Below are positions 1 to 61,129 of a stretch of DNA of 61,129 nucleotides, one piece after another. Origin of the DNA: Clostridia bacterium (GTDB lineage Bacteria > Bacillota > Clostridia > Oscillospirales > Acutalibacteraceae); NCBI GenBank assembly GCA_017546665.1, contig JAFYSE010000053.1, positions 1 to 61,129 of the forward strand, read 5' to 3'. Position 1 is the stretch's first letter. Every line of letters starts with the position of its first letter. Below the pieces are notes generated by a model that was not told the origin of the DNA, searched no databases, and saw only the letters and a program-made list of their open reading frames with translations. The position numbers and the translations under genes were made by a program.

Positions 1-3000
1 ATAGTAGGCACAGATATATTGTTCCTTAACGATTACGGTACACTGAACCACACCATCCATTTCCTGGATAGCGTTCTCTATTTCTCCTAATTCTATTCTC
101 TGTCCGTTAATCTTTACCTGGAAGTCATTTCTTCCCACATAACAAATCTGACCGTCTTCTCTCCAATATGCTAAGTCTCCTGTTTTATACAGCTTTCCTT
201 CGCCAAATGGATTGTCTATGAATTTCTCTGCTGTCAGTGTTTCGTTATTAAGATAGCCTGCACATACACCGTCACCAGCGATACACAATTCACCTGTTAC
301 ACCAATTGGTAACAAGTTTACATTTTTGTCAACTATGTACAACTGAACATTATTTGTCGGATGTCCAATTGAAACTGCTGAATCTGTATCATTATGTGAA
401 AATACATAATCTGCACAACCAACTGTTGTTTCTGTTGGACCATATTCGTTATGTATTTTGATGTGTTCTCCGAATTTCTCAAGGAATTCTGCACAAGTAG
501 AACGATAAAGCTGTTCTCCACCAACAATCAAATGCTTCAAGTTTGTAAAAGGCTTTGATTCGATATGTTGGTTGATTATCTGCATATGTGTGGGAGTGAG
601 TTTGATTATATCTAATTCTTTATTTTTGAAAATATCTGACAAATTGTTTAACAAGTCATCATTGTAAAAATAAGTTGTACCACCAGTAACTAAAGGAAGG
701 AAAATAGACGTAACTGACAAGTCAACACCCTGAGATGTAAAAAATGGCATATTTATTTCGTTGTTGCCATAAAGACTAACCAACGAAGACATATACCAAC
801 ACAGATTTTTGTGTTGTATCATTGCACCTTTGGGTTTGCCGGTACTACCCGATGTATAAATGCAATAGCACAATGAATCGCCAGCTGTTTTTATGTCAGG
901 TGTTTTTGTGCTTGAATTCTCGAGCAATTCGTCATAATTTTCTTCAGTTATGCAAAGTTTTGCTTTACTGTCTTCCAAAATGCTATCAATTCGGCTTTGT
1001 GGGTTAGTTGGGTCGATAGGCAAATATGCCGCACCTGATTTGAGAATGCCCAATAAAGATACCAAGAAACAACTTTTTCTTGGAAGTTTTATTCCAACAA
1101 TATCATTACTGCCAATTCCTTTTTTCAAAAGACTATTTGCTACTTTATTTGCTTCTTCGTTTAATTCTTTATATGTAACTTTCTTATCAACAGCTACAAG
1201 TGCAATTTTTTCAGGCTTTTTTTCCACTTGTTCTTCAAACAACTCGTGAATACACTTATCTTTTGCATATTCTGCTTCTGTTTCATTGAAACTGTTGAGT
1301 TTATTTAGTTCTTTTTCACTTATCACAGAAATGTCTTTGAGTTGTTTGTTTTCATCAAGACATTGTGTGAGAATTGATTTGTATGCTTCAATAAACCTCT
1401 TGATAGTTTCTTCTTTGTACAGGTCTGTGCGATATTCAACTGAAAGAACAACCTCATTTTTGCGTGGAAGAACATAGAATCCTAATTCGCTCTTAACCGC
1501 TTTTGTTGTTGTTGGAATCAATTCAACATTTTCATCATTAAAGATGATGTTGGTCATTTCTTCACTTTGATATGCAAACATAACATCATAAAGCGGGTTT
1601 CTGTTGCTTGTAGTGATGTTTAGTTTCTTAACGAGCTCACTAAATGGATAATTTTGGTTATCTATTGCTTCTATTGAGTTTTCTTTAACCTTATTAGCAA
1701 ATTCTATGAAAGTTATTGTTCCTGTTGGCTTATTTCGTAATGCAATTGTATTTACAAACATGCCAACAGTGTTAAGGAATTTGTTATTTCGCCCACTTAT
1801 AGCAGTACCTACACATATATCTTCATTTCCTGAATATTTTGAAAGAAGAATGTTATAACACGCCATATAGTAGACATAAGGGGTTACACCCAGTTCCTTA
1901 CATTTGTTGAGTATATTTTCACTGAGGAATTTTTCTATTCTCGTATAAATGTTAGAACCATTAAAACCTTGAATTTCAGGTCTTTGATAGTCAGTTGGTA
2001 ACTCGAGAGTGTCGATTTCTTCCTTGAACATATCAAGCCAGTATTTTTCGTTTTCTTCTGTGTAGTTGTCGATAACGGCAAATTCACCATACTGAACAGT
2101 ATCAGATAATTCTCTACCCATATACAATTCATTAAGTTCTTTAAAGAATACAGGCATAGATTCACCATCAGTTATGATATGATGAATATTTATTGCAACG
2201 GTATCTTCATTACAACCTATACGAAGAAGAGGAGATTTAGCTAAGTCAAAAGCTTTGTTGAAATCAGCAAGGTTGGAAGGAAGATTTTCTACAATTACAG
2301 TAGCATATTCATCAATTACCTGATTGACAACACCATTGATTGTTTCAAAATGAGTACGTAAACTTTCGTGACGAGAAATTAATTTATTTACAGCGTCTTG
2401 AAGTTTCTCTCTATTGATATTTGTTGCTTTGAATGTGTAATTAATATTATAGTGAGTAGAATTAGGACTCATCATCTGTGCTGTATATATACGCATTTGT
2501 GCGGCAGTAGCAGGAAGAACAGAACCATATTCCACTTTTATTTCTTCTTGTTCTTTTGTAATCAAGAGTTTAGCAAGTTCTTGAATATCCTTTACTTCAA
2601 AGATGGATTTAACAGCTACTGTATATCCAATATTTTCAAGTTCGCTTACAAGCTCAATAGACTTAAGTGAGTCTCCTCCTAAATCAAAGAAGTTATCAAG
2701 TACACTTACTTTTTCTATTCCAAGAATTGTTTCAATAGACTTTGTAAGTACTGTTTCTTCCTCTGTTTCAGGGGCTACATATTCTGTTTCTGTATTGATA
2801 TTGTCAAGGTCAATTTCAGGCAACGCATTTCTGTTTGCTTTTCCACTTGCTGTCATCGGCATCTTTTCAAGATATGTGAATATATGTGGAACCATATATT
2901 TAGGCAACTTTGATGAAAGAATTGTTCTGAATTCTTTTGCATTTATTTCTTTGCCTATATAGAAGGCACAAAGGAGCTGTCTGTCCTCACTGTCCTTTCG

Positions 3001-5547
3001 AACAACGACCACAGCTCTTTCTATTCCTTCTATTGCTTGTAATACGCTTTCTATTTCTCCAAGTTCTATTCTTAATCCTCGGATTTTTACCTGGAAATCT
3101 TTTCTTCCAACGTATACAAGATTTCCATCTTCTCTCCAATATGCATGGTCACCTGTTCTGTAAAGTTTGCCCTTGCCAAATGGATTATCAATAAATTTTT
3201 CTGCTGTAAGCTCTGATTGATTAAGATATCCTGATGATACAGAATCACCTGCAATACACAATTCACCCATTACACCTATTGGTGTCGGATTTAAATTTTT
3301 ATCTACAACATACATCTGTGTATTTGCTATACCGTGACCTATTGTTATCTCATCAGTAAATGTATCTGTATCCACAAAGGCTGACCATATTGGCACTTCT
3401 GTTACACCATAGATATTGTAAATTTTTGCATTTGTAAATTCCTTAAGCTCATTAAGATATGCAAACTCCATAGCTTCGCCACCAAGGAGAATTGCCTTAA
3501 CATTTTTCAAGAATTCTCTTTGACTTGGTTCCTTGGTAAGAGCTTTAAACTTTGTTGGAGTTGTTTGCAAGAATTGGCCTTTTTCTTTTGTGAGAAGTCT
3601 GTTAAGGGCATACTGATTTCTGCACTCTTGTTCATCTGCAAGCACAACTCTAAGACCATTGACAAGTGTTGCAATAGTCTCTGTTACAAATATATCAAAG
3701 CTACAAGTTGAAATTGAAACAATAGCTTCAATTTCATCTTTAATAATTTTGCCGAAAATATTATGTTCATTTTTAGAAATGTAGTTCACAACATTTCTAT
3801 GTCTTGCCATAACACCCTTTGGTTGTCCTGTACTTCCTGATGTGTAAATACAGTAACAAAGAGCATCATTTGTCATTTCAATATCTGGATTTGCTGCATT
3901 TCCTTTTGCTAAAAGAGTTTCTATGTTTTCTTCAGATACTACTAGTCTTGCATTAGTATCTTTACACATATATTCTATTCTCTCTTTTGGAAGCTCCATA
4001 TCTATCGGAAGATATGCTGCTCCTGTTTTGAGTATGCCAAACAGAGCCGATAAAAGATAACTCTTTCTCGGTAACATAAGGCCAACAATATCGCCTTTGC
4101 CAACACCTTGACTTATGAGATTGTTTGCTATTCTGTTAGCTTCTTCATTTAATTCTCTGTATGTAACCTTTTTATCACTTGCTACAAGTGCAATTTTTTC
4201 AGGTGTTCTTTCTACCTGCTCTTCAAAAAGAGTATGAATACATTTTTCTTTTGGATAATCTGCATTAGTTTCGTTGAAGCTATTGAGTTTGTTTAATTCC
4301 TCTTCTGAAACCATTCCAAGATTATTAATATTTTTGTCATAATTCTCAATAGCATTTTCAGCAAGGGCAACTATTGATTTCAACATAATTTCGATTTCTT
4401 TTTCATTAAAAATCGAGGTTCTATAACGAATTTTAAGATTGAAATCTTCTCCGTTGAATCTATGTAAATGTATTTCCAATGGAAGTGAAAGATAGTTACT
4501 ATATCTAAAAACGAACTTATATTCATCTTTTTTATCAAATTCTTGATAATTAAAGGCAACATCAAAGAGATTGTTTTGTTCCTTTCCATTTTCTTTGAGT
4601 AATTCTTTTATATCGTTCTGTGTAAACTTTTGATGTCTGAATAAGTTAAGTTGAAAATCTTCAATTTGCTTTGCATTTTCTAAAAAAGTGTCATCTGAAA
4701 GATTTACAATTAATGGTAAAAGATGCATATAAAGACCAACTGTATTGAACTCTAATGCAGATGTTCTGTTGAGAACAGGAGTGCCGATAGTGAATCTTTC
4801 AGTTTCATACTTTCGTGATAAATAAATTGACAAAACGGTATTAAAGAATGTTGTAATTGAAATTTCGTTAAATGCACAGAAGTTTTTGACTTTATCAATC
4901 AATTTTGATGAAATTGCACGGTTTGATTCTGACGATGAGAAATCTAATGCGTTTGTGGGCGTTGGTACGATGTTGCAATCTGGTTGCATTGAAAATTCTT
5001 TGAGCCAAAATTCCTGAGATTTTGCATAACGACGAGAGTGCTTATAATTCTCTTCTGCGTTAACATAATCGGAATATTTTTGTACATCAGTTACAAAGCT
5101 TTCATCTTTTAAGAACTCGTTCACATGAGAGGACATAGATAAAGCACTGAAGCCGTCAATAACAATATGGTGAGCGTTAATCATAACACCTGAGGTTGTG
5201 GGTGTTTGGAAAACTGCACAGTCAACCAAAAGGCCATAACGGTCAGTAGGCTCATTAAGGAAATCTTGTGCTTTTTGCATAAGTTCTTCTTCGGTTTCAA
5301 CCTGCCAAAAACGATAGTTGATATGTTCGTGTTCACACACCTCTGCCATTACCCCATCTTCTGTTTCACGAAGCTTTACACGAAGACTGTCATGAGTTTC
5401 TACAAGTTTGTTATATGCATTATTTATTTCTTCGTATGAATATACTTTTGGGAATATCTCCATAACACCCTGATTCCAGATTTGACTGTCCAGAGTGAAA
5501 TTTTTATTGTAGAAATTCATTTGTGAAGATGTAAGTTTGAATTTCAT
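1..5547 (-). CDS. Nonribosomal peptide synthetase, C-A-T-C-A..., 3' end outside window
   Basis: The reading frame is open for 1849 codons from an ATG preceded by AAAGGGG and runs off the left edge, so the enzyme is truncated here. Domains in order (approximate residues): condensation C1 1-440 with HHIVIDG near 126; adenylation A1 445-920 with YTSGSTGQPKG, a variant YGVTE core, and TASGK; carrier T1 with GGDSLKS (phosphopantetheine Ser about 960); C2 1000-1430 with HHIITDG near 1122; A2 from 1440 with YTSGSTGKPKG and YGPTE, cut after the ELGEIE motif. Read against GrsA, the A1 pocket is D-I-T-Q-L-G-I-I-W-K, closest to glycine-type codes. A2 is D-L-T-K-I-G-E-V-G, one change from the known Asn code. 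A C domain at the very N-terminus, with an acyl-AMP ligase and ACP divergent to it, suggests N-acylation of the first residue. The termination domain cannot be seen. Confidence 0.95.
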   Translation of the reverse strand, partial: MKFKLTSSQMNFYNKNFTLDSQIWNQGVMEIFPKVYSYEEINNAYNKLVETHDSLRVKLRETEDGVMAEVCEHEHINYRFWQVETEEELMQKAQDFLNEPTDRYGLLVDCAVFQTPTTSGVMINAHHIVIDGFSALSMSSHVNEFLKDESFVTDVQKYSDYVNAEENYKHSRRYAKSQEFWLKEFSMQPDCNIVPTPTNALDFSSSESNRAISSKLIDKVKNFCAFNEISITTFFNTVLSIYLSRKYETERFTIGTPVLNRTSALEFNTVGLYMHLLPLIVNLSDDTFLENAKQIEDFQLNLFRHQKFTQNDIKELLKENGKEQNNLFDVAFNYQEFDKKDEYKFVFRYSNYLSLPLEIHLHRFNGEDFNLKIRYRTSIFNEKEIEIMLKSIVALAENAIENYDKNINNLGMVSEEELNKLNSFNETNADYPKEKCIHTLFEEQVERTPEKIALVASDKKVTYRELNEEANRIANNLISQGVGKGDIVGLMLPRKSYLLSALFGILKTGAAYLPIDMELPKERIEYMCKDTNARLVVSEENIETLLAKGNAANPDIEMTNDALCYCIYTSGSTGQPKGVMARHRNVVNYISKNEHNIFGKIIKDEIEAIVSISTCSFDIFVTETIATLVNGLRVVLADEQECRNQYALNRLLTKEKGQFLQTTPTKFKALTKEPSQREFLKNVKAILLGGEAMEFAYLNELKEFTNAKIYNIYGVTEVPIWSAFVDTDTFTDEITIGHGIANTQMYVVDKNLNPTPIGVMGELCIAGDSVSSGYLNQSELTAEKFIDNPFGKGKLYRTGDHAYWREDGNLVYVGRKDFQVKIRGLRIELGEIESVLQAIEGIERAVVVVRKDSEDRQLLCAFYIGKEINAKEFRTILSSKLPKYMVPHIFTYLEKMPMTASGKANRNALPEIDLDNINTETEYVAPETEEETVLTKSIETILGIEKVSVLDNFFDLGGDSLKSIELVSELENIGYTVAVKSIFEVKDIQELAKLLITKEQEEIKVEYGSVLPATAAQMRIYTAQMMSPNSTHYNINYTFKATNINREKLQDAVNKLISRHESLRTHFETINGVVNQVIDEYATVIVENLPSNLADFNKAFDLAKSPLLRIGCNEDTVAINIHHIITDGESMPVFFKELNELYMGRELSDTVQYGEFAVIDNYTEENEKYWLDMFKEEIDTLELPTDYQRPEIQGFNGSNIYTRIEKFLSENILNKCKELGVTPYVYYMACYNILLSKYSGNEDICVGTAISGRNNKFLNTVGMFVNTIALRNKPTGTITFIEFANKVKENSIEAIDNQNYPFSELVKKLNITTSNRNPLYDVMFAYQSEEMTNIIFNDENVELIPTTTKAVKSELGFYVLPRKNEVVLSVEYRTDLYKEETIKRFIEAYKSILTQCLDENKQLKDISVISEKELNKLNSFNETEAEYAKDKCIHELFEEQVEKKPEKIALVAVDKKVTYKELNEEANKVANSLLKKGIGSNDIVGIKLPRKSCFLVSLLGILKSGAAYLPIDPTNPQSRIDSILEDSKAKLCITEENYDELLENSSTKTPDIKTAGDSLCYCIYTSGSTGKPKGAMIQHKNLCWYMSSLVSLYGNNEINMPFFTSQGVDLSVTSIFLPLVTGGTTYFYNDDLLNNLSDIFKNKELDIIKLTPTHMQIINQHIESKPFTNLKHLIVGGEQLYRSTCAEFLEKFGEHIKIHNEYGPTETTVGCADYVFSHNDTDSAVSIGHPTNNVQLYIVDKNVNLLPIGVTGELCIAGDGVCAGYLNNETLTAEKFIDNPFGEGKLYKTGDLAYWREDGQICYVGRNDFQVKINGQRIELGEIENAIQEMDGVVQCTVIVKEQYICAYY

Positions 5548-5599
5548 TTTTACGACCCCTTTGAAAAGCTTTTTATATGCAAAAAATTCCTATAATTAG

Positions 5600-5621
5600 A
5601 TATATAATAATTATTATATAT
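5600..5621. repeat. 22-bp AT-only perfect palindrome upstream of the NRPS
   Basis: ATATATAATAA is followed directly by its exact reverse complement. It covers the -10 box of the predicted NRPS promoter, so it could be an operator. AT-only palindromes also arise by chance in such DNA, so this is tentative. Confidence 0.4.
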
Positions 5622-5641
5622 TTATCAATGGGAGATGTCAA
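5613..5641 (-). promoter_or_regulatory. Predicted sigma-A promoter of the NRPS gene
   Basis: On the minus strand the sequence reads TTGACA, 17 bases, TATAAT. This is a full consensus match, and the -10 box ends 66 bases upstream of the NRPS start codon. A promoter this good suggests strong transcription unless it is repressed. Confidence 0.75.
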
Positions 5642-5718
5642 GAAAAAGACAATAGATTATATTGGTAAAAAACCGCCTTAAAACAGTGATTTTTTCCAGA
5701 TTTTAAACAAGGCAACTA

Positions 5719-5747
5719 TTGTCTTTAATAAAAGAATGTGATATAAT
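5719..5747 (+). promoter_or_regulatory. Predicted sigma-A promoter of panD operon
   Basis: TTGTCT, 17 bases, TATAAT, ending 59 bases before the panD start. It is divergent from the NRPS promoter about 80 bases away, so both transcription units could share control elements. Confidence 0.6.
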
Positions 5748-5806
5748 AAACATAATATTGGGAAATTGTGAAATAAACATATTCAATCTTTAAAAGAGGT
5801 GCAAAA

Positions 5807-6190
5807 ATGTATCTTACAATGCTTAAAAGTAAAATTCATCGTGCTACTGTAACTCAGTCAGAATTAAATTATGTGGGAAGCATAACAATTGATAAAAAAT
5901 TGATGGATTCAGCGGGAATTCTTGAATATGAAAAAGTTCAGATAGCTGATATCGACAATGGCAAAAGATTTGAAACTTATGTAATTGCCGGTGAGGAAAA
6001 CAGCGGGTGTATTTGTCTTAATGGCGCAGCTGCAAAATGCGTAGAAGTAGGCGATAAAGTTATTATTATGGCTTATGTTCAATTGACGCCAGAAGAAAAT
6101 GAAAAGCACTTTCCAAAGGTGGTTTTCGTTAATGATAAAAATGAAATTATGCAAATTGTAAATTATGAAAAACATGGAGAAATAAAATGA
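5807..6190 (+). CDS. panD: Aspartate 1-decarboxylase (pyruvoyl-dependent)
   Basis: PanD converts L-aspartate to beta-alanine, normally for pantothenate and CoA. The 127-residue protein has the normal family length. It shows the self-cleavage site YVGSITID with Gly24-Ser25 (Ser25 becomes the pyruvoyl group), and also Lys9, Arg54 and Tyr58 at the usual positions, so it should be active. An AAAGAGGTG ribosome-binding site precedes the ATG. Its stop overlaps the start of the acyl-AMP ligase (ATGA), which indicates translational coupling. No panB or panC lies nearby. It heads an operon with a ligase and carrier protein opposite an NRPS, so beta-alanine may supply phosphopantetheine for the carrier proteins or act as a building block. 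That role is inference. Confidence 0.95.
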
Positions 6191-7905
6191 TAAGAGAAAG
6201 AAATATTTGGAGCGATAATCACGCTCCTGAAAATTTCAGACCTGAATATCCCGAGTTTTCAATGGTTTCTCTTTTGAAAGAAACCGCAAACAAATATCCT
6301 GATTACTATGCTCTTAACTTCAATAATAAAAAAATTACCTTCGCACAGATGATTGAAACTATTGAAACTGTTGCACAGGCTTTGTTGGCAAGCGGTGTAA
6401 AAAAAGGTGATTTTGTTTCTGTTGTTGCACCTAATACCCCACAAGCTTTGATTTCTGTTTATGCAATCAATCGTATGGGTGCTGTTGCAAATATGATTCA
6501 CCCTTTACTCTCTGCAAATGAAATTAAAAGATTTGTTGAACATGTTGACAGTAAAGCAATTATCACCTTTGATATGCTATATCCAAAACTTGTGGAAATA
6601 GAATGGGAAACGTCACAAAAGCCGGTTATGATACTTGCAAGAATTGCTGACGCTCTCCCCATTTATCTCAAGCCGCTTTATCAACTAAAAAATAAATTGG
6701 ATTTAAAATTTAATCCAAGTCACAATATTATTTATTGGAACAATTTCCTTAAACTTGGTAAAAACAGAAAAGAAGCACTTCCCATTGACGATGGTAAAGG
6801 TGATGATATTGCTGCCATTCTTTACAGTGGTGGTACAACGGGTATTCCAAAAGGTGTTATGATTCACAATCGCGCTTTTAACTGTATGGCAGTACAAGCA
6901 GAAGAAATCAAACGTGACAACACAAAGGATGCTGCAGGAAAAAAAGCATTGGCTCTTATGCCTGTTTTTCATGGATTTGGACTCGCTATGTGTATGCACG
7001 TTATGTTGTATTTTGGAATGCAGGTTTTCCTTGTTCCAAAGTTTGATTTCAAGGCTTGCACAAAATTGATTTTTAAGAATAAAATAAATCACGTTTATGC
7101 AGTTCCTGCTTTATTTGAAGCAATTTCACGTTCTGAAGAAATCGAAAAGCAAGATTTATCTTTCCTTGAAATGGTTGCTTTTTCAGGGGATAAAATGAGC
7201 GACAAACTTCACAACCGAATGAATAAATATCTTAAAAAAGGTGGTTCATCTGAGCAGATGACAGAGGCTTATGGTCTTACAGAGTGCCTTTCCGCTGCTT
7301 GCATCAGCCCATTCTTTGGTCACAAGCAAGGAAGTACTGGACTTCCACTTCCTGATAATAAAATCAAGATTTGTGAGTTTGGCACACACAACGAAGTTCC
7401 TCGTGGCGAAGACGGTGAAATCTGTATAACTGGTCCTACACTTATGAAGGGGTATTATAAAAATCAGGTCGAGACTGACCTTGCATTACAAACTCATGAG
7501 GATGGTCAGAAATGGCTTCACACAGGTGACATCGGCTGCATGGATGATGATGGATATTTGTGGTATCGTCAAAGACATTGTAAGATGATTATTACTTCAG
7601 GGTATAACATTTATCCTACGCAGATTGAAGAGGTTATCAACGGCGTTAATGGTGTTGCGGTAAGTTGTGTTGTTGGTGTAGAAGACCGTAGTGTAGGTCA
7701 AAGAATTGTGGCTGTTGTTCAGCCTGTATCAATGGATGTGGACTTATATGCCCTGCGTGAAAGAATTATTGAGGCATGCAAAAACAATGTTGCAGAATTT
7801 GCAATGCCAAGGGATATTGTTTTCCAAGCAGAATTACCAAGAACAGCTATGGGTAAGGTTAATTTCAAAAAAATCACTGCGGATATGAACGAAAAGAAAG
7901 GGTAA
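6187..7905 (+). CDS. Acyl-AMP ligase (ANL superfamily, acyl-CoA synthetase-like)
   Basis: This 572-residue enzyme of the adenylate-forming superfamily should activate a carboxylic acid as acyl-AMP and pass it to a thiol. Visible motifs are the P-loop [11 protein letters not shown] (about residue 215), AYGLTE (about 360), the hinge-region LHTGDIG followed by a variant [15 protein letters not shown], and the C-terminal catalytic lysine in RTAMGK. It sits between panD (ATGA overlap) and an ACP gene 3 bases downstream, so the thiol acceptor is probably that ACP rather than CoA. The activated acyl chain could then be handed to the first condensation domain of the divergent NRPS. Chain length and the acceptor are not evident from sequence. 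A plain acyl-CoA ligase remains possible. Confidence 0.85.
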
Positions 7906-7908
7906 GTT

Positions 7909-8136
7909 ATGATTAAAAGAATTGAAAAAGTTTTCTCAGAAGTAACAGGCAGAGAGGACCTTGAATTTACAGAAAAAACAAGACTTGATAAAAATTTCGA
8001 ATTCACTTCGTTAAGTTTTATTCAGCTTATTTGTGCTCTTGAAGATGAATTTGATATTGAAATTCCAAATTCAGCCCTCAAGAAATTCAAAACCGTTGGC
8101 GATGTTGTAAAATTCCTTGAAAAAAACGCAGATTAA
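7909..8136 (+). CDS. Acyl carrier protein (stand-alone)
   Basis: This 75-residue acidic helical protein has the size and pattern of an acyl/peptidyl carrier protein. The phosphopantetheine serine is the Ser in FTSLSFIQL, in place of the usual DSL motif, followed by an acidic recognition helix (ALEDEFDIEI). An AAAGGG site precedes the ATG, and the gene lies 3 bases after the acyl-AMP ligase. It is followed by a terminator, so panD, ligase and ACP form one transcript. It probably receives the acyl-AMP product and serves as acyl donor to the NRPS. It is unlikely to be the housekeeping AcpP, given the divergent serine motif and context. Confidence 0.85.
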   Translation: MIKRIEKVFSEVTGREDLEFTEKTRLDKNFEFTSLSFIQLICALEDEFDIEIPNSALKKFKTVGDVVKFLEKNAD

Positions 8137-8141
8137 ACAGT

Positions 8142-8172
8142 AAAAGCAGTCTATTATTAGGCTGCTTTTTTA
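8142..8172 (+). terminator. Intrinsic terminator after ACP
   Basis: An AGCAG...CTGCT stem with an inner CTA/TAG pairing is followed by a run of seven T. It closes the panD-ligase-ACP operon. Confidence 0.75.
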
Positions 8173-8197
8173 TGTGAAAATAAAAATAAAATTAATC

Positions 8198-8226
8198 TTG
8201 ACAAAACACAATGTAGTGTGTATAAT
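8198..8226 (+). promoter_or_regulatory. Consensus sigma-A promoter of tRNA-Trp
   Basis: TTGACA, 17 bases, TATAAT, an exact consensus match. It lies 43 bases upstream of the mature tRNA 5' end, as expected for a stable RNA gene. Confidence 0.85.
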
Positions 8227-8268
8227 ATGTGAGGATTTGAAACATGAAAATCAAATTCAACAAAATAT

Positions 8269-8344
8269 AGGGGTATAGCTCAGTTGGTAGAGCAGTGGTC
8301 TCCAAAACCACGTGCCGTGGGTTCGAATCCTACTGCCCCTGCCA
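8269..8344 (+). tRNA. tRNA-Trp (anticodon CCA)
   Basis: The 76-nt sequence folds into a full cloverleaf. The acceptor stem is AGGGGTA/TGCCCCT with one T-G wobble. The D arm is GCTC/GAGC, the anticodon stem GTGGT/ACCAC has loop CTCCAAA, and the T loop is GGTTCGAATCC. The anticodon CCA is at 8302-8304, reading UGG. The 3' CCA is encoded. It has its own promoter and terminator. Confidence 0.97.
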
Positions 8345-8347
8345 CAA

Positions 8348-8378
8348 ATCACCTACTGTTTTAGTGGGTGATTTTTTA
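8348..8378 (+). terminator. Intrinsic terminator after tRNA-Trp
   Basis: A 10-bp stem (ATCACCTACT with AGTGGGTGAT, one wobble) is followed by TTTTTT. It separates the tRNA from the antiporter gene that starts 22 bases later. Read-through could supply antiporter expression, since no other clear promoter is seen between them. Confidence 0.8.
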
Positions 8379-8400
8379 TTAAAAGAAAGAGAGTTTAATA

Positions 8401-9711
8401 ATGAAAAAATCTAATGCTTTGGCACTCATTCCAATTGGTGTATTTGTTGCTTTTTATCTTACACTTGGTATCGTTTTTGAATATGTGATGAGAATACCAA
8501 TGGGCTTTTACAACGTTCCTGTTATTGTAGCGTTTCTTATTGCATTATTTGTGGCTGTGCTTCAAACTAAAGATGTTTCGTTGGATAAGAAATTTGAAAT
8601 AATGGGTCAGGGTGTTGGTGACAAAAACATCATCACAATGCTTATAATTTTCATGCTTGCAGGTATATTCGTAGGTGTTGTGGGTAGGGACTCCGCTGAA
8701 AGTGTTGCATACTTTATGCTATCAGTTACTCCCCCACGCTTTGCTGTTGTTGTGCTTTTCCTTATCAGTTGTTTTGTTTCAACTGCTATGGGTACATCCG
8801 TCGGCACAATTACTCTCATTACTCCGATTGCAGTCGCAATCTCTGAAGGTTCGGGTTTTTCCCTCCCTCTTTGTGTTGGCACAGTTGTTGGTGGTGCTAT
8901 GTTTGGTGATAATCTTTCTTTCATTTCTGACACCACTATCGCAGCCTGTAACGGCCAGGGTTGTAAGATGAAAGACAAATTCCGTACTAATGTTGCCATT
9001 GTTATTCCTGCAGCTATCATCACACTCGCAATCATCCTTGCATTATCCTTCAACGCTAATATTGCTGGAGAAATCAAGAAAGATTATGATATGATTCGTA
9101 TCATTCCATACATTCTTGTACTGTTAAGCGGTATTATCGGAATCAATGTTTTTATAACACTCATGATTGGTATTGTTTCAGGCAGTATCATTATGCTGGT
9201 AACGAACTCCGTTACATTCCCCGACTTACTTGCAGGAATGGGCTCAGGTGCGTCTGGAATGTTTGAAACATCAATGGTTGCAATTCTCGTTGCCGCACTT
9301 TGTGGCTTGATAAAATATAACGGTGGTTTTGAAGCACTGCTCAATGGCATCAAGAAAATTTTTAAAGGCAAAAAGAGTGGTCAACTTGGTATCGGTCTTT
9401 TAGTAGGACTTATGGATATTGCAACTGCAAACAATACAGTTGCTATTGTTATGGCTAATCCAATCGCAAGTGAAATGGCAAAGGATTTCGACATCTCTCC
9501 AAGAAAAACCGCATCAATTCTTGATACCTTCTCTTGCATTTTCCAAGGCATACTCCCCTATGGTGCTCAAATTCTTGTAGCACTTTCTGTAGTTAGTACT
9601 CTTGGTTATGAATTAACTGCATTCCATATTATTTCAAATCTTTTCTATCCTATGATGCTTCTTGTAAGTTCACTTGTGTTTATATTTTTAATTCCTGAAA
9701 AGAAAAAATAA
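8401..9711 (+). CDS. NhaC-family Na+/H+ antiporter
   Basis: This 436-residue polytopic membrane protein has about ten or more hydrophobic segments. It shows the GTSVGTITLITPIA and GGAMFGDNLSFISDTTI motifs, characteristic of the NhaC/ArsB-type ion transporter superfamily (MleN/YheL/YuiF group). These proteins exchange sodium for protons, sometimes coupled to an organic acid. A GAAAGAGAG ribosome-binding site lies before the ATG. The gene is followed by a strong hairpin and is probably single. The counter-substrate cannot be read from the sequence. Confidence 0.88.
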   Translation: MKKSNALALIPIGVFVAFYLTLGIVFEYVMRIPMGFYNVPVIVAFLIALFVAVLQTKDVSLDKKFEIMGQGVGDKNIITMLIIFMLAGIFVGVVGRDSAESVAYFMLSVTPPRFAVVVLFLISCFVSTAMGTSVGTITLITPIAVAISEGSGFSLPLCVGTVVGGAMFGDNLSFISDTTIAACNGQGCKMKDKFRTNVAIVIPAAIITLAIILALSFNANIAGEIKKDYDMIRIIPYILVLLSGIIGINVFITLMIGIVSGSIIMLVTNSVTFPDLLAGMGSGASGMFETSMVAILVAALCGLIKYNGGFEALLNGIKKIFKGKKSGQLGIGLLVGLMDIATANNTVAIVMANPIASEMAKDFDISPRKTASILDTFSCIFQGILPYGAQILVALSVVSTLGYELTAFHIISNLFYPMMLLVSSLVFIFLIPEKKK

Positions 9712-9727
9712 AACACCAAAAATCAAC

Positions 9728-9760
9728 AAAAAAGTGAGGTTAACCCTCACTTTTTTCATT
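9728..9760. terminator. Bidirectional terminator between convergent genes
   Basis: AAAAAAGTGAGG, a short loop, then CCTCACTTTTTT. The arms carry A and T runs on both sides, so it can serve the antiporter (plus) and the RACo-like gene (minus). Confidence 0.85.
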
Positions 9761-9783
9761 TTGCATTTAAAATTCCTATTATT

Positions 9784-11190
9784 TTATTTATTCTCTACAC
9801 CAAACATCATATTTTCTATAAACAATTCTGAAAACATTTGATTCGTTGAAAGGTCAATATATTCAGCATTTTCAAGGTATTCACTTAGATTATTCTTCTC
9901 ACATGCAAACCTAATTGTGCCCAAAAGACTACTGTTGTTTATTGCAACACATTTGTCTTGCAATTCACTTGGTATAAGACCGATTTTGACGGCATTTTCA
10001 ACATTAATTCTTGCTGAAAAACCACCTGAAATATACATATTTTCTATCTGTTCAAAGGTGATTTTTTTAAGGTTAATGAGTGTCATAACACCCGAAAATA
10101 CAGCCGATTTTGCAAGTTGAAATTGACGTATATCACCTTGATTTAAGGAGATATTTCCGTAAATTTTATAGTCATTTTCCATATATCCTGTTGCATCAAT
10201 TTCTTCTCCAACAAGTTGCGAAACTATGTCAACAAATCCCGTCCCACAAATACCCTGTGGGCTTTTTTCATTTATTGTGAAGATTTCAATTTGACTGTTT
10301 TTTCGGCTAAATTTATAGATTGCACCATCCGTAGCGCTCATACCACAAGAGATGTTTGCACCCTCAAAACAGGGACCTGCTGCAGCAGATGTACAGAGTG
10401 CAGAATCTTCTGAATAAAGCACTATTTCTGCATTAGTACCTAAGTCCACCAAAAGATTGTATTTCCCTTTTTCGGGATTACCTATATAATTCATTCCCGC
10501 TACTAAATCTGCACCTATAAACGAATGAATTGATGGTAAGGATATTACATTTTCAATATTCTTAAACCCAAGAATTTCGCCTTTTTCCGTTTTGCTTTCA
10601 AGAAACCGTGCCTTGTATGGAGCAACTCCCATTGATGAGCAATCCACACCGAAAAAGGTGTGAAGCATCGTTACATTACCTGACACATACATATCAAGTG
10701 TTTTCTGTATTTCTAATTCTCCAATCATTTTGTTGATTTTATCAATTAAAACATCCTGTAATTTTTCAACACCATTTTTACGACAATAATCAATTCTTGA
10801 GATTACGTCCGCACCGAAAACTCGTTGTGGATTGGTTGCAGTTTTAACTTTTACAATATTTTTTGTATCCAATGAAACGAGTGTCAAAGCGATAGTAGTT
10901 GTACCTATATCAAGACATAGACACATATTTTTTGTGTTTTCACCACTCACCGTTACACCTGTTTCGGACAGAATTTCACTCTGCAAAAACAAAGAAACGG
11001 ACACATCGCCACTCACCCTATACTGGCAAGACAATTCCTCCCTACCGTTAACTAAAACCTTACATTTTCGGCAAGTTCCTTTGCCACCACAGGGGTGTTC
11101 TACTGATTTTCCGTTTCTTACTAAAATATCCGAAAGCAATTCACCTTTTTCGGCAAATATAATTTCATCATTTATTTTGATTTTACACAT
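9784..11190 (-). CDS. RACo-like protein: 2Fe-2S ferredoxin domain plus ASKHA ATPase (DUF4445 family)
   Basis: The N-terminal 80 residues form a 2Fe-2S domain with HPCGGKGTCRKC and a fourth Cys in LSCQ. The rest is an ASKHA fold with phosphate-binding motifs DIGTTTIAL (about 97) and VDLGTNAEIV (about 250). This matches reductive activators of corrinoid proteins, which use ATP to re-reduce inactive Co(II) in methyltransferase systems. At 468 residues it is shorter than characterised RACo proteins (about 630), because the linker region is reduced. No corrinoid protein or methyltransferase partner lies in the window. It follows an EamA exporter by 15 bases and is probably co-transcribed with it. 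The family assignment is firm, but the partner is unknown. Confidence 0.85.
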   Translation of the reverse strand: MCKIKINDEIIFAEKGELLSDILVRNGKSVEHPCGGKGTCRKCKVLVNGREELSCQYRVSGDVSVSLFLQSEILSETGVTVSGENTKNMCLCLDIGTTTIALTLVSLDTKNIVKVKTATNPQRVFGADVISRIDYCRKNGVEKLQDVLIDKINKMIGELEIQKTLDMYVSGNVTMLHTFFGVDCSSMGVAPYKARFLESKTEKGEILGFKNIENVISLPSIHSFIGADLVAGMNYIGNPEKGKYNLLVDLGTNAEIVLYSEDSALCTSAAAGPCFEGANISCGMSATDGAIYKFSRKNSQIEIFTINEKSPQGICGTGFVDIVSQLVGEEIDATGYMENDYKIYGNISLNQGDIRQFQLAKSAVFSGVMTLINLKKITFEQIENMYISGGFSARINVENAVKIGLIPSELQDKCVAINNSSLLGTIRFACEKNNLSEYLENAEYIDLSTNQMFSELFIENMMFGVENK

Positions 11191-11205
11191 AAAGACTTTT
11201 ACCCT

Positions 11206-12084
11206 TTATTTTTTCTTCTTGGATGGAATCTCATTCCATAAAGTAAATCCAAGGATTAAAAGACCACCTACAACCTGCATTAACGTCATTGTTTCCTTTA
11301 ACACAACAACGGAAATTAAAACTGCTACCAATGGGTCAATATAGCTTAAAATTGCTGCTTTTTGTCCCGGTAATTCCTTGAGGGATGAGAAGTAAAGACA
11401 ATATGTAATACCTGTATGTACAAGACCAATTACCAGAAGGAATGCCCATCCTTTGCCACTTAAAGTCTGCAAATTTACGCCATCTGTTAATAATACATAA
11501 GGCACAAGTACCATTATTGCTGCAAGGAATTGCAAAAATGTACGATGAATTCCCTCAACATTTTTAATAAACTTATTGAGAAGAATTACTGTTGCATAAA
11601 GAGATGCTGCTCCTAAACCAAAAGCAATACCTTTTAAGTGACTTGCACCCTCACTTAAATCGCCAATGCCTGTAATTAAAACAATTCCGAGTGTTGACAT
11701 TAGGAAGCAAATCCATTGTTTTCCACCCATTTTTTCCTTAAAAAGAATTGGACACGCAACAGTAACAATAACAGGTGCAAAATAGTAACTCAATGTTGCA
11801 ACAGAAACTGTTGTGTAATTATATGCCTCAAAAAGCAATATCCAATTAAAGCCCATCGCCACACCTGACAATAAGAGTAATGGGATTTCTTTTTTTATTT
11901 TTGAAAATGGTATTTTCTGTTTAGTAACAAGAAGAAAGCCTACGATAAGTACTGCTGCTAAAACTGCACGATAAAGTGCAATTTCTCCCGATGGCAACGG
12001 AATATTTCGTACAAATAAACCGATTGTACCGAAAATACTCATTGAAATTATTAACATTGTTCTTGCACTTAGGGATTTTTTCAT
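11206..12084 (-). CDS. EamA/DMT-family transporter
   Basis: This 292-residue protein has about ten transmembrane segments in two repeated EamA halves. The conserved second-repeat signature is AAILSYIDPLVAVLISV, typical of drug/metabolite exporters of amino acids or small metabolites. The start ATG has a GGAGA site. It is first in a two-gene unit with the RACo-like gene, under a good sigma-A promoter. The substrate cannot be predicted. Confidence 0.9.
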   Translation of the reverse strand: MKKSLSARTMLIISMSIFGTIGLFVRNIPLPSGEIALYRAVLAAVLIVGFLLVTKQKIPFSKIKKEIPLLLLSGVAMGFNWILLFEAYNYTTVSVATLSYYFAPVIVTVACPILFKEKMGGKQWICFLMSTLGIVLITGIGDLSEGASHLKGIAFGLGAASLYATVILLNKFIKNVEGIHRTFLQFLAAIMVLVPYVLLTDGVNLQTLSGKGWAFLLVIGLVHTGITYCLYFSSLKELPGQKAAILSYIDPLVAVLISVVVLKETMTLMQVVGGLLILGFTLWNEIPSKKKK

Positions 12085-12113
12085 AAATCTGTCTCCAAAA
12101 TTAAGATAAAAAT

Positions 12114-12142
12114 ATTTTATTGCAATATTTAATTATCGTCAA
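12114..12142 (-). promoter_or_regulatory. Predicted promoter of the EamA-RACo unit
   Basis: On the minus strand: TTGACG, 17 bases, TAAAAT, about 30 bases upstream of the EamA start. Confidence 0.65.
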
Positions 12143-12150
12143 CAGTTTTA

Positions 12151-12179
12151 TTGTAAAGAAATAAAAAATATGGTATTAT
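12151..12179 (+). promoter_or_regulatory. Predicted promoter of the FkbM-HAD-HAD unit
   Basis: TTGTAA, 17 bases, TATTAT, ending 32 bases before the FkbM-type gene. It is back to back with the EamA promoter. Confidence 0.5.
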
Positions 12180-12211
12180 TTTGTTTAATAAACGATTAAG
12201 GTGGTGGGAGA

Positions 12212-13267
12212 ATGTTTGAAAATCTACTTAATACACAATCAAGCTGGGATTTTTTGAAGGAAACTCCCCTGCCTATTGCAGTTTACGGCACAGGAAACGG
12301 TGCTGACAGAGTGTTCAACCAATTCCAAAAACTTGGCATTTCAGTTGGTGGTGTTGTTGCAAGTGATGGGTTTGTAAGAAAACGCAGTTTTCACGGACTT
12401 GAGGTTAAATCTGTCAGTGAATTTGAAAAAGAAGTTGGAGATTTTGTTATTGCACTTGCCTTCGCAAGTCCATTACCCGAAGTAATTGAAAACATCAAAA
12501 ATCTTTCTTTGCGACATAAAGTTATTATGCCTTCCGTACCTGTTTTTGGTGATAATATTTTCAACAAAGAATTTTTAAAAGAACATCTTGAAGATATTGA
12601 AAATGCTTATAATTGCCTTGTTGATGAACAATCAAAAAAAGTTTTTGAGAACATACTTCGTTTTCAGATTACGGGAGAATTGAACCTTTGTTTTGACTGC
12701 GAAAGCACAAAGGACGAGGCATTTGGAATACTGAAATTAGACGAAAATGAAAGTTTTCTTGACCTTGGTGCTTATCGTGGAGATACTATTCAGGAATTTT
12801 TGCATTACGCAAAAAATTATGAAAAAATAGTTGCTCTTGAGCCTGACAAAAGGACCTTTAAAAAGTTGCAAAGCAACTGTGAAAGCCTTCAAAATTGCAA
12901 CCTTCTCAACAACGCAGTATGGAGTGAAAGTTGCCTTTTAAACTTTGACGATAACAAAGGTCGTGGTGGCTCTGCAAATGGTAATGGTGTTGAAATTTCT
13001 GCTCTCTCTGTTGATTACATCACAGAAAAACATGGTAAATTCACTTATCTTAACATTGATGTTGAGGGTGCAGAAAAAGAGTTACTTAAAGGTGCGAAAA
13101 GTACCTTGAAACACGACAAGCCGAAACTTTGCATGGCTGTTTATCATAGAAACGAAGATATTTTTGAGTTAGTCAATCGTGTTAAAGAGATAAATTCAAA
13201 ATATAAAATTTATCTTCGTCATCATCCCCACATTTCTTTTTGGGACACAAATATTTACTGCATTTAG
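12212..13267 (+). CDS. FkbM-family SAM-dependent methyltransferase with N-terminal nucleotide-binding-like domain
   Basis: The 351-residue protein has two parts. Residues 20-120 begin with PIAVYGTGNGADRVF, a Rossmann-like segment resembling sugar-nucleotide or acetyltransferase-associated binding domains. Residues 165-340 carry the FkbM methyltransferase motifs FLDLGAYRGDT (SAM-binding loop I), ALEPDKRTF and LNIDVEGAEKELLKGA. FkbM enzymes O-methylate sugars, lipids or peptides. The ribosome-binding site is GGTGGTGGGAG. Two HAD phosphatases follow within 10 bases, suggesting one transcript. The substrate is unknown. It could act on a surface glycan or on one of the nearby secondary products, but nothing shows which. 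Confidence 0.8.
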   Translation: MFENLLNTQSSWDFLKETPLPIAVYGTGNGADRVFNQFQKLGISVGGVVASDGFVRKRSFHGLEVKSVSEFEKEVGDFVIALAFASPLPEVIENIKNLSLRHKVIMPSVPVFGDNIFNKEFLKEHLEDIENAYNCLVDEQSKKVFENILRFQITGELNLCFDCESTKDEAFGILKLDENESFLDLGAYRGDTIQEFLHYAKNYEKIVALEPDKRTFKKLQSNCESLQNCNLLNNAVWSESCLLNFDDNKGRGGSANGNGVEISALSVDYITEKHGKFTYLNIDVEGAEKELLKGAKSTLKHDKPKLCMAVYHRNEDIFELVNRVKEINSKYKIYLRHHPHISFWDTNIYCI

Positions 13268-13276
13268 GAGTTAAAA

Positions 13277-14119
13277 ATGAGCATTAAACTTATTGTTACC
13301 GACCTTGACGGAACATTCCTTAATACTAATCACGTTACAATTCCACAGGAAAATATTGATGCATTCCGCAGGGCTCACCATATGGGCATAAAGGTTGCTA
13401 TTGCAAGTGGAAGAACTAAAATCCTCACTGATTACATAGTGGAACAATTACCATTTTTAGATTATCTCATCACTTCAAATGGTGCTGTTACATACGATAT
13501 GAAAACAGGTGAAACTGTTTGTTCAACTCTTATTAATAACAATCAATCCGTTGAGATTTTTAACATTTTGAGAGATTACAACCTTATTTACGAAATCTAT
13601 TTCAAGGGCAAATGTTTCATGAATAATGAGAGTTTTGCTATGTTTGATACAGAGCATGTTTCTCCTCATATTCACGAATTGCTTAAAGATTATATTAAGC
13701 CTGTTTCTAACTTACAATCCTTTATTGACGGACAAGGCATTGAAAAACTCAATATTTTATCACTTACCGGTGAAGAAAGAATTGAATTAGAAGAAAAGAT
13801 AAATAAATCTTGTAATGTTGCTTTTGCTTCTTCCTTTCCCATCGTAAAGGGTGCAAACGGAAATCTTGAAATGACCGATATAAATGCTACAAAAGGCTTT
13901 GCAGTCAAAGGACTTGCTGATTCATTGAATATCACAAAGGAAAATATTATGTGCTTTGGCGACGGTGAAAATGACTGCTCTATGCTTTCCTTTGCTGACT
14001 ATTCCTTTGCTATGGAGAATGGTAATGAACTTGCAAAAAAGACGGCAAAATTCACAACAGACACCAACGATAACGCCGGCGTTGCAAATGCTATAAAGAA
14101 ATATATATTTGGAGAATAA
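13277..14119 (+). CDS. Cof-type HAD-IIB phosphatase
   Basis: This 280-residue HAD hydrolase has motif I VTDLDGTFL (nucleophile Asp8, acid/base Asp10), motif II ASGRT, and motif IV GDGENDCSML. A C2-type cap is inserted between them. This is the Cof/YidA-like architecture that dephosphorylates sugar phosphates, flavin precursors or similar metabolites. It has an AGGAG site and lies 9 bases after the FkbM gene. The next HAD gene starts directly after its stop codon. The exact substrate is not predictable. Confidence 0.9.
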   Translation: MSIKLIVTDLDGTFLNTNHVTIPQENIDAFRRAHHMGIKVAIASGRTKILTDYIVEQLPFLDYLITSNGAVTYDMKTGETVCSTLINNNQSVEIFNILRDYNLIYEIYFKGKCFMNNESFAMFDTEHVSPHIHELLKDYIKPVSNLQSFIDGQGIEKLNILSLTGEERIELEEKINKSCNVAFASSFPIVKGANGNLEMTDINATKGFAVKGLADSLNITKENIMCFGDGENDCSMLSFADYSFAMENGNELAKKTAKFTTDTNDNAGVANAIKKYIFGE

Positions 14120-14120
14120 T

Positions 14121-14768
14121 ATGGAAATTACAAATTTTAAAGGAGCGATTTTTGACCTTGACGGAACCTTGTTCGACTCCATGGGAATATGGAAGGACGT
14201 TGATGTCGCCTTCTTTAATCGTCGTGGGCTTGAAATGCCTGAGGATTATCAGGAATGTATCAAGGATATGCACTTTAAGACAATGGCAATTTACACAAAG
14301 GAAAGATTTAATCTTCCTGACGACATAAATAGTATTATGGATGAATGGTGTGAGCTTTGTTTTGAGGAATATGAAAAGAAAATTCCTTTGAAAAAAGGAG
14401 TTCTTGAATATTTGTGTTACCTGAAGGAAATCGGAATTAAACTTGCTTTTGCAACGGCAAATACAACCGAGCTTAGTGAGGTATGCTTAAAAAACAATAA
14501 CATTTTTCACTTGTTTGATGCCTGTGCATATCTCCACGAAACTACAAGTGAAAAGTGTAAGCCCGATGTTTATCTACTTGCTTGTGAAAGATTAAATCTA
14601 TCCCCTGCCGACTGCATTGTTTTCGAAGATATTCTTCCGGGAATCAAGGGTGCAAAACTAGGTGGTTTCACTGTCTGTGGTGTCTATGATAACTTTTCCA
14701 AAAATGATACTGATGAAATCAAGGAAATTTCCGATTATTACATAAAATCCTTTGAGGAATTAATCTAA
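14121..14768 (+). CDS. HAD-IA phosphatase / beta-phosphoglucomutase-like
   Basis: The 215-residue protein has the C1-cap HAD layout: IFDLDGTLFDS (motif I), ATANT (motif II), a KCKPDVY lysine loop, and FEDILPGIKGAK (motif IV). The ATG at 14121 is chosen because GGAG at 14111 is ideally spaced. An upstream TTG at 14109 would overlap the previous gene. It resembles phosphatases and mutases of the PGMB/GPP family that act on small sugar phosphates. It is the last gene of the FkbM-HAD-HAD unit. Confidence 0.88.
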   Translation: MEITNFKGAIFDLDGTLFDSMGIWKDVDVAFFNRRGLEMPEDYQECIKDMHFKTMAIYTKERFNLPDDINSIMDEWCELCFEEYEKKIPLKKGVLEYLCYLKEIGIKLAFATANTTELSEVCLKNNNIFHLFDACAYLHETTSEKCKPDVYLLACERLNLSPADCIVFEDILPGIKGAKLGGFTVCGVYDNFSKNDTDEIKEISDYYIKSFEELI

Positions 14769-14774
14769 TCTCTC

Positions 14775-14802
14775 TTTACAAAGTGACAAAAAAGTTATAT
14801 TA
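14775..14802 (+). promoter_or_regulatory. Possible promoter of pduL
   Basis: TTTACA, 16 bases, TATATT, directly next to a second possible -10 (TATAAT at 14801). The region is AT-rich, so the exact boxes are uncertain. Confidence 0.35.
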
Positions 14803-14849
14803 TAATATTTGTTAACAAAATGAAATTTTTAATGAAAGAAGAATGATAT

Positions 14850-15422
14850 ATGGCAAAAACAGTTTTAGTTGAAACAAGTGCAAGACATGCTCACATTTCA
14901 AAAGAGCATCTTGAAATCCTTTTCGGTGAAGGCTATGAACTCACAAAGAAAAAGGACCTTTCTCAGCCTGGTCAGTATGCTTGTGAAGAAAGAATCGCAG
15001 TTATCGGTCCTAAAGGTCAATTCCCAGGTGTTTCAATCCTTGGTCCTGTAAGACCTGCTACTCAGGTTGAAATTTCTGCTTCTGATGCTCGTTCAATCGG
15101 CGTGGCTGCAGTTGTTAGAGAATCAGGTGATATTGCAAACACACCTGGTTGTAAAATCGTTGGTCCTAAGGGCGAAATCGAAATTGAAAATGGTGTTATC
15201 GTTGCAAAGAGACACATCCACATGACTCCGGACGATGCTGAAAAATACGGTCTCCAAGACAAGCAGGTTGTTGAAGTTAAGGTTGCTTCTAACGACAGAA
15301 CACTTACATTCGGTGATGTTGTTGTTCGTGTTCATCCTAACTTTGCGCTTGCAATGCACATTGATACAGACGAATCAAACGCTGCACTCTGTGCTCCTGG
15401 TACATTAGGTGAAATTCTTTAA
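14850..15422 (+). CDS. pduL: PduL-type phosphate acyltransferase (phosphotransacylase)
   Basis: The enzyme interconverts acyl-CoA and acyl-phosphate (acetyl- or propanoyl-). The 190-residue protein contains the two PduL beta-barrel halves. Zinc-binding histidines are seen in SARHAHIS (His13, His15), KRHIHM, and AMHIDTDE. It begins directly with the first barrel, so there is no N-terminal encapsulation peptide. No microcompartment shell genes are nearby. It is therefore probably a cytosolic phosphotransacetylase replacement, linking acetyl-CoA to acetate and ATP formation. It is monocistronic, with its own terminator. Confidence 0.93.
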   Translation: MAKTVLVETSARHAHISKEHLEILFGEGYELTKKKDLSQPGQYACEERIAVIGPKGQFPGVSILGPVRPATQVEISASDARSIGVAAVVRESGDIANTPGCKIVGPKGEIEIENGVIVAKRHIHMTPDDAEKYGLQDKQVVEVKVASNDRTLTFGDVVVRVHPNFALAMHIDTDESNAALCAPGTLGEIL

Positions 15423-15451
15423 TTTTAAAACGAACTAACAGAATAATATTT

Positions 15452-15487
15452 AAGGTTGGTATTCAATTTTTGGATACCAACCTTTTT
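15452..15487. terminator. Terminator between convergent pduL and membrane-protein gene
   Basis: AAGGTTGGTAT and its partner ATACCAACCTT form an 11-bp stem followed by a T run. It is strong for pduL and overlaps the end of the opposing gene. Confidence 0.85.
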
Positions 15488-16324
15488 TTAACTTTCGACT
15501 CTTTTGTTAATGTAAAATATTATTGGTTTTTCTTTTTCTTCAACAACAGTTTCTTTTATTCCAAGGGGGTTTCTATAACACCATTTACCCATTGCGATAT
15601 AAGGGAAAACATAAAATGCAGGGATAATAAGAAGGCTTGACATTAGCCAACCTAAAAATGACAAACAATAAAGAGCGTAGCTTACACAATGCCCATCCAT
15701 TACGCCTATACTCTGTTCAATTACTTTTATGGGGTTTCTTTCTTCTTCAGATAAAATTATTGACGAACACATTGAATATCTTTTCAATGTTATATACAAA
15801 AAAGATATACCAATAAACAACAAGATAATTGAAGAAATAAAAAGCGTAAGATTTAAATTGAAACCATTATTTTCAAATCTATAACTATAAATCAAAAGTG
15901 CTGAAACTGCTATACAAGGCGAAAGATATACAACACCCCAACTTATTGATAACAAAAATTTAACTACTGACACAAGTGAGAAGACAAGGCATTGACGAAA
16001 CGATATCCCTTGAAACGCCTTAAAAAATGTGACCTTTTTGTTAAGTGATTTTCTCAAAAAATAATTGTCACAAACAAGTCGTAAACTTTTCCAAATAAAA
16101 AATGATATAAGCGAACTTGTTGTCATTAGTAGCAGACGGATATATTCTGCATAAGGTGAAATATACATATTAAATTTTGTACCTTTTAACAACATTAACA
16201 AATAATAATTTGACGCTGTTAGTATAACAATAGATACAAAAGGTAAAACCGAAACTAAAAAGCATCTTAGAGAGCATTTCATCATTATTTTTTTAGCGTT
16301 TAGTTTTAAATAAGTTTTTTCCAT
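15488..16324 (-). CDS. DUF975-like integral membrane protein
   Basis: This 278-residue protein has about five transmembrane segments. The C-terminal part (LSFLGWLMSSLLIIPAFY, then PYIAMGKWCYRNPLG) resembles the DUF975 family of Firmicute membrane proteins, which has no defined role. Between the third and fourth segments lies a soluble-looking stretch with EEERNPIKVIEQSIGVM, also typical of that family. A GGGGATT site precedes the ATG. It stands alone, divergent from glmS. The function is unknown. Confidence 0.6.
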   Translation of the reverse strand: MEKTYLKLNAKKIMMKCSLRCFLVSVLPFVSIVILTASNYYLLMLLKGTKFNMYISPYAEYIRLLLMTTSSLISFFIWKSLRLVCDNYFLRKSLNKKVTFFKAFQGISFRQCLVFSLVSVVKFLLSISWGVVYLSPCIAVSALLIYSYRFENNGFNLNLTLFISSIILLFIGISFLYITLKRYSMCSSIILSEEERNPIKVIEQSIGVMDGHCVSYALYCLSFLGWLMSSLLIIPAFYVFPYIAMGKWCYRNPLGIKETVVEEKEKPIIFYINKRVES

Positions 16325-16390
16325 TTATGCAATCCCCTTTTTAATTATTGTTAACAGAAAAATACATTTTAATACTTAAGGAGATTATTT

Positions 16391-18208
16391 ATGTGCGGAA
16401 TAGTTGGTTTTGTAGGAGAAGAAAAAGCTGCTCCAATTCTTATAGAGGGACTTCGTCGCCTTGAATATCGTGGTTATGACTCGGCAGGTATTGCAGTTAA
16501 CGGCGATGGTGTTACTGTTGTTAAAGAAAAGGGACGAATTGATAATCTTCAGGGTCGTGTTGATGAAATAAATCCTCAAGGTACTATTGGAATTGGTCAC
16601 ACTCGTTGGGCTACTCACGGTGCACCTGACCAAATTAATGCCCACCCACATAGGTCAATGAATGGCATTGTTACTCTTGTACACAACGGAATAATTGAAA
16701 ATTATATGGAACTTAAAAACGACCTTATTGAGAAAGGCTATAAATTCAAGTCACAGACAGATACTGAAGTTATTGCACAACTTTATGACTTTCTTTTTGA
16801 TGGCGATGCTATCACGACACTTATTAAAACTGCTGAGAAATTAGAAGGTTCTTATGCAGTTGCAATGCTTGTTAAGGGTTATGACGATAAAGTTTTTGCA
16901 ATGAAAAAAGATAGCCCTATGATTGTGGGAAAAGGCGATGGAGAAAATTATCTTGCATCCGATATACCTGCAATTTTGCCCTACACAAGGGACTGCTACA
17001 TTGTGAATGATGGTGAATTCATTGAAATCTCAAAAAATGATATTAAAATTTTTGACAAAGACGGAAATGAAAAAGAAGTTGAAATCAAGACAATCAATTT
17101 AAGTATTGATGCTGCTGAAAAAAGTGGCTACGATTACTTTATGGCAAAGGAAATCTATGAACAACCAAAAGCTGTAATGAATACTGTTTTCCCGCTTATT
17201 AAAGACGGAGAAATTCAACTCCCATTTGAATTTCCTGAAAGCTTTAAAAAAAATCTTAACAGAATTTACGTTGTCGCCTGTGGCAGTGCTTATCATATTG
17301 GTATTACAGCAAAATACATTATTGAAGATATGGTTAGAATTCCTGTAATGGTTGATATTGCAAGTGAATTCAGATACAGAAACCCTATTATCGGTAAGGA
17401 TGACCTTTGTATTTTCGTAAGTCAATCAGGCGAAACTGCCGATACTCTTGCATCTCTTCGTGAAGCAAAGGTAAGAGGTGCATTCACAATGTCCATTGTA
17501 AATGTGCCTTTCAGCACTATTGCGAGAGAAAGTGATGGCGTTATTTACACAAATGCAGGGGCTGAAATTGCAGTTGCAACAACAAAAGCTTTTTCTGCAC
17601 AGTTAAGTGTTATTTATGTGCTTTCTGCATATTTGGCACACGAAAAGGGTCTTATGAGTGATGATGAAATCAAAGTATTTACGAGTGAAATTCTAAAATT
17701 ACCTGAAAAGATTAAAACAGCGCTTGATTGTGATAAGATTACCGAAGAACTTTCAAAGCATATTGCAACAAAAGAGAATATGTTCTTTATCGGTCGTGGT
17801 ATTGACTACCCTCTCTGCCTTGAAGGTTCACTTAAATTAAAGGAAATTTCATATATTCATTGTGAAGGTTATGGTGCGGGTGAATTAAAGCACGGTACAA
17901 TTTCACTTATTGAGCCTGGCACAGTTATTGCTGCCGTTGCTACCGACGATGCACTTTACGGAAAAATGGTTTCAAATATCAAAGAAGTTCATGCCCGTGG
18001 GGCTTATGTTATTGCAGTTGTAAAAGAAGGTACTGAAGGCATTGAAGATGTGGCAGACGAGGTAATTTTTGTTCCAAAATCTTCTAAATACCTTATGCCA
18101 TCACTTACTGTAATTCCTTTGCAGTTACTTGCTTATCACACTACTGTTGAAAAAGGTCTTGATGTTGACAAACCAAGAAACCTTGCAAAATCAGTTACAG
18201 TTGAATAG
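16391..18208 (+). CDS. glmS: Glutamine-fructose-6-phosphate aminotransferase (isomerizing)
   Basis: GlmS makes glucosamine-6-phosphate from fructose-6-phosphate and glutamine, the first step to UDP-GlcNAc. The 605-residue protein has the full layout. Cys2 is the N-terminal nucleophile (MCGIVGFVG), followed by LEYRGYDSAG and HTRWATHG. Two SIS domains carry ACGSAYHIG and SQSGETADT, and the C-terminus is KPRNLAKSVTVE. An AAGGAG site precedes the ATG. Only 66 bases separate it from the divergent membrane gene, too short for a glmS ribozyme, so control by that route is unlikely. A GlmU-type acetyltransferase of the same pathway is found at about 39.8 kb. Confidence 0.98.
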   Translation: MCGIVGFVGEEKAAPILIEGLRRLEYRGYDSAGIAVNGDGVTVVKEKGRIDNLQGRVDEINPQGTIGIGHTRWATHGAPDQINAHPHRSMNGIVTLVHNGIIENYMELKNDLIEKGYKFKSQTDTEVIAQLYDFLFDGDAITTLIKTAEKLEGSYAVAMLVKGYDDKVFAMKKDSPMIVGKGDGENYLASDIPAILPYTRDCYIVNDGEFIEISKNDIKIFDKDGNEKEVEIKTINLSIDAAEKSGYDYFMAKEIYEQPKAVMNTVFPLIKDGEIQLPFEFPESFKKNLNRIYVVACGSAYHIGITAKYIIEDMVRIPVMVDIASEFRYRNPIIGKDDLCIFVSQSGETADTLASLREAKVRGAFTMSIVNVPFSTIARESDGVIYTNAGAEIAVATTKAFSAQLSVIYVLSAYLAHEKGLMSDDEIKVFTSEILKLPEKIKTALDCDKITEELSKHIATKENMFFIGRGIDYPLCLEGSLKLKEISYIHCEGYGAGELKHGTISLIEPGTVIAAVATDDALYGKMVSNIKEVHARGAYVIAVVKEGTEGIEDVADEVIFVPKSSKYLMPSLTVIPLQLLAYHTTVEKGLDVDKPRNLAKSVTVE

Positions 18209-18215
18209 TAAGTTC

Positions 18216-18252
18216 AAAACTCCCGAAAAAAACATCGGGAGTTTATTTTTTT
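18216..18252 (+). terminator. Intrinsic terminator after glmS
   Basis: AACTCCCGA and TCGGGAGTT form a 9-bp stem followed by a T-rich tract. Confidence 0.85.
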
Positions 18253-18255
18253 ATA

Positions 18256-18283
18256 TTGAAATATATATGGTTTGTGGTAAAAT
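18256..18283 (+). promoter_or_regulatory. Predicted promoter of the dehydrogenase-amidohydrolase operon
   Basis: TTGAAA, 16 bases, TAAAAT, with a TGG extension just before the -10 box. It ends 35 bases before the first start codon. Confidence 0.6.
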
Positions 18284-18318
18284 ATTCTTTAGAAATCCAT
18301 TTGGAAAAGAGTGATTTT

Positions 18319-19524
18319 ATGAAAACTTATGCTACATATTTTCAAAATAGCGAAAGTGCTCCACTTTGCTATGGTGAAATTAACTTAATTAACCCTGAAA
18401 GACAAAGACTCAGAGGCGAAGAATTAAAAGCAGGTATTGAAGCACAACCTGTTTTCTGTGGTTTCTGTGGTACAGATATGGAGCTTATGCGAATGGGACA
18501 GAAAAACAACCTTTCACATAAATTTCCACAGGGTGAAAAAAGACTTATTAACGGACACGAAGGTGTTGTTTGGGTACCATCTCAAAATCGTTTTGCAATC
18601 GTTTTAATCCGTGGTGGTGACAGTTTTGACCCTACAAGATACACGGAAGACGAAACATATTTTGAATATGGTTGCGATGGGGCAGACGGAATTTTCTGCG
18701 ACAAGGGTTATTTTAATCCTGATATGCTTCTCACATTACCAGAGGAGCATAATTCTTACGAGAAACTTCCACTCTCCCTTGCTAAAAAGTTAGTTTTTTC
18801 TGACCCTTATGCCTGCGCTGTTTTCCAGCACGAAAGAATGTGTGACATTGGTATGGCACAGAATTTCAGGGTTGAAATGGCAAAAAGAAAGTGTGACAAG
18901 GCAACTGCTATGGAGTATGCTATTGAAAGCACATTCGAAAGAACTGTTATTTTTGGTCTTGGTACAACTGGTCTTTTCATCGGTGACCAAATAAGAAGAA
19001 ATCATCCTGATGCTAAAATCCTTTTTGTTGCAAGAAGTCCTGAAGACAGCAACAAAGCGAAATTCGTAAAAGATGTTCTTGACTGCGATTACCTTTCAAG
19101 TGGTAATTTTACAATGGAAGAAACTGCAAAGGCAATTATGGACAGAATCGGTGGTACTGCAACTGTTTTTGTTGGTACATCGGGTACTGAAATCGAACAT
19201 AAAATTGCTTTTGACCTTGAGGTTTTAGGCTGTAACGGAATTTACAACAGCTTCTCATTAGGTCCAAAGGTTACATATGACACAATGCCTTTCGGCTTTA
19301 AAAACCACGTGATTTTTGCGTCGATTAACTTCACACAGAAACACATGGAAGAGGCTATTCGTATTCTTTGTGAAAGCCGATTCAACGAATTAGTTGAACT
19401 TATTGACAAGGATGAATTTACTGCAGACCCAATGGATGCTTATATAAACAAGATTTACTCAAAAAATGCACCACTCAAAACTGCAGTTGTATGGAATAAA
19501 GAATTTATTGATATGGAGAAATAA
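18319..19524 (+). CDS. Zinc-type MDR dehydrogenase, glucose-1-dehydrogenase-like
   Basis: This 401-residue member of the medium-chain dehydrogenase superfamily has CGFCGTDMELM (catalytic zinc ligand region), INGHEGVV (second zinc ligands), and the cofactor-binding VIFGLGTTGLFIGDQ. The spacing and long N-terminal part resemble archaeal and bacterial glucose 1-dehydrogenase-like enzymes. Codon 1 is the ATG at 18319, which follows GGAAAAGAG. The upstream in-frame extension has no good start. Three bases separate it from a second MDR enzyme. Together they probably oxidise a sugar, polyol or sugar acid. Confidence 0.75.
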   Translation: MKTYATYFQNSESAPLCYGEINLINPERQRLRGEELKAGIEAQPVFCGFCGTDMELMRMGQKNNLSHKFPQGEKRLINGHEGVVWVPSQNRFAIVLIRGGDSFDPTRYTEDETYFEYGCDGADGIFCDKGYFNPDMLLTLPEEHNSYEKLPLSLAKKLVFSDPYACAVFQHERMCDIGMAQNFRVEMAKRKCDKATAMEYAIESTFERTVIFGLGTTGLFIGDQIRRNHPDAKILFVARSPEDSNKAKFVKDVLDCDYLSSGNFTMEETAKAIMDRIGGTATVFVGTSGTEIEHKIAFDLEVLGCNGIYNSFSLGPKVTYDTMPFGFKNHVIFASINFTQKHMEEAIRILCESRFNELVELIDKDEFTADPMDAYINKIYSKNAPLKTAVVWNKEFIDMEK

Positions 19525-19526
19525 TT

Positions 19527-20540
19527 ATGAAAGCTATTCAGATTACTACACCAGGTGTTATTAATTTAATTGACAAGGAAACCCCTGTTGCAAATGAGGG
19601 TGAAGCATTACTTAAAGTAAAATATTGTGGTATTTGTGGTGCTGACGTTGCATCCTACACAGGAAATCAGCCATTTACTACATATCCCCGTATCCCCGGT
19701 CACGAATTCAGTGCAGAAATCGTGTCTGTGCCTGAAAATAACAAGGGATTAAAGGCAGGGGATGTTATTACTTGTAACCCATATTTCAACTGTGGTGGTT
19801 GCTATGCTTGTAAACGTGGTATTGTTAACGCTTGTTACGACAACCAGACAATGGGTGTTCAGCGTGATGGCAGTTTCCAAGAATATATTACAATGCCTGT
19901 TGAAAGACTTATTGATGGTAAAGGTCTTTCTGCACAGGAATTAGCATTGATTGAACCATTCTCAATCAGTTGCCATGCACTTTCAAGAGCAGAGGTTAAA
20001 GAGGGCGACAATCTTCTTATTATGGGTGCAGGTCCTATCGGTCTTTTTGCTATGATTAAGGCAAAGGCTATGGGTGCTCGTGTTATGATTGCAGATATGC
20101 TTGAAAGCAGATTAAATCTTGCAAGAGAATATGGTGCAGATATGATTGTAAATGTTAAGGAAAAAAACCTTCACGAATCTGCACTTGAATTCACAAACGG
20201 TAATGGTTTTGATGTTTGTGTTGAGGCTTGTGGTGCTCCTGAAACATTCCTTTCTTGTATTGACGAGGCAAGTCACGGTGCTAACATTATCTTAATCGGT
20301 AATGGCAAGAGAAATACTGATTTCTTACACTCAATTATCCTTAAAAAGGAACTTAATATCTTTGGTAGTCGTAACGCTTTCACAAAGGACTTTGAAGAGC
20401 TTATTGACCTTGTTGCAAGTGGTAAGGTTGACGTTATGAAAATGGTTAGTGGTATCTACAAGAAAGAAGATGCACAACAAGCTTTTGAAAGTCTTAAAAA
20501 CAATGATGGTTCACTTTGCAAACTCCTTATTGAATTTTAA
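19527..20540 (+). CDS. Zinc-dependent alcohol/polyol dehydrogenase (MDR family)
   Basis: The 337-residue protein has CGICGADV and PGHEF (catalytic zinc), a structural-zinc loop NCGGCYACKRGIVNAC, and a Rossmann GAGPIGLFAM motif. It groups with sorbitol/threonine/galactitol dehydrogenases and oxidises a secondary alcohol with NAD(P). It lies between the larger MDR enzyme and an amidohydrolase, with tight spacing (3 and 14 bases). This indicates one catabolic unit, such as stepwise oxidation and hydrolysis of an unusual sugar, inositol or lactone. The substrate is not determined. Confidence 0.88.
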   Translation: MKAIQITTPGVINLIDKETPVANEGEALLKVKYCGICGADVASYTGNQPFTTYPRIPGHEFSAEIVSVPENNKGLKAGDVITCNPYFNCGGCYACKRGIVNACYDNQTMGVQRDGSFQEYITMPVERLIDGKGLSAQELALIEPFSISCHALSRAEVKEGDNLLIMGAGPIGLFAMIKAKAMGARVMIADMLESRLNLAREYGADMIVNVKEKNLHESALEFTNGNGFDVCVEACGAPETFLSCIDEASHGANIILIGNGKRNTDFLHSIILKKELNIFGSRNAFTKDFEELIDLVASGKVDVMKMVSGIYKKEDAQQAFESLKNNDGSLCKLLIEF

Positions 20541-20554
20541 TCAGGTGAAAAGCT

Positions 20555-21427
20555 ATGATGATAATTGATGCACATGCCCATTTGTGGAAAAAACAGCAGG
20601 GCAAGGTAAACGGAAAAGACGTTTTTCCTGTTGGTGACGGAAAGAGTAATTTTGGTGGAGAAATCCGTCAAATGATGCCACCATATATGAATGATGACGA
20701 AAACACCTTTGAAAGATTTATTGCAAATATGAATTATGCAGGTGTTAGTGGTGCTGTTATTACTCAGGAAGAAATTGACGGAAATCAGGACAACTATCTT
20801 TTAAGTGCAAAAAAGGCTTTTCCTGACAGGTTTAAAATCTGTTCACTTTATGAGGAAGGTAAACCATTTTTAACAGATGGTTTTGACGGAATCAAGCTCT
20901 GTGCAGGGCGACTTCCCACACAGGATTTGACAAAGCACTACAAGGTTTTTGAAACTGCATTGAAAAACAATATGTTCATTTCCATTGATTTAGCAGATGG
21001 TGATGCACAGACCGGTTCACTCCTTGAACTTATTAAGCAATATCCCGATTTAAGAATTGCTATCGGTCACTTTGGAATGGTTACAAGGGAAAACTGGTTA
21101 GAGCAGATTAAGCTGGCAAGGGAAAAGAATGTATTTATTGAAAGTGGTGGTATTACATGGCTTTACAACAGCGAGTTTTACCCCTACCCTACTGCTATTA
21201 AATCAATTAAAGAGGCTGCTGATATTTGCGGTATTGAAAAGCTTATGTGGGGTAGCGATTATCCACGTACAATGGTTGAAATTACATATAAAATGAGTTT
21301 TGACTTTGTACTTAAATCAAAGGAACTGACCGACATTGAAAAGTTGTTATTCCTTTCTGAAAATGCAATTAATTTCTATGGCTTTGATGATGTGAAAGAA
21401 CAAGAAATTATACCTAATATGTTATAA
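20555..21427 (+). CDS. Amidohydrolase family 2 (TIM-barrel metal hydrolase)
   Basis: The 290-residue protein begins with the metal-binding DAHAHLW. It also has IGHFGMV and MWGSDYPRTM, which fit the amidohydrolase-2 (ACMSD/LigW/lactonase) group. These enzymes hydrolyse lactones or decarboxylate or hydrate ring acids. There are two possible starts, ATG 20555 and 20558, with an AGGTGA site favouring either. It is the last gene of the three-gene operon. After an oxidation that gives a lactone, a hydrolase of this type would be logical. That link is inference. Confidence 0.8.
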   Translation: MMIIDAHAHLWKKQQGKVNGKDVFPVGDGKSNFGGEIRQMMPPYMNDDENTFERFIANMNYAGVSGAVITQEEIDGNQDNYLLSAKKAFPDRFKICSLYEEGKPFLTDGFDGIKLCAGRLPTQDLTKHYKVFETALKNNMFISIDLADGDAQTGSLLELIKQYPDLRIAIGHFGMVTRENWLEQIKLAREKNVFIESGGITWLYNSEFYPYPTAIKSIKEAADICGIEKLMWGSDYPRTMVEITYKMSFDFVLKSKELTDIEKLLFLSENAINFYGFDDVKEQEIIPNML

Positions 21428-21434
21428 TTACAAA

Positions 21435-21463
21435 AAAGGGCGAGGAGTTTTTCCTCGCCCTTT
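21435..21463. terminator. Terminator between convergent amidohydrolase and zinc-ribbon genes
   Basis: AAAGGGCGAGGA pairs perfectly with TCCTCGCCCTTT across a 5-base loop. The minus strand carries the longer T run, so it serves the minus-strand gene best but can stop both. Confidence 0.85.
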
Positions 21464-21493
21464 GGTATTAAGTTGTGATTAATCTAACACAGA

Positions 21494-21532
21494 GGAACCG
21501 TCCCCTGTACACTCTGCAGAACCGTCCCCTGT
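21494..21532 (+). repeat. Two tandem GGAACCGTCCCCTGT repeats
   Basis: GAACCGTCCCCTGT occurs at 21495-21508 and again at 21519-21532. Each copy is followed by an almost identical ACACTCT/GCACTCT tail. They sit immediately beyond the stop codon of the zinc-ribbon gene. A third copy in inverted orientation lies before that gene's start (22589-22602). Such GGGGACGGTTC-like units recur in many genomes as REP-like elements. Confidence 0.8.
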
Positions 21533-21540
21533 GCACTCTC

Positions 21541-22521
21541 TTATTTGTTATAATCTGTCGAGGTCAAAGTAATTATGTAAGTGTCTGCTTCTTGGTATCC
21601 AACAGCATCCTTGATGTAATGATATTCCACAGTAATATTATCACTCAAATTTACGATTGTTCTCTGGTTTGTATTGGCTTCCTGGAATTTTTCTCCGACT
21701 TCAACATCCGAATCGAATACTTTTACAATGTCCCTCATTAGATTTTCGTACTGCTCCAACATTGCAGTTCCGTTCGAAAACTCAAATGTGAAGAAGAAGC
21801 CCATTTCACTGTGGTCATTTACTTTGATACTTAATCCTTCAAAGCCATCCACAACAAGATAGGCAATGGTATGATTATTCCTAAACTCAATATCTGTTAC
21901 TTGGGTATCAGAAATTTCGTTAAATTCGCTCACAAATCTTCTAATGGTCTTCTCATGCTTAGCATACGGATTTGTGTTGTCGATTGCTTCGGTGGTTTCT
22001 GTTGTGTTATTGGTGGACTGCTCCGTCTGGATTGTGGTTCCAGGAGCATCGGTCTGGGGAGTATCGATTTCACCATTACCAGACAGACCGATAACAAAGA
22101 ATAACAGCCAGGCAGCGGAAATAATGCCATACTTAACAGCAGGCTTCATGTCCTTTTTCCGCAGCATAAGAATTGTGAGCGGAACGGGGAAAATGCAAAT
22201 CCAGCCCAAAACCCACAGCCAGGTCTTTCTACCAGAACCCTTACTTCCTGCGTTGGGGGTCCAGGTAAAACCGCAATTTTGGCACAGTCCAACAGTTCTA
22301 TATGCAGACTGACTCACTGACTGTCCTGTTCTACCAGTACCAATAATATTCTTGCGAGAATTTCTTTGGGTAGATGTTCCAATCCGTTCTCTTTTGAATG
22401 AGATATTAGTATCGCCACATTTTGGGCAACCACCACTCTGAGGCTTTTCTTGTAGCATTTTGCTACCACAATATTCACAGAGCTTACCTTGCGTTTCTGC
22501 ACCGCAATTTGGACATTTCAT
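21541..22521 (-). CDS. Zinc-ribbon membrane protein, function unknown
   Basis: The 326-residue protein starts with two zinc ribbons: CPNC...CEYC at residues 3-20, then CPKC and CQNC around 33-85. Two transmembrane segments follow at about 100-150, then a Thr/Asn-rich linker. The C-terminal extracytoplasmic domain (about 210-326) is unrecognised. The start is ATG 22521, with a perfect GGAGGA site. Longer in-frame readings lack one. The gene is bracketed by inverted copies of a GGGGACGGTTC repeat and looks slightly richer in GC than its neighbours. That suggests a mobile or acquired cassette. Its role could be envelope sensing, but this is speculative. Confidence 0.75.
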   Translation of the reverse strand: MKCPNCGAETQGKLCEYCGSKMLQEKPQSGGCPKCGDTNISFKRERIGTSTQRNSRKNIIGTGRTGQSVSQSAYRTVGLCQNCGFTWTPNAGSKGSGRKTWLWVLGWICIFPVPLTILMLRKKDMKPAVKYGIISAAWLLFFVIGLSGNGEIDTPQTDAPGTTIQTEQSTNNTTETTEAIDNTNPYAKHEKTIRRFVSEFNEISDTQVTDIEFRNNHTIAYLVVDGFEGLSIKVNDHSEMGFFFTFEFSNGTAMLEQYENLMRDIVKVFDSDVEVGEKFQEANTNQRTIVNLSDNITVEYHYIKDAVGYQEADTYIITLTSTDYNK

Positions 22522-22588
22522 AATAGTTCCTCCAATTTTTTTATTTATCGATATACTATAAAACACAAGGGTACATTTTTTGTACAAT

Positions 22589-22602
22589 ACAGGGGACGGT
22601 TC
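22589..22602 (-). repeat. Third GGAACCGTCCCCTGT-type repeat, inverted
   Basis: ACAGGGGACGGTTC is the exact reverse complement of the 21495 and 21519 copies. With the next bases (CCTGT) it can form a small CAGGG/CCCTG hairpin. It lies 67 bases upstream of the zinc-ribbon gene start, so the gene is framed by inverted copies. Confidence 0.8.
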
Positions 22603-22789
22603 CCTGTTTGAAACTAAATCCCCTATAAAAATTAATCTAACCCTAATGCAAATATAACACTAATTTTGTACAATGTCAATGAACAGTTTTTAGTTTTATT
22701 CTGTTTATATAATCCACCTTTTGGCAATAATAAAATTACATATCCACTCCCCTTTTTTGTACATATAAATTAGATAAAGGAAGATTTGT

Positions 22790-23560
22790 GTGCAGTATAA
22801 CAGAGTGGAAATTTGCGGAGTTAACACATCTAAAATAAAGGTGCTAAAAGAAGCAGAGAAAATGGAATTACTTCGCAAAATACGTGAAACCAACGACAAG
22901 AAAGCAAGACAGGAATTAATTGAAGGAAATCTTCGACTTGTACTTTCGGTCATTCAAAGATTCTCTAATCGTGGTGAAAACCCCGATGACCTATTTCAAG
23001 TGGGCTGTATCGGACTTATTAAAGCCATTGATAATTTCGATGTTACACAAAACGTGCGTTTCTCCACCTATGCTGTACCGATGATTATTGGTGAAATAAG
23101 GCGATATTTAAGGGATTATAACACTATAAGGGTAAGTCGTTCACTTCGTGACACTGCCTACCACGCTATGCAGATTAAAGAAAGGATACAGAATGATTTA
23201 GGCAGGGACGCAACCATTGAAGAAATTGCAAAAGAGATGGAAATGGAGCCTGTTGACATAATTCTTGCTCTTGAAGCTATTGTTGAACCTATTTCACTTT
23301 ATGAGCCTGTTTATTCCGACGGTGGGGACACAATTTTTGTTATGGACCAGATTGGCGGTTCGGAAAGTGATGAAGATTGGCTAAACGAGATTTCTATTAA
23401 GGAAGCAATTAAAAATTTAGGTGAACGTGAAAAGCAGATTTTAAATCTTCGATTTATTCAGGGTAAAACTCAAATGGAAGTTGCAAACGAGGTTGGAATT
23501 AGTCAGGCTCAGGTTTCACGTCTTGAAAAAGGTGCTATTAAGAAAATCAAAGAATCGTAA
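22790..23560 (+). CDS. sigG: Forespore sigma factor SigG
   Basis: SigG directs late forespore transcription during sporulation. The 256-residue protein has the SigG-specific N-terminus (VEICGVNTSKIKVL). Region 2 carries DLFQVGCIGLIKAIDNFD and FSTYAVPMIIGEIRRYLRD, and region 4 carries the helix-turn-helix MEVANEVGISQAQVSRLEK. The start is a GTG at 22790 with AAAGGAAG five bases upstream. It differs from SigF by the N-terminal motif. It is followed by the YlmC/YmxH gene, as in other Clostridia. This supports a spore-forming host. Confidence 0.95.
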   Translation: MQYNRVEICGVNTSKIKVLKEAEKMELLRKIRETNDKKARQELIEGNLRLVLSVIQRFSNRGENPDDLFQVGCIGLIKAIDNFDVTQNVRFSTYAVPMIIGEIRRYLRDYNTIRVSRSLRDTAYHAMQIKERIQNDLGRDATIEEIAKEMEMEPVDIILALEAIVEPISLYEPVYSDGGDTIFVMDQIGGSESDEDWLNEISIKEAIKNLGEREKQILNLRFIQGKTQMEVANEVGISQAQVSRLEKGAIKKIKES

Positions 23561-23602
23561 TAAAAAAATACCCCTTAAAATAAAATATTACGGGGTGATT
23601 TT

Positions 23603-23902
23603 ATGAATTGTTTTATTACAGATATGAGAGAAAAGGAAATTATAAATCTTCGTGATGGTTGTCGATTAGGTGCTGTCTGCGACGTAGAATTTGATACTTG
23701 TAGCGGGAATATCGTTTCAATAGTTGTATTTGGCAGAAGCAAGGTATTTGGTTTTGGTGGAAAAGGTGAAGATATAAAGATTTGTTGGAATGATATTAAG
23801 GTAATTGGTGACGACACTATTCTTGTAGATTTTGACTGCCCGAAAGAATGTAAAAATACTTCTAACAATAATTTTCTCGACTCCTTATTCAGACATAAAT
23901 AG
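23603..23902 (+). CDS. YlmC/YmxH-family PRC-barrel protein
   Basis: This small 99-residue protein has a PRC-barrel-like fold: DMREKEIINLRDGCRLGAV, then DVEFDTCSGNIVSIVV, then a WNDIKVIGDDTILVD ending. The family commonly sits after sigG in Clostridia and is expressed in sporulation, with no defined biochemical activity. GGGGTGA precedes the ATG. The 42-base gap to sigG contains a short CCCC/GGGG complementarity that could hide this site. Confidence 0.85.
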   Translation: MNCFITDMREKEIINLRDGCRLGAVCDVEFDTCSGNIVSIVVFGRSKVFGFGGKGEDIKICWNDIKVIGDDTILVDFDCPKECKNTSNNNFLDSLFRHK

Positions 23903-23973
23903 GTATCTTGAAATGGAAAATATTATGTGATACAATAATAAAAAGATATAAATATTGTATCGGGGTGCTAAAG

Positions 23974-24342
23974 ATGAATAACAGAGTAAAACTTGAAATT
24001 CGTGGAATAACATATTTTATAAACACGGACGAATCTCCTGAATATACAGAAGAATTAGCCCAGAAAATCGACGAAAGATTAGCTACAATTTTAAAGGGTG
24101 GCTCTTTTATTTCTATGACTCAGGCTGCTGTGCTTGTGGCTTTGGAAGAAGCTGATAAGAGTTATAAAAGTGAGCAGGAAATTGAGTCCTTAAAAACTCA
24201 GGTAAAGGAATATCTTGAAGATTCTGCAAAGGCTAAGTCAGAAAGAGATTATTACAAGCGTGAGCTTGAAAGAATTAAAACAGAAGCAAAGTTCAAAAAT
24301 GACCAGATAAATCTCTTTGCAAAGGCAAATAACAATGAATAA
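23974..24342 (+). CDS. zapA: Cell division protein ZapA
   Basis: ZapA bundles FtsZ filaments at the division site. The 122-residue protein has the N-terminal VKLEIRGITYFINTDES beta-hairpin and a long C-terminal coiled coil (about 70-115). The ATG at 23974, preceded by GGGGTG, is chosen over an upstream in-frame TTG. The final codons overlap the next gene by 8 bases, so the two are probably coupled. Confidence 0.88.
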   Translation: MNNRVKLEIRGITYFINTDESPEYTEELAQKIDERLATILKGGSFISMTQAAVLVALEEADKSYKSEQEIESLKTQVKEYLEDSAKAKSERDYYKRELERIKTEAKFKNDQINLFAKANNNE

Positions 24343-26365
24343 TATTGAAATACTTGCGCCTGTTGGAAGTGCTGAAGCCTTAAAGGCGGCTGTACTCAGC
24401 GGTGCTGATGCGGTTTATTTTGGTATGGGCAATTTTAATGCTCGTCGTAACGCACAGAATTTTTCAACGGATGCAGAAATCAAAGACGCAATAGAATATT
24501 GTCATTCAAGGGGTGTTAGAGTGCATATTACTCTTAACACCCTTATTAAGGATGCTGAATTAAAGGATGCTATTGAGTGTGTAAGGAAAATATGCACATT
24601 TGGGGCTGATGCTATTATTGTTCAGGATTTAGGACTTGCAAAGGTGATTAAATCGGTTTGTCCTGATATTGAAATGCACGCATCAACTCAAATGAGCGTT
24701 GGTACACTTCAAGGACTTTACATATTAAAAGAATTGGGATTTTCACGTGCGGTTTTGCCAAGAGAATTGAGTTTTGAAGAGATTAAATATCTTTGCAAGC
24801 ACTCTCCCATTGACCTTGAAATGTTTATTCACGGTGCTTTATGCATGTGTGTATCGGGTCAATGCTTAATGAGTGCTGTATTGGGCTCCAGAAGCGGAAA
24901 TAGAGGTCTTTGTGCTCAGCCTTGCCGTCTACCATTCAAAGTGCAAAAAGGCACAGGACACGATTTAAGCCTTAAAGATTTATCTCTTATTGAACACATC
25001 CCCGAATTGGCAGAAATGGGCGTTTGCTCATTCAAGATTGAAGGCAGAATGAAACGTCCTGAATATGTCAGCGCTGTTGTTACTGCTTGTAAAAAATCCA
25101 TGCAAGGGAAATATGATTGTTTTACTGAAAAAGACCTATCCGACCTTTTTTCTCGTTCAGGCTTTACAGATGGTTATTATAAAAACAGAATTGGCAGAGA
25201 GATGTTCGGTTTCCGTGAAAAAGAAAATGTTCAATCTGCTACAAAAGAGTTGCTTTCAAGGTATGCTTCTGTTTATGACAAGGAACAAGGCAGATTTAAT
25301 ATCAAATTTACTTTCCAAGGGAAAATCGGCGAAAAAGCAAATCTTACTGCCAACTGCAACGGACTTTCTGTTGAAACAGAAAGTGAAATGCTTTGTGAAG
25401 CACCAATAAACCGTCCTATTTCAGAAGATAGGATTAAGGATGCTCTTTCAAAATGTGGTGGTACACAATTTACTGCTGAAAGTGTTAAAATTTTGGGTGA
25501 TGTTGATTACTCTCTACCTGTTTCTGCACTCAATTCTATGCGAAGAACTGTGCTTGACGCATTAGAAAACAAATTATTGGGCAAAAAAGAGAGAATTTTA
25601 TACCCTGCCCCTATTCCCACTAATATAGAGTCGGAAAATTATCGTGAGTTCTATTGCAGATTTGACAATGTTGAGCAAATTCCTGATAACATTTATGCAG
25701 ATATGATTTTTGTGCCATTGGGTACTGATGACAACGTTGTGAACACAAACAATTATGGTGTTGAATTACCACACGGAATGTTTGGTAATCAGGAAAAGGT
25801 TGAGGGATTACTCACAAAATCTTCTGCCCAGTATTGCCTTTGCCATACGCTTGATGCAGTTGCTATTGCTAAAAAGTGCAACAAAAAAGTAATTGCATCC
25901 CCATCAATGAACATATTCAATTCACTTTCGATGGATGTGGCAAAATCACTTGGAATTGACAAGGTTATTGTTTCAAACGAATGCACATTGGACAAGTTTG
26001 AAGATATTTCTTCAAGTGTACCTATTGGACTTACCGTTTATGGCAGAATTCCACTTATGCTCACTCGAAACTGTCCGATTAGGAATGGTAAGACTTGTGC
26101 TGAATGCAAACGAGAAAGTGAAATTACAGACAGAATGGGTATTAAATTCCCTGTAAAATGTTATATGGGATACTCGGAAATTCTCAATTCCCGTCCACTT
26201 TATATGGCAGACAGAATGGGTGAAATTCCTGCTTGTGATATAATGTTTTTCAACTTTACAACCGAAAGCAGACAAGACGTTGAAAGCATTGTTTCGGCTT
26301 ATGAAAACGAAGAAAAGTCCATAGGAGAATTTACCCGAGGACTTTTATACAGAGGTGTTGAATAA
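24335..26365 (+). CDS. U32 family peptidase / rRNA-tRNA hydroxylation-type protein
   Basis: The 676-residue protein begins with the U32 signature ILAPVGSAEALKAAV and has LNTLIKDAEL, FIHGALCMCVSGQC and GLCAQPCR. Four or more cysteines in its C-terminal half include CPIRNGKTCAEC, consistent with an iron-sulfur centre. The layout (U32 plus DUF3656-like C-terminus) matches proteins related to RlhA/TrhP, which hydroxylate cytidine or uridine in RNA. The older 'peptidase' label is probably misleading. The start is ATG 24335, inside the end of zapA. The stop shares a base with the dut start (TAATG). Which RNA is modified is not shown. Confidence 0.82.
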   Translation: MNNIEILAPVGSAEALKAAVLSGADAVYFGMGNFNARRNAQNFSTDAEIKDAIEYCHSRGVRVHITLNTLIKDAELKDAIECVRKICTFGADAIIVQDLGLAKVIKSVCPDIEMHASTQMSVGTLQGLYILKELGFSRAVLPRELSFEEIKYLCKHSPIDLEMFIHGALCMCVSGQCLMSAVLGSRSGNRGLCAQPCRLPFKVQKGTGHDLSLKDLSLIEHIPELAEMGVCSFKIEGRMKRPEYVSAVVTACKKSMQGKYDCFTEKDLSDLFSRSGFTDGYYKNRIGREMFGFREKENVQSATKELLSRYASVYDKEQGRFNIKFTFQGKIGEKANLTANCNGLSVETESEMLCEAPINRPISEDRIKDALSKCGGTQFTAESVKILGDVDYSLPVSALNSMRRTVLDALENKLLGKKERILYPAPIPTNIESENYREFYCRFDNVEQIPDNIYADMIFVPLGTDDNVVNTNNYGVELPHGMFGNQEKVEGLLTKSSAQYCLCHTLDAVAIAKKCNKKVIASPSMNIFNSLSMDVAKSLGIDKVIVSNECTLDKFEDISSSVPIGLTVYGRIPLMLTRNCPIRNGKTCAECKRESEITDRMGIKFPVKCYMGYSEILNSRPLYMADRMGEIPACDIMFFNFTTESRQDVESIVSAYENEEKSIGEFTRGLLYRGVE

Positions 26366-26808
26366 TGGAGTTTTTAAAAATTAAAAAAGTAAGAGAAAAT
26401 GCAAAATTACCAACAAGAGGTACTGTGGGTAGTGCAGGACTGGACCTTTATGCTTGTATTGACGAGCCAATAACATTAAATGGTGGGGACAAAGCAGTTA
26501 TTCCGACAGGTATTGCTATTGGGCTTGATAATCCTAAATATGCTGCTTTTGTATATGCAAGAAGCGGACTGGCTATTAAACACGGAATTGGTCTTTTAAA
26601 CTCCGTAGGTGTTATTGATAGCGATTACCGTGGTGAAATCTGTGTTGGTGTTATAAATCAACTTAAAGAGCCATACACAATACAACCATCTGAAAGAATT
26701 GCACAGATGGTAATTCAGCCTGTTGCACTTCCCGAATTAGTTGAAGTTGACGAGCTTGACGACACAGACCGTGGTGCGGGTGGATTCGGTTCAACCGGTA
26801 GAAAATAA
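26365..26808 (+). CDS. dut: dUTP diphosphatase
   Basis: It hydrolyses dUTP to dUMP and pyrophosphate. The 147-residue trimeric-type enzyme has all five motifs: GSAGLDLYA, PTGIAIG, ARSGLA with NSVGVIDSDYRGE (catalytic Asp), PSERIAQMVI, and the C-terminal RGAGGFGSTG arm. It is coupled to the U32 gene by a TAATG overlap and closed by a strong hairpin. Confidence 0.97.
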   Translation: MEFLKIKKVRENAKLPTRGTVGSAGLDLYACIDEPITLNGGDKAVIPTGIAIGLDNPKYAAFVYARSGLAIKHGIGLLNSVGVIDSDYRGEICVGVINQLKEPYTIQPSERIAQMVIQPVALPELVEVDELDDTDRGAGGFGSTGRK

Positions 26809-26811
26809 GCA

Positions 26812-26843
26812 AAAAGGGATGCCAAAGCATCCCTTAATTTTTT
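26812..26843. terminator. Bidirectional terminator between dut and GH43 gene
   Basis: AAGGGATGC, loop CAAA, GCATCCCTT, then AATTTTTT. The opposite strand also ends in a T run (from AAAAA), so it serves both convergent genes. Confidence 0.85.
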
Positions 26844-28545
26844 ATTGTTTTACACCCCAAAGGGCTTCGTTATTGTTACCGACCAAAGAAAATACTATTT
26901 TTTCTTTATGTCCCTTACTTTCATCCTTTTGGATATCTAAAACACCTTTATATTCAACACTATCAATGGTCATTTCAATATATGGTGTTCCATCAACGAG
27001 TTGCCAAGTGCCATTTACTTCTTTATATGATACCTTTGTGTTATTTCTAACACTTTCATAAACCCTCAAATTAGATATTGTGCCATCTTCATTCAAGGTT
27101 ATTGTTTGTGTTGGGGCAATAATGTTATCAACATCTGCCCAACCTTCGCAAGTATTACTAATATTGCCATGAGCGATAAATTCATATTCACCACTTACGG
27201 TTTCTGTAGAAAAGCCAATATCCATATCAGACTCACCAAGATGCTCAAATGGTAATGCAGTAAGCCAACCGTCCTGTGTTCTTACAAGTTCTCGAATTCT
27301 CGTTTCATAGCCATCCGTTCCATTGTTAAAACGAGTATGATATGAGAGAAGTATTTTTCCATCACTTGTTGTCATAGCTGAACAATGTCCACCCGACAAA
27401 TATGCAATTTCATTTGAACTAAACTGATAATTCCCAAAGAGCTTTATTCCCGCATCTGCCCAGTCAAGTGCAGTATTACCGACAGCATCATAATAAAGTC
27501 CGTCAGGGGTTTTACTACGGAATTGACGAATGTTGTATCCCCCCAAGGCGTTTAATCCCTTATATGTCACAAACATATAGTAGTAGTCGCTTACCTCATC
27601 ATAAATAATATATGGTCCCTCACCTGACAAATCATTATAGTGATTTGGATTAAAAAGTTTCTTACCGAAATACATATCGTAATCATCGTGATTTTTCATA
27701 TATTCGTAATCGGGCATACCTGTTTTTTCATCCATTGGCATTATGTATGTGCCACCAAAAAACGAGCCATAAGTCATCCAAAGGTTTCCATCTTTGTCAT
27801 AGAAAAGAGCCGGGTCAATGCAATTTGGATACACTGTGTGGTCGTAATTTCCATCTATATCAAACCATGAAGCATTCTGCACATCATCCATTTTGAAAAT
27901 TCCTTTTTTCAAAAGGTCTTTGATATTCGTAAAGTCATAGTGCAAAGAATTTTCACGGATATATTCTTTTTCAACTGTTCTTTTATTAAAACCGGAATAT
28001 ACAATGGTATCCTTATACTCATAAGGACCTTCAATATTATCTGATACTGCCATCCATATTACCGACGCAGGTGTACCCCACACAGAGCAACTTGCATAGT
28101 AACAATATTTTCCCATTTTAGGGTTATAAATAACGTCTGCTGCCCAGATATTTGTCTGCCAACCGTTTTCAGGATAATTATTCACTACCTGATATGCGTC
28201 CGTCCAACTCAAAGGTTCGGCTAAAACTTCACGGAGAGTTTTTCCCTCAGGCACTAAAAGTCTGTTTAAATCCCCCGTCCCTGATGCAACACTTGTCCAA
28301 TTAACTAAATCGTTACTTTTTGCCGCAGTACAATGAGTGCCAAAAATATAATATTCACCATTCGACAGTTCCATAATTGAAGGGTCGTGAATTGCAATTC
28401 TTCCATTTTCCAACTGACAATTTCCCCCTTCATTTATTTCATATTGCTTTGCTTCAATATAATCTGCACTTTTTAGTCCACCAAAAAGAGATGTAAAAAA
28501 GCAAAGCACCGCTGCCATAAGATAATACAGACGATTATAAATCAT
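26842..28545 (-). CDS. Secreted GH43 family endo-arabinanase-like glycoside hydrolase
   Basis: The 567-residue protein has a hydrophobic N-terminal signal segment (about 5-24). A five-bladed GH43 propeller carries HDPSIM (general base Asp54), NCIDPALFY (second acidic residue) and GEGPYIIYDE (general acid Glu). The last 110 residues form a beta-rich C-terminal domain as in large arabinan endo-1,5-alpha-arabinosidases. It should attack arabinan or arabinoxylan side chains outside the cell. It is the last gene of the minus-strand recJ-to-rqcP run, 13 bases after rqcP, an odd companion for housekeeping genes. Arabinosidase or xylosidase specificity cannot be excluded. Confidence 0.85.
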   Translation of the reverse strand: MIYNRLYYLMAAVLCFFTSLFGGLKSADYIEAKQYEINEGGNCQLENGRIAIHDPSIMELSNGEYYIFGTHCTAAKSNDLVNWTSVASGTGDLNRLLVPEGKTLREVLAEPLSWTDAYQVVNNYPENGWQTNIWAADVIYNPKMGKYCYYASCSVWGTPASVIWMAVSDNIEGPYEYKDTIVYSGFNKRTVEKEYIRENSLHYDFTNIKDLLKKGIFKMDDVQNASWFDIDGNYDHTVYPNCIDPALFYDKDGNLWMTYGSFFGGTYIMPMDEKTGMPDYEYMKNHDDYDMYFGKKLFNPNHYNDLSGEGPYIIYDEVSDYYYMFVTYKGLNALGGYNIRQFRSKTPDGLYYDAVGNTALDWADAGIKLFGNYQFSSNEIAYLSGGHCSAMTTSDGKILLSYHTRFNNGTDGYETRIRELVRTQDGWLTALPFEHLGESDMDIGFSTETVSGEYEFIAHGNISNTCEGWADVDNIIAPTQTITLNEDGTISNLRVYESVRNNTKVSYKEVNGTWQLVDGTPYIEMTIDSVEYKGVLDIQKDESKGHKEKIVFSLVGNNNEALWGVKQ

Positions 28546-28558
28546 TTTTCTTCTATCC

Positions 28559-28801
28559 TTACTTTATTACTTCGTACATATCCCCTGCTGTTTGTTTGGT
28601 TGCATATTCAGTTACAGTAAGCACCTTGTACTTTGTAATCTTTTCACCAAACTGAATTTCAAGGATGTCACCTTCCTTAACATCATAAGATGCTTTTACA
28701 ACTCTGCCACTAACGGATACGTGGCCTGCATCACAGACCTCATTCGCTACGGTTCTTCTCTTTATTATTCTTGATACTTTTAAGAATTTATCCAATCTCA
28801 T
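28559..28801 (-). CDS. rqcP: S4-domain RNA-binding protein RqcP (YabO)
   Basis: RqcP works with RqcH on stalled 50S subunits to add C-terminal alanine tails in ribosome rescue. The 80-residue protein is a single S4 domain: MRLDKFLKVSRIIKRRTVANE, then GHVSVSGRVVKASYDVKEGD. It keeps the ancestral position after mazG and hup, but the usual yabP-yabQ-divIC do not follow. An AAGGT site precedes the ATG. Confidence 0.93.
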   Translation of the reverse strand: MRLDKFLKVSRIIKRRTVANEVCDAGHVSVSGRVVKASYDVKEGDILEIQFGEKITKYKVLTVTEYATKQTAGDMYEVIK

Positions 28802-28835
28802 AGTTTATACCTTAATTTCATTTATAATAAAAACA

Positions 28836-28856
28836 AGGGTCGCTTTTGGCGACCCT
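28836..28856 (-). terminator. Terminator after hup
   Basis: AGGGTCGC/GCGACCCT stem (8 bp). The minus strand continues into TTGTTTTTATT. It separates hup from rqcP and may attenuate rqcP and the GH43 gene. Confidence 0.75.
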
Positions 28857-28878
28857 AATTTTCTTTGCAAAAGTTTAA

Positions 28879-29151
28879 TTATTTAACTGCTGCTTTAAGA
28901 GCTGCGCCTGCTTTGAAAGCTGGAACTTTTGTTGCAGGAACTGTCATTGTTTCGCCTGTTCTTGGGTTACGAGCTGATTTTTCTGCTCTTGCGCGAACTT
29001 CAAATGTACCAAAGCCGATAAGCTGAACTTTGTCACCATTTGCAAGTGCATCTGTAACTGATGCGAAAACTGCTGCTACTGCTGCGTCAGCGTCCTTCTT
29101 TGAAATGCCTGCTTTAGCTGCTACTGCTGCTACGAGTTCTGTTTTGTTCAT
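28879..29151 (-). CDS. hup: DNA-binding protein HU
   Basis: This 90-residue histone-like protein bends and compacts DNA. MNKTELVAAVAAKAGISKKD is typical. The DNA-binding arm core is GFGTFEVRARAEKSARNPRTG. ATG 29151 is the start, because GGAGGA lies 8 bases before it. It has the mazG-hup-rqcP order known in Firmicutes. It is highly expressed in relatives, consistent with its perfect ribosome-binding site and own terminator. Confidence 0.97.
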   Translation of the reverse strand: MNKTELVAAVAAKAGISKKDADAAVAAVFASVTDALANGDKVQLIGFGTFEVRARAEKSARNPRTGETMTVPATKVPAFKAGAALKAAVK

Positions 29152-29188
29152 TTGTATTTCCTCCAAATAAAATTTTCTCTTTTTATAT

Positions 29189-29210
29189 AAAAAGGATTTT
29201 AATCCTTTTT
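29189..29210 (-). terminator. Hairpin overlapping mazG stop codon
   Basis: AAAAAGGATT pairs with AATCCTTTTT across a 2-base centre, and the mazG TAA lies inside the structure. The minus strand continues with T-rich sequence, so it is a probable weak terminator or RNA-stability element. Confidence 0.5.
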
Positions 29211-29996
29211 AGCCATATCCCACAACTTGTCCAATGTAGCCAAGTCTGTATTTTTCATATCCAATCCTTGTTCAGTTGCCATTTTCTCAACCTTGGAGAA
29301 ACGGTTAATAAACTTGTCTGTTGAGTTTGTGAGTGCCTCCTCACTGTCAACCTTCACAAAGCGTGAAACATTTACAACAGAGAACAATAGGTCACCCAAC
29401 TCTTCTTGAATATTTTCCTTGTCACCTTTTAAATATGCATCCTTAAGTTCGGCTAATTCTTCGCTTATTTTATCAAACGCACCTTCAGCATTGTCCCAAT
29501 CAAAGCCAACCTTTGATGCTTTTTTCTGCACCTTATCAGCACGCATAAGAGCCGGAAATTCGCGAGGAATTGAAAGCATTGATTCAGTTTGGGTTCTTTG
29601 CTGTTTTGTACGTTTTTTAATAATGTCCCAATTTTCAAGAACCTGTTCACTTGTTTCAGCATTAACATCGCCAAAAACGTGTGGATGACGTTCAATCATC
29701 TTTTTGCAAACTCCGTCAGCAACATCAGAAAGTTCAAATGTGCCTTTCTCACGCTCAATCTGAGTATGAAAAACAATCTGCAAAAGAACGTCACCAAGTT
29801 CTTCTAAAAGCAAATCCTTATCGTCCTTATTGATTGCCTCAATAACCTCATAAGTTTCCTCAAGAAAATCACGACGGATTGATTTGTGGTCCTGTTCCCT
29901 ATCCCAAGGACAACCTTCAGGGGAACGAAGAATTTCGACAATATCAACTAAATCACCAACATCATAGTTGTTTTTAAACTTGAAATTGTCTATCAT
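29199..29996 (-). CDS. mazG: Nucleoside triphosphate pyrophosphohydrolase MazG
   Basis: MazG hydrolyses (d)NTPs to monophosphates. The 265-residue protein has two tandem MazG domains, the first with CPWDREQDHKSIRRDFLEETYEV and EELGDVLLQIVFH, the second with EEELAELKDAY and EELGDLLFSVVN. The tandem EExxE-type helices bind magnesium. ATG 29996 fits the AGGTGA site better than the upstream GTG at 30005. It lacks the N-terminal methylase domain seen in Bacillus YabN, so it is the short form. Confidence 0.95.
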   Translation of the reverse strand: MIDNFKFKNNYDVGDLVDIVEILRSPEGCPWDREQDHKSIRRDFLEETYEVIEAINKDDKDLLLEELGDVLLQIVFHTQIEREKGTFELSDVADGVCKKMIERHPHVFGDVNAETSEQVLENWDIIKKRTKQQRTQTESMLSIPREFPALMRADKVQKKASKVGFDWDNAEGAFDKISEELAELKDAYLKGDKENIQEELGDLLFSVVNVSRFVKVDSEEALTNSTDKFINRFSKVEKMATEQGLDMKNTDLATLDKLWDMAKKD

Positions 29997-30016
29997 TCCT
30001 ATCACCTGAACCTATT

Positions 30017-31780
30017 TTACTCTATAAATCCATATTTTGCAAGTAGTTTTGCAATTTTTTCTCCCTTTGGAAGCATAACAACATCATCTTTTGAGATACC
30101 CTTGATGAAAAGCATTGAAATAACATAAATCAAGCCACCAAAACCGATACCAATACCCAAACACATTATGTTTTTAAGACCAAACTCAGGGATAAATCTG
30201 TTACAAAGACCGAAGGATGTGTATGCAGCAACACCGCAAAGGATACCACAAATTATCGGTTTTGCAAAAACTGAAATTAAATTAAACTTTATTCTTGTAG
30301 TCTTAACAAGTGCAAACATATTAACAGCAACAATAACAACATAGCAAAGAATTGTACCGATTACTGCACCGTTAACATTAAGGCTTGGAATTGAGACAAA
30401 AATGAAGTTTGATACAAGTTTTACAAACGCACCCAATGATAGAGAAATGAGAGGTACTTTTGTTTTATCAAGAGCTTGGAGCATATTTGTCATTGGCTGC
30501 GAGAGTGCCATAAGGAAAATTGTAAAGCCATAAGCAGTAAGCACAGGTGCTGCAATAGAAACACCACTTGCAGACTCACCTTTACCGTAGAACATTGCAA
30601 GGATTGGTTGAGCTAATACACCCATACCTATTCCGCAAGGCATAGCTACAAGCATTGTTACCCTAAGGACAGATTCTATTGAAACCTTTATTTTCTCTCT
30701 ATTCTTTACTGCCCACGCAGCAGAAAGAGTTGGAATTGCACTTATACCCAAGGTCATTGTAAGAGATGGAATAAGGTTTCTAAAATCAAGTGATAAAGAA
30801 TATGAACCATATAAGAAGTTCTTAACGTCAGCATCAAGAATTCCAACAAGCTCAGTTGCATAAAGATTTCTAATAAAATCAAGGTTTCCTGCTATCATAT
30901 ATTCAAGTCTGTTCTGAATAGTGATTGAGTCAATAAGATTTGTAATACTGAACACAAGGGAACTGAGTGCTACCGGAATTGCAAAGTTAATAATATTTTT
31001 TGCAAGGACACCTGCCTTTTCAGGCTTTGGTGCATTTGCTAATTCTGTTTTTGTAATGTTGTCCCCTTTTACTTTATGAAGAATTATAAGGTAAATAAGA
31101 CCAACTACTGTACCTAAGGTAACACCGGCAGCAGCACCGGCAGCAGCATAAGGATAAATTGCACTTAATGCTTCTGATTCATTTGCTACTGTTCTTCCAA
31201 AAACTGTTAAGCCTTGTTCAAAACGTGAATATCCGTGACTAATTACCCATCTTGCACCAATAAGACCAAAAACTAATTTACCCACTGCTTCAAACACCTG
31301 CGAAATCGCAGTTGGTGTCATATTTGAAAGTCCGTTGTAATATCCACGATAGCTTGACATTAAACAACAGAAGAAAATAGCGGGTGTAATTACAAATACA
31401 GCAGGAAGCACATCCATATTTTTAGCTGAAAGAGCATAGGGATATGCAAGGATGAACATCGCAAGGGTTCCTAAAATACCAACTATAAGAAAAAGTCTTT
31501 GAGCAACTTTCCTGATAATCTTAACATCACGATATTTACCTGTTGCCATTGCCTTTGAAACCATATTTGAGATAGCAACCGGCAAGCCTGCCATTGAAAC
31601 AGTATAAATCGGTACATATAGATTATAGGCCGAATCAAAGTAACCACGACCTACGGTTCCAATCATATTGGAAAGTGGAATTTTATAAATTACGCCAATA
31701 ACCTTAACGATAAGTGTTGCCAAACTCAACACCAACGCGCCATTGAGCAAACTTTGATTTTTCCTTGTCTTTTCTGCCAT
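30017..31780 (-). CDS. MOP-superfamily flippase, SpoVB/MurJ-like
   Basis: The 587-residue protein has about 14 transmembrane segments and the MATE/MVF-type pattern, such as GVIYKIPLSNMIGTVGRGYFD at the start and SSYRGYYNGLSNMTPTA. SpoVB-type proteins flip lipid-linked oligosaccharides and are needed for spore cortex synthesis; close relatives act as MurJ/Amj lipid II flippases. It sits directly upstream of mazG, as in the Bacillus yabM-yabN order. An AAGGGTGTG site precedes the ATG. Which lipid is flipped is not resolved by sequence. Confidence 0.85.
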   Translation of the reverse strand: MAEKTRKNQSLLNGALVLSLATLIVKVIGVIYKIPLSNMIGTVGRGYFDSAYNLYVPIYTVSMAGLPVAISNMVSKAMATGKYRDVKIIRKVAQRLFLIVGILGTLAMFILAYPYALSAKNMDVLPAVFVITPAIFFCCLMSSYRGYYNGLSNMTPTAISQVFEAVGKLVFGLIGARWVISHGYSRFEQGLTVFGRTVANESEALSAIYPYAAAGAAAGVTLGTVVGLIYLIILHKVKGDNITKTELANAPKPEKAGVLAKNIINFAIPVALSSLVFSITNLIDSITIQNRLEYMIAGNLDFIRNLYATELVGILDADVKNFLYGSYSLSLDFRNLIPSLTMTLGISAIPTLSAAWAVKNREKIKVSIESVLRVTMLVAMPCGIGMGVLAQPILAMFYGKGESASGVSIAAPVLTAYGFTIFLMALSQPMTNMLQALDKTKVPLISLSLGAFVKLVSNFIFVSIPSLNVNGAVIGTILCYVVIVAVNMFALVKTTRIKFNLISVFAKPIICGILCGVAAYTSFGLCNRFIPEFGLKNIMCLGIGIGFGGLIYVISMLFIKGISKDDVVMLPKGEKIAKLLAKYGFIE

Positions 31781-31806
31781 TTGCGTTCACACCCTTGCAA
31801 ATATTT

Positions 31807-32733
31807 TTAATTTCCCAAAAACTCTCGTAAAAGAGATGTTTTCGGAACAACATGTTCTTCTATATCATTAAATTTTTCTAATGCATTTATTAAATTTCTA
31901 ACATATTCTTTATATTCATCAGAAATCACAGAATCATTCATCATTTTTAATGCCTGATGCTTTAACACACAAGGCTCATAAATCAGAATAGTATTTGCCT
32001 TTATATCGGCATTATCTCGATAAGGAAACAAATACTTATCCTCACCCTTTGTTACATTTTTCCACAACCTGCAAGTATTCTCAACTGTACTGTCACGGAA
32101 TTTATAATCTCGCACCATTCGACGTATAAAACGAAGATTACGCTTGTTTAAAACAATATTTCCGTCCTTGTCATAAATTCTTGATGACACATTAATATAT
32201 ATTTTTAAAAGTTCACCTTCAATTTTCTCTGTAATCACCGGATTAAGTGCATGAAGTCCTTCAATAATCACAACATCGTCTTTACCAAGTTCAATTTCGT
32301 TAAATTGCGTTGTGCTACGTTTACCTATTGTGAAATCAAAAACAGGAAGAACCACCTTTTCACCGCGAAGTAATGCATTAAGTCCTTTTTCAAGGCACTC
32401 CAAATCAAGTGCATAGACAGTTTCATAATCCTGAGAGCCATCAGCAAGATATGGTATATCCTCACGGTTCAGATAAAAATCATCAAGACTCAACACATAG
32501 GCTTTAACCCCTTGTTGTTCAAGTTTTTCTTTGATTTTTATCGCAGTAGTTGTTTTACCTGCCGACGATGGTCCTGCAAGCATAACAATTTCTCTGCCTT
32601 CTTTTGAAGTTATTTTCTCCACAATACCATCAATGATTTTCTCATATTTTTCTTCACAATCACTTATAAAACTTTGTGGTGAAATTCGTGCTTTTTCATT
32701 GATTAATTCAAGTTGATTTATTATATTATCCAT
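31807..32733 (-). CDS. Uridine kinase/phosphoribulokinase-family nucleoside kinase
   Basis: The 308-residue protein has a Walker A loop AGPSSAGKTTTA, a DDFYLNRED motif (substrate Asp), and VVIIEGLHALNP. These identify a P-loop kinase of the uridine kinase family. Unlike longer clostridial relatives, it has no N-terminal TGS/threonyl-tRNA-synthetase-like part. ATG 32733 has GAGGT upstream and is preferred to GTG at 32748. Only a few bases separate it from hemZ, so it belongs to the same operon. The nucleoside preference is unknown. Confidence 0.82.
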   Translation of the reverse strand: MDNIINQLELINEKARISPQSFISDCEEKYEKIIDGIVEKITSKEGREIVMLAGPSSAGKTTTAIKIKEKLEQQGVKAYVLSLDDFYLNREDIPYLADGSQDYETVYALDLECLEKGLNALLRGEKVVLPVFDFTIGKRSTTQFNEIELGKDDVVIIEGLHALNPVITEKIEGELLKIYINVSSRIYDKDGNIVLNKRNLRFIRRMVRDYKFRDSTVENTCRLWKNVTKGEDKYLFPYRDNADIKANTILIYEPCVLKHQALKMMNDSVISDEYKEYVRNLINALEKFNDIEEHVVPKTSLLREFLGN

Positions 32734-32750
32734 TCTACAATACCTCACAT

Positions 32751-34190
32751 CTATAATGAATATGTACTGTAAAACTCTGTTATTCTTTTCTTTCTGTTAC
32801 GAATCTCTTCATAACCTGAAATATATTCAAACGGATATTTAAAATTAAAAATTCTTTCAATTTCATTTCCATAAGGTGCTTTGAGTTTTGTTACTGCTCC
32901 CCCACCACATGATAAAATTGTATGGCATTCTTCCATCATAAAAATGTTATAGATACATTCTGTACCATCTTTTGCCCAGCCAACATTTTCAAGACTACCT
33001 GCTGATTTTGACTGACGATACATATAGTATGGATGATATTTGCCGTTTAATTTTTCATAAGCATAATCTAACATTTTTGATGCAAGAGTTGCATTCTTAA
33101 CTGCAATTTCGGGAGTACTTTGACCTATTCCCGATGCCCTTTTTACTGCAAGAGTATGAATTGTAATATTCTCAGGGTCAAGAGTCACTGCTGTATCAAG
33201 GGAATGCTTAAATCCTTCAAGAGTATCTGTTGGAAGCCCGGCAATCAAATCCATATTGATATTATTAAAGCCAAGTTTCCTTGCAAGTTGGAATATTTTT
33301 ACTGTATCTTCTGCAGTGTGTCGTCTACTAACTGCTTCAAGGACAGAATTATTGAAGGTCTGTGGATTTATGCTTATTCTGTCAACAGGACTATTTTTCA
33401 AAACCAATAATTTTTCTTCTGTAATTGTATCAGGACGACCTGCTTCAACAGTAAATTCATTACAGGTTGACAAGTCAAAATTATTGCTTACTGCATCAAC
33501 AACTGTTTTTAACTGCTCTGCAGAAAGTGTGGTCGGAGTCCCACCACCGATGTATATACTTTCAAGTTCAACACCAATTTTTTTTGCAATCTCACCTGTT
33601 TCTGCAATTTCCTTTTCAAGAAATGAAACATATTGTGGTAAGAGATTTCTTGCTTTATCATTCTCAACTGAATGGGAAACAAATGAGCAATAACTACATC
33701 TCGATGGACAGAAAGGAATTGAAATATACAAACTCATTGACTGTGGCTTTGATGTTGCAATAATCTTTTCTTCGAAATCAGCAACAGTCCTTGCAAGGCT
33801 GAATTTTTCATCAGTTACCAATAAGTCATTTTTAAAATATTCTTCTGTTTTCTCTCTACCCATCTGTTTTTCAGTATTTATAAGCAATTTCGATGGTCTT
33901 ACACCTGTCAACACACCCCATTTAGGGTAAAAGCTTGTATATTCGCCAAAAAGTGAATACACCATCCTGCCCATTTGCATTTCGTTATCCTCACACAAAG
34001 GTGCTGAAAGTGTTTTTTTGAAACTATCAAAGTTCATTTCAACTCTTATTTCATCTGTAACGGATGTCAATAAGTTGTAGTCGTCGCAATCCTCATAGAC
34101 CACCTGAATCTTTTTATCGGGCATAAAGATTCTAACTAATTTCTCCATTTCGTAATGGAATTTATGATTTATTACAAGTAATTTCATCAT
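32751..34190 (-). CDS. hemZ: Oxygen-independent coproporphyrinogen III oxidase-like radical SAM protein HemZ
   Basis: The 479-residue protein has an N-terminal HemZ-specific region of about 160 residues. A radical SAM core follows with CPSRCSYC (4Fe-4S ligands), the SAM-binding GGGTPTTL and the HemN-type substrate region. Related enzymes decarboxylate coproporphyrinogen III anaerobically. Many clostridial HemZ proteins occur without a full haem pathway, so the real substrate here is uncertain. Its start overlaps the stop of the upstream metallo-hydrolase by ATGA. Confidence 0.88.
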   Translation of the reverse strand: MMKLLVINHKFHYEMEKLVRIFMPDKKIQVVYEDCDDYNLLTSVTDEIRVEMNFDSFKKTLSAPLCEDNEMQMGRMVYSLFGEYTSFYPKWGVLTGVRPSKLLINTEKQMGREKTEEYFKNDLLVTDEKFSLARTVADFEEKIIATSKPQSMSLYISIPFCPSRCSYCSFVSHSVENDKARNLLPQYVSFLEKEIAETGEIAKKIGVELESIYIGGGTPTTLSAEQLKTVVDAVSNNFDLSTCNEFTVEAGRPDTITEEKLLVLKNSPVDRISINPQTFNNSVLEAVSRRHTAEDTVKIFQLARKLGFNNINMDLIAGLPTDTLEGFKHSLDTAVTLDPENITIHTLAVKRASGIGQSTPEIAVKNATLASKMLDYAYEKLNGKYHPYYMYRQSKSAGSLENVGWAKDGTECIYNIFMMEECHTILSCGGGAVTKLKAPYGNEIERIFNFKYPFEYISGYEEIRNRKKRITEFYSTYSL

Positions 34191-34840
34191 TTATTTCTAA
34201 ATCTCGTTTTCATATAGCGATTGTTTTCACGTTCAAAATCAAGAGTTGTGTCTTCCTCGTGACCCGGATAAACCTTATAGTCGCCCTCAAGTTCACTAAT
34301 CTTTCTGAGTGAACGCAATTCCTGACGACCATTACCACCATAAAGGTCGGTTCTACCTGCACAAAGTCTGAAAAGTGTATCTCCTGAAAACATCACTAAA
34401 TCATCCGTAAAAAGATAACAAACGCCACCCATTGAATGTCCCGGAGTATGCATAACAGTAATCTTCGTATTACCAAGCATAATTTCTGTTCCGTCTTCTG
34501 TCAAAACGTCTGCATCAACTTCGGGAAACTCATATTCTCCGCAGTTAATCTGAAATTCGTTTTTTGTCACATCGTGAAGCATTTCTTCTTCGTCCTTGTG
34601 AATTACGACCTTTGCACCTGTGTTTTCCTTAACAAGTTTAACGCCACAAATGTGGTCAAAATGTCCATGAGTTAAAAGAATGTACTGAACATCTTTACCT
34701 GCAAGTTTTTGAATTAAGGTATCTTCAGGAAGTGATGGGTCAACAACAGCTGTTGCACCTGTTTCTTCGTCTGTAACAATATAAGTATTTGTTGTAAAGC
34801 CATTACCCATAATGGCTAAATGCTTTTCTACTGTAATCAT
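34187..34840 (-). CDS. Metallo-beta-lactamase-fold hydrolase (glyoxalase II-like)
   Basis: The 217-residue protein has the zinc motif LTHGHFDH (His58, His60, Asp62, His63), HTPGHSMGG, FSGDTLF and a late VYPGHEEDT histidine. This is the YcbL/GloB-like group that cleaves thioesters such as S-lactoylglutathione analogues. It is always found between dtd and hemZ in this block in related Clostridia, as far as is known. Its real substrate is unknown. Confidence 0.88.
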   Translation of the reverse strand: MITVEKHLAIMGNGFTTNTYIVTDEETGATAVVDPSLPEDTLIQKLAGKDVQYILLTHGHFDHICGVKLVKENTGAKVVIHKDEEEMLHDVTKNEFQINCGEYEFPEVDADVLTEDGTEIMLGNTKITVMHTPGHSMGGVCYLFTDDLVMFSGDTLFRLCAGRTDLYGGNGRQELRSLRKISELEGDYKVYPGHEEDTTLDFERENNRYMKTRFRNK

Positions 34841-34892
34841 ATCTTTTTACTTCTTTCTCTATGTAATCACTGGTTAAATCGGGATGCGATTT

Positions 34893-35351
34893 TCAGCGGT
34901 TACACCATATTTCTGAATCATAAAGGATTGTAACAGGTCCGTCGTTGAGTAGCTCAACCTTCATATCGGCACCGAAAACGCCCTTTTCCACATTCTTAAC
35001 GCCATTTTCTAAAAGTTTCTGACAGAAATATTCGTACAACTCATTTGCTCTATCGGGATGTGCTGAACGAATAAAAGATGGTCTATTACCTTTCTTCAAA
35101 TCAGCACAAAGAGTAAATTGTGAAACTGCAAGAATCTCGCCATCCACATTTTTAATATCAAGGTTCATTTTACCCTCATCATCTTCAAAGACACGAAGAT
35201 TTGATGCCTTTTTTGCAAGGACTTCTGCATCATATTCTGTGTCATCATCCACCACACCTAAGAGTATAAGATAACCCTTTTCAATTTTTGAAACAAGTTC
35301 ACCATCAACAGTTACACTTGCCTTTGATACTCTTTGAATTACAGCTTTCAT
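34893..35351 (-). CDS. dtd: D-aminoacyl-tRNA deacylase
   Basis: It removes D-amino acids (and glycine from tRNA-Ala) mischarged on tRNAs. The 152-residue protein has the usual length and the two cross-subunit motifs SQFTLCAD (active-site SQF) and DGPVTIL (GP-cis). It lies 10 bases after rel, matching the common rel-dtd pair in Firmicutes. Confidence 0.96.
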   Translation of the reverse strand: MKAVIQRVSKASVTVDGELVSKIEKGYLILLGVVDDDTEYDAEVLAKKASNLRVFEDDEGKMNLDIKNVDGEILAVSQFTLCADLKKGNRPSFIRSAHPDRANELYEYFCQKLLENGVKNVEKGVFGADMKVELLNDGPVTILYDSEIWCNR

Positions 35352-35361
35352 AATTTAGTCC

Positions 35362-37551
35362 TTATCTTTCAACTGATAAAATTCCGTCAACCTTTTCAAT
35401 TCTTGAAATAAGGTTTTTAAGGTGGTCAATACCACTAACATTTACGGTAAGTTCAATAATTGTTCTTCCGTCCTTCATATCATGGGTACTGATGCTTGTA
35501 ATATTAACTCGCATATTTGCAACTTGCATTGCAACCTCCGCCATAAGCCCAACTCGTGAAAGGCAGGTAAGCTGAAGCGTCGCTTTATAATCCTCTTTAA
35601 CATTCTGGTTCCAATATGCATTCACCCAACGAGCCGGTTCGGCACAATTTGAAACGTCCTTTGGCACATTTGTACAATCTCTTTTATGGATTGAAACACC
35701 GTGACCACGGGTTATAAAACCGATAATTGTATCTCCCGGCAACGGATTACAGCACTGTGCAAATTTAATAAGACAGTTATCAATTCCCTCAACGGTAACA
35801 CCGTCTTTGTTCTTTTTAGAATTATCCTTGATTGGAATAACCTTGATTTCAGTTTTGCTCTTATCGTAGTTTTTCTGATATTCTTCCTTGATATACGGCA
35901 TCATACGGATAATTGAAAGTCCGCCATAACCGATAGCAGCATAGAAATCGTCAATGTTTTCCATTCTTTGACGCTCGGCAAGTCGTTTTATGAATTTCTG
36001 ATAATCCTCATCGGAAAGACGAATGTAATTCTTTCTGAATTCTCTTTCAATTTCCGACTTACCCTCTAATATGTTTTCTTCTCGTCTTTCTTTTTTGAAC
36101 CATGAACGGATTTTACTTTTTGCTTGGCTTGTTTTTACAATATTTAGCCAGTCACGACTTGGTCCTTTGCCCTGTTGAGATGATGTTAAAATTTCGACAA
36201 TTTCACCCGTCTTGATTACATAATCAATAGGTACAATTCGTCCGTCAACCTTTGCACCCGTCATTTTGTTACCAACAGCAGAGTGAATTGCATAAGCAAA
36301 GTCAATTACAGTTGAACCAACTGGCACATTAATAACATCGCCTTTTGGCGTATATACAAAAACTTCATCTGTAATAAGGTCTGTCTTGATTGTAGAAACA
36401 AGTTCTCTCGCATCACCGGATTCCTGCTGTGTTTCAAGCATTTCTCGAATCCATTGAAGTCTTTGGTCAAAGCTTTGTTTTCCACCTGAAACTCCAAGTT
36501 TATATTTCCAATGGGCTGCAATACCAAATTCAGCAGTACGGTGCATATCCCATGTTCTGATTTGCACTTCAAACGGAGTTCCCTCTTTACCAATAACCGT
36601 GGTGTGAAGTGACTGATACATATTTGGTTTTGGTGTTGAAATATAATCCTTAAAACGATTTGGCAAAGGATTATACATATCGTGAATAATTCCAAGACAG
36701 TTATAACAGTTAATTACACTATCAACAATAATACGAACGGCATAAATGTCATAAATTTCGTCAAAATGTTTGCCTTGCATATACATCTTACGATAAATTC
36801 CATGAACGGATTTAATTCGTCCGCTGATTTGTGCATCAGGAACAGTTTGTTTTACTCTGTCAGCAATTTTTACTTTAATATTTTCAAGGAAGTCATTACC
36901 CGAATTGCTTGATTTTTTTAGATTCTCTTCAATTCCTTCATAAGCTACCGGGTCGAGAAAACGAATTGCTCTGTCTTCTAATTCTTCCTTGACGGAACGG
37001 ATACCGAGTCTGTGAGAAATCGGTGCAAAAATCTCAAGAGTTTCAAGAGCCTTGTCTCTTTGCTTCTGTGGGTCCATAAACTCAAGCGTTCTCATATTGT
37101 GAAGTCGGTCAGCAAGTTTTACGATAATAACTCGAATATCCTTTGACATAGCCAAAAGCATTTTTCGGATATTTTCTGCCTGTTGTTCTTCCTTTGTTTC
37201 ACCCGAATTAAGCTGAACCTTACCAAGCTTTGTAACACCGTCAACTAATACCGCTACTTCTTCACCAAAATCTGCAGATAATTCCTCAATAGTATATGAA
37301 GTGTCCTCTACAACGTCGTGCAAGAGTGCAGCAACAAGGGATTGACAATCCATACCCAAATCAACAAGAATGTCGCAAACAGCAATGGGATGAATAATAT
37401 ATGGTTCGCCTGATTTTCTCTTTTGGTCACCGTGGTACTCATTTGCAAGTTTAAAAGCTCTGTCAACTGTTTCAATATCTTCTCCACTATGTGTTGACTT
37501 TATTTTTTCTCTAAGATTATCATAAAGTTCCATAACATTTACTTCTGCCAT
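35362..37551 (-). CDS. relA: Bifunctional (p)ppGpp synthetase/hydrolase Rel
   Basis: The protein controls the stringent response by making and degrading (p)ppGpp. The 729-residue protein has an HD hydrolase domain (ALLHDVVEDT with the RLHNMRT follow-up), a synthetase domain (DIYAVRIIVDS), a TGS domain (VFVYTPKGDVINVPVGSTV), a conserved CCNPLPGD region, and a C-terminal ACT domain (VANMRVNITSISTHD). Both catalytic halves look intact. The ATG uses a perfect GGAGGTGA inside the end of recJ and overlaps its stop by one base. Confidence 0.97.
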   Translation of the reverse strand: MAEVNVMELYDNLREKIKSTHSGEDIETVDRAFKLANEYHGDQKRKSGEPYIIHPIAVCDILVDLGMDCQSLVAALLHDVVEDTSYTIEELSADFGEEVAVLVDGVTKLGKVQLNSGETKEEQQAENIRKMLLAMSKDIRVIIVKLADRLHNMRTLEFMDPQKQRDKALETLEIFAPISHRLGIRSVKEELEDRAIRFLDPVAYEGIEENLKKSSNSGNDFLENIKVKIADRVKQTVPDAQISGRIKSVHGIYRKMYMQGKHFDEIYDIYAVRIIVDSVINCYNCLGIIHDMYNPLPNRFKDYISTPKPNMYQSLHTTVIGKEGTPFEVQIRTWDMHRTAEFGIAAHWKYKLGVSGGKQSFDQRLQWIREMLETQQESGDARELVSTIKTDLITDEVFVYTPKGDVINVPVGSTVIDFAYAIHSAVGNKMTGAKVDGRIVPIDYVIKTGEIVEILTSSQQGKGPSRDWLNIVKTSQAKSKIRSWFKKERREENILEGKSEIEREFRKNYIRLSDEDYQKFIKRLAERQRMENIDDFYAAIGYGGLSIIRMMPYIKEEYQKNYDKSKTEIKVIPIKDNSKKNKDGVTVEGIDNCLIKFAQCCNPLPGDTIIGFITRGHGVSIHKRDCTNVPKDVSNCAEPARWVNAYWNQNVKEDYKATLQLTCLSRVGLMAEVAMQVANMRVNITSISTHDMKDGRTIIELTVNVSGIDHLKNLISRIEKVDGILSVER

Positions 37552-39593
37552 TACTGTTCACCTCCTTGTATTCTATTCAGGTCGTTGAGAATTTTTGATT
37601 GTGATAAATCTGCTTTTTTCCCTTCACCATCAAAAATCAATTTTTCGTTTTCTTGTTTTATAAGCCCTAATTCACAAAGCACATCTATTGACACCATCAT
37701 TGTACAATATCTTTCCATAGGACATTTTGCTCTGAAAGTTAAGGTTTCAATATCATATCCCCATACTTTATACTGTTTAAGGATACCATAAACACCTAAT
37801 AAAAACTCACGTGTCGGTGTTAAAAATCTCGCCTCATGATTGGTTAAACCATCTCCACGTCTGTATTTTTCATAGAGTGACATGGATTTAAATAAATTAT
37901 CTTCATCAACGCCTGCAAAACGCATTTCCTTTATTTGTACTGACGCTTTAACCTCTCCACGGAATTCGTTTTTATCAATTCTAACTGCAAGGTCAACAAC
38001 ATCTTTTTCAACAAAAGGAAAATCATTTAGTGTTGTTGAAAATTTCATAGCAATAAACTGTGTATTACCTTTAGAAAAGGCTATTCGTAAATGCTTACCC
38101 TCACCAACAGGTCTAATATTTTCAATAGTTACACCAAAAACACCGAATAATGGTTGTGCATTACCTGCACCAAATGGTTCAAGCATTTCAAGCGATTGTA
38201 CTAAAGATGCATCAATATATGCCGGATTAAGTTTGCAATCTAACATAAGAGTTGGCACAGCCTCTCCAATACCATTTGCAAATTCATTTATTCTTACAAA
38301 AAAATCAGTTATGTTTTCTTTTTTAATTCCAAGACCTGCAGCCATTGTGTGTCCACCAAAATGGGTAAGCAAATCATCACAGGATTTTATTGCATCATAA
38401 ACTGAAAATCCATCAATACTACGGGCAGAGCCTGTACCCTCATCACCATCAAAAGTGATTACTATTGCAGGTTTTCCGTATTTTTCAACAAGCTTTGCTG
38501 CAACAATACCAACAACTCCATGGTGCCATCCTTCTCCACACACAACAATTACTTTGGAATATTTAAGTTGTGTATTACTTTCGATATGTGCAACTGCTGC
38601 TTCCATAATTTCATTTTCATATTCATGACGTTGACGGTTACACATATCAACCTGGTCAGCAATATCAAGTGCAGTTGTAAGGTTATCACTGATTAAAAGT
38701 TTTAGTGCAGTTTCAGCAGATTCAATTCTTCCCGCTGCGTTAATACGAGGTGCTAATGAATAAGTCACACCAACTGCATTCAACGCTCTTTCGCTAACAC
38801 CCGCCACCTGACGAAGTGCATTAATTCCATTACAAGGACAAGCATTTATTTTAGCAATACCATACTTCACAATCGCTCGATTTTCGTCTTTCAAATCCAC
38901 CACATCAGCAACTGTACCAACAGCAATAATATCGGCATAATTATTTAAAATTTCTGAATAATCGCCTTTTTCAAGCCCACAAACCACTTTAAATGCAACA
39001 CCAACGCCTGCCCACTCCTTAAAGTTAAGGTTACAGTCAGGTCTGTGTGGGTCAACAACTGCAACTGCATCAGGTAAGGTATCTCCAACCTGATGATGGT
39101 CTGTTACAACTGTTTCTATACCAAGTGAGTTTGCATAATCAATTTCTTCTATTGCTGAAATACCATTATCAACTGTGATAATGAGTTTTACTCCCTGCTC
39201 ATTAAGTTTATCGATTGCACCACAATTCATACCATATCCTTCACTAACTCTGTCAGGGATATAATACATAACATCTGCACCACGGGAAGAAAGGTATGAA
39301 TACATCAAGGCAGTAGCAGTAACACCATCAGCATCATAGTCACCAAAAACACATATTTTTTGGAAATCGTCAATGGCTTTTTCTATTCTTTCAACTGCTT
39401 TATCCATATCTGTAATGAGATATGGGTCACAGAATGAAAAATCGCTGTCGAAAAATTCTTCAACATCCTCATATTCAGTAATTCCACGGGAAACCAATAT
39501 TAAGGCTGTAAAGGGGTCAAGACTATGATTTTCAGCAACAAGAGCCGCTAATTCTTTATCAATATGTGCGGTAAGCCATTTTTTTCTGCTCAT
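37551..39593 (-). CDS. recJ: Single-stranded-DNA-specific exonuclease RecJ
   Basis: RecJ degrades single-stranded DNA 5' to 3' in repair. The 680-residue protein has the DHH core FGDYDADGVTATALMY and VVTDHHQ, with further metal ligands in DPHRPDC. It also has the DHHA1 motif GGHTMAAGLGI and an OB domain. The last 140 residues form an extra C-terminal part seen in some Firmicutes. It is first in the long minus-strand operon recJ-rel-dtd-MBL-hemZ and is preceded by a good promoter. Confidence 0.96.
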   Translation of the reverse strand: MSRKKWLTAHIDKELAALVAENHSLDPFTALILVSRGITEYEDVEEFFDSDFSFCDPYLITDMDKAVERIEKAIDDFQKICVFGDYDADGVTATALMYSYLSSRGADVMYYIPDRVSEGYGMNCGAIDKLNEQGVKLIITVDNGISAIEEIDYANSLGIETVVTDHHQVGDTLPDAVAVVDPHRPDCNLNFKEWAGVGVAFKVVCGLEKGDYSEILNNYADIIAVGTVADVVDLKDENRAIVKYGIAKINACPCNGINALRQVAGVSERALNAVGVTYSLAPRINAAGRIESAETALKLLISDNLTTALDIADQVDMCNRQRHEYENEIMEAAVAHIESNTQLKYSKVIVVCGEGWHHGVVGIVAAKLVEKYGKPAIVITFDGDEGTGSARSIDGFSVYDAIKSCDDLLTHFGGHTMAAGLGIKKENITDFFVRINEFANGIGEAVPTLMLDCKLNPAYIDASLVQSLEMLEPFGAGNAQPLFGVFGVTIENIRPVGEGKHLRIAFSKGNTQFIAMKFSTTLNDFPFVEKDVVDLAVRIDKNEFRGEVKASVQIKEMRFAGVDEDNLFKSMSLYEKYRRGDGLTNHEARFLTPTREFLLGVYGILKQYKVWGYDIETLTFRAKCPMERYCTMMVSIDVLCELGLIKQENEKLIFDGEGKKADLSQSKILNDLNRIQGGEQ

Positions 39594-39642
39594 AATTTTT
39601 CTCCCCTTTCAGTAGAATTTTTACATACTTTTCTAAATTATC

Positions 39643-39671
39643 ATTATACCATTTATTCCTTGATATTTCAA
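39643..39671 (-). promoter_or_regulatory. Predicted promoter of the recJ-rel operon
   Basis: On the minus strand: TTGAAA, 17 bases, TATAAT with a TGG extension. A small inverted repeat CCTTGA-TATT-TCAAGG at 39658-39673 covers the -35 box and could be an operator. Confidence 0.7.
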
Positions 39672-39704
39672 GGTTTTTATAGTAAAAACACCCTTATTTT
39701 ACAG

Positions 39705-39733
39705 TTGAAAAATATATGTTTTTATGATAAAAT
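39705..39733 (+). promoter_or_regulatory. Predicted promoter of the glmU-like/pth/mfd operon
   Basis: TTGAAA, 17 bases, TAAAAT, with a TGA extension before the -10 box. It is divergent from the recJ promoter. Confidence 0.65.
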
Positions 39734-39762
39734 AAATTGATAAAACAAAAAGAGGTGTCCTT

Positions 39763-40443
39763 ATGACAGAAAAAGACATTCGAAACCAGAAAAACATTGA
39801 ATATCACGAGGCAAATGGCGTTGAAATTCCTTATCATCAAAGTGTTGTTATAGAAGATAACGTTACTATTGGTAAAGGTACAGTTATTATGCCAAATACA
39901 ATACTTTTTTCAGGAGTTGTAATCGGTGAAAATTGTGTTATCGGACCTAACACACTCATTAAAGAAAGCACAATCGGAAACGAGGTTAAACTCAACTCCG
40001 TTCAATGTTATCAGTCAAAAGTTCTTGACGGTGCTGATATTGGTCCTTTCGTTCATATCAGACCTAACTCTGTCATCGGCAACAAGGTGCATTTAGGTAA
40101 CTTTGTTGAGGTTAAAAACTCAAATATTGACGAGGGTACTAAGGTTTCCCACCTTACCTATGTTGGCGACTCCGACGTTGGTAAGCGTGTTAATTTTGGT
40201 TGTGGTACTGTTACTGTTAACTACGACGGCAAAAACAAACACCGTACAATTATTGGTGACGACTGCTTTATTGGTTGTAACACTAACCTTGTGGCACCTG
40301 TTAAAATTTGCAACGGCGCTTATACTGCAGCTGGTTCAACAATCACAAATGACGTACCTGAACAATCTCTCGGTATTGCCCGTGCAAGGCAGGTTAATCT
40401 CGAAGGTTGGAGAATCAAAAATAAGGACAGATTCTCAAAATAA
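39763..40443 (+). CDS. GlmU-type acetyltransferase domain without the uridyltransferase half
   Basis: The 226-residue protein is a left-handed beta helix of hexapeptide repeats. It matches only the C-terminal half of GlmU. The acetyltransferase residues are present: Arg in HIRPNS, Lys in VEVKNS, His and Tyr in SHLTYVGD, Asn in NYDGKNKH and the downstream Lys. It should acetylate glucosamine-1-phosphate with acetyl-CoA. The N-terminal pyrophosphorylase domain (about 225 residues) is absent, and the gene begins at a normal ATG with AGAGGTG, so this is not a fragment. Synteny with pth and mfd matches the glmU-pth-mfd order of Bacillus, so it is a reduced glmU. The missing activity must come from elsewhere. 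Confidence 0.85.
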   Translation: MTEKDIRNQKNIEYHEANGVEIPYHQSVVIEDNVTIGKGTVIMPNTILFSGVVIGENCVIGPNTLIKESTIGNEVKLNSVQCYQSKVLDGADIGPFVHIRPNSVIGNKVHLGNFVEVKNSNIDEGTKVSHLTYVGDSDVGKRVNFGCGTVTVNYDGKNKHRTIIGDDCFIGCNTNLVAPVKICNGAYTAAGSTITNDVPEQSLGIARARQVNLEGWRIKNKDRFSK

Positions 40444-40470
40444 ACTATAAATCCAAAGGAAATACAGAAT

Positions 40471-41082
40471 ATGTTCAACAGATTCAGAAAGACAACAAAT
40501 GTATCTGTCGGCACACCTGAATTTATCGTGGTGGGGCTTGGTAATCCCGGCAACAAATACACCCTCACCCGACACAATTCGGGATTTTTGTGCTTGGATA
40601 TGCTTTCACAAAAATTCAATTTTAAAATTGACAGGCTTAAATATAAATCTCTTTTATGTGACACAACTATCAACGGACATCGTTGTATTGTTATGAAGCC
40701 ACAGACCTTTATGAATAACAGTGGTGAGGCTGTAAGAGAATGTGCAAACTTTTATAAAATCAAGTCTGAAAATGTCATAGTTATTTATGACGATATTTCA
40801 CTTGATGTTGGCAAACTTCGTATCCGTAGAAAAGGTACTGACGGTGGCCACAACGGAATTAAGAGCATTATCTACCATTTAAATAGCGATAATTTCCCAA
40901 GAATTAAGGTAGGTTGTGGCAAAAAGCCTCATCCTGACTATGACCTTGCTGATTGGGTGCTTTCAGAATTCAAAAAAGATGAGCAAAAGGCTTTAGAACC
41001 TGCACTTGAAAATGCTTGTAAGGCTCTCGAACTTTTGCTTGATAATCAAATTGACAAGGCTATGAACTTATACAATAGTTGA
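40471..41082 (+). CDS. pth: Peptidyl-tRNA hydrolase
   Basis: It frees tRNA from peptidyl-tRNA dropped by ribosomes. The 203-residue protein has GLGNPG, TRHNSGF (catalytic His), MKPQTFMNNSGEAV (Asn and Met contacts), YDDISLDVGKLRIR (catalytic Asp) and GGHNGIKSI. About 15 extra residues precede the first strand. It lies between the glmU-like gene and mfd. Confidence 0.97.
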   Translation: MFNRFRKTTNVSVGTPEFIVVGLGNPGNKYTLTRHNSGFLCLDMLSQKFNFKIDRLKYKSLLCDTTINGHRCIVMKPQTFMNNSGEAVRECANFYKIKSENVIVIYDDISLDVGKLRIRRKGTDGGHNGIKSIIYHLNSDNFPRIKVGCGKKPHPDYDLADWVLSEFKKDEQKALEPALENACKALELLLDNQIDKAMNLYNS

Positions 41083-41092
41083 GGCAATAACT

Positions 41093-44000
41093 ATGTGGGC
41101 ATTTACACATACAATTAAAAATTCAGCAGAATATGAAGGCGTGGAAAACAGTATTAAAAAAGGTTTTCTGCCACAAGGTGTTTTAGGGTTAACTCCCGTT
41201 ATGAAGGCACATCTTGTTTCTGCGTTAGTAGGGGGTCTTGGAAAAAAGGCCCTTGTTGTCGTGCCCGACGATGCAACTGCGGTGAGACTCTGTGAAGATT
41301 TAACATCATTTGGTATTTCTTGTCTTCACTTTCCGTCCCGCAGTTTTTCTTTTTATTCTACGGATTCACAAAGTTATGAATATGAGCAAAAAAGAATTAA
41401 AGTTCTTCGTCGTATGCTTGATAATCGTTGTGATGTAGTTGTAGCGAGTGCCGAAGCAACTCTCTCCTATACTATTCCCCCTGAACTTTTAAGACAAAAA
41501 TCCGTACTGCTAAAAAAGAACGAAGAAACAACACTTGAAAACATTATAATTTCACTTAACTGTGCAGGTTATACAAGAGTTGATGCAGTTGAGGGTGTAG
41601 GTCAGTACTCCGTACGTGGTGGCATTGTGGACTTTTTCTCACCTGACGATGAAGAACCTGTTAGAATTGAACTTTGGGGCGACACCGTTGACACAATGTG
41701 TCGTTTTGACATTGTTTCTCAAAGAAGAACAATGAATATAGATGAAATTCTTATTGCACCGTCAAAAGAAATCATTATTGATAACCCACAAGAATTAATT
41801 GTTAAAATTGAGAAACTTGCCTATTCAATCCGTGGCAAGAAAACAGAAATTATTCGTGAAAAGTTATATCAGGATATTGACCGACTTAAAAACGGACTAT
41901 CCGTCGGTTCTGCTGACAAGTACTTACCACTTGTCTATTCCCCTGCTACACTTTTTGACTATGCCGAAAACTATCTTCTTTTCGCATTTGAAACAGCAGA
42001 AATTAAAGAGAAGGTATCTTCCTCACAGAAACTTCTGTATGAAGACATCAAGGCTTGTGTTGAAGACGGTACGCTCTGTAAGGGGCTTGATAAATTCTGT
42101 CTTACCTTTAATGAATTGGTTGAAAACTATCAGCTTTTCGGTGCAACATATTTTGACAACTTTGCTCGTGGCAGTTTTGACACACCCATTAAGAGTCTTA
42201 CAACATTCAACGGAAACACATTACCTATTTGGAACGGAAAACTTGATGTGCTTATGGACGACCTTCAACACATGGTATCGAAAGAAAGCACCGTTGTAGT
42301 TTTTGCAGGTACTGAAAAGAGTGCAAAAAACCTTGCAGAAACTCTTAATGATGAAAATTACACCTCTGTTTATTTTCCTGTTATACCTGCACAGTTTCCA
42401 AAAGGTGCTATTTGTGTGCTTTCGGGTTCATTGAGTTCGGGTTTTTCATATTCAAGGGAAAGACTGTATGTTATAACATATTCAAAGGTCTATCAGTCAA
42501 AGGCAAAAAGACGAAACACTGGCTTTAAGGCAAGGGACACAATTCATTCTCTTGACGAGCTTAAAAAGGGTGATTACATTGTTCACGCAGTTCACGGAAT
42601 CGGTGTTTTCGATGGTGTTACTCAACTTGAAGCCAATAAAATTATAAAAGACTATATTAAAATCAAGTATGCGAAAAGCGATGTGCTTTATGTGCCCGTT
42701 ACTCAGCTTGATTTGGTATCAAAATACATTGGTCCACACGAAGACGACGGAAAGGCATTAAAACTTAATCGTCTTGGTGGTGGCGACTGGGAAAAGACAA
42801 GAAACAAAGTCCGTACTGCCGTTAAGGATATGGCAGACCAGTTAATAAAACTATATTCACAACGTTTGCATAGTGAGGGATATGCTTTTTCTCCCGATAT
42901 TGATATGCAGTTAGATTTCGAACGACGTTTTGAATTTGAAGAAACCGGTGACCAACTCCGTAGCATTGATGAAATCAAGAGTGATATGGAAAAACCATAT
43001 CCAATGGACAGACTTCTTTGTGGTGATGTTGGTTTTGGTAAGACGGAAGTGGCACTTCGTGCTGTTTTTAAATGTATTGCAGACGGAAAACAATGTGCAA
43101 TACTTGTGCCAACAACAATTCTTGCATTACAGCATTATCAAACAATTTTAAAACGATTTGAAGGATTCCCTATCGAAGCAGAAATGCTTTCCCGATTTAG
43201 GACACCTACTCAAAGAGCAAAGATTATTAAGAGCATAAACGCAGGGTTTATTGATATAATTGTTGGCACTCACTCCCTTATTTCAAAGAACGTTAAGTTT
43301 AAAGATTTGGGACTCTTAATCGTTGACGAAGAACAACGTTTTGGCGTTGCACAAAAAGAAAAGCTCAAAGAATTGTTCCCCGGTGTTGATGTTCTTACAC
43401 TTTCTGCAACACCAATTCCGAGAACACTCAATATGGCTATGTCGGGAATTCGAGATATGTCCGTTATTGAAGAAGCACCATCCGACCGTTTTCCTGTGCA
43501 AACCTATGTTGTTGAACATAATCTTCCACTTCTTTGTGAGGCTATGGAAAAGGAATTGCGTCGTGGGGGTCAGGTTTATTTCTTACACAACCGAGTTGAT
43601 TCTATTGACGGTGTTGCAGTTGCAATTCAGGAATATCTGCCCGATGCTCGTATTAAAACGGCTCACGGAAAGATGAACGAAGAAGAATTAAGCGAAATTT
43701 GGCGTGACCTTATGAATGGCGAGATTGATATTCTTGTCTGCACAACCATCATTGAAACAGGTGTTGACGTGCCAAACGCAAACACCCTTATTATTGAAGA
43801 TGCAGACAAGTTAGGACTTGCTCAGCTCCATCAGTTGCGTGGTCGAGTTGGACGAAGTGCACGTAGGGCTAGTGCATATCTCACATATAAGCGTGATAAG
43901 AACTTAACCGAAGTAGCATACAAGCGATTACAGGCAATCCGTGAATACACAGAATTCGGTTCAGGCTTTAAAATTGCTATGCGTGACCTTGAAATTCGTG

Positions 44001-44566
44001 GTGCAGGTAACCTTTTGGGTGCACAACAGCACGGACATCTTGCCGCAGTTGGTTACGATATGTATATGAAACTACTTAGTGAAGCCATCAGTCAGGAAAA
44101 AGGCGAAAAACCGAAAACAAGAGAATGTCTTATTGACCTTCAAATCAACGCTCACATTCCTGATAAATATATTTCTGCACTTTCTCAAAGGCTTATGGTT
44201 TATCGTAGAATTGCAGATGTCCGTACCTTTGAGGATGCAGAGGATGTGCGTGACGAATTGCGAGACCGTTTTGGTGATATTCCACCATCAGTTGAAGGGC
44301 TTATAGAAGTTTCTCTTTGCAGAAACACTGCATCAAGTCTTGGAATTTACGAAATTGGTCAACGTGGTGACACCATTGCCCTTTATTGTGAAGAAATCAA
44401 CACTTCCCTTGTGCTTGACATTTCATCTGTCCTTCGTGGTCGTGTTGGTGTTACCGGAAGTGGTAAAAAGAGCATAAATGTTAAAAAGAAACCTGACCAA
44501 AATTCTCTTGATACCTTAAAAGAGATTTTCTTGGCAGTAGAAAGAACGAGAGTTGATAATAAATGA
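41093..44566 (+). CDS. mfd: Transcription-repair coupling factor Mfd
   Basis: Mfd removes stalled RNA polymerase from lesions and recruits UvrA. The 1157-residue protein has the UvrB-homology region, the CarD-like polymerase-interaction domain (KKGDYIVHAVHGIGVF), and a RecG-like motor with Walker A GDVGFGKTE (about 643) and the DEEQRFGV box (about 745). The TRG motif region and the C-terminal D7 domain follow. It is complete. The next gene starts within its stop (ATGA). Confidence 0.98.
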   Translation: MWAFTHTIKNSAEYEGVENSIKKGFLPQGVLGLTPVMKAHLVSALVGGLGKKALVVVPDDATAVRLCEDLTSFGISCLHFPSRSFSFYSTDSQSYEYEQKRIKVLRRMLDNRCDVVVASAEATLSYTIPPELLRQKSVLLKKNEETTLENIIISLNCAGYTRVDAVEGVGQYSVRGGIVDFFSPDDEEPVRIELWGDTVDTMCRFDIVSQRRTMNIDEILIAPSKEIIIDNPQELIVKIEKLAYSIRGKKTEIIREKLYQDIDRLKNGLSVGSADKYLPLVYSPATLFDYAENYLLFAFETAEIKEKVSSSQKLLYEDIKACVEDGTLCKGLDKFCLTFNELVENYQLFGATYFDNFARGSFDTPIKSLTTFNGNTLPIWNGKLDVLMDDLQHMVSKESTVVVFAGTEKSAKNLAETLNDENYTSVYFPVIPAQFPKGAICVLSGSLSSGFSYSRERLYVITYSKVYQSKAKRRNTGFKARDTIHSLDELKKGDYIVHAVHGIGVFDGVTQLEANKIIKDYIKIKYAKSDVLYVPVTQLDLVSKYIGPHEDDGKALKLNRLGGGDWEKTRNKVRTAVKDMADQLIKLYSQRLHSEGYAFSPDIDMQLDFERRFEFEETGDQLRSIDEIKSDMEKPYPMDRLLCGDVGFGKTEVALRAVFKCIADGKQCAILVPTTILALQHYQTILKRFEGFPIEAEMLSRFRTPTQRAKIIKSINAGFIDIIVGTHSLISKNVKFKDLGLLIVDEEQRFGVAQKEKLKELFPGVDVLTLSATPIPRTLNMAMSGIRDMSVIEEAPSDRFPVQTYVVEHNLPLLCEAMEKELRRGGQVYFLHNRVDSIDGVAVAIQEYLPDARIKTAHGKMNEEELSEIWRDLMNGEIDILVCTTIIETGVDVPNANTLIIEDADKLGLAQLHQLRGRVGRSARRASAYLTYKRDKNLTEVAYKRLQAIREYTEFGSGFKIAMRDLEIRGAGNLLGAQQHGHLAAVGYDMYMKLLSEAISQEKGEKPKTRECLIDLQINAHIPDKYISALSQRLMVYRRIADVRTFEDAEDVRDELRDRFGDIPPSVEGLIEVSLCRNTASSLGIYEIGQRGDTIALYCEEINTSLVLDISSVLRGRVGVTGSGKKSINVKKKPDQNSLDTLKEIFLAVERTRVDNK

Positions 44567-45249
44567 TTGGAACAATAGTTAATACTGCTACCATACTTAC
44601 AGGTAGCGTAATCGGCAGTTTATTGAAAAAAGGCATAAAAGAAAAATATACAAAATGCCTTATGAATGCTATGGGACTTGCTGCGGCAGGAATCGGAATA
44701 AATTCTGTTGTACAGAATATGCCAAACAGTAAATATCCCGTACTTTTCATTGTAAGTCTTGCTCTGGGCTCACTTTTCGGTAATATGATTGACCTTGATA
44801 AGCGTTTTAATTCTCTTACAGAAAGAAAAGGTAAAAGTGAATTGGGAAAAGGACTTTCAACTGCAATACTTCTTTTCTGTATTGGTAGCTTATCAATTCT
44901 TGGACCTATAAATTCTGCACTTAATAATGACCATACTTACCTTTTTACAAATGCTACTCTTGATTTTGTAACAAGTATGGTTCTTGCTTCTACATACGGA
45001 ATCGGAATTGCACTTGCTGCACCTGTATTATTCTTATGGCAAGGTTCAATTTACTTACTTGCAACATTTTTAGGCGAATTTATGAGTCCTGAACTCATGT
45101 GTGAAATCAGTGTTGTTGGCGGTTTCTTAATCGCATCTTCCGGCATTGCAATTCTTGAAATTAAAAATCTTAAAACACTTAACATGCTACCGGCATTGAT
45201 TATTCCACCAATCTGGTTTATAATTATGTGGATAATTTCATTGATATAA
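44563..45249 (+). CDS. DUF554 family membrane protein
   Basis: The 228-residue protein has about six to seven transmembrane segments and family motifs TATILTGSVIGSLLKKGI near the N-terminus and SLFGNMIDLDKRFN. Members (such as YdfK/YqgA-type) are widespread membrane proteins of unknown role, possibly transporters. It overlaps the mfd stop by four bases, so it is translationally coupled. No function can be assigned. Confidence 0.85.
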   Translation: MIGTIVNTATILTGSVIGSLLKKGIKEKYTKCLMNAMGLAAAGIGINSVVQNMPNSKYPVLFIVSLALGSLFGNMIDLDKRFNSLTERKGKSELGKGLSTAILLFCIGSLSILGPINSALNNDHTYLFTNATLDFVTSMVLASTYGIGIALAAPVLFLWQGSIYLLATFLGEFMSPELMCEISVVGGFLIASSGIAILEIKNLKTLNMLPALIIPPIWFIIMWIISLI

Positions 45250-45269
45250 AAAATCGGGGGTTATGTTTT

Positions 45270-46547
45270 ATGAAAAAAACATTAAAGAAAATTTCAAAAG
45301 TATTATTAAAAGTTTTAGTTGCTATTTTGTGCTTGATTCTTGTTTTTGCTTGTTTCAGTGCGGTTGCAAATAAGATTTATAACAAGAATATCACTGACTA
45401 TGCAGCATCATTTAAGCAGGTTGAAATCGAAAACCAATTAGTGCCTGAAAAAGATGCAGATGGTAACTGGACTTTTACCACTGACCGCGAATTAAAGATT
45501 ATGCATCTCACCGACATTCACCTTGGTGGCGGTTGGATTCCTAAAAAGAATGACACATTAGCACTCAACGCCGTTGCACAGATGATTAGTGTTGAAAAAC
45601 CTGACCTTGTTGTGGTTACCGGTGATATTGCTTACCCTGTGCCATATCAATCAGGTGCTTTCAACAATCTTCCACCACACGAAACCTTTGCAACACTTAT
45701 GGAAACTCTTGGCGTTTATTGGACAGTTACTTTTGGTAATCACGATTCTGAATTTTATAGCACATACACAAGAGAAGAAGTTTCAGATTTTTATTCCAAC
45801 CCTGATTTTAAATATTGCTTATATCAGGATAACAACGACCTTTATGGTTGTGGCAACAGTGTTATCAATGTTAAGAATTCACAGGGCATTATCACTCAGT
45901 CAATTTTTACAATCGACTCAAACGCATATACAGGTGAAACCTTAATCGAAACAATCGCTTGGGAATATGACAATATTCACGAAGACCAGATTTCTTGGTA
46001 TAAATCAATAGTTGAGAAAAATAACGAATACAATAAAAACCTTATTGCTACTCTTGACAACAAAGATGAATTACTTTCAAAATATGAAAAGCTTGGCACA
46101 TTACTCTTCTTCCATATCCCTATTGCCGAATATGGTGATGCTTGGTTTGAATATGTCAACAATGGATATAAGGACACAGAAAATGCTAAATACATCTATG
46201 GTACTGCAGGTGAATCAGGTGATGTTGTTTATAGCAGTGCAATCCCCGACAATCTCTTTGAAACAATGTTAGAACTTGGCGGAAAACACGGTATTTTCTG
46301 TGGTCACGACCATGTAAACAACTTCTCAATTGACTATAAGGGAATTCGTCTTACATATGGCTTGAGCGTTGACTATCTTGCATATTTGAGAATCAGTTCA
46401 TTGGGCTCACAGCGCGGTTGCACAATGATTACAGTAAATCCTGACGGTACATTCGACTGTATCGCAGAAAACTATTATCAAGATAAATACGACCACGAAG
46501 CACGAGAAGATGTTACAATGCAGGTGCTTAACGAAGACCACAAATAA
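45270..46547 (+). CDS. Membrane-anchored calcineurin-like metallophosphoesterase
   Basis: The 425-residue protein has an N-terminal membrane anchor or signal segment (about 10-33). Its metal-binding motifs are LTDIHLGGG, VTGDIAYP, FGNHDSEF and FCGHDHVN, the full calcineurin-like set. The catalytic domain is therefore outside the cell. It may release phosphate from nucleotides, phospholipids or wall polymers. ATG 45270 is chosen since GGGGG precedes it. The upstream in-frame part overlaps the DUF554 gene. The substrate is unknown. Confidence 0.88.
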   Translation: MKKTLKKISKVLLKVLVAILCLILVFACFSAVANKIYNKNITDYAASFKQVEIENQLVPEKDADGNWTFTTDRELKIMHLTDIHLGGGWIPKKNDTLALNAVAQMISVEKPDLVVVTGDIAYPVPYQSGAFNNLPPHETFATLMETLGVYWTVTFGNHDSEFYSTYTREEVSDFYSNPDFKYCLYQDNNDLYGCGNSVINVKNSQGIITQSIFTIDSNAYTGETLIETIAWEYDNIHEDQISWYKSIVEKNNEYNKNLIATLDNKDELLSKYEKLGTLLFFHIPIAEYGDAWFEYVNNGYKDTENAKYIYGTAGESGDVVYSSAIPDNLFETMLELGGKHGIFCGHDHVNNFSIDYKGIRLTYGLSVDYLAYLRISSLGSQRGCTMITVNPDGTFDCIAENYYQDKYDHEAREDVTMQVLNEDHK

Positions 46548-46555
46548 ATAAAAAC

Positions 46556-46590
46556 AAAAGCCACTCGTTTGAGTGGCTTAATTTTTTGTC
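46556..46590. terminator. Terminator between phosphoesterase and MFS genes
   Basis: GCCACTC, loop GTTT, GAGTGGC, then TTAATTTTTT. The opposite strand is also T-rich (from AAAACAAAA). It is bidirectional. Confidence 0.85.
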
Positions 46591-46594
46591 ATTA

Positions 46595-47989
46595 TTATTC
46601 TATTTCGTCAAGATTTACACCTTTTGTTTCTTTAACACCTTTTGTAAACATTATTGCTGCAACACCAACTGCTACAACTGAAATCGCAAGGCATACCCAC
46701 CAAATTGGGAATTTAATCATACCAATGATTGCAAGTAAGTAACCAACTGCAAGACCAATGATTACTAAAAGTCCCTCTGCACCAACAACGGATGCACGGA
46801 TATCAGTCGGTACTTTTTCTGTCATCATAACATTCATATAGTCCCTGCCTATCCAATATGAGCCTTGATAAAGTCCTGCAAAGAAGCCAATAAGATATGG
46901 ATTCCAACCACAAAGAATACCTGCTACAAAGAGAGTGTAACCTGATATACAAAGGATGGAGAAGCCTGTTACAGTAACCTTTCTGCCAAGCTTGTCGGCA
47001 ATAAAGCCTGAAAGGAAGGTGATTGTTGCATACACCACAGGCACCATAAACAATGCCTTTGTAATATCGCTTGTACTCATACCAACCTTGTGCATTGATG
47101 ACTCAAAATAAAGAGCGATTGCAGGCATTGCGGAGTCGAAGATAATATGAGAAATTATAAGGTTTTTTGTGTCCTTATTTGCAAAGATATACTTAACACC
47201 ATTGAAAACACCTGACTGATTTCTTTGTGCTTCCTTTTGCTGTTTTTTCATCAGCTTTTCTGCTTGGCGTTCCTCGTATGGGCGTGAAAGATAAGCAATT
47301 CTCTCATCAATAAACACCTTTGTATCCTTTGCGAAAAGAACAACTAAAAGTACTGCGATAAATCCTATAATTGCCGGTACAAGGAAGATTTCACGCCATC
47401 TTGTTGGGTCGTCACCCATAAGCATATCACGGAGTGTAGGAATAAGAATAACACCTAAAATACCAAAGCTTTTAAGGAAACTATAAATCTTTGCTCTGTG
47501 TTTATCGGGTGCTTCTTCAAGAATATAAATAATCTGAATATCGTGTCCCATAAAGAAACTAATAATTGCAAAGCCTACAAGGAACATAATATAGCTTGTT
47601 GATAAATGAATTACAATAAGTCCCGTTGCCATACCAAGGGTTGAAATTGCGAAAAGTGGTTTTCTTCCCCATTTATCGGCAAGTGCTTTATAAAATGGTG
47701 TTATGATACCAAAAACATAGGTAACCACACCGATGGTTGAGTGAAGTGCTAAGCCCTCTTGGAAAGTATATAACTTACCCATAAAAGGATTGTTTACAAA
47801 GAACTCTGTAACAAAAGATGACTGCACAGTAACAGTTAGGTTGCTTGTTACTTCGTCAAGAATGTTAACAATAGCAATAAGAATAAGCAAAACAAAAAAA
47901 TATTTGCTACTGCCAGACCTATTCTGCATCCTTTTTAGTCGTTTGATTTCTTTTTGTTCGTTTATGGTGATTGCTTCTGTTGTTTTCAT
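46595..47989 (-). CDS. Major facilitator superfamily transporter
   Basis: The 464-residue protein has 12 predicted transmembrane segments and MFS signatures, DKWGRKPLFA between TM2 and 3 and DKLGRKVTVTG in the second half. The central cytoplasmic loop is long and basic (RQAEKLMKKQQKEAQR). Its charge pattern and length resemble sugar/metabolite proton symporters or exporters. It lies directly beside the GH3-condensation pair under a perfect-consensus promoter, so it may export or import the product or precursor of that locus. That link is inference. Confidence 0.88.
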   Translation of the reverse strand: MKTTEAITINEQKEIKRLKRMQNRSGSSKYFFVLLILIAIVNILDEVTSNLTVTVQSSFVTEFFVNNPFMGKLYTFQEGLALHSTIGVVTYVFGIITPFYKALADKWGRKPLFAISTLGMATGLIVIHLSTSYIMFLVGFAIISFFMGHDIQIIYILEEAPDKHRAKIYSFLKSFGILGVILIPTLRDMLMGDDPTRWREIFLVPAIIGFIAVLLVVLFAKDTKVFIDERIAYLSRPYEERQAEKLMKKQQKEAQRNQSGVFNGVKYIFANKDTKNLIISHIIFDSAMPAIALYFESSMHKVGMSTSDITKALFMVPVVYATITFLSGFIADKLGRKVTVTGFSILCISGYTLFVAGILCGWNPYLIGFFAGLYQGSYWIGRDYMNVMMTEKVPTDIRASVVGAEGLLVIIGLAVGYLLAIIGMIKFPIWWVCLAISVVAVGVAAIMFTKGVKETKGVNLDEIE

Positions 47990-48018
47990 ACAGTCCCCAC
48001 CTTTCTCTTATATCTTAA

Positions 48019-48047
48019 ATTATAAATATCAAATCCTTCTATGTCAA
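48019..48047 (-). promoter_or_regulatory. Consensus sigma-A promoter of the MFS gene
   Basis: On the minus strand: TTGACA, 17 bases, TATAAT. It lies 30 bases from the MFS start codon and is back to back with the promoter of the GH3 gene. Confidence 0.8.
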
Positions 48048-48079
48048 TAAATTAAAATGGTATAAATAATAAAAAATCG

Positions 48080-48108
48080 TTGCAATAAGCAGGATTTTGT
48101 TATACAAT
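48080..48108 (+). promoter_or_regulatory. Predicted promoter of the GH3-condensation pair
   Basis: TTGCAA, 17 bases, TACAAT, ending 66 bases before the GH3 start. Confidence 0.5.
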
Positions 48109-48174
48109 TACATTGGTATTTGTCCATAAAAATTTAAAAGTTGTAAAACTTGCAATAAGGGAGTATCTAAAACA

Positions 48175-49878
48175 ATGAAAATTATGAAGCTTTTTAGGCC
48201 TATGTTCACTGCTATGGGTGGATTTTTAGGTATCTGCGAACACATCAAACTCTATTTCTATGCTAAAAATGCAAACAAGGTTCAAGAGAGAGTTCTTAGA
48301 AATCTTATGCGTGATAACAAAACTACTGAATATGGTAAAAAGAACAATTTTGATAAGGTTAAGTCAATAGAAGACTATCAAAACCTTGTTCCTTATTCAG
48401 ATTACCTTGATTATGAAGATTACATAATGAGAATGGCTAATGGCGAAAAAGGACTTATCACAAATAGATATATCCGTCGGTTCACAGAATCATCAGGTAG
48501 TACAGGAAGAAGTAAGCTTGTTCCACTTTCAGGTTTTTCAGAATGGACAATTATGTGCTTTAGTTTCAGTGCACCTGTAGGTTGTGCTGTTAAATATTTC
48601 TGGAAAGAAAAGCATAAACCACTTCCACCACAAAGAGGTCTTCAGACTGCAGAAGTTAACTACAGAAAAACTCCGGGTGGTGCTTCTGTTTCATGCCTTT
48701 CATCAATTCCTTTCCTTAATATGAAACCTATCGTTAAATTCTACACAAGTTCACCAAAGGAAGTTATGTTCCCAAAACCTGATGTAGATATGGATATGCA
48801 CTATGTAAAACTCTTCTTTGCTTTGCAGGATGAAGATATCAGTTATCTTGGCACAATTTTCATTACAACCCTTGAATCAATGATGTTCTACCTTGAAGAA
48901 AACTGGAAAATGATTTGTGACAATATTGAAAAAGGTCAACTTAGTGATTCTGTAAGAATTCCTGATGATATTCGTGCAAGTCTTCAAAAGAAAATCAAAC
49001 CAAATCCAAAGAGAGCTGCAAAACTTCGTGCAGAATTTGAAAAAGGCTTTGACGAATCTCCAATCGTTACAAGAATCTGGCCACATTGTGGTTGGTTATA
49101 TGGTATGGGTACAGGCTCACTCTCTCACTATCAGCAGAGACTTCGTCGTTATATCGGTGAGGATATGCCTATCCACTATGTTGGCTATGGTGCAACTGAA
49201 GCTCTTATGGCTGTTCCAAAAGAATTAAATTCTTACGAATATGTAATTCTTCCACAGAACTCATTCTTTGAATTCCTTCCACTTGATGCTCCTGAAGGCA
49301 CAAAGCCATTGACTATCAGTCAGCTTGAGGTTGGCAAGGAATATGAGGTTATCCTTACAAATATGAGTGGTTTCTACCGTTATCGTATTGAAGACGTTGT
49401 TAAAGTTACTGGTTTCTATCATCAGTCTCCAAAAATCACTTTCTGTTATCGTCTTAATCAGATTGCTAATATCAGTGGTGAAAAGATTAACCAGCTTGCT
49501 TTTGATGAAATCGTTGGTAATTTCTCCAATAAAATGGATGAAATGTTTGTTGGCTACAGTATTTATCCTGACAGAGAAACTTCTCCCGGACACTATGTAC
49601 TTCTTGTTGAAGGTACAAAGGAACACACAAAGGAAGAAGAAGCAGTTTATGCTGAAGAATTTGAAAAATGCCTTGTTGCAGGTAACGTTTCCGTTGGCCC
49701 ACTTATTAAGAGTGGTGCATTAGGTCATTGTGAGTTCAAATTCCTTCGTCACGGTACATACGACGAATATCGCGAAATGCTCAGAATGAATGGTGCTAAC
49801 CTTAACCAGATTAAGCCAATCAAGGTTATCAATTCAGAAGAAAGAAAAGAATTCTTCTTCAACCATACTCAATTTTAA
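48175..49878 (+). CDS. GH3 auxin-responsive-promoter-family acyl-adenylating enzyme
   Basis: The 567-residue protein has the three GH3 nucleotide-binding motifs: SSGSTGRSKLVPLS (about 105), GYGATEALM (about 340), and FYRYRIEDVVKV (about 400). Plant GH3 enzymes adenylate an acyl acid such as a hormone and join it to an amino acid as an amide. Bacterial members are poorly characterised. It is followed 14 bases later by a condensation-fold protein. An acyl-AMP handed to that partner, or direct amide synthesis, is plausible. An AAGGGAG site lies before the ATG, with slightly long spacing. Substrates cannot be deduced. Confidence 0.9.
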   Translation: MKIMKLFRPMFTAMGGFLGICEHIKLYFYAKNANKVQERVLRNLMRDNKTTEYGKKNNFDKVKSIEDYQNLVPYSDYLDYEDYIMRMANGEKGLITNRYIRRFTESSGSTGRSKLVPLSGFSEWTIMCFSFSAPVGCAVKYFWKEKHKPLPPQRGLQTAEVNYRKTPGGASVSCLSSIPFLNMKPIVKFYTSSPKEVMFPKPDVDMDMHYVKLFFALQDEDISYLGTIFITTLESMMFYLEENWKMICDNIEKGQLSDSVRIPDDIRASLQKKIKPNPKRAAKLRAEFEKGFDESPIVTRIWPHCGWLYGMGTGSLSHYQQRLRRYIGEDMPIHYVGYGATEALMAVPKELNSYEYVILPQNSFFEFLPLDAPEGTKPLTISQLEVGKEYEVILTNMSGFYRYRIEDVVKVTGFYHQSPKITFCYRLNQIANISGEKINQLAFDEIVGNFSNKMDEMFVGYSIYPDRETSPGHYVLLVEGTKEHTKEEEAVYAEEFEKCLVAGNVSVGPLIKSGALGHCEFKFLRHGTYDEYREMLRMNGANLNQIKPIKVINSEERKEFFFNHTQF

Positions 49879-49892
49879 AGGGTGAAAACCTT

Positions 49893-51332
49893 ATGAAAGA
49901 ATCAATTATTAAACAATACACAGAAAGCCTGCCTATTAAAAAGCAGGCTTTAGCCTTTTCTAAAATAAACGAATACTGCGACCTACTCAAAAAGCGTGGT
50001 CTTGATGACGACAAGGCATGTGCAGAAATTGCAGTTGATGTTGTTAAGAATGGTTATAACGTAAAAAAAATCCGTGCAGAAGTTTATGACAAAGTAAATT
50101 ATATGTGTCGTTGCTATATGGATATCAATGCACGTTTTAGACTTGACTATGATTTCATTCCTGATATAAATGCCATCAAAACGGTGCTTATCAGCCTTTT
50201 TGAGCATTCCCCTATTCTTCATTCAAAGTTTGTTGATAATCATATTGCACCTTATTGGAAAGTGTGTGATTACGATTTAAATGACATTTTTGCTGTTACA
50301 GAAACAGATTACCTTGAGAAGGATGTTTATGATTTCTTCGTCCAGACTATTAAGGTTACAAACAATGTGCAACTTAAATTTAACCTTTTTGTAAAAGATG
50401 GAAAATGTGCACTTTGTGTCCTTTGGAATCATATGGTAATGGATGGCGGCGGAATTAAGCAACTTCTCGGTGATGTATTCAAAGGCTATAATGAATACGT
50501 GGCAAGTGCTAAAATTCCACTTGATTTCAGAGTTGGCTCAAGAAAACTCGGCGAAGTTTATAAGGATTTGCCTGAAGAAACCAAAAAAGCAGCAAAAACA
50601 AAGTTTGCAAATAAGACATCTAAGGAAAAGAAGACCTTGCCATTTACAGCACCTTGTGCAGATGACCATAACATTCTTGTTACAAAGGTTATTCCTGCTG
50701 AAACCTTCATGGGTGCAGTAAAAAAAGCAAAAGGCTTTGGCGCTACTGCAAACGACGTACTTTCAACTTGTTATATTGATGCAGCATATAAAATGTTAGG
50801 TTGCCACAACGAAGACTTTACACTTTCTTGTGCTGTTGATTTAAGACGGTATATGAATGACCCCAACAGAATCGGTTACGCTAACCACACAACCTTTATG
50901 CCTTGCACGGTATCTAAAAAAGGGGAAACTATTTTAGACACGCTTAAAGAAGTTTCCGAATGTAACAACAAATCAAAAGAAGATGAATTTTTAGGTCTTT
51001 ACGGACTTCCACTTCTTAACTATGCATTCACTCAGCTTATTTACATTCAAGCAGAATTAATGGTTAAAATGTTCTATAACAACGCTAACCTATCAGTTAG
51101 TAATGTTGGACGGCTTGATGCTAACTTCTGTGCTTTAGATGGCAACCCACCTACTTTTGCTATGGGTGCAGGTGCTGCAAAAAAGAAAAACTGTGCAGTT
51201 GCTACTGCATTATCCCTTAACGGTAATGCTATTATCACAATCTGTATTCAGGGAACTGAAAAAGACAAGGAGATGCTTGATACTTTCTTCAACCACATGG
51301 AAGACAGTATGAAAGAAATCGCAAACAGTTAA
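49893..51332 (+). CDS. Condensation/acyltransferase-fold protein (stand-alone)
   Basis: The 479-residue protein belongs to the CoA-dependent acyltransferase fold shared by NRPS condensation domains, alcohol acetyltransferases and PapA-type enzymes. The catalytic motif reads NHMVMDGGG (His180, Asp184), where the first His of HHxxxDG is replaced by Asn but the catalytic His and DG remain. The later VDLRRYMND, GYANHTTFM and SNVGRLD blocks fit the C-terminal half of that fold. It is paired with the GH3 gene on one transcript. It may transfer an acyl group to an alcohol or amine. Which donor it uses is unknown. Confidence 0.75.
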   Translation: MKESIIKQYTESLPIKKQALAFSKINEYCDLLKKRGLDDDKACAEIAVDVVKNGYNVKKIRAEVYDKVNYMCRCYMDINARFRLDYDFIPDINAIKTVLISLFEHSPILHSKFVDNHIAPYWKVCDYDLNDIFAVTETDYLEKDVYDFFVQTIKVTNNVQLKFNLFVKDGKCALCVLWNHMVMDGGGIKQLLGDVFKGYNEYVASAKIPLDFRVGSRKLGEVYKDLPEETKKAAKTKFANKTSKEKKTLPFTAPCADDHNILVTKVIPAETFMGAVKKAKGFGATANDVLSTCYIDAAYKMLGCHNEDFTLSCAVDLRRYMNDPNRIGYANHTTFMPCTVSKKGETILDTLKEVSECNNKSKEDEFLGLYGLPLLNYAFTQLIYIQAELMVKMFYNNANLSVSNVGRLDANFCALDGNPPTFAMGAGAAKKKNCAVATALSLNGNAIITICIQGTEKDKEMLDTFFNHMEDSMKEIANS

Positions 51333-51346
51333 AAACACATATAATA

Positions 51347-51386
51347 ACAGCCCAAGGAACTAAAAAACCTTGGGCTGTAAATTTTT
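51347..51386. terminator. Terminator between the GH3-condensation pair and the lipoprotein gene
   Basis: ACAGCCCAAGG and CCTTGGGCTGT form a perfect 11-bp stem followed by AAATTTTT. It is likely used from both sides. Confidence 0.85.
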
Positions 51387-51393
51387 ATCTAAC

Positions 51394-52269
51394 TTATGAC
51401 TTAAATCCACCATTAAGGATTACATAAAAATCAACTATTGATGTTGCTTGATTAACAGGAACTGTCATTCCCATAGCCTTAATCTCGAGGTTATTGAGGG
51501 TAATATATACCACATAACTCCAAGTACCGTTAATAATCATACCATTGCTATTGATTGTTACCTTAAGAACTGGGTTTTTGTATTGAAGTGTACAGTCCTC
51601 GTCTGCAATTCTAGCCTCCATACCAAGACCTGAAAACTGACCAATAACAGAATCAATATCACCAACAACAGAAATTGCATGGCCTACTGTACCTTCATAC
51701 ATCTTTCCGTTACCTTTATCAGTCTGTTCCTTCATTTTCATTTCAATAACAATATTATTGCCATTCTTATAAGCCTTTGCTGCTGCAACGTCAGAAACAA
51801 CAAGATTCTGATGGCCACCGGTAATTCCCTTAATGTCCTTTGAGTTATTTGACAAAGCCTTTGACATAACGCCCTCGGCAAAGCTTAACAAAGAACTATT
51901 TATACCAGGTGCACTCAAAGAATCCTTACGCATTGTCATATTCTGATATGATGTTACAGAATTATGAGTTCTGCCGGCTGCTTTTTTATAATAGTCAACA
52001 ATCTGTGCTGTTGTCCAATCGGATGGGTTATCGCTTACTTCACCTGATTGGGTATTGTTATTCTGCACATCATTTGAATTATCGTCAAATGAATTATCCT
52101 GATTCTGATTATTATCAAAACTATCATCAGGCATCTGGAAATCATTATTATTATCATTTTGTTGATTGTTTTGTGTTGTCTTGTTAGGAACAACTACACT
52201 AATCTTTGCGCATGATGATAAACATACAAGCATTGAGATAGCAACGAATATTGCAAGTATTTTTTTCAT
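51394..52269 (-). CDS. Lipoprotein, member 1 of a tandem paralogous family (unrecognised)
   Basis: The 291-residue protein has a lipoprotein signal (MKKILAIFVAISMLVCLSSC, lipobox Cys20). An Asn/Asp/Gln-rich linker follows (about 30-78), and then a 205-residue domain shared with the two genes upstream. The shared domain has W-x-x-x-x-IV-x-x-YKxxA at its start, GITGGHQNLVVSDVAAAKAYKNG, EQTD...GTVGHAISVVGDI and GTWSYVVYI blocks, ending in LNGGFKS. I do not recognise the family. It should be anchored on the outer face of the membrane. It has its own strong promoter. Its position beside the acyl-condensation genes suggests a linked envelope or binding role. Confidence 0.85.
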   Translation of the reverse strand: MKKILAIFVAISMLVCLSSCAKISVVVPNKTTQNNQQNDNNNDFQMPDDSFDNNQNQDNSFDDNSNDVQNNNTQSGEVSDNPSDWTTAQIVDYYKKAAGRTHNSVTSYQNMTMRKDSLSAPGINSSLLSFAEGVMSKALSNNSKDIKGITGGHQNLVVSDVAAAKAYKNGNNIVIEMKMKEQTDKGNGKMYEGTVGHAISVVGDIDSVIGQFSGLGMEARIADEDCTLQYKNPVLKVTINSNGMIINGTWSYVVYITLNNLEIKAMGMTVPVNQATSIVDFYVILNGGFKS

Positions 52270-52300
52270 TGAGACATCCTCCTACTAAACATACACATAA

Positions 52301-52329
52301 ATTTTACTATACAAATATGATTTTGTCAA
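52301..52329 (-). promoter_or_regulatory. Strong predicted promoter of the lipoprotein gene
   Basis: On the minus strand: TTGACA, 17 bases, TAAAAT, ending about 32 bases before the lipoprotein start. Confidence 0.75.
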
Positions 52330-52409
52330 CGAAAGTACACTGTATTTTAACTATTAAAATTGAGGAATTCCGTTTTTAAAAGTTACCTCTTTGATAAATG
52401 TAAGTCATA

Positions 52410-52443
52410 GTGATTTATGGAAATCACGCGTCCGAGTCGCGTG
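52410..52443. other. Two overlapping hairpins in the 225-base intergenic region
   Basis: GTGATTT-ATGG-AAATCAC (52410-52427) and CACGCG-TCCGAGT-CGCGTG (52425-52443) share the bases CAC, so the two structures exclude each other. The second is unusually GC-rich for this region. The rest of the 52270-52494 gap holds the lipoprotein promoter and the upstream gene's terminator. A small RNA or switch is possible but unproven. Confidence 0.35.
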
Positions 52444-52466
52444 CCATATGTTTTTTGGCAATAAAA

Positions 52467-52488
52467 AAGGTGCTCATACGAGCACCTT
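52467..52488 (-). terminator. Terminator of paralog 2
   Basis: AAGGTGCTC/GAGCACCTT stem with a 4-base loop, followed on the minus strand by TTTTATT. The plus side also has a T run. Confidence 0.85.
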
Positions 52489-52494
52489 ATTTTT

Positions 52495-53442
52495 TTAGAA
52501 CCCACCACCGGTTACAATTACATAATCAATTACTGTTGTTGCTTCTTCAACAATTACGCTTTCAATTTGAAGGTCTTTAACATGAACATTAACAACATAA
52601 CTCCATGTACCTTTTTCAATTACGCCATTTTTATTGATTTTTACTTTAACAACCGGATTAACATATTTCAATTCCACAAAAGCATCTTTAAAATTAACAT
52701 TCCAATCAGGGAAATTATCAGCAACTACTGCAATATTACCCACTACTGAAATTGCATGACCTACTGTACCCTTATATGTATCACCATAAGCATCATCTGT
52801 CTGTTCAACCATTACCATTTCAACAATAGTATAATCTCCGTCTTTATAGGCCTTTGCAGACTGAACATCTGAAGGTACAAGACTATTGTATCCACCTGTA
52901 ATACCGTCAAATTCAATGGAGTTATTTTTCAAAGCAAGCTTAATGATAGGTTCAGCAAATTCAATGAGAAATTCAAGAGCACTATTGTTAAGTTTAACAT
53001 TCATACCGTTATTCATTGTCATTGTTTGAGTTGATTTTGCACTCGTTGATTTCTGTGCTGACTCCCTATAAAATTTTACAATTTCTTCCTTAGTCCATTC
53101 CTTAGGGTCCTCAGGAAGCTCTCTTTGAGGAGTTAAAGGCTCTTTATTACTATTATCTGCGTTTTCATCTGTTACTTCATTACCATTTTCATCAACAGAA
53201 GGTCCACCCGGAACAATTTCAGGTCCACCAGGTGTATTTGTTGGTCCACCAGGAGTATTTGTAGAAATAGTATTCTCTGTGTTCTCCTTTGCTGTTGAAC
53301 CGGATTTTCCAACAAATATAACGCTAAATACCAATACAAACGCTAACAAAAATGCTAAAAATCCCGTCCATTTCATTGATGAACTTTGTTTTTTAAGCAT
53401 CTTTACTTCTGCTTGTTCAGGGGTTAAAACTTTTTTTGCCAT
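52495..53442 (-). CDS. Membrane-anchored protein, member 2 of tandem paralogous family (unrecognised)
   Basis: The 315-residue protein has a short cytoplasmic N-terminus (MAKKVLTPEQAEVK, shared with the next paralog). One transmembrane segment follows (about 25-46), then a linker with NTPGGP-type repeats. The same 205-residue outer domain as the lipoprotein ends in VTGGGF. Blocks in common include GITGGYNSLVPSDVQSAKAY, EQTD, GTVGHAISVVGNI and GTWSYVV. The start ATG 53442 is chosen because AGAAGAAG precedes it and it aligns with the paralog. The shared N-terminus suggests a common cytoplasmic partner. The function is unknown. Confidence 0.85.
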   Translation of the reverse strand: MAKKVLTPEQAEVKMLKKQSSSMKWTGFLAFLLAFVLVFSVIFVGKSGSTAKENTENTISTNTPGGPTNTPGGPEIVPGGPSVDENGNEVTDENADNSNKEPLTPQRELPEDPKEWTKEEIVKFYRESAQKSTSAKSTQTMTMNNGMNVKLNNSALEFLIEFAEPIIKLALKNNSIEFDGITGGYNSLVPSDVQSAKAYKDGDYTIVEMVMVEQTDDAYGDTYKGTVGHAISVVGNIAVVADNFPDWNVNFKDAFVELKYVNPVVKVKINKNGVIEKGTWSYVVNVHVKDLQIESVIVEEATTVIDYVIVTGGGF

Positions 53443-53483
53443 ATTCACTTCTTCTTTCTGACAGAATAATATTACTACCAATT

Positions 53484-53512
53484 ATTTTATGTCACAATTT
53501 ATGGTTTGTCAA
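53484..53512 (-). promoter_or_regulatory. Strong predicted promoter of paralog 2
   Basis: On the minus strand: TTGACA, 17 bases, TAAAAT, the same arrangement as for the lipoprotein gene. Confidence 0.75.
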
Positions 53513-53523
53513 TGAGTAAAAAA

Positions 53524-53543
53524 GACGGGAACAAAGTCCCGTC
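53524..53543 (-). terminator. Terminator of paralog 3
   Basis: GACGGGA/TCCCGTC stem (7 bp), followed on the minus strand by TTTTTT. Confidence 0.75.
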
Positions 53544-53550
53544 CATTCAC

Positions 53551-54501
53551 TTAGAATCCACCACCTGTGGTTATGGTATAAATAATCTCTGCATCTGCTT
53601 TATTAATCATAATACTATCAATTTGCAAATTTCTTATGTAAATCTGAGAATCATAACTCCATGTGCCTTTTTCAATGATTCCGTCTTTATTAATTTTTAC
53701 TTTAACAGTTGGATTGGTGTAATGGATTTTGATATCTGCTTCTTCAAACTTAATATCAAACGCGGGGAATTGTTCAACAGCAGTTGCAACATTACCTAAA
53801 ACATTAATTGCATGACCTACTGAGCCACCCTGATAGTCCCCATAAATTCCATCTGTCTGCTCGACCATAACCATTTCGATTACTATATAATCTCCGTCTT
53901 TATATGCTTTTGCAGACTGAACATCCGAAGGTACCATTTTTGTATATCCACCTGTAACGCCTTCATAGGTTGTTGCATTTTTCTCCAATACAGAAGCAAT
54001 TACAGGAGTAATCACTTTAAGAAAGAATCCAAGTGCACCATCACCATCATTTACAATAAGTTTTGGCATAGCATAAACCTGAGATGACTGTACAACCTTA
54101 TGTGACTTAGCAGCAGAATTCTTATAAACTGCAACAATTTCCTCTTTGGACCACTCAGCAGGATTTGCAGAAAGTTCTTTCTTGCTTTCGCTTTCTTCCT
54201 TGTCTGTTGAATCTTCATTTCCACCAACAATGGTAATAGTACCATTGTCTCCGATAATCATTTCGCTATCCATCTCGTCAGTTGCATTGTCCTCTGTCTG
54301 TATATCGGATGAGTTGTCAACCGTATTATTAGAATTTTCCACCTTAATGTTTGAGGATGTCTTATCTGCAATAACTACCACACCAACGGTAAGAACAACT
54401 GCCAACACTATTGCAATAAAAGCAGAAAAGTTCACTGATTTTCTTGCTTTCTTTATTGCCTTTACCTCTGCCTGTTCAGGTGTTAAAACTTTCTTTGCCA
54501 T
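53551..54501 (-). CDS. Membrane-anchored protein, member 3 of tandem paralogous family (unrecognised)
   Basis: The 316-residue protein starts with MAKKVLTPEQAEVKAIKK, followed by one transmembrane segment (about 24-46) and an acidic Ser/Asp/Glu-rich linker. It carries the same outer domain as its two neighbours: GVTGGYTKMVPSDVQSAKAY, EQTD, GSVGHAINVLGNV, KGTWSYDSQIY and the C-terminal TTGGGF. ATG 54501 follows AGGGG. It lies 32 bases after the ceramidase-like gene with no terminator between, so the two are likely co-transcribed. This ties the paralogous family to that hydrolase. Confidence 0.85.
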   Translation of the reverse strand: MAKKVLTPEQAEVKAIKKARKSVNFSAFIAIVLAVVLTVGVVVIADKTSSNIKVENSNNTVDNSSDIQTEDNATDEMDSEMIIGDNGTITIVGGNEDSTDKEESESKKELSANPAEWSKEEIVAVYKNSAAKSHKVVQSSQVYAMPKLIVNDGDGALGFFLKVITPVIASVLEKNATTYEGVTGGYTKMVPSDVQSAKAYKDGDYIVIEMVMVEQTDGIYGDYQGGSVGHAINVLGNVATAVEQFPAFDIKFEEADIKIHYTNPTVKVKINKDGIIEKGTWSYDSQIYIRNLQIDSIMINKADAEIIYTITTGGGF

Positions 54502-54533
54502 AATAATTCCCCTTCCACACAATTATTATGAAA

Positions 54534-56141
54534 TTATTTTACCTCGTTGATAAGGTTAATGTATTCCTGAGTGAATATTGAACCTGATTTTTTGTTTACG
54601 ATATTTACTTCTTCATTTTCACTGAGGAGTGAATGATATTCGTTATCACGAAGCACGTATCCTGCTTGGTCATTACAAAGACCATAAACCATAACATATT
54701 CTACATTTGCAACGTCTTTAAGTGGAGCATAATCCCAAGTTTCACCCGTCCATGCTGCGTCCCCTGATTCAGGGCCACCAAATATAATTGATGGGTCAAA
54801 TTCTCCTGGGCAAAGGAAGATTCCAACCTTGTTACCAAGCTCCATATAACCAATTTCCGTTACCATTACATATTTGCCAAGACCATCTTTTACGATAACT
54901 GTATCGAATAAATCCTCACGTGCTGCAAGAGTAAGAATTCCATTATCAACTGGTAAGAATACCTCTCTATGTGCCACATTAAGAACTGGATTTAAGAGAA
55001 TATCATTGTTTATTGTCATTACCTTTTCAGCGACAGCATAGCCATAATTCGCAATATTTTCAATATCAGTAGCATCAGGAGTATTAGTTAAATCCTTGTC
55101 CATCTTAATGGCAAGTTCAGCACCAAGAACATAAACAACATTTGCATTTGCTTTTTCATTGATTGCCTTTTCAATATAGTATGGATAATCTGCTGTCAAC
55201 TCATCAGGACCTGCACCCATACCCGTTGCATGCATTGAACCTTGTAAAATCCATGTTTCTTTACCACCATTTTCAGGAACAAATCTTAATCTGTGAATAT
55301 TCGAATCAAAAGCTATCGGGTCACGAGCATCACGCATATATTCTTCAATATCTGCACTGCCATAATACAGATTACCATCTTCCATTGATTCAACTGCTGT
55401 TTGCATACATTCCACAGTCTTATCGAAAAGATTTTCCATAAATTGCTGATTTTTTGTTACCTTATAGTCATCTAACAAGCCACCCAAGGCAGCATTTGTA
55501 GTATTAAGAACAAGTGCTGATAAAAGTGGTACATTCATACCAAGGGTATCTATACATGAATGCTGATGCAAAACTGACACATTAACGCTTATTATGTTAT
55601 ATCCGTTTGCTTCTGCGAAGTCATTCATTCTTGAACGAATTTTCTGAACATCTCCACGAGAAAATCCAAAACCATCAATAACTGCCTGAATCACAATTCC
55701 ACTTACACCATCTGAAATTGCATAAACGCGAACACGTTGGTCGTCATTGATTTTTGTAGGCACTCTACCAGCAAATGGTTCCAATGAGCCTGCAAGAAAA
55801 TACTCGCCATTCATTATATCCATATCCTCTAATAAGGAAGCACCTGCATATCCTAATGACCATTTTGCACCGTTTGCAATTTGATTATTAAAGCTTTCCT
55901 CACCAGCATAGAAATCTGTTGCTATATAATCATCTTTTGAATCCCAATTTTTATCATATCCCGGCCACACAAGATTAAACACCTTGAGAGCCTTATGTAT
56001 AACGTCGTCAAGCAACTGATTAATGTAGTTTTCGGTGTTAACACTCTTTGCTGAATTATCAAAGCACGCAGATGTTGACATAGCAAAAACTGAAAACATC
56101 AAAGCCATAGCCATAACTATTGCTGTAATCTTTTTATACAT
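54534..56141 (-). CDS. Secreted neutral-ceramidase-like amidohydrolase
   Basis: The 535-residue protein has a signal peptide (about 1-25). Its organisation resembles neutral/alkaline ceramidases (PF04734-type): SVSVLHQHSCIDTLG at the first metal-binding region, GSMHATGMG at the second, a long central part, then IFLCPGEFDPSI and GLCNDQAGYV near the C-terminus. Such enzymes cleave the amide bond of N-acyl sphingosines or other N-acyl lipids outside the cell. The start ATG 56141 has AGAGGTGA at good spacing; an upstream GTG is less likely. It is divergent from the AMP ligase-condensation-ACP operon, so its substrate might be the same class of N-acyl product. Similarity is judged by eye, so family placement is moderate. 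Confidence 0.6.
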   Translation of the reverse strand: MYKKITAIVMAMALMFSVFAMSTSACFDNSAKSVNTENYINQLLDDVIHKALKVFNLVWPGYDKNWDSKDDYIATDFYAGEESFNNQIANGAKWSLGYAGASLLEDMDIMNGEYFLAGSLEPFAGRVPTKINDDQRVRVYAISDGVSGIVIQAVIDGFGFSRGDVQKIRSRMNDFAEANGYNIISVNVSVLHQHSCIDTLGMNVPLLSALVLNTTNAALGGLLDDYKVTKNQQFMENLFDKTVECMQTAVESMEDGNLYYGSADIEEYMRDARDPIAFDSNIHRLRFVPENGGKETWILQGSMHATGMGAGPDELTADYPYYIEKAINEKANANVVYVLGAELAIKMDKDLTNTPDATDIENIANYGYAVAEKVMTINNDILLNPVLNVAHREVFLPVDNGILTLAAREDLFDTVIVKDGLGKYVMVTEIGYMELGNKVGIFLCPGEFDPSIIFGGPESGDAAWTGETWDYAPLKDVANVEYVMVYGLCNDQAGYVLRDNEYHSLLSENEEVNIVNKKSGSIFTQEYINLINEVK

Positions 56142-56169
56142 AAATATCACCTCTTATTTTTATGCCATA

Positions 56170-56198
56170 ATTATACAATTCTTTTCACAATTATTCAA
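56170..56198 (-). promoter_or_regulatory. Predicted promoter of the ceramidase-like gene
   Basis: On the minus strand: TTGAAT, 17 bases, TATAAT, ending 29 bases before the start codon. Confidence 0.65.
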
Positions 56199-56236
56199 GG
56201 CTAATATTAATCTTATTTCACATATCTTTCAATAAG

Positions 56237-56252
56237 TTTGACACATGTCAAA
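56237..56252. promoter_or_regulatory. TTTGACA-CA-TGTCAAA inverted repeat, candidate operator
   Basis: Two perfect 7-base arms are separated by 2 bases. It lies between the divergent promoters of the ceramidase-like gene (ends 56198) and of the AMP ligase operon (begins 56278), so one regulator could control both. The layout resembles TetR-type operators, but no regulator gene is in the window. Confidence 0.5.
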
Positions 56253-56277
56253 ATATGTATAAGATTTCCCATTTTTA

Positions 56278-56306
56278 TTGACATTTTTTCATTTTTTGTT
56301 TATCAT
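56278..56306 (+). promoter_or_regulatory. Predicted promoter of the AMP ligase-condensation-ACP operon
   Basis: TTGACA, 17 bases, TATCAT, with the ligase start 74 bases downstream. Confidence 0.6.
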
Positions 56307-56380
56307 TTTGTATGGTTATGTGGAGTTTTATATTCTTGAATATTTACTCGCTTTCAAATTTACAATGAGGATGTAGAAAT

Positions 56381-57934
56381 ATGAAACAAACTCTTTTAAC
56401 GGTAAGAGATATTGTTAACTTTGCCGCTGAAAAATATTCTGATAATGACTTTTGTAAATATTTCAGAGATGACAAAATTTGCGTAAAAAGTTTTAAAGAA
56501 TTTCGTGAAGATTGTTTGGCAGTAAGCCGATATGTTAAATCTATTCAATCTGAAAAAATGCATATTGCCTTTATCGGTAATACAAATTACGAATACGTTG
56601 CTTGTCTGACAGGTATGATTTGTAGTGGTAATGTGGTTGTGCCTTTTGCTCCTGACATCAGTGTTGAAGAGGCTTGCAAGCTTTTTGATGACGCTGATAT
56701 TGAAATGCTTTTCTGTGAAGAAAGCTTTATTGATAGAGCAAAGGAAATTCAAAATAATTACAAAAGAATCCGTCAGGTAGTATCATTAGGTGATTGGCAT
56801 TGGTTTAAAAATATTTTTGATACATATTCAAGTGATTCAGAATATGCTCATCTTTCAGATGTTGAAATCAACCCTGATGATTGTGCACTTATCATTTACA
56901 CATCAGGTACAACAGGCGAACGCAAAGGTGTTATGCTTTCAAATAAGAACCTTGCTTCTAACTCTTGTTATGATACATACATTTCAAATCCCGGTGAAAC
57001 AAGTCTTTCAATTTTGCCAATGCATCATGTTTTCTGTTATGCGTGTGATGTACTTAAGGTTCTTTATGATGGAATTACAGTTTGCCTTAACGGTCCACTC
57101 GTTAATCTTTATAAAAACCTTCTTGCCTTTCAACCAACTTCAACAAGAATTGTTCCTTTGCTTTGCAAGTCCATTTTAACAAAAATTAAGATTGCAGAAA
57201 GGAAGAATTCTGACCTTTCTCCACGAGATGCAGCAGAACTTGTTGTTGGTAAAAACTTCACTAAAATGTTGGCTGGTAGTGCATTTTTAAGTGGTGCTTT
57301 AATTGACGAATTGGCAAAATACGGAATTATTGCTCGTCAGGGATATGGTATGAGCGAATGTAGTCCACGTATTACTACTGCAGACTTCTCAGAAGATAAC
57401 AAATATTCAAATGGTGTTCTTACCGGTGTTGACGATGTCCGTGTGCTTGATGGTGAAATTCAGGTTAAAGGTCCTTCCGTTATGTTAGGTTATTATAAGA
57501 AGCCTGAAAGAACTGCTGAAGCATTCACCGAGGACGGCTATCTTCATACAGGTGATTTAGGTTATATTAAAAATGGTCACATTTATCTTGTTGGCAGAAA
57601 GAAAAACCTTATTATTCTTTCCAATGGTGAAAATGTTTCTCCTGAAGAAATTGAAAACAAGTTTGCTGATGACGGAATAATCAAAGAAATCGTTTGCTAT
57701 GGTGAAAAAGACCGAATTGTTGCAGAAATTTTCCCCGATTATCAGCTTGTTGAAGCTTGGAAAATTGAAAATGTTCACGAAGAAATTGAGACAATCGTTA
57801 ACAGAGTTAACTCAATTCTTAATACCGACAGACAAATAAGTGTATTTAAAATCCGTGAAACTCCTTTTGAAAGAACAACAACAGGTAAAATCAAAAGAGC
57901 ACAATTTAACTTTGCAGAGGATGAAGCAAAATGA
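56381..57934 (+). CDS. Stand-alone AMP ligase / adenylation enzyme (ANL superfamily)
   Basis: The 517-residue enzyme has IIYTSGTTGERKGVMLSN (P-loop, about 172), YGMSECSPRI (about 325), LHTGDLGYI followed by the hinge GRKKNLIILSNGENVSPEEIE, and the C-terminal catalytic lysine in TTTGKIKR. It should adenylate an acyl or amino acid and load it on the carrier protein two genes downstream. It is coupled by an ATGA overlap to the condensation gene. It is not close to the acyl-AMP ligase at 6.2 kb and could use a different acid. Substrate specificity cannot be read with confidence. Confidence 0.85.
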   Translation: MKQTLLTVRDIVNFAAEKYSDNDFCKYFRDDKICVKSFKEFREDCLAVSRYVKSIQSEKMHIAFIGNTNYEYVACLTGMICSGNVVVPFAPDISVEEACKLFDDADIEMLFCEESFIDRAKEIQNNYKRIRQVVSLGDWHWFKNIFDTYSSDSEYAHLSDVEINPDDCALIIYTSGTTGERKGVMLSNKNLASNSCYDTYISNPGETSLSILPMHHVFCYACDVLKVLYDGITVCLNGPLVNLYKNLLAFQPTSTRIVPLLCKSILTKIKIAERKNSDLSPRDAAELVVGKNFTKMLAGSAFLSGALIDELAKYGIIARQGYGMSECSPRITTADFSEDNKYSNGVLTGVDDVRVLDGEIQVKGPSVMLGYYKKPERTAEAFTEDGYLHTGDLGYIKNGHIYLVGRKKNLIILSNGENVSPEEIENKFADDGIIKEIVCYGEKDRIVAEIFPDYQLVEAWKIENVHEEIETIVNRVNSILNTDRQISVFKIRETPFERTTTGKIKRAQFNFAEDEAK

Positions 57935-59475
57935 TAGAAAAAGTTTTATCTAATGGTCAAGCAGTCAAGGCTTACCCTATTTCCAACTCGCAAAAAATGA
58001 TGTTTTTGATGTCCTTAAAGTACGGTCCCGGATATCCTGTTAACAACATCGGTTGTGGGTATTACTGGCAGGGTAAAGTGGACATTGACATTTTAAAGAA
58101 ATCTATTTATGAAGCAATCGAGCGTTGTGACACAATGCGACTTCGTTTCACAATGGAGAAAAAGCTCAATCTTCATCAGTATGTTACTGAAAAAAGTGAG
58201 CTTGTCATTGAAGATTGGGATTACAGTCTTAAAACCTTTGAAGAAGCTGAAGAAGAACTTACAAAGATTTCCAGACAGAACATTCCGATGTATGAGTGTG
58301 AAATTCACAAAATTGCTATTGTTAGGTTCAAAAACGGTTATCACGGTCTTTTCTTAAGATTCCATCACCTTGCTATGGATGCTTATTCAGTTAAGATGTT
58401 CTTAAATGACGTTATTGAAATCTACAAGAGCAAGACTCAGGGTACTGCTTATCCTAAACCAATGAGACCATATATTCCTGTTCTTGAAAAGGAACTTGAA
58501 TATCAAGAATCAGAACAACACGAGATTGACAGACAATATTGGTATGATTCACTTGCAAAAGCAACGGAGCCAATCTTTACTGACTTTATGATTGACAATC
58601 GTCTTAAATATCAACAGGCGAAAAATCCAGGTCAACGATATGCTGATATTCATTCAGGTCTTCCCGATGCCGATATTTTCAATATGAGTATGAGTGCAGA
58701 AGATAGTGACAAGGTAATGAAGCTTTGTGCCGATAGAAATCTTTCAATCTTCTCCGTACTTTCAATGGGTGTTCGCACAGGACTTTCCTGCTTTAATGAT
58801 AATCAAGAAGATGTTTCTTTTAAAATGATTATCAACCGTCGTGGCACTATTGCTGAAAAGAAATCAGGTGGTCTTCGTATCAATTTCTTACCTATGAGAA
58901 GCATTGTAAAGCCTGAAGAAACATTCTGTGATGCAGTACAAAAGATTTCCGATGTTCAGAATGAAATGTATCAGCACGCAAGTCTTTCTTTCATTGAAAC
59001 ACTTAAGGAAAGACATAAGTCAATGCCTAAGGAATCAAAATCCGACTCAACCTATGATAGCTTCGGTCTTTCATACCAACCACTTATGAAGAGTACATAT
59101 ATTGACGAGGAAATGGAAAAGACTGCAAAGAGTATTTGGTACAATAATGGCTCCACAATGATTCCTCTCTATGTTACAATCAGACATAGAAAACAGGATA
59201 ACGGTCTTGATTTCTGTTTTGAATATAGAAAAGAGCCAGAGGCAGAATACGACCTTCGTATTCTTTTTGATAAAATATATAAAGCACTTGTTTTGGGTGC
59301 AGAAAATCCCGACATTACTGTTGGTGAAATACTTGATAAAATCGCACTTACAGATGCAGAAAGGAACGGTAAACCAGAATGCAAGAGTTCTCACAGCTTG
59401 TTGAAATCCTTGAAAATTACGTGGAAGTCGAAGATATCTCCACTGATAGCAATTTTAAAGCTGACCTTGAAATGA
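57931..59475 (+). CDS. Stand-alone condensation-domain protein
   Basis: The 514-residue protein has the two-lobed condensation fold: YPISNSQKMMFLM at the start, the active-site motif HHLAMDAYS (His145-His146-x3-Asp150, final Gly replaced by Ala), and a late MIINRRGTI region. The frame overlaps the next gene by 97 bases. Its last 30 or so residues, after DAERNGKPE, look like read-through rather than conserved sequence. It would join a thioester-bound acyl or aminoacyl group from the ACP to a nucleophile. A split NRPS/lipoinitiation module is one possibility. Confidence 0.8.
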   Translation: MIEKVLSNGQAVKAYPISNSQKMMFLMSLKYGPGYPVNNIGCGYYWQGKVDIDILKKSIYEAIERCDTMRLRFTMEKKLNLHQYVTEKSELVIEDWDYSLKTFEEAEEELTKISRQNIPMYECEIHKIAIVRFKNGYHGLFLRFHHLAMDAYSVKMFLNDVIEIYKSKTQGTAYPKPMRPYIPVLEKELEYQESEQHEIDRQYWYDSLAKATEPIFTDFMIDNRLKYQQAKNPGQRYADIHSGLPDADIFNMSMSAEDSDKVMKLCADRNLSIFSVLSMGVRTGLSCFNDNQEDVSFKMIINRRGTIAEKKSGGLRINFLPMRSIVKPEETFCDAVQKISDVQNEMYQHASLSFIETLKERHKSMPKESKSDSTYDSFGLSYQPLMKSTYIDEEMEKTAKSIWYNNGSTMIPLYVTIRHRKQDNGLDFCFEYRKEPEAEYDLRILFDKIYKALVLGAENPDITVGEILDKIALTDAERNGKPECKSSHSLLKSLKITWKSKISPLIAILKLTLK

Positions 59476-59603
59476 GTTCATTTGACACAATGTGCTTTGT
59501 AACAGATGTTAAAACCGTTTTTGGTGTTGACCTTAAAGTAAAAGACTTTATTGAACACAAAACTGTTGGCGAAATGGCAGAGTATATTGCATCACTCAGA
59601 TAA
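59379..59603 (+). CDS. Small acyl/peptidyl carrier protein
   Basis: The 74-residue protein has a carrier-protein pattern: EMSSFDTMCFVTDVKTVFGV, with the phosphopantetheine serine just before FD, and a C-terminal IEHKTVGEMAEYI helix. ATG 59379 lies inside the previous gene, in the -1 frame relative to it. A frameshift would fuse condensation and carrier domains, or the two are separately translated. A terminator follows at once. It probably holds the substrate activated by the AMP ligase of this operon. Confidence 0.82.
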   Translation: MQEFSQLVEILENYVEVEDISTDSNFKADLEMSSFDTMCFVTDVKTVFGVDLKVKDFIEHKTVGEMAEYIASLR

Positions 59604-59619
59604 TCAGCATTTAAGAAAA

Positions 59620-59652
59620 AACTCCCTACGAAAAACGTAGGGAGTAATTTTT
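59620..59652. terminator. Terminator between ACP and aldo/keto reductase genes
   Basis: ACTCCCTACG, loop AAAAA, CGTAGGGAGT, then AATTTTT. The minus strand also has a T run. It is bidirectional. Confidence 0.88.
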
Positions 59653-60562
59653 ATGGTAAAATATTTCCTGCTGCACGATAAATTTCATACCATTCTTCAC
59701 GAGTGATTTGAACATCTGTGGCCTTTAAGCAGTCACTAAGTCGTGTAAGGTTTGTTGTACCTGTTACCGGTTGCATTTTTGAGGGATGACGAAGAATCCA
59801 AGCAAAAGCAAGGGTTGTTTTTGATACACCATATTTTTCTGCGATTTTTTTCATCGTGCTATTAAGCTCGGGGAATTTTTCATTATCAATAAAGCATCCT
59901 TTAAAGAAACCATACTGCATTGGTGACCAAGGCTGAATAGTTATGTTGTTAAGTCGGCAATAGTCAAGGACTCCCCCATCACGGTTAACCCCTGATTCGT
60001 TGTACATGTTAACATTAATACCTGACTGAATCATTGGTGTATGCATAATACCAAACTGTAACTGATTAGCACAAATGGGCATATCAAGTGAATTCTGAAG
60101 CAACTGAATCTGATATGGGTTTTGATTAGAAACACCAAAATGACGCACCTTACCACTTGATTTAAGGTAATCAAAAGCTCTTGCCACTTCATCAGGCTCC
60201 ACAAGTGCATCAGGACGGTGAAGTAAAAGCACATCAATATAATCCGTACCGAGTCTTTTAAGACTACCATCAACTGAATTTACAATATGTTCATAGGAAA
60301 AATCAAACAAGCCCTTACGAATACCACATTTTGTCTGGATTATTAAATCTTCTCTGTTAAGAGATTTAATCGCCTTGCCGAAAACCTCTTCACTCTTTCC
60401 CCCACCATAAATATCAGCATGGTCAAAGAAGTTTGTACCGAAACCAAGTGCGGTATCTACAAAAGCTGACACTTCCTTTTCATTCATATCACTAATTCGC
60501 ATACAGCCAACTGCAACCGTTGGTACTTGCAAACCACTTTTACCTAATTGAATGTTATACAT
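59651..60562 (-). CDS. Aldo/keto reductase (YdhF-like)
   Basis: The 303-residue NADPH-dependent TIM-barrel reductase has the catalytic tetrad in FFDHADIYGGG (Asp47, Tyr52), IQTKCG (Lys78), and LLLHRPD (His115). The cofactor-binding FGVSNQNPYQI is also present. It reduces aldehydes or ketones, often detoxifying. An AGGTGAG site precedes the ATG. It is convergent with the carrier-protein operon and might act on an aldehyde product, though no direct link exists. Confidence 0.93.
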   Translation of the reverse strand: MYNIQLGKSGLQVPTVAVGCMRISDMNEKEVSAFVDTALGFGTNFFDHADIYGGGKSEEVFGKAIKSLNREDLIIQTKCGIRKGLFDFSYEHIVNSVDGSLKRLGTDYIDVLLLHRPDALVEPDEVARAFDYLKSSGKVRHFGVSNQNPYQIQLLQNSLDMPICANQLQFGIMHTPMIQSGINVNMYNESGVNRDGGVLDYCRLNNITIQPWSPMQYGFFKGCFIDNEKFPELNSTMKKIAEKYGVSKTTLAFAWILRHPSKMQPVTGTTNLTRLSDCLKATDVQITREEWYEIYRAAGNILP

Positions 60563-60593
60563 AAAAATAACTCACCTACCAAAAATTAACAAG

Positions 60594-60621
60594 AAATCCC
60601 CATCGAAATCGGTGGGGATTT
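60594..60621 (-). terminator. Terminator of the partial NAD(P)-binding gene
   Basis: AAATCCCCATCG pairs with CGGTGGGGATTT (one T-G wobble). The minus strand continues into CTTGTTAATTTTT. Confidence 0.8.
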
Positions 60622-60637
60622 GTAATTTGTAAAAAGA

Positions 60638-61129
60638 TTATTCGCCTTTCATTTCAAGGAGTTTAACCTTACCTTCGTAAGCAGCCTGAGAAACCTTGAT
60701 TGAATCAAAAATTGCTGCCTTGATGTCGTCTTCTGTTGCACCGAGCTCTTTTGAATACTTACTATCTATAAAGAGATTCAAGCCCATAATATCTGCAAGT
60801 CCGTCAACATCAATACCACTTTCAATGCCCTTTTCAGCGTATTCTTTCTTAACACCGCCAAGACCCATACGCATCATCCAAGGAGCAACGCTGATAATCT
60901 TACGGTTTTCGCCCATACCACGAGCAGCATAAACAATCTTAAGGAATTCTTTCCAAGTAAGGTTGTACATACTGATAGGCCAAGCCTTTGCACCCTTTGA
61001 TTTTTCAGCAGCACCAACGATTACTTCGCCAACCTGACGAACTGTAAGCATTGCTGTACCGCCACCTGGATACATTGTGAATGGAAGCTTATCCATTCTC
61101 TTAATCTGTTCAATAAGGATAACCCAAAC
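60638..61129 (-). CDS. NAD(P)-binding (NmrA/extended-SDR-like) protein, 5' end outside window
   Basis: The frame continues without a stop to the right edge, so the N-terminal Rossmann part lies outside. An internal ATG at 61096 is unlikely to be the true start. The visible 163 codons form the C-terminal half of an extended-SDR/NAD(P)-dependent epimerase-like protein: YPGGGTAMLTVRQVGEVIVG followed by MYNLTWKEFLKIVYAARG. It has the typical 'region beyond the nucleotide fold' rather than a whole enzyme. A terminator follows. Substrate unknown. Confidence 0.7.
   Translation of the reverse strand, partial: VWVILIEQIKRMDKLPFTMYPGGGTAMLTVRQVGEVIVGAAEKSKGAKAWPISMYNLTWKEFLKIVYAARGMGENRKIISVAPWMMRMGLGGVKKEYAEKGIESGIDVDGLADIMGLNLFIDSKYSKELGATEDDIKAAIFDSIKVSQAAYEGKVKLLEMKGE

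Follow-up and report, generated by a model that had tools for sequence, protein, structure and literature searches.

Probable fatty-acid amide synthetase genes appear to share a switch with the gene of a predicted secreted ceramidase relative in a few related gut bacteria

Introduction

The original fatty-acid amide (FAA) synthetase clusters are reportedly those of Chang et al. 2021. In a described system of this kind, OaaA/OaaACP/OaaC of Coprococcus eutactus, adenylation, acyl carriage and condensation are assigned to three free-standing proteins, and the condensation motif is given as (D/H)HxxxD, with Ser (42%) or Ala (36%) in the next position (PMC13142362). Host receptors are targets of gut bacterial fatty-acid amides, and neither of the words “hydrolase” and “GH3” occurs in the main text of that preprint (PMC13142362).

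Three other described groups are relevant to this locus. Neutral ceramidases (PF04734) include the solved human (4wgk) and Pseudomonas aeruginosa (2zws) enzymes. Plant GH3 proteins, such as JAR1, are acyl acid amido synthetases. Finally, the OlsH/OlsI ornithine-lipid pathway of planctomycetes pairs a GH3-like amide synthetase with an acyltransferase (PMC12493201).

The locus described here lies in a 61,129-nt stretch of DNA (the window) from a Clostridia bacterium of the Acutalibacteraceae (contig JAFYSE010000053.1). All genes recorded in an earlier note on this DNA were confirmed at their places, and the features of the locus are collected in Table 1. Judged from sequence, a few related gut bacteria probably carry FAA genes back to back with the gene of a secreted ceramidase relative, with a putative common switch between them.

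Table 1. Features of the locus, in window coordinates.
Feature	Description	Position	Strand	Evidence
MFS	Transporter flanking the locus	46595..47989	-	
GH3	GH3-family acyl acid amido synthetase	48175..49878	+	PF03321, PF23571, PF23572
ATR	Condensation/PapA/WS-DGAT-superfamily acyltransferase, motif NHMVMDG	49893..51332	+	
LP1	Paralogous envelope protein, lipobox-like LVCLSSC (by eye)	51394..52269	-	
LP2	Paralogous envelope protein, N-terminal hydrophobic segment (by eye)	52495..53442	-	
LP3	Paralogous envelope protein, N-terminal hydrophobic segment (by eye)	53551..54501	-	
HYD	Predicted secreted hydrolase of the neutral-ceramidase superfamily, 535 aa	54534..56141	-	Profile-level homology, AlphaFold model
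HYD promoter	Promoter-like TTGAAT-17-TATAAT	56170..56198	-	
Palindrome	TTTGACA-CA-TGTCAAA, putative operator common to both operons	56237..56252	.	
Ligase-operon promoter	Promoter-like TTGACA-17-TATCAT	56278..56306	+	
LIG	Acyl-AMP ligase, FAA-type adenylation enzyme	56381..57934	+	PF00501, E 2e-45
COND	Free-standing condensation enzyme, OaaC-like, motif HHLAMDA	57931..59475	+	PF00668, E 4e-39
ACP	Acyl carrier protein, motif DLEMSSFD	59379..59603	+	PF00550, E 3e-10

The synthetase operon

By its sequence, the LIG-COND-ACP operon matches a known kind of system, the FAA synthetases of gut Clostridia. Free-standing adenylation, condensation and ACP genes are adjacent, the last two overlapping by 97 nt, and the COND motif of the window agrees with (D/H)HxxxD plus Ser or Ala. 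In an alignment of 35 COND rows, the second His of the motif is kept in 34, the Asp in all 35, and Ala or Ser follows the Asp in 28. COND also aligns over nearly its whole length (residues 13–469, E 1.9e-65) with 12kh, taken here to be OaaC because the preprint mentions 12KH once (PMC13142362), and a motif of the (D/H)HxxxD[S/A] type is common to both. Of 30 short loci, counting that of the window, 26 have a ligase gene beside COND. The operon has the parts for making N-acyl amides, as had been proposed, but the proposal of a new system is not supported for the synthetase itself, which is of a known kind. Unlike OaaA/OaaACP/OaaC, the window operon is divergent from a hydrolase gene of the ceramidase superfamily, with a palindrome in between, and adjoins GH3 and acyltransferase genes.

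A remote relative of neutral ceramidases

Profile comparison assigns HYD to the neutral-ceramidase superfamily as a distant member. As a single protein, it has no match in Pfam (E up to 0.1), in NCBIfam (E up to 0.01), or among the solved neutral ceramidases, and it does not reach the Pfam gathering score of PF04734. Homology appears at the profile level: a broad 15-row profile (A8) finds 4wgk at E 9.7e-11 and 2zws at E 7.6e-9, and 18 of the 77 family members match PF04734 (E up to 0.1; best 1.7e-9). A profile from all 77 rows (A5) gives weak matches only, with E 0.084 for 4wgk and 0.18 for 2zws; this alignment leaves out row L026, where the wrong ORF had been taken. HYD is also shorter than the solved chains (646 and 688 aa). 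The label “ceramidase-like” given in the earlier note therefore holds for the profile and for relatives, not for the single sequence, and a plain ceramidase was rejected as a reading of HYD. Placement of a secreted protein within an amidase superfamily was borne out by the same profile homology.

The start codon at 56141 (ATG), downstream of AAGAGGTGAT, was preferred to a GTG at 56150, which was rejected. Secretion is predicted from a signal-like N-terminal segment read by eye. The AlphaFold model of HYD is good (pLDDT 91.9).

Five residues of HYD (H192, H194, H304, E447 and Y495) show no variation across all 77 rows of the alignment and align to H194, H196, H303, E540 and Y579 of the human enzyme, which hold the zinc. 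A different picture is seen at the position aligned with what is presumably the active-site Ser of 2zws, where the window protein has K346. Thr or Ser occupies this position in 54 of the 77 rows (T 40, S 14, Y 8, I 6, G 5, K 2, R 2). Lys or Arg is found there in all five HYD proteins linked to the FAA cassette (LIG/COND), and within the 77 rows in cassette-linked ones only. Given this replacement, activity in the FAA-linked clade may be altered or lost. In the human enzyme, according to passages of a review, Ser354 steadies Arg257 at the base of the pocket and is not listed as a critical residue (PMC6952831); activity could therefore survive its loss.

The palindrome between the operons

The palindrome lies between the promoter-like elements of the two operons, as previously noted, and recurs in the same gap in related genomes. 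Among five aligned sequences, the TTGACA of the ligase-operon element and the −10 region of the HYD element are both invariant (5/5 each), and a second promoter-like match (56238–56265) overlaps the palindrome itself. The window genome holds one copy of the palindrome, and the expected count of its core in the window is 0.01. The pattern TTGACANNTGTCAA occurs once in each of the four locus-carrying genomes of the genus, always between the two operons, and is absent from ten other genomes searched. In 5 of 14 genomes, a reversed control pattern also matches once. Because one match per genome is thus close to what chance would give, uniqueness was rejected as evidence in its own right, and the informative feature is where the match lies. 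No regulator gene for the palindrome was found.

The GH3 operon and other neighbours

A further operon, of GH3 and ATR genes, is located 5 kb away and was absent from the earlier note. GH3 carries the N-terminal, central and C-terminal domains of its family and matches plant JAR1 over residues 30–552 (E 1e-53), although the window protein is bacterial and set within a lipid-amide locus. While the pairing with an acyltransferase is reminiscent of OlsH/OlsI, the score of GH3 on the NCBIfam model for OlsH is 58.5 bits (cut-off 620), ATR is of the condensation/PapA superfamily and not an alpha/beta hydrolase, and the pair adjoins an FAA cassette (PMC12493201 for OlsH/OlsI).

The GH3 proteins of these loci form two separate clades, one accompanied by ATR (the window and G531) and one by DUF819 and a sphingosine-1-phosphate (S1P)-lyase-like enzyme (G528), and GH3 seems to have been recruited twice into the HYD-FAA locus. 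In a further genome (G526), no GH3 gene was found between the MFS and ACP genes. The S1P-lyase-like enzyme inside the G528 locus was identified by a PDB match (E 6e-112), after which its Pfam reading as an amino-acid decarboxylase was dropped; the same enzyme and DUF819 are also found behind GH3 in G491. Its presence points to sphingoid or ceramide-like substrates and, together with the GH3-ATR operon, to lipid salvage as much as to synthesis and release. At E 1e-60, S1P-lyase-like genes have no match in the window genome (75% complete) and are rare in the family, where 7 of 250 genomes carry one.

The three paralogous envelope proteins reported before are present; LP3 has no convincing Pfam match. 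The MFS transporter is possibly background, given two genus genomes that have it without HYD or COND.

Distribution of the gene set

Of 39 genomes of the genus, four carry HYD, and these are also the four with COND. This coincidence is not independent: the HYD tree shows the four to be closely related, and the MFS gene is found in those four and in only two more. HYD, ligase and condensation genes occur together in five genomes (the window and L086–L089), and the cassette-linked HYD proteins form one clade in the tree (37 of 77 rows used), so the link may have arisen once. Elsewhere, the FAA cassette is not near the HYD homologue in 76 of the 80 loci fetched from 289 relatives, with several contigs short and their flanks incomplete, and with weak ligase matches of 23–30% (L106, L109, L134 and L142) not counted as LIG. 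The check proposed in the earlier note, for the same gene set in other gut genomes, found the genes together in the five genomes but not at these 76 loci; a widespread FAA-HYD system was rejected, and the pairing is lineage-specific. Likewise, no HYD gene was found in the fetched stretches of 15 COND loci outside the genus.

Partial combinations of the set are also seen. LIG, COND, ACP, GH3 and ATR genes are together in G409, and GH3, ATR, ligase and HYD genes in G459. An LP homologue adjoins HYD in L145 and GH3 in G371. In G532 (77% complete), an LP gene is kept near an MFS gene, and HYD and COND were not found.

Across 135 genera, HYD shares 13 with GH3 (3.0 expected), 15 with COND (5.0 expected) and 16 with LP (3.2 expected); this co-occurrence is strong, but confounded by descent. 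Among the matches listed, at least 3 of 47 GH3 rows lie within 10 kb of HYD. By a rough, uncomputed estimate that considers several HYD copies per genome, general proximity is not above chance; the link between HYD and GH3 is supported instead by genes adjacent on the same strand and by the apparent double recruitment. Outside the clade, HYD has varied neighbours, and a single function drawn from them was rejected.

Interpretation

The preferred reading, at a probability of roughly 0.4, is that the whole locus serves in N-acyl-amide salvage and remodelling. HYD, as a secreted zinc amidase, would cut gut N-acyl lipids into fatty acid and amine; candidate substrates are ceramide-like lipids, N-acyl amines or amino acids, and possibly the locus' own product. 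The three LP proteins may bind these lipids or pass them on. Inside the cell, LIG is predicted to activate a fatty acid and load it onto ACP, and COND to join the ACP-bound acid to a free amine, yielding a fatty-acid amide. GH3 and ATR would make or handle a second amide or the amine side, a role that GH3, DUF819 and the S1P-lyase-like enzyme may take in a relative. A regulator binding the palindrome would switch both operons together.

An unlikely alternative is that HYD specifically cuts the amide of the divergent operon outside the cell, whether to release an active amine or acid, to return the amide to use, or to end a signal. The divergent operons flank the genome's only palindrome match in four genomes, HYD and COND coincide in the genus, and the cassette-specific Lys/Arg would fit a pocket adjusted to a new substrate, perhaps a carboxylate-bearing one. 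However, many genomes have HYD relatives, often in several copies, with no FAA cassette nearby, and to make and destroy the same compound demands separation in space or time. The Lys/Arg change bears differently on a reading of HYD as a catalytically altered, mainly binding surface protein, tied to the FAA genes by shared regulation only. It is found in every cassette-linked HYD, as that reading expects, but the metal-site residues are kept throughout the family and the human counterpart Ser354 is not among the critical residues in the review passages (PMC6952831), and the reading is considered less likely still.

Scavenging of host or dietary sphingolipids is a further explanation, in which HYD is a ceramide hydrolase, the S1P-lyase-like enzyme breaks down the sphingoid base, and the part of the FAA and GH3 enzymes is just to detoxify the fatty acid released. 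It fits the superfamily of HYD, the genes seen with GH3 in G528 and G491, and the frequency of HYD in gut Clostridia and Oscillospiraceae, where an ungulate gut is named in at least 46 of 80 titles. Against it stand the rarity of the S1P-lyase-like gene in the family, its absence from the matches in the window genome, and the Lys/Arg at the active-site Ser position, and it is judged improbable.

A more specific and rather doubtful proposal is a co-regulated cycle, where HYD, its pocket retuned by the change from Ser/Thr to Lys/Arg on joining an FAA synthetase, cuts a specific N-acyl amide outside the cell, and FAA and GH3 enzymes remake amides inside, all under one dedicated operator. Three features lend themselves to direct testing: the palindrome, the replacement by Lys/Arg and the apparent double recruitment of GH3. 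If the cycle is true, the bioactive lipid amides of the gut would be trimmed and rewritten by the bacterium. If synthesis is coupled to a secreted amidase and GH3 under one switch, making and breaking would together set gut amide levels.

Organization of the Locus

All of the genes named in an earlier note, namely those for a secreted hydrolase (HYD), acyl-AMP ligase (LIG), condensation enzyme (COND), acyl carrier protein (ACP) and paralogous envelope proteins, are present at the right end of the window, whose source genome is incomplete (1.69 Mb, 74.86% complete). The note's interpretation left unused a further pair, encoding a GH3-type acyl acid amido synthetase and an acyltransferase (ATR), a remote protein of the condensation/PapA/WS-DGAT superfamily. 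In Pfam and NCBIfam searches, HYD and the envelope proteins fall below every curated cut-off, and no Pfam match common to members of the envelope-protein family was found. The COND and ACP genes overlap by 97 nt in different frames (window 59379-59475); the corresponding overlap at locus L076 is 1 nt.

Coordinates of the window genes and of the DUF819/S1P-lyase-like gene pairs
Feature	Coordinates	Strand	Remark
GH3	48175-49878	+	Pfam-confirmed domain
ATR	49893-51332	+	pairs with GH3
Three paralogous envelope proteins	51394-54501	-	behind HYD
HYD	54534-56141	-	right end of window
LIG	56381-57934	+	Pfam-confirmed domain
COND	57931-59475	+	Pfam-confirmed domain
ACP	59379-59603	+	Pfam-confirmed domain
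DUF819 + S1P-lyase-like pair	L069 14839-17443
DUF819 + S1P-lyase-like pair	L200 12004-14664
DUF819 + S1P-lyase-like pair	L260 8624-11361

The Synthetase

Judged by sequence, LIG-COND-ACP is a synthetase of a known kind, that of fatty-acid amides (FAAs). COND residues 13-469 match the PDB entry 12kh (E 1.9e-65), which we take to be OaaC of Coprococcus eutactus from the single mention of 12KH in the available text of the preprint PMC13142362. OaaA, OaaACP and OaaC are described there as free-standing proteins yielding oleoyl aminovaleric acid; the motif of FAA enzymes is given as (D/H)HxxxD with Ser (42%) or Ala (36%) in the next position. A (D/H)HxxxD[S/A]-type motif is common to those enzymes and to the window's COND (HHLAMDA). 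An alignment of 35 COND rows shows the Asp in every row and the second His in 34; the residue after the Asp is Ala or Ser in 28 (26 Ala, 2 Ser), Gly in three, Asn in three and Arg in one. Of the 250 family genomes sampled, 40 contain COND relatives at E up to 1e-10. At 30 COND loci with short flanks, including the window, a ligase adjoins COND in 26 and an ACP was detected in 17, a count made with a gene caller that drops overlapping ACPs, the window's own among them.

The Hydrolase

The earlier description of HYD as ceramidase-like holds at the profile level, but not for the single protein, which has neither a PDB match nor a score above a curated cut-off. A 77-row HYD alignment gave weak neutral-ceramidase matches in the PDB (0.084 and 0.18), and a broader 15-row profile reached E 9.7e-11 with the human structure (4wgk) and E 7.6e-9 with that of P. 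aeruginosa (2zws). PF04734 is matched by 18 of the 77 members (E up to 0.1; best 1.7e-9). The AlphaFold model is confident (mean pLDDT 91.9, pTM 0.90).

Residues H192, H194, H304, E447 and Y495 of HYD are invariant in 77/77 rows, and the conserved residues align with human H194, H196, H303, E540 and Y579, as counted along the alignments. The position equivalent to human Ser354 was placed using a 2zws serine that we presume to correspond to it. This position holds T in 40 rows, S in 14, Y in eight, I in six, G in five, and K or R in two each; K/R occurs only in the window, L086, L087 and L088, and the fifth cassette-linked HYD, that of L089, also has R. In human neutral ceramidase, His196, Arg257, Tyr579 and Tyr591 are critical and Ser354 steadies Arg257, according to the available text of a review, PMC6952831.

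A second ceramidase-superfamily paralogue (615-617 aa) lies elsewhere in the window's genome (L018 7514-9361; G000:C48:77735-79225). Tandem arrays of three such hydrolase genes occur at L106, L108, L110, L111, L120 and L130, from gut Oscillospiraceae/Clostridia genomes.

Distribution of the Modules

A single-protein search detected HYD in 9 of 295 genomes of the order; a profile search detected it, often multi-copy, in 46 of 250 genomes of the family. A genome-contig scan took the best 80 of 289 relatives, whose titles point to Firmicutes (Clostridia, Oscillospiraceae, Ruminococcaceae and the like), with an ungulate gut sample in at least 46 (hand count). The same gene set, sought in other gut genomes, was recovered in part: among these best 80 of 289, LIG and COND adjoin HYD only at the four best-ranked loci: L086-L089, of water deer, roe deer, goat and sheep origin, with HYD at 69-87%. 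L086, L087 and L088 appear to correspond to genomes G531, G528 and G526. The same 4 of 39 genus genomes carry both HYD and COND. Since the four cassette-linked rows included in a 37-row HYD tree form one clade (100/99), the pairing, kept across genomes, probably arose once. HYD was not found in the stretches fetched around 15 COND loci outside the genus.

Two incomplete genomes count against a fixed gene set. In G532 (77% complete), an LP3-like envelope-protein gene (55%; L293 13471-14403) lies near the flanking MFS transporter gene, and neither HYD nor COND was found; both were likewise not found in G529 (75% complete), where different genes flank the MFS gene.

The modules also meet elsewhere. 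For example, G409 carries LIG-COND-ACP-GH3-ATR in a single gene run, G459 carries GH3-ATR-ligase-HYD, and GH3 adjoins COND in G342 and G412. An envelope-protein homologue lies behind HYD at L145, and another adjoins GH3 in G371, inside a longer open frame. At L108, L111 and L117, a 40% GH3 is 1-4 kb from HYD. Genus-level overlaps of the modules are far above chance, a comparison confounded by common descent. In G342, a ligase, a condensation enzyme and GH3 are encoded in a same-strand row together with a 1376-aa protein, part of which resembles a ligase (L208 6757-15813); the G371 homologue sits between two same-strand GH3 genes (L211 6510-12372).

Possible Recruitment of GH3 and Placement of the Palindrome

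In the family, 31 of 250 genomes carry GH3. The window's protein matches JAR1 of plants (E 1e-53) and scores far short of the cut-off set for the OlsH model. According to the available text of PMC12493201, OlsH is a GH3-like enzyme that makes N-acyl ornithine, and its homologues come mainly from Bacteroidota, followed by Pseudomonadota, Planctomycetota and a few others. Six close GH3s (61-75%) lie outside the genus: five adjoin ATR, and the sixth, in G491, is partnered by DUF819 and an S1P-lyase-like enzyme. A DUF819 membrane-protein gene followed by an S1P-lyase-like gene recurs in three genomes, directly behind GH3 in two. At the locus itself, the window and G531 have GH3-ATR, G528 has GH3-DUF819-S1P-lyase at a different place, oriented as the envelope genes, and no GH3 was found between the MFS and ACP genes of G526. 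We read this as two apparent recruitments of GH3 into one locus, because in a 19-row tree the G528 and G491 proteins form one group (99/97), separate from that of the window, G531 and G459 (99/98). Alternatively, an ancestral locus may have held both types, each lost once, which would also imply an association of GH3 with the locus.

The full palindrome in the HYD-LIG gap, TTTGACANNTGTCAAA, is single copy in the window's genome. Its core, TTGACANNTGTCAA, has an expected count of 0.01 in the window and is present as a single copy in all four genomes with the locus, always in that gap; it was not found in ten other genomes. A reversed control pattern matches once in 5 of 14 genomes, so a single match in a genome is close to chance; the weight rests on the recurring place rather than on copy number, in four carriers that are kin. 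The best ligase promoter-like match is downstream of the palindrome in the window and L086, where a second such match overlaps the palindrome; in L087, L088 and L089 the palindrome sits on the invariant -35 TTGACA of the best ligase promoter-like match. Conservation of the -35 element may explain part of the recurrence; the shift between two TTGACA sites we read as the mark of a selected, putative operator. From its position, we infer that the palindrome would co-control HYD. No regulator gene for it was found.

A Candidate Salvage Locus

The earlier proposal of a new system gives up its synthetase half, which is of the known FAA kind, and retains the pairing: an FAA cluster with a secreted ceramidase-superfamily hydrolase or GH3 was not found reported in the literature searched, which included few subscription papers, or in the available text of PMC13142362. 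The best-supported account, to which we give a probability of roughly 0.4, is an N-acyl-amide salvage and remodelling locus. Amides would be synthesized inside the cell, as homology strongly suggests, and amides, perhaps the locus's own product among them, would be cleaved outside it, as superfamily membership points to, with both operons possibly under joint control through the recurring palindrome.
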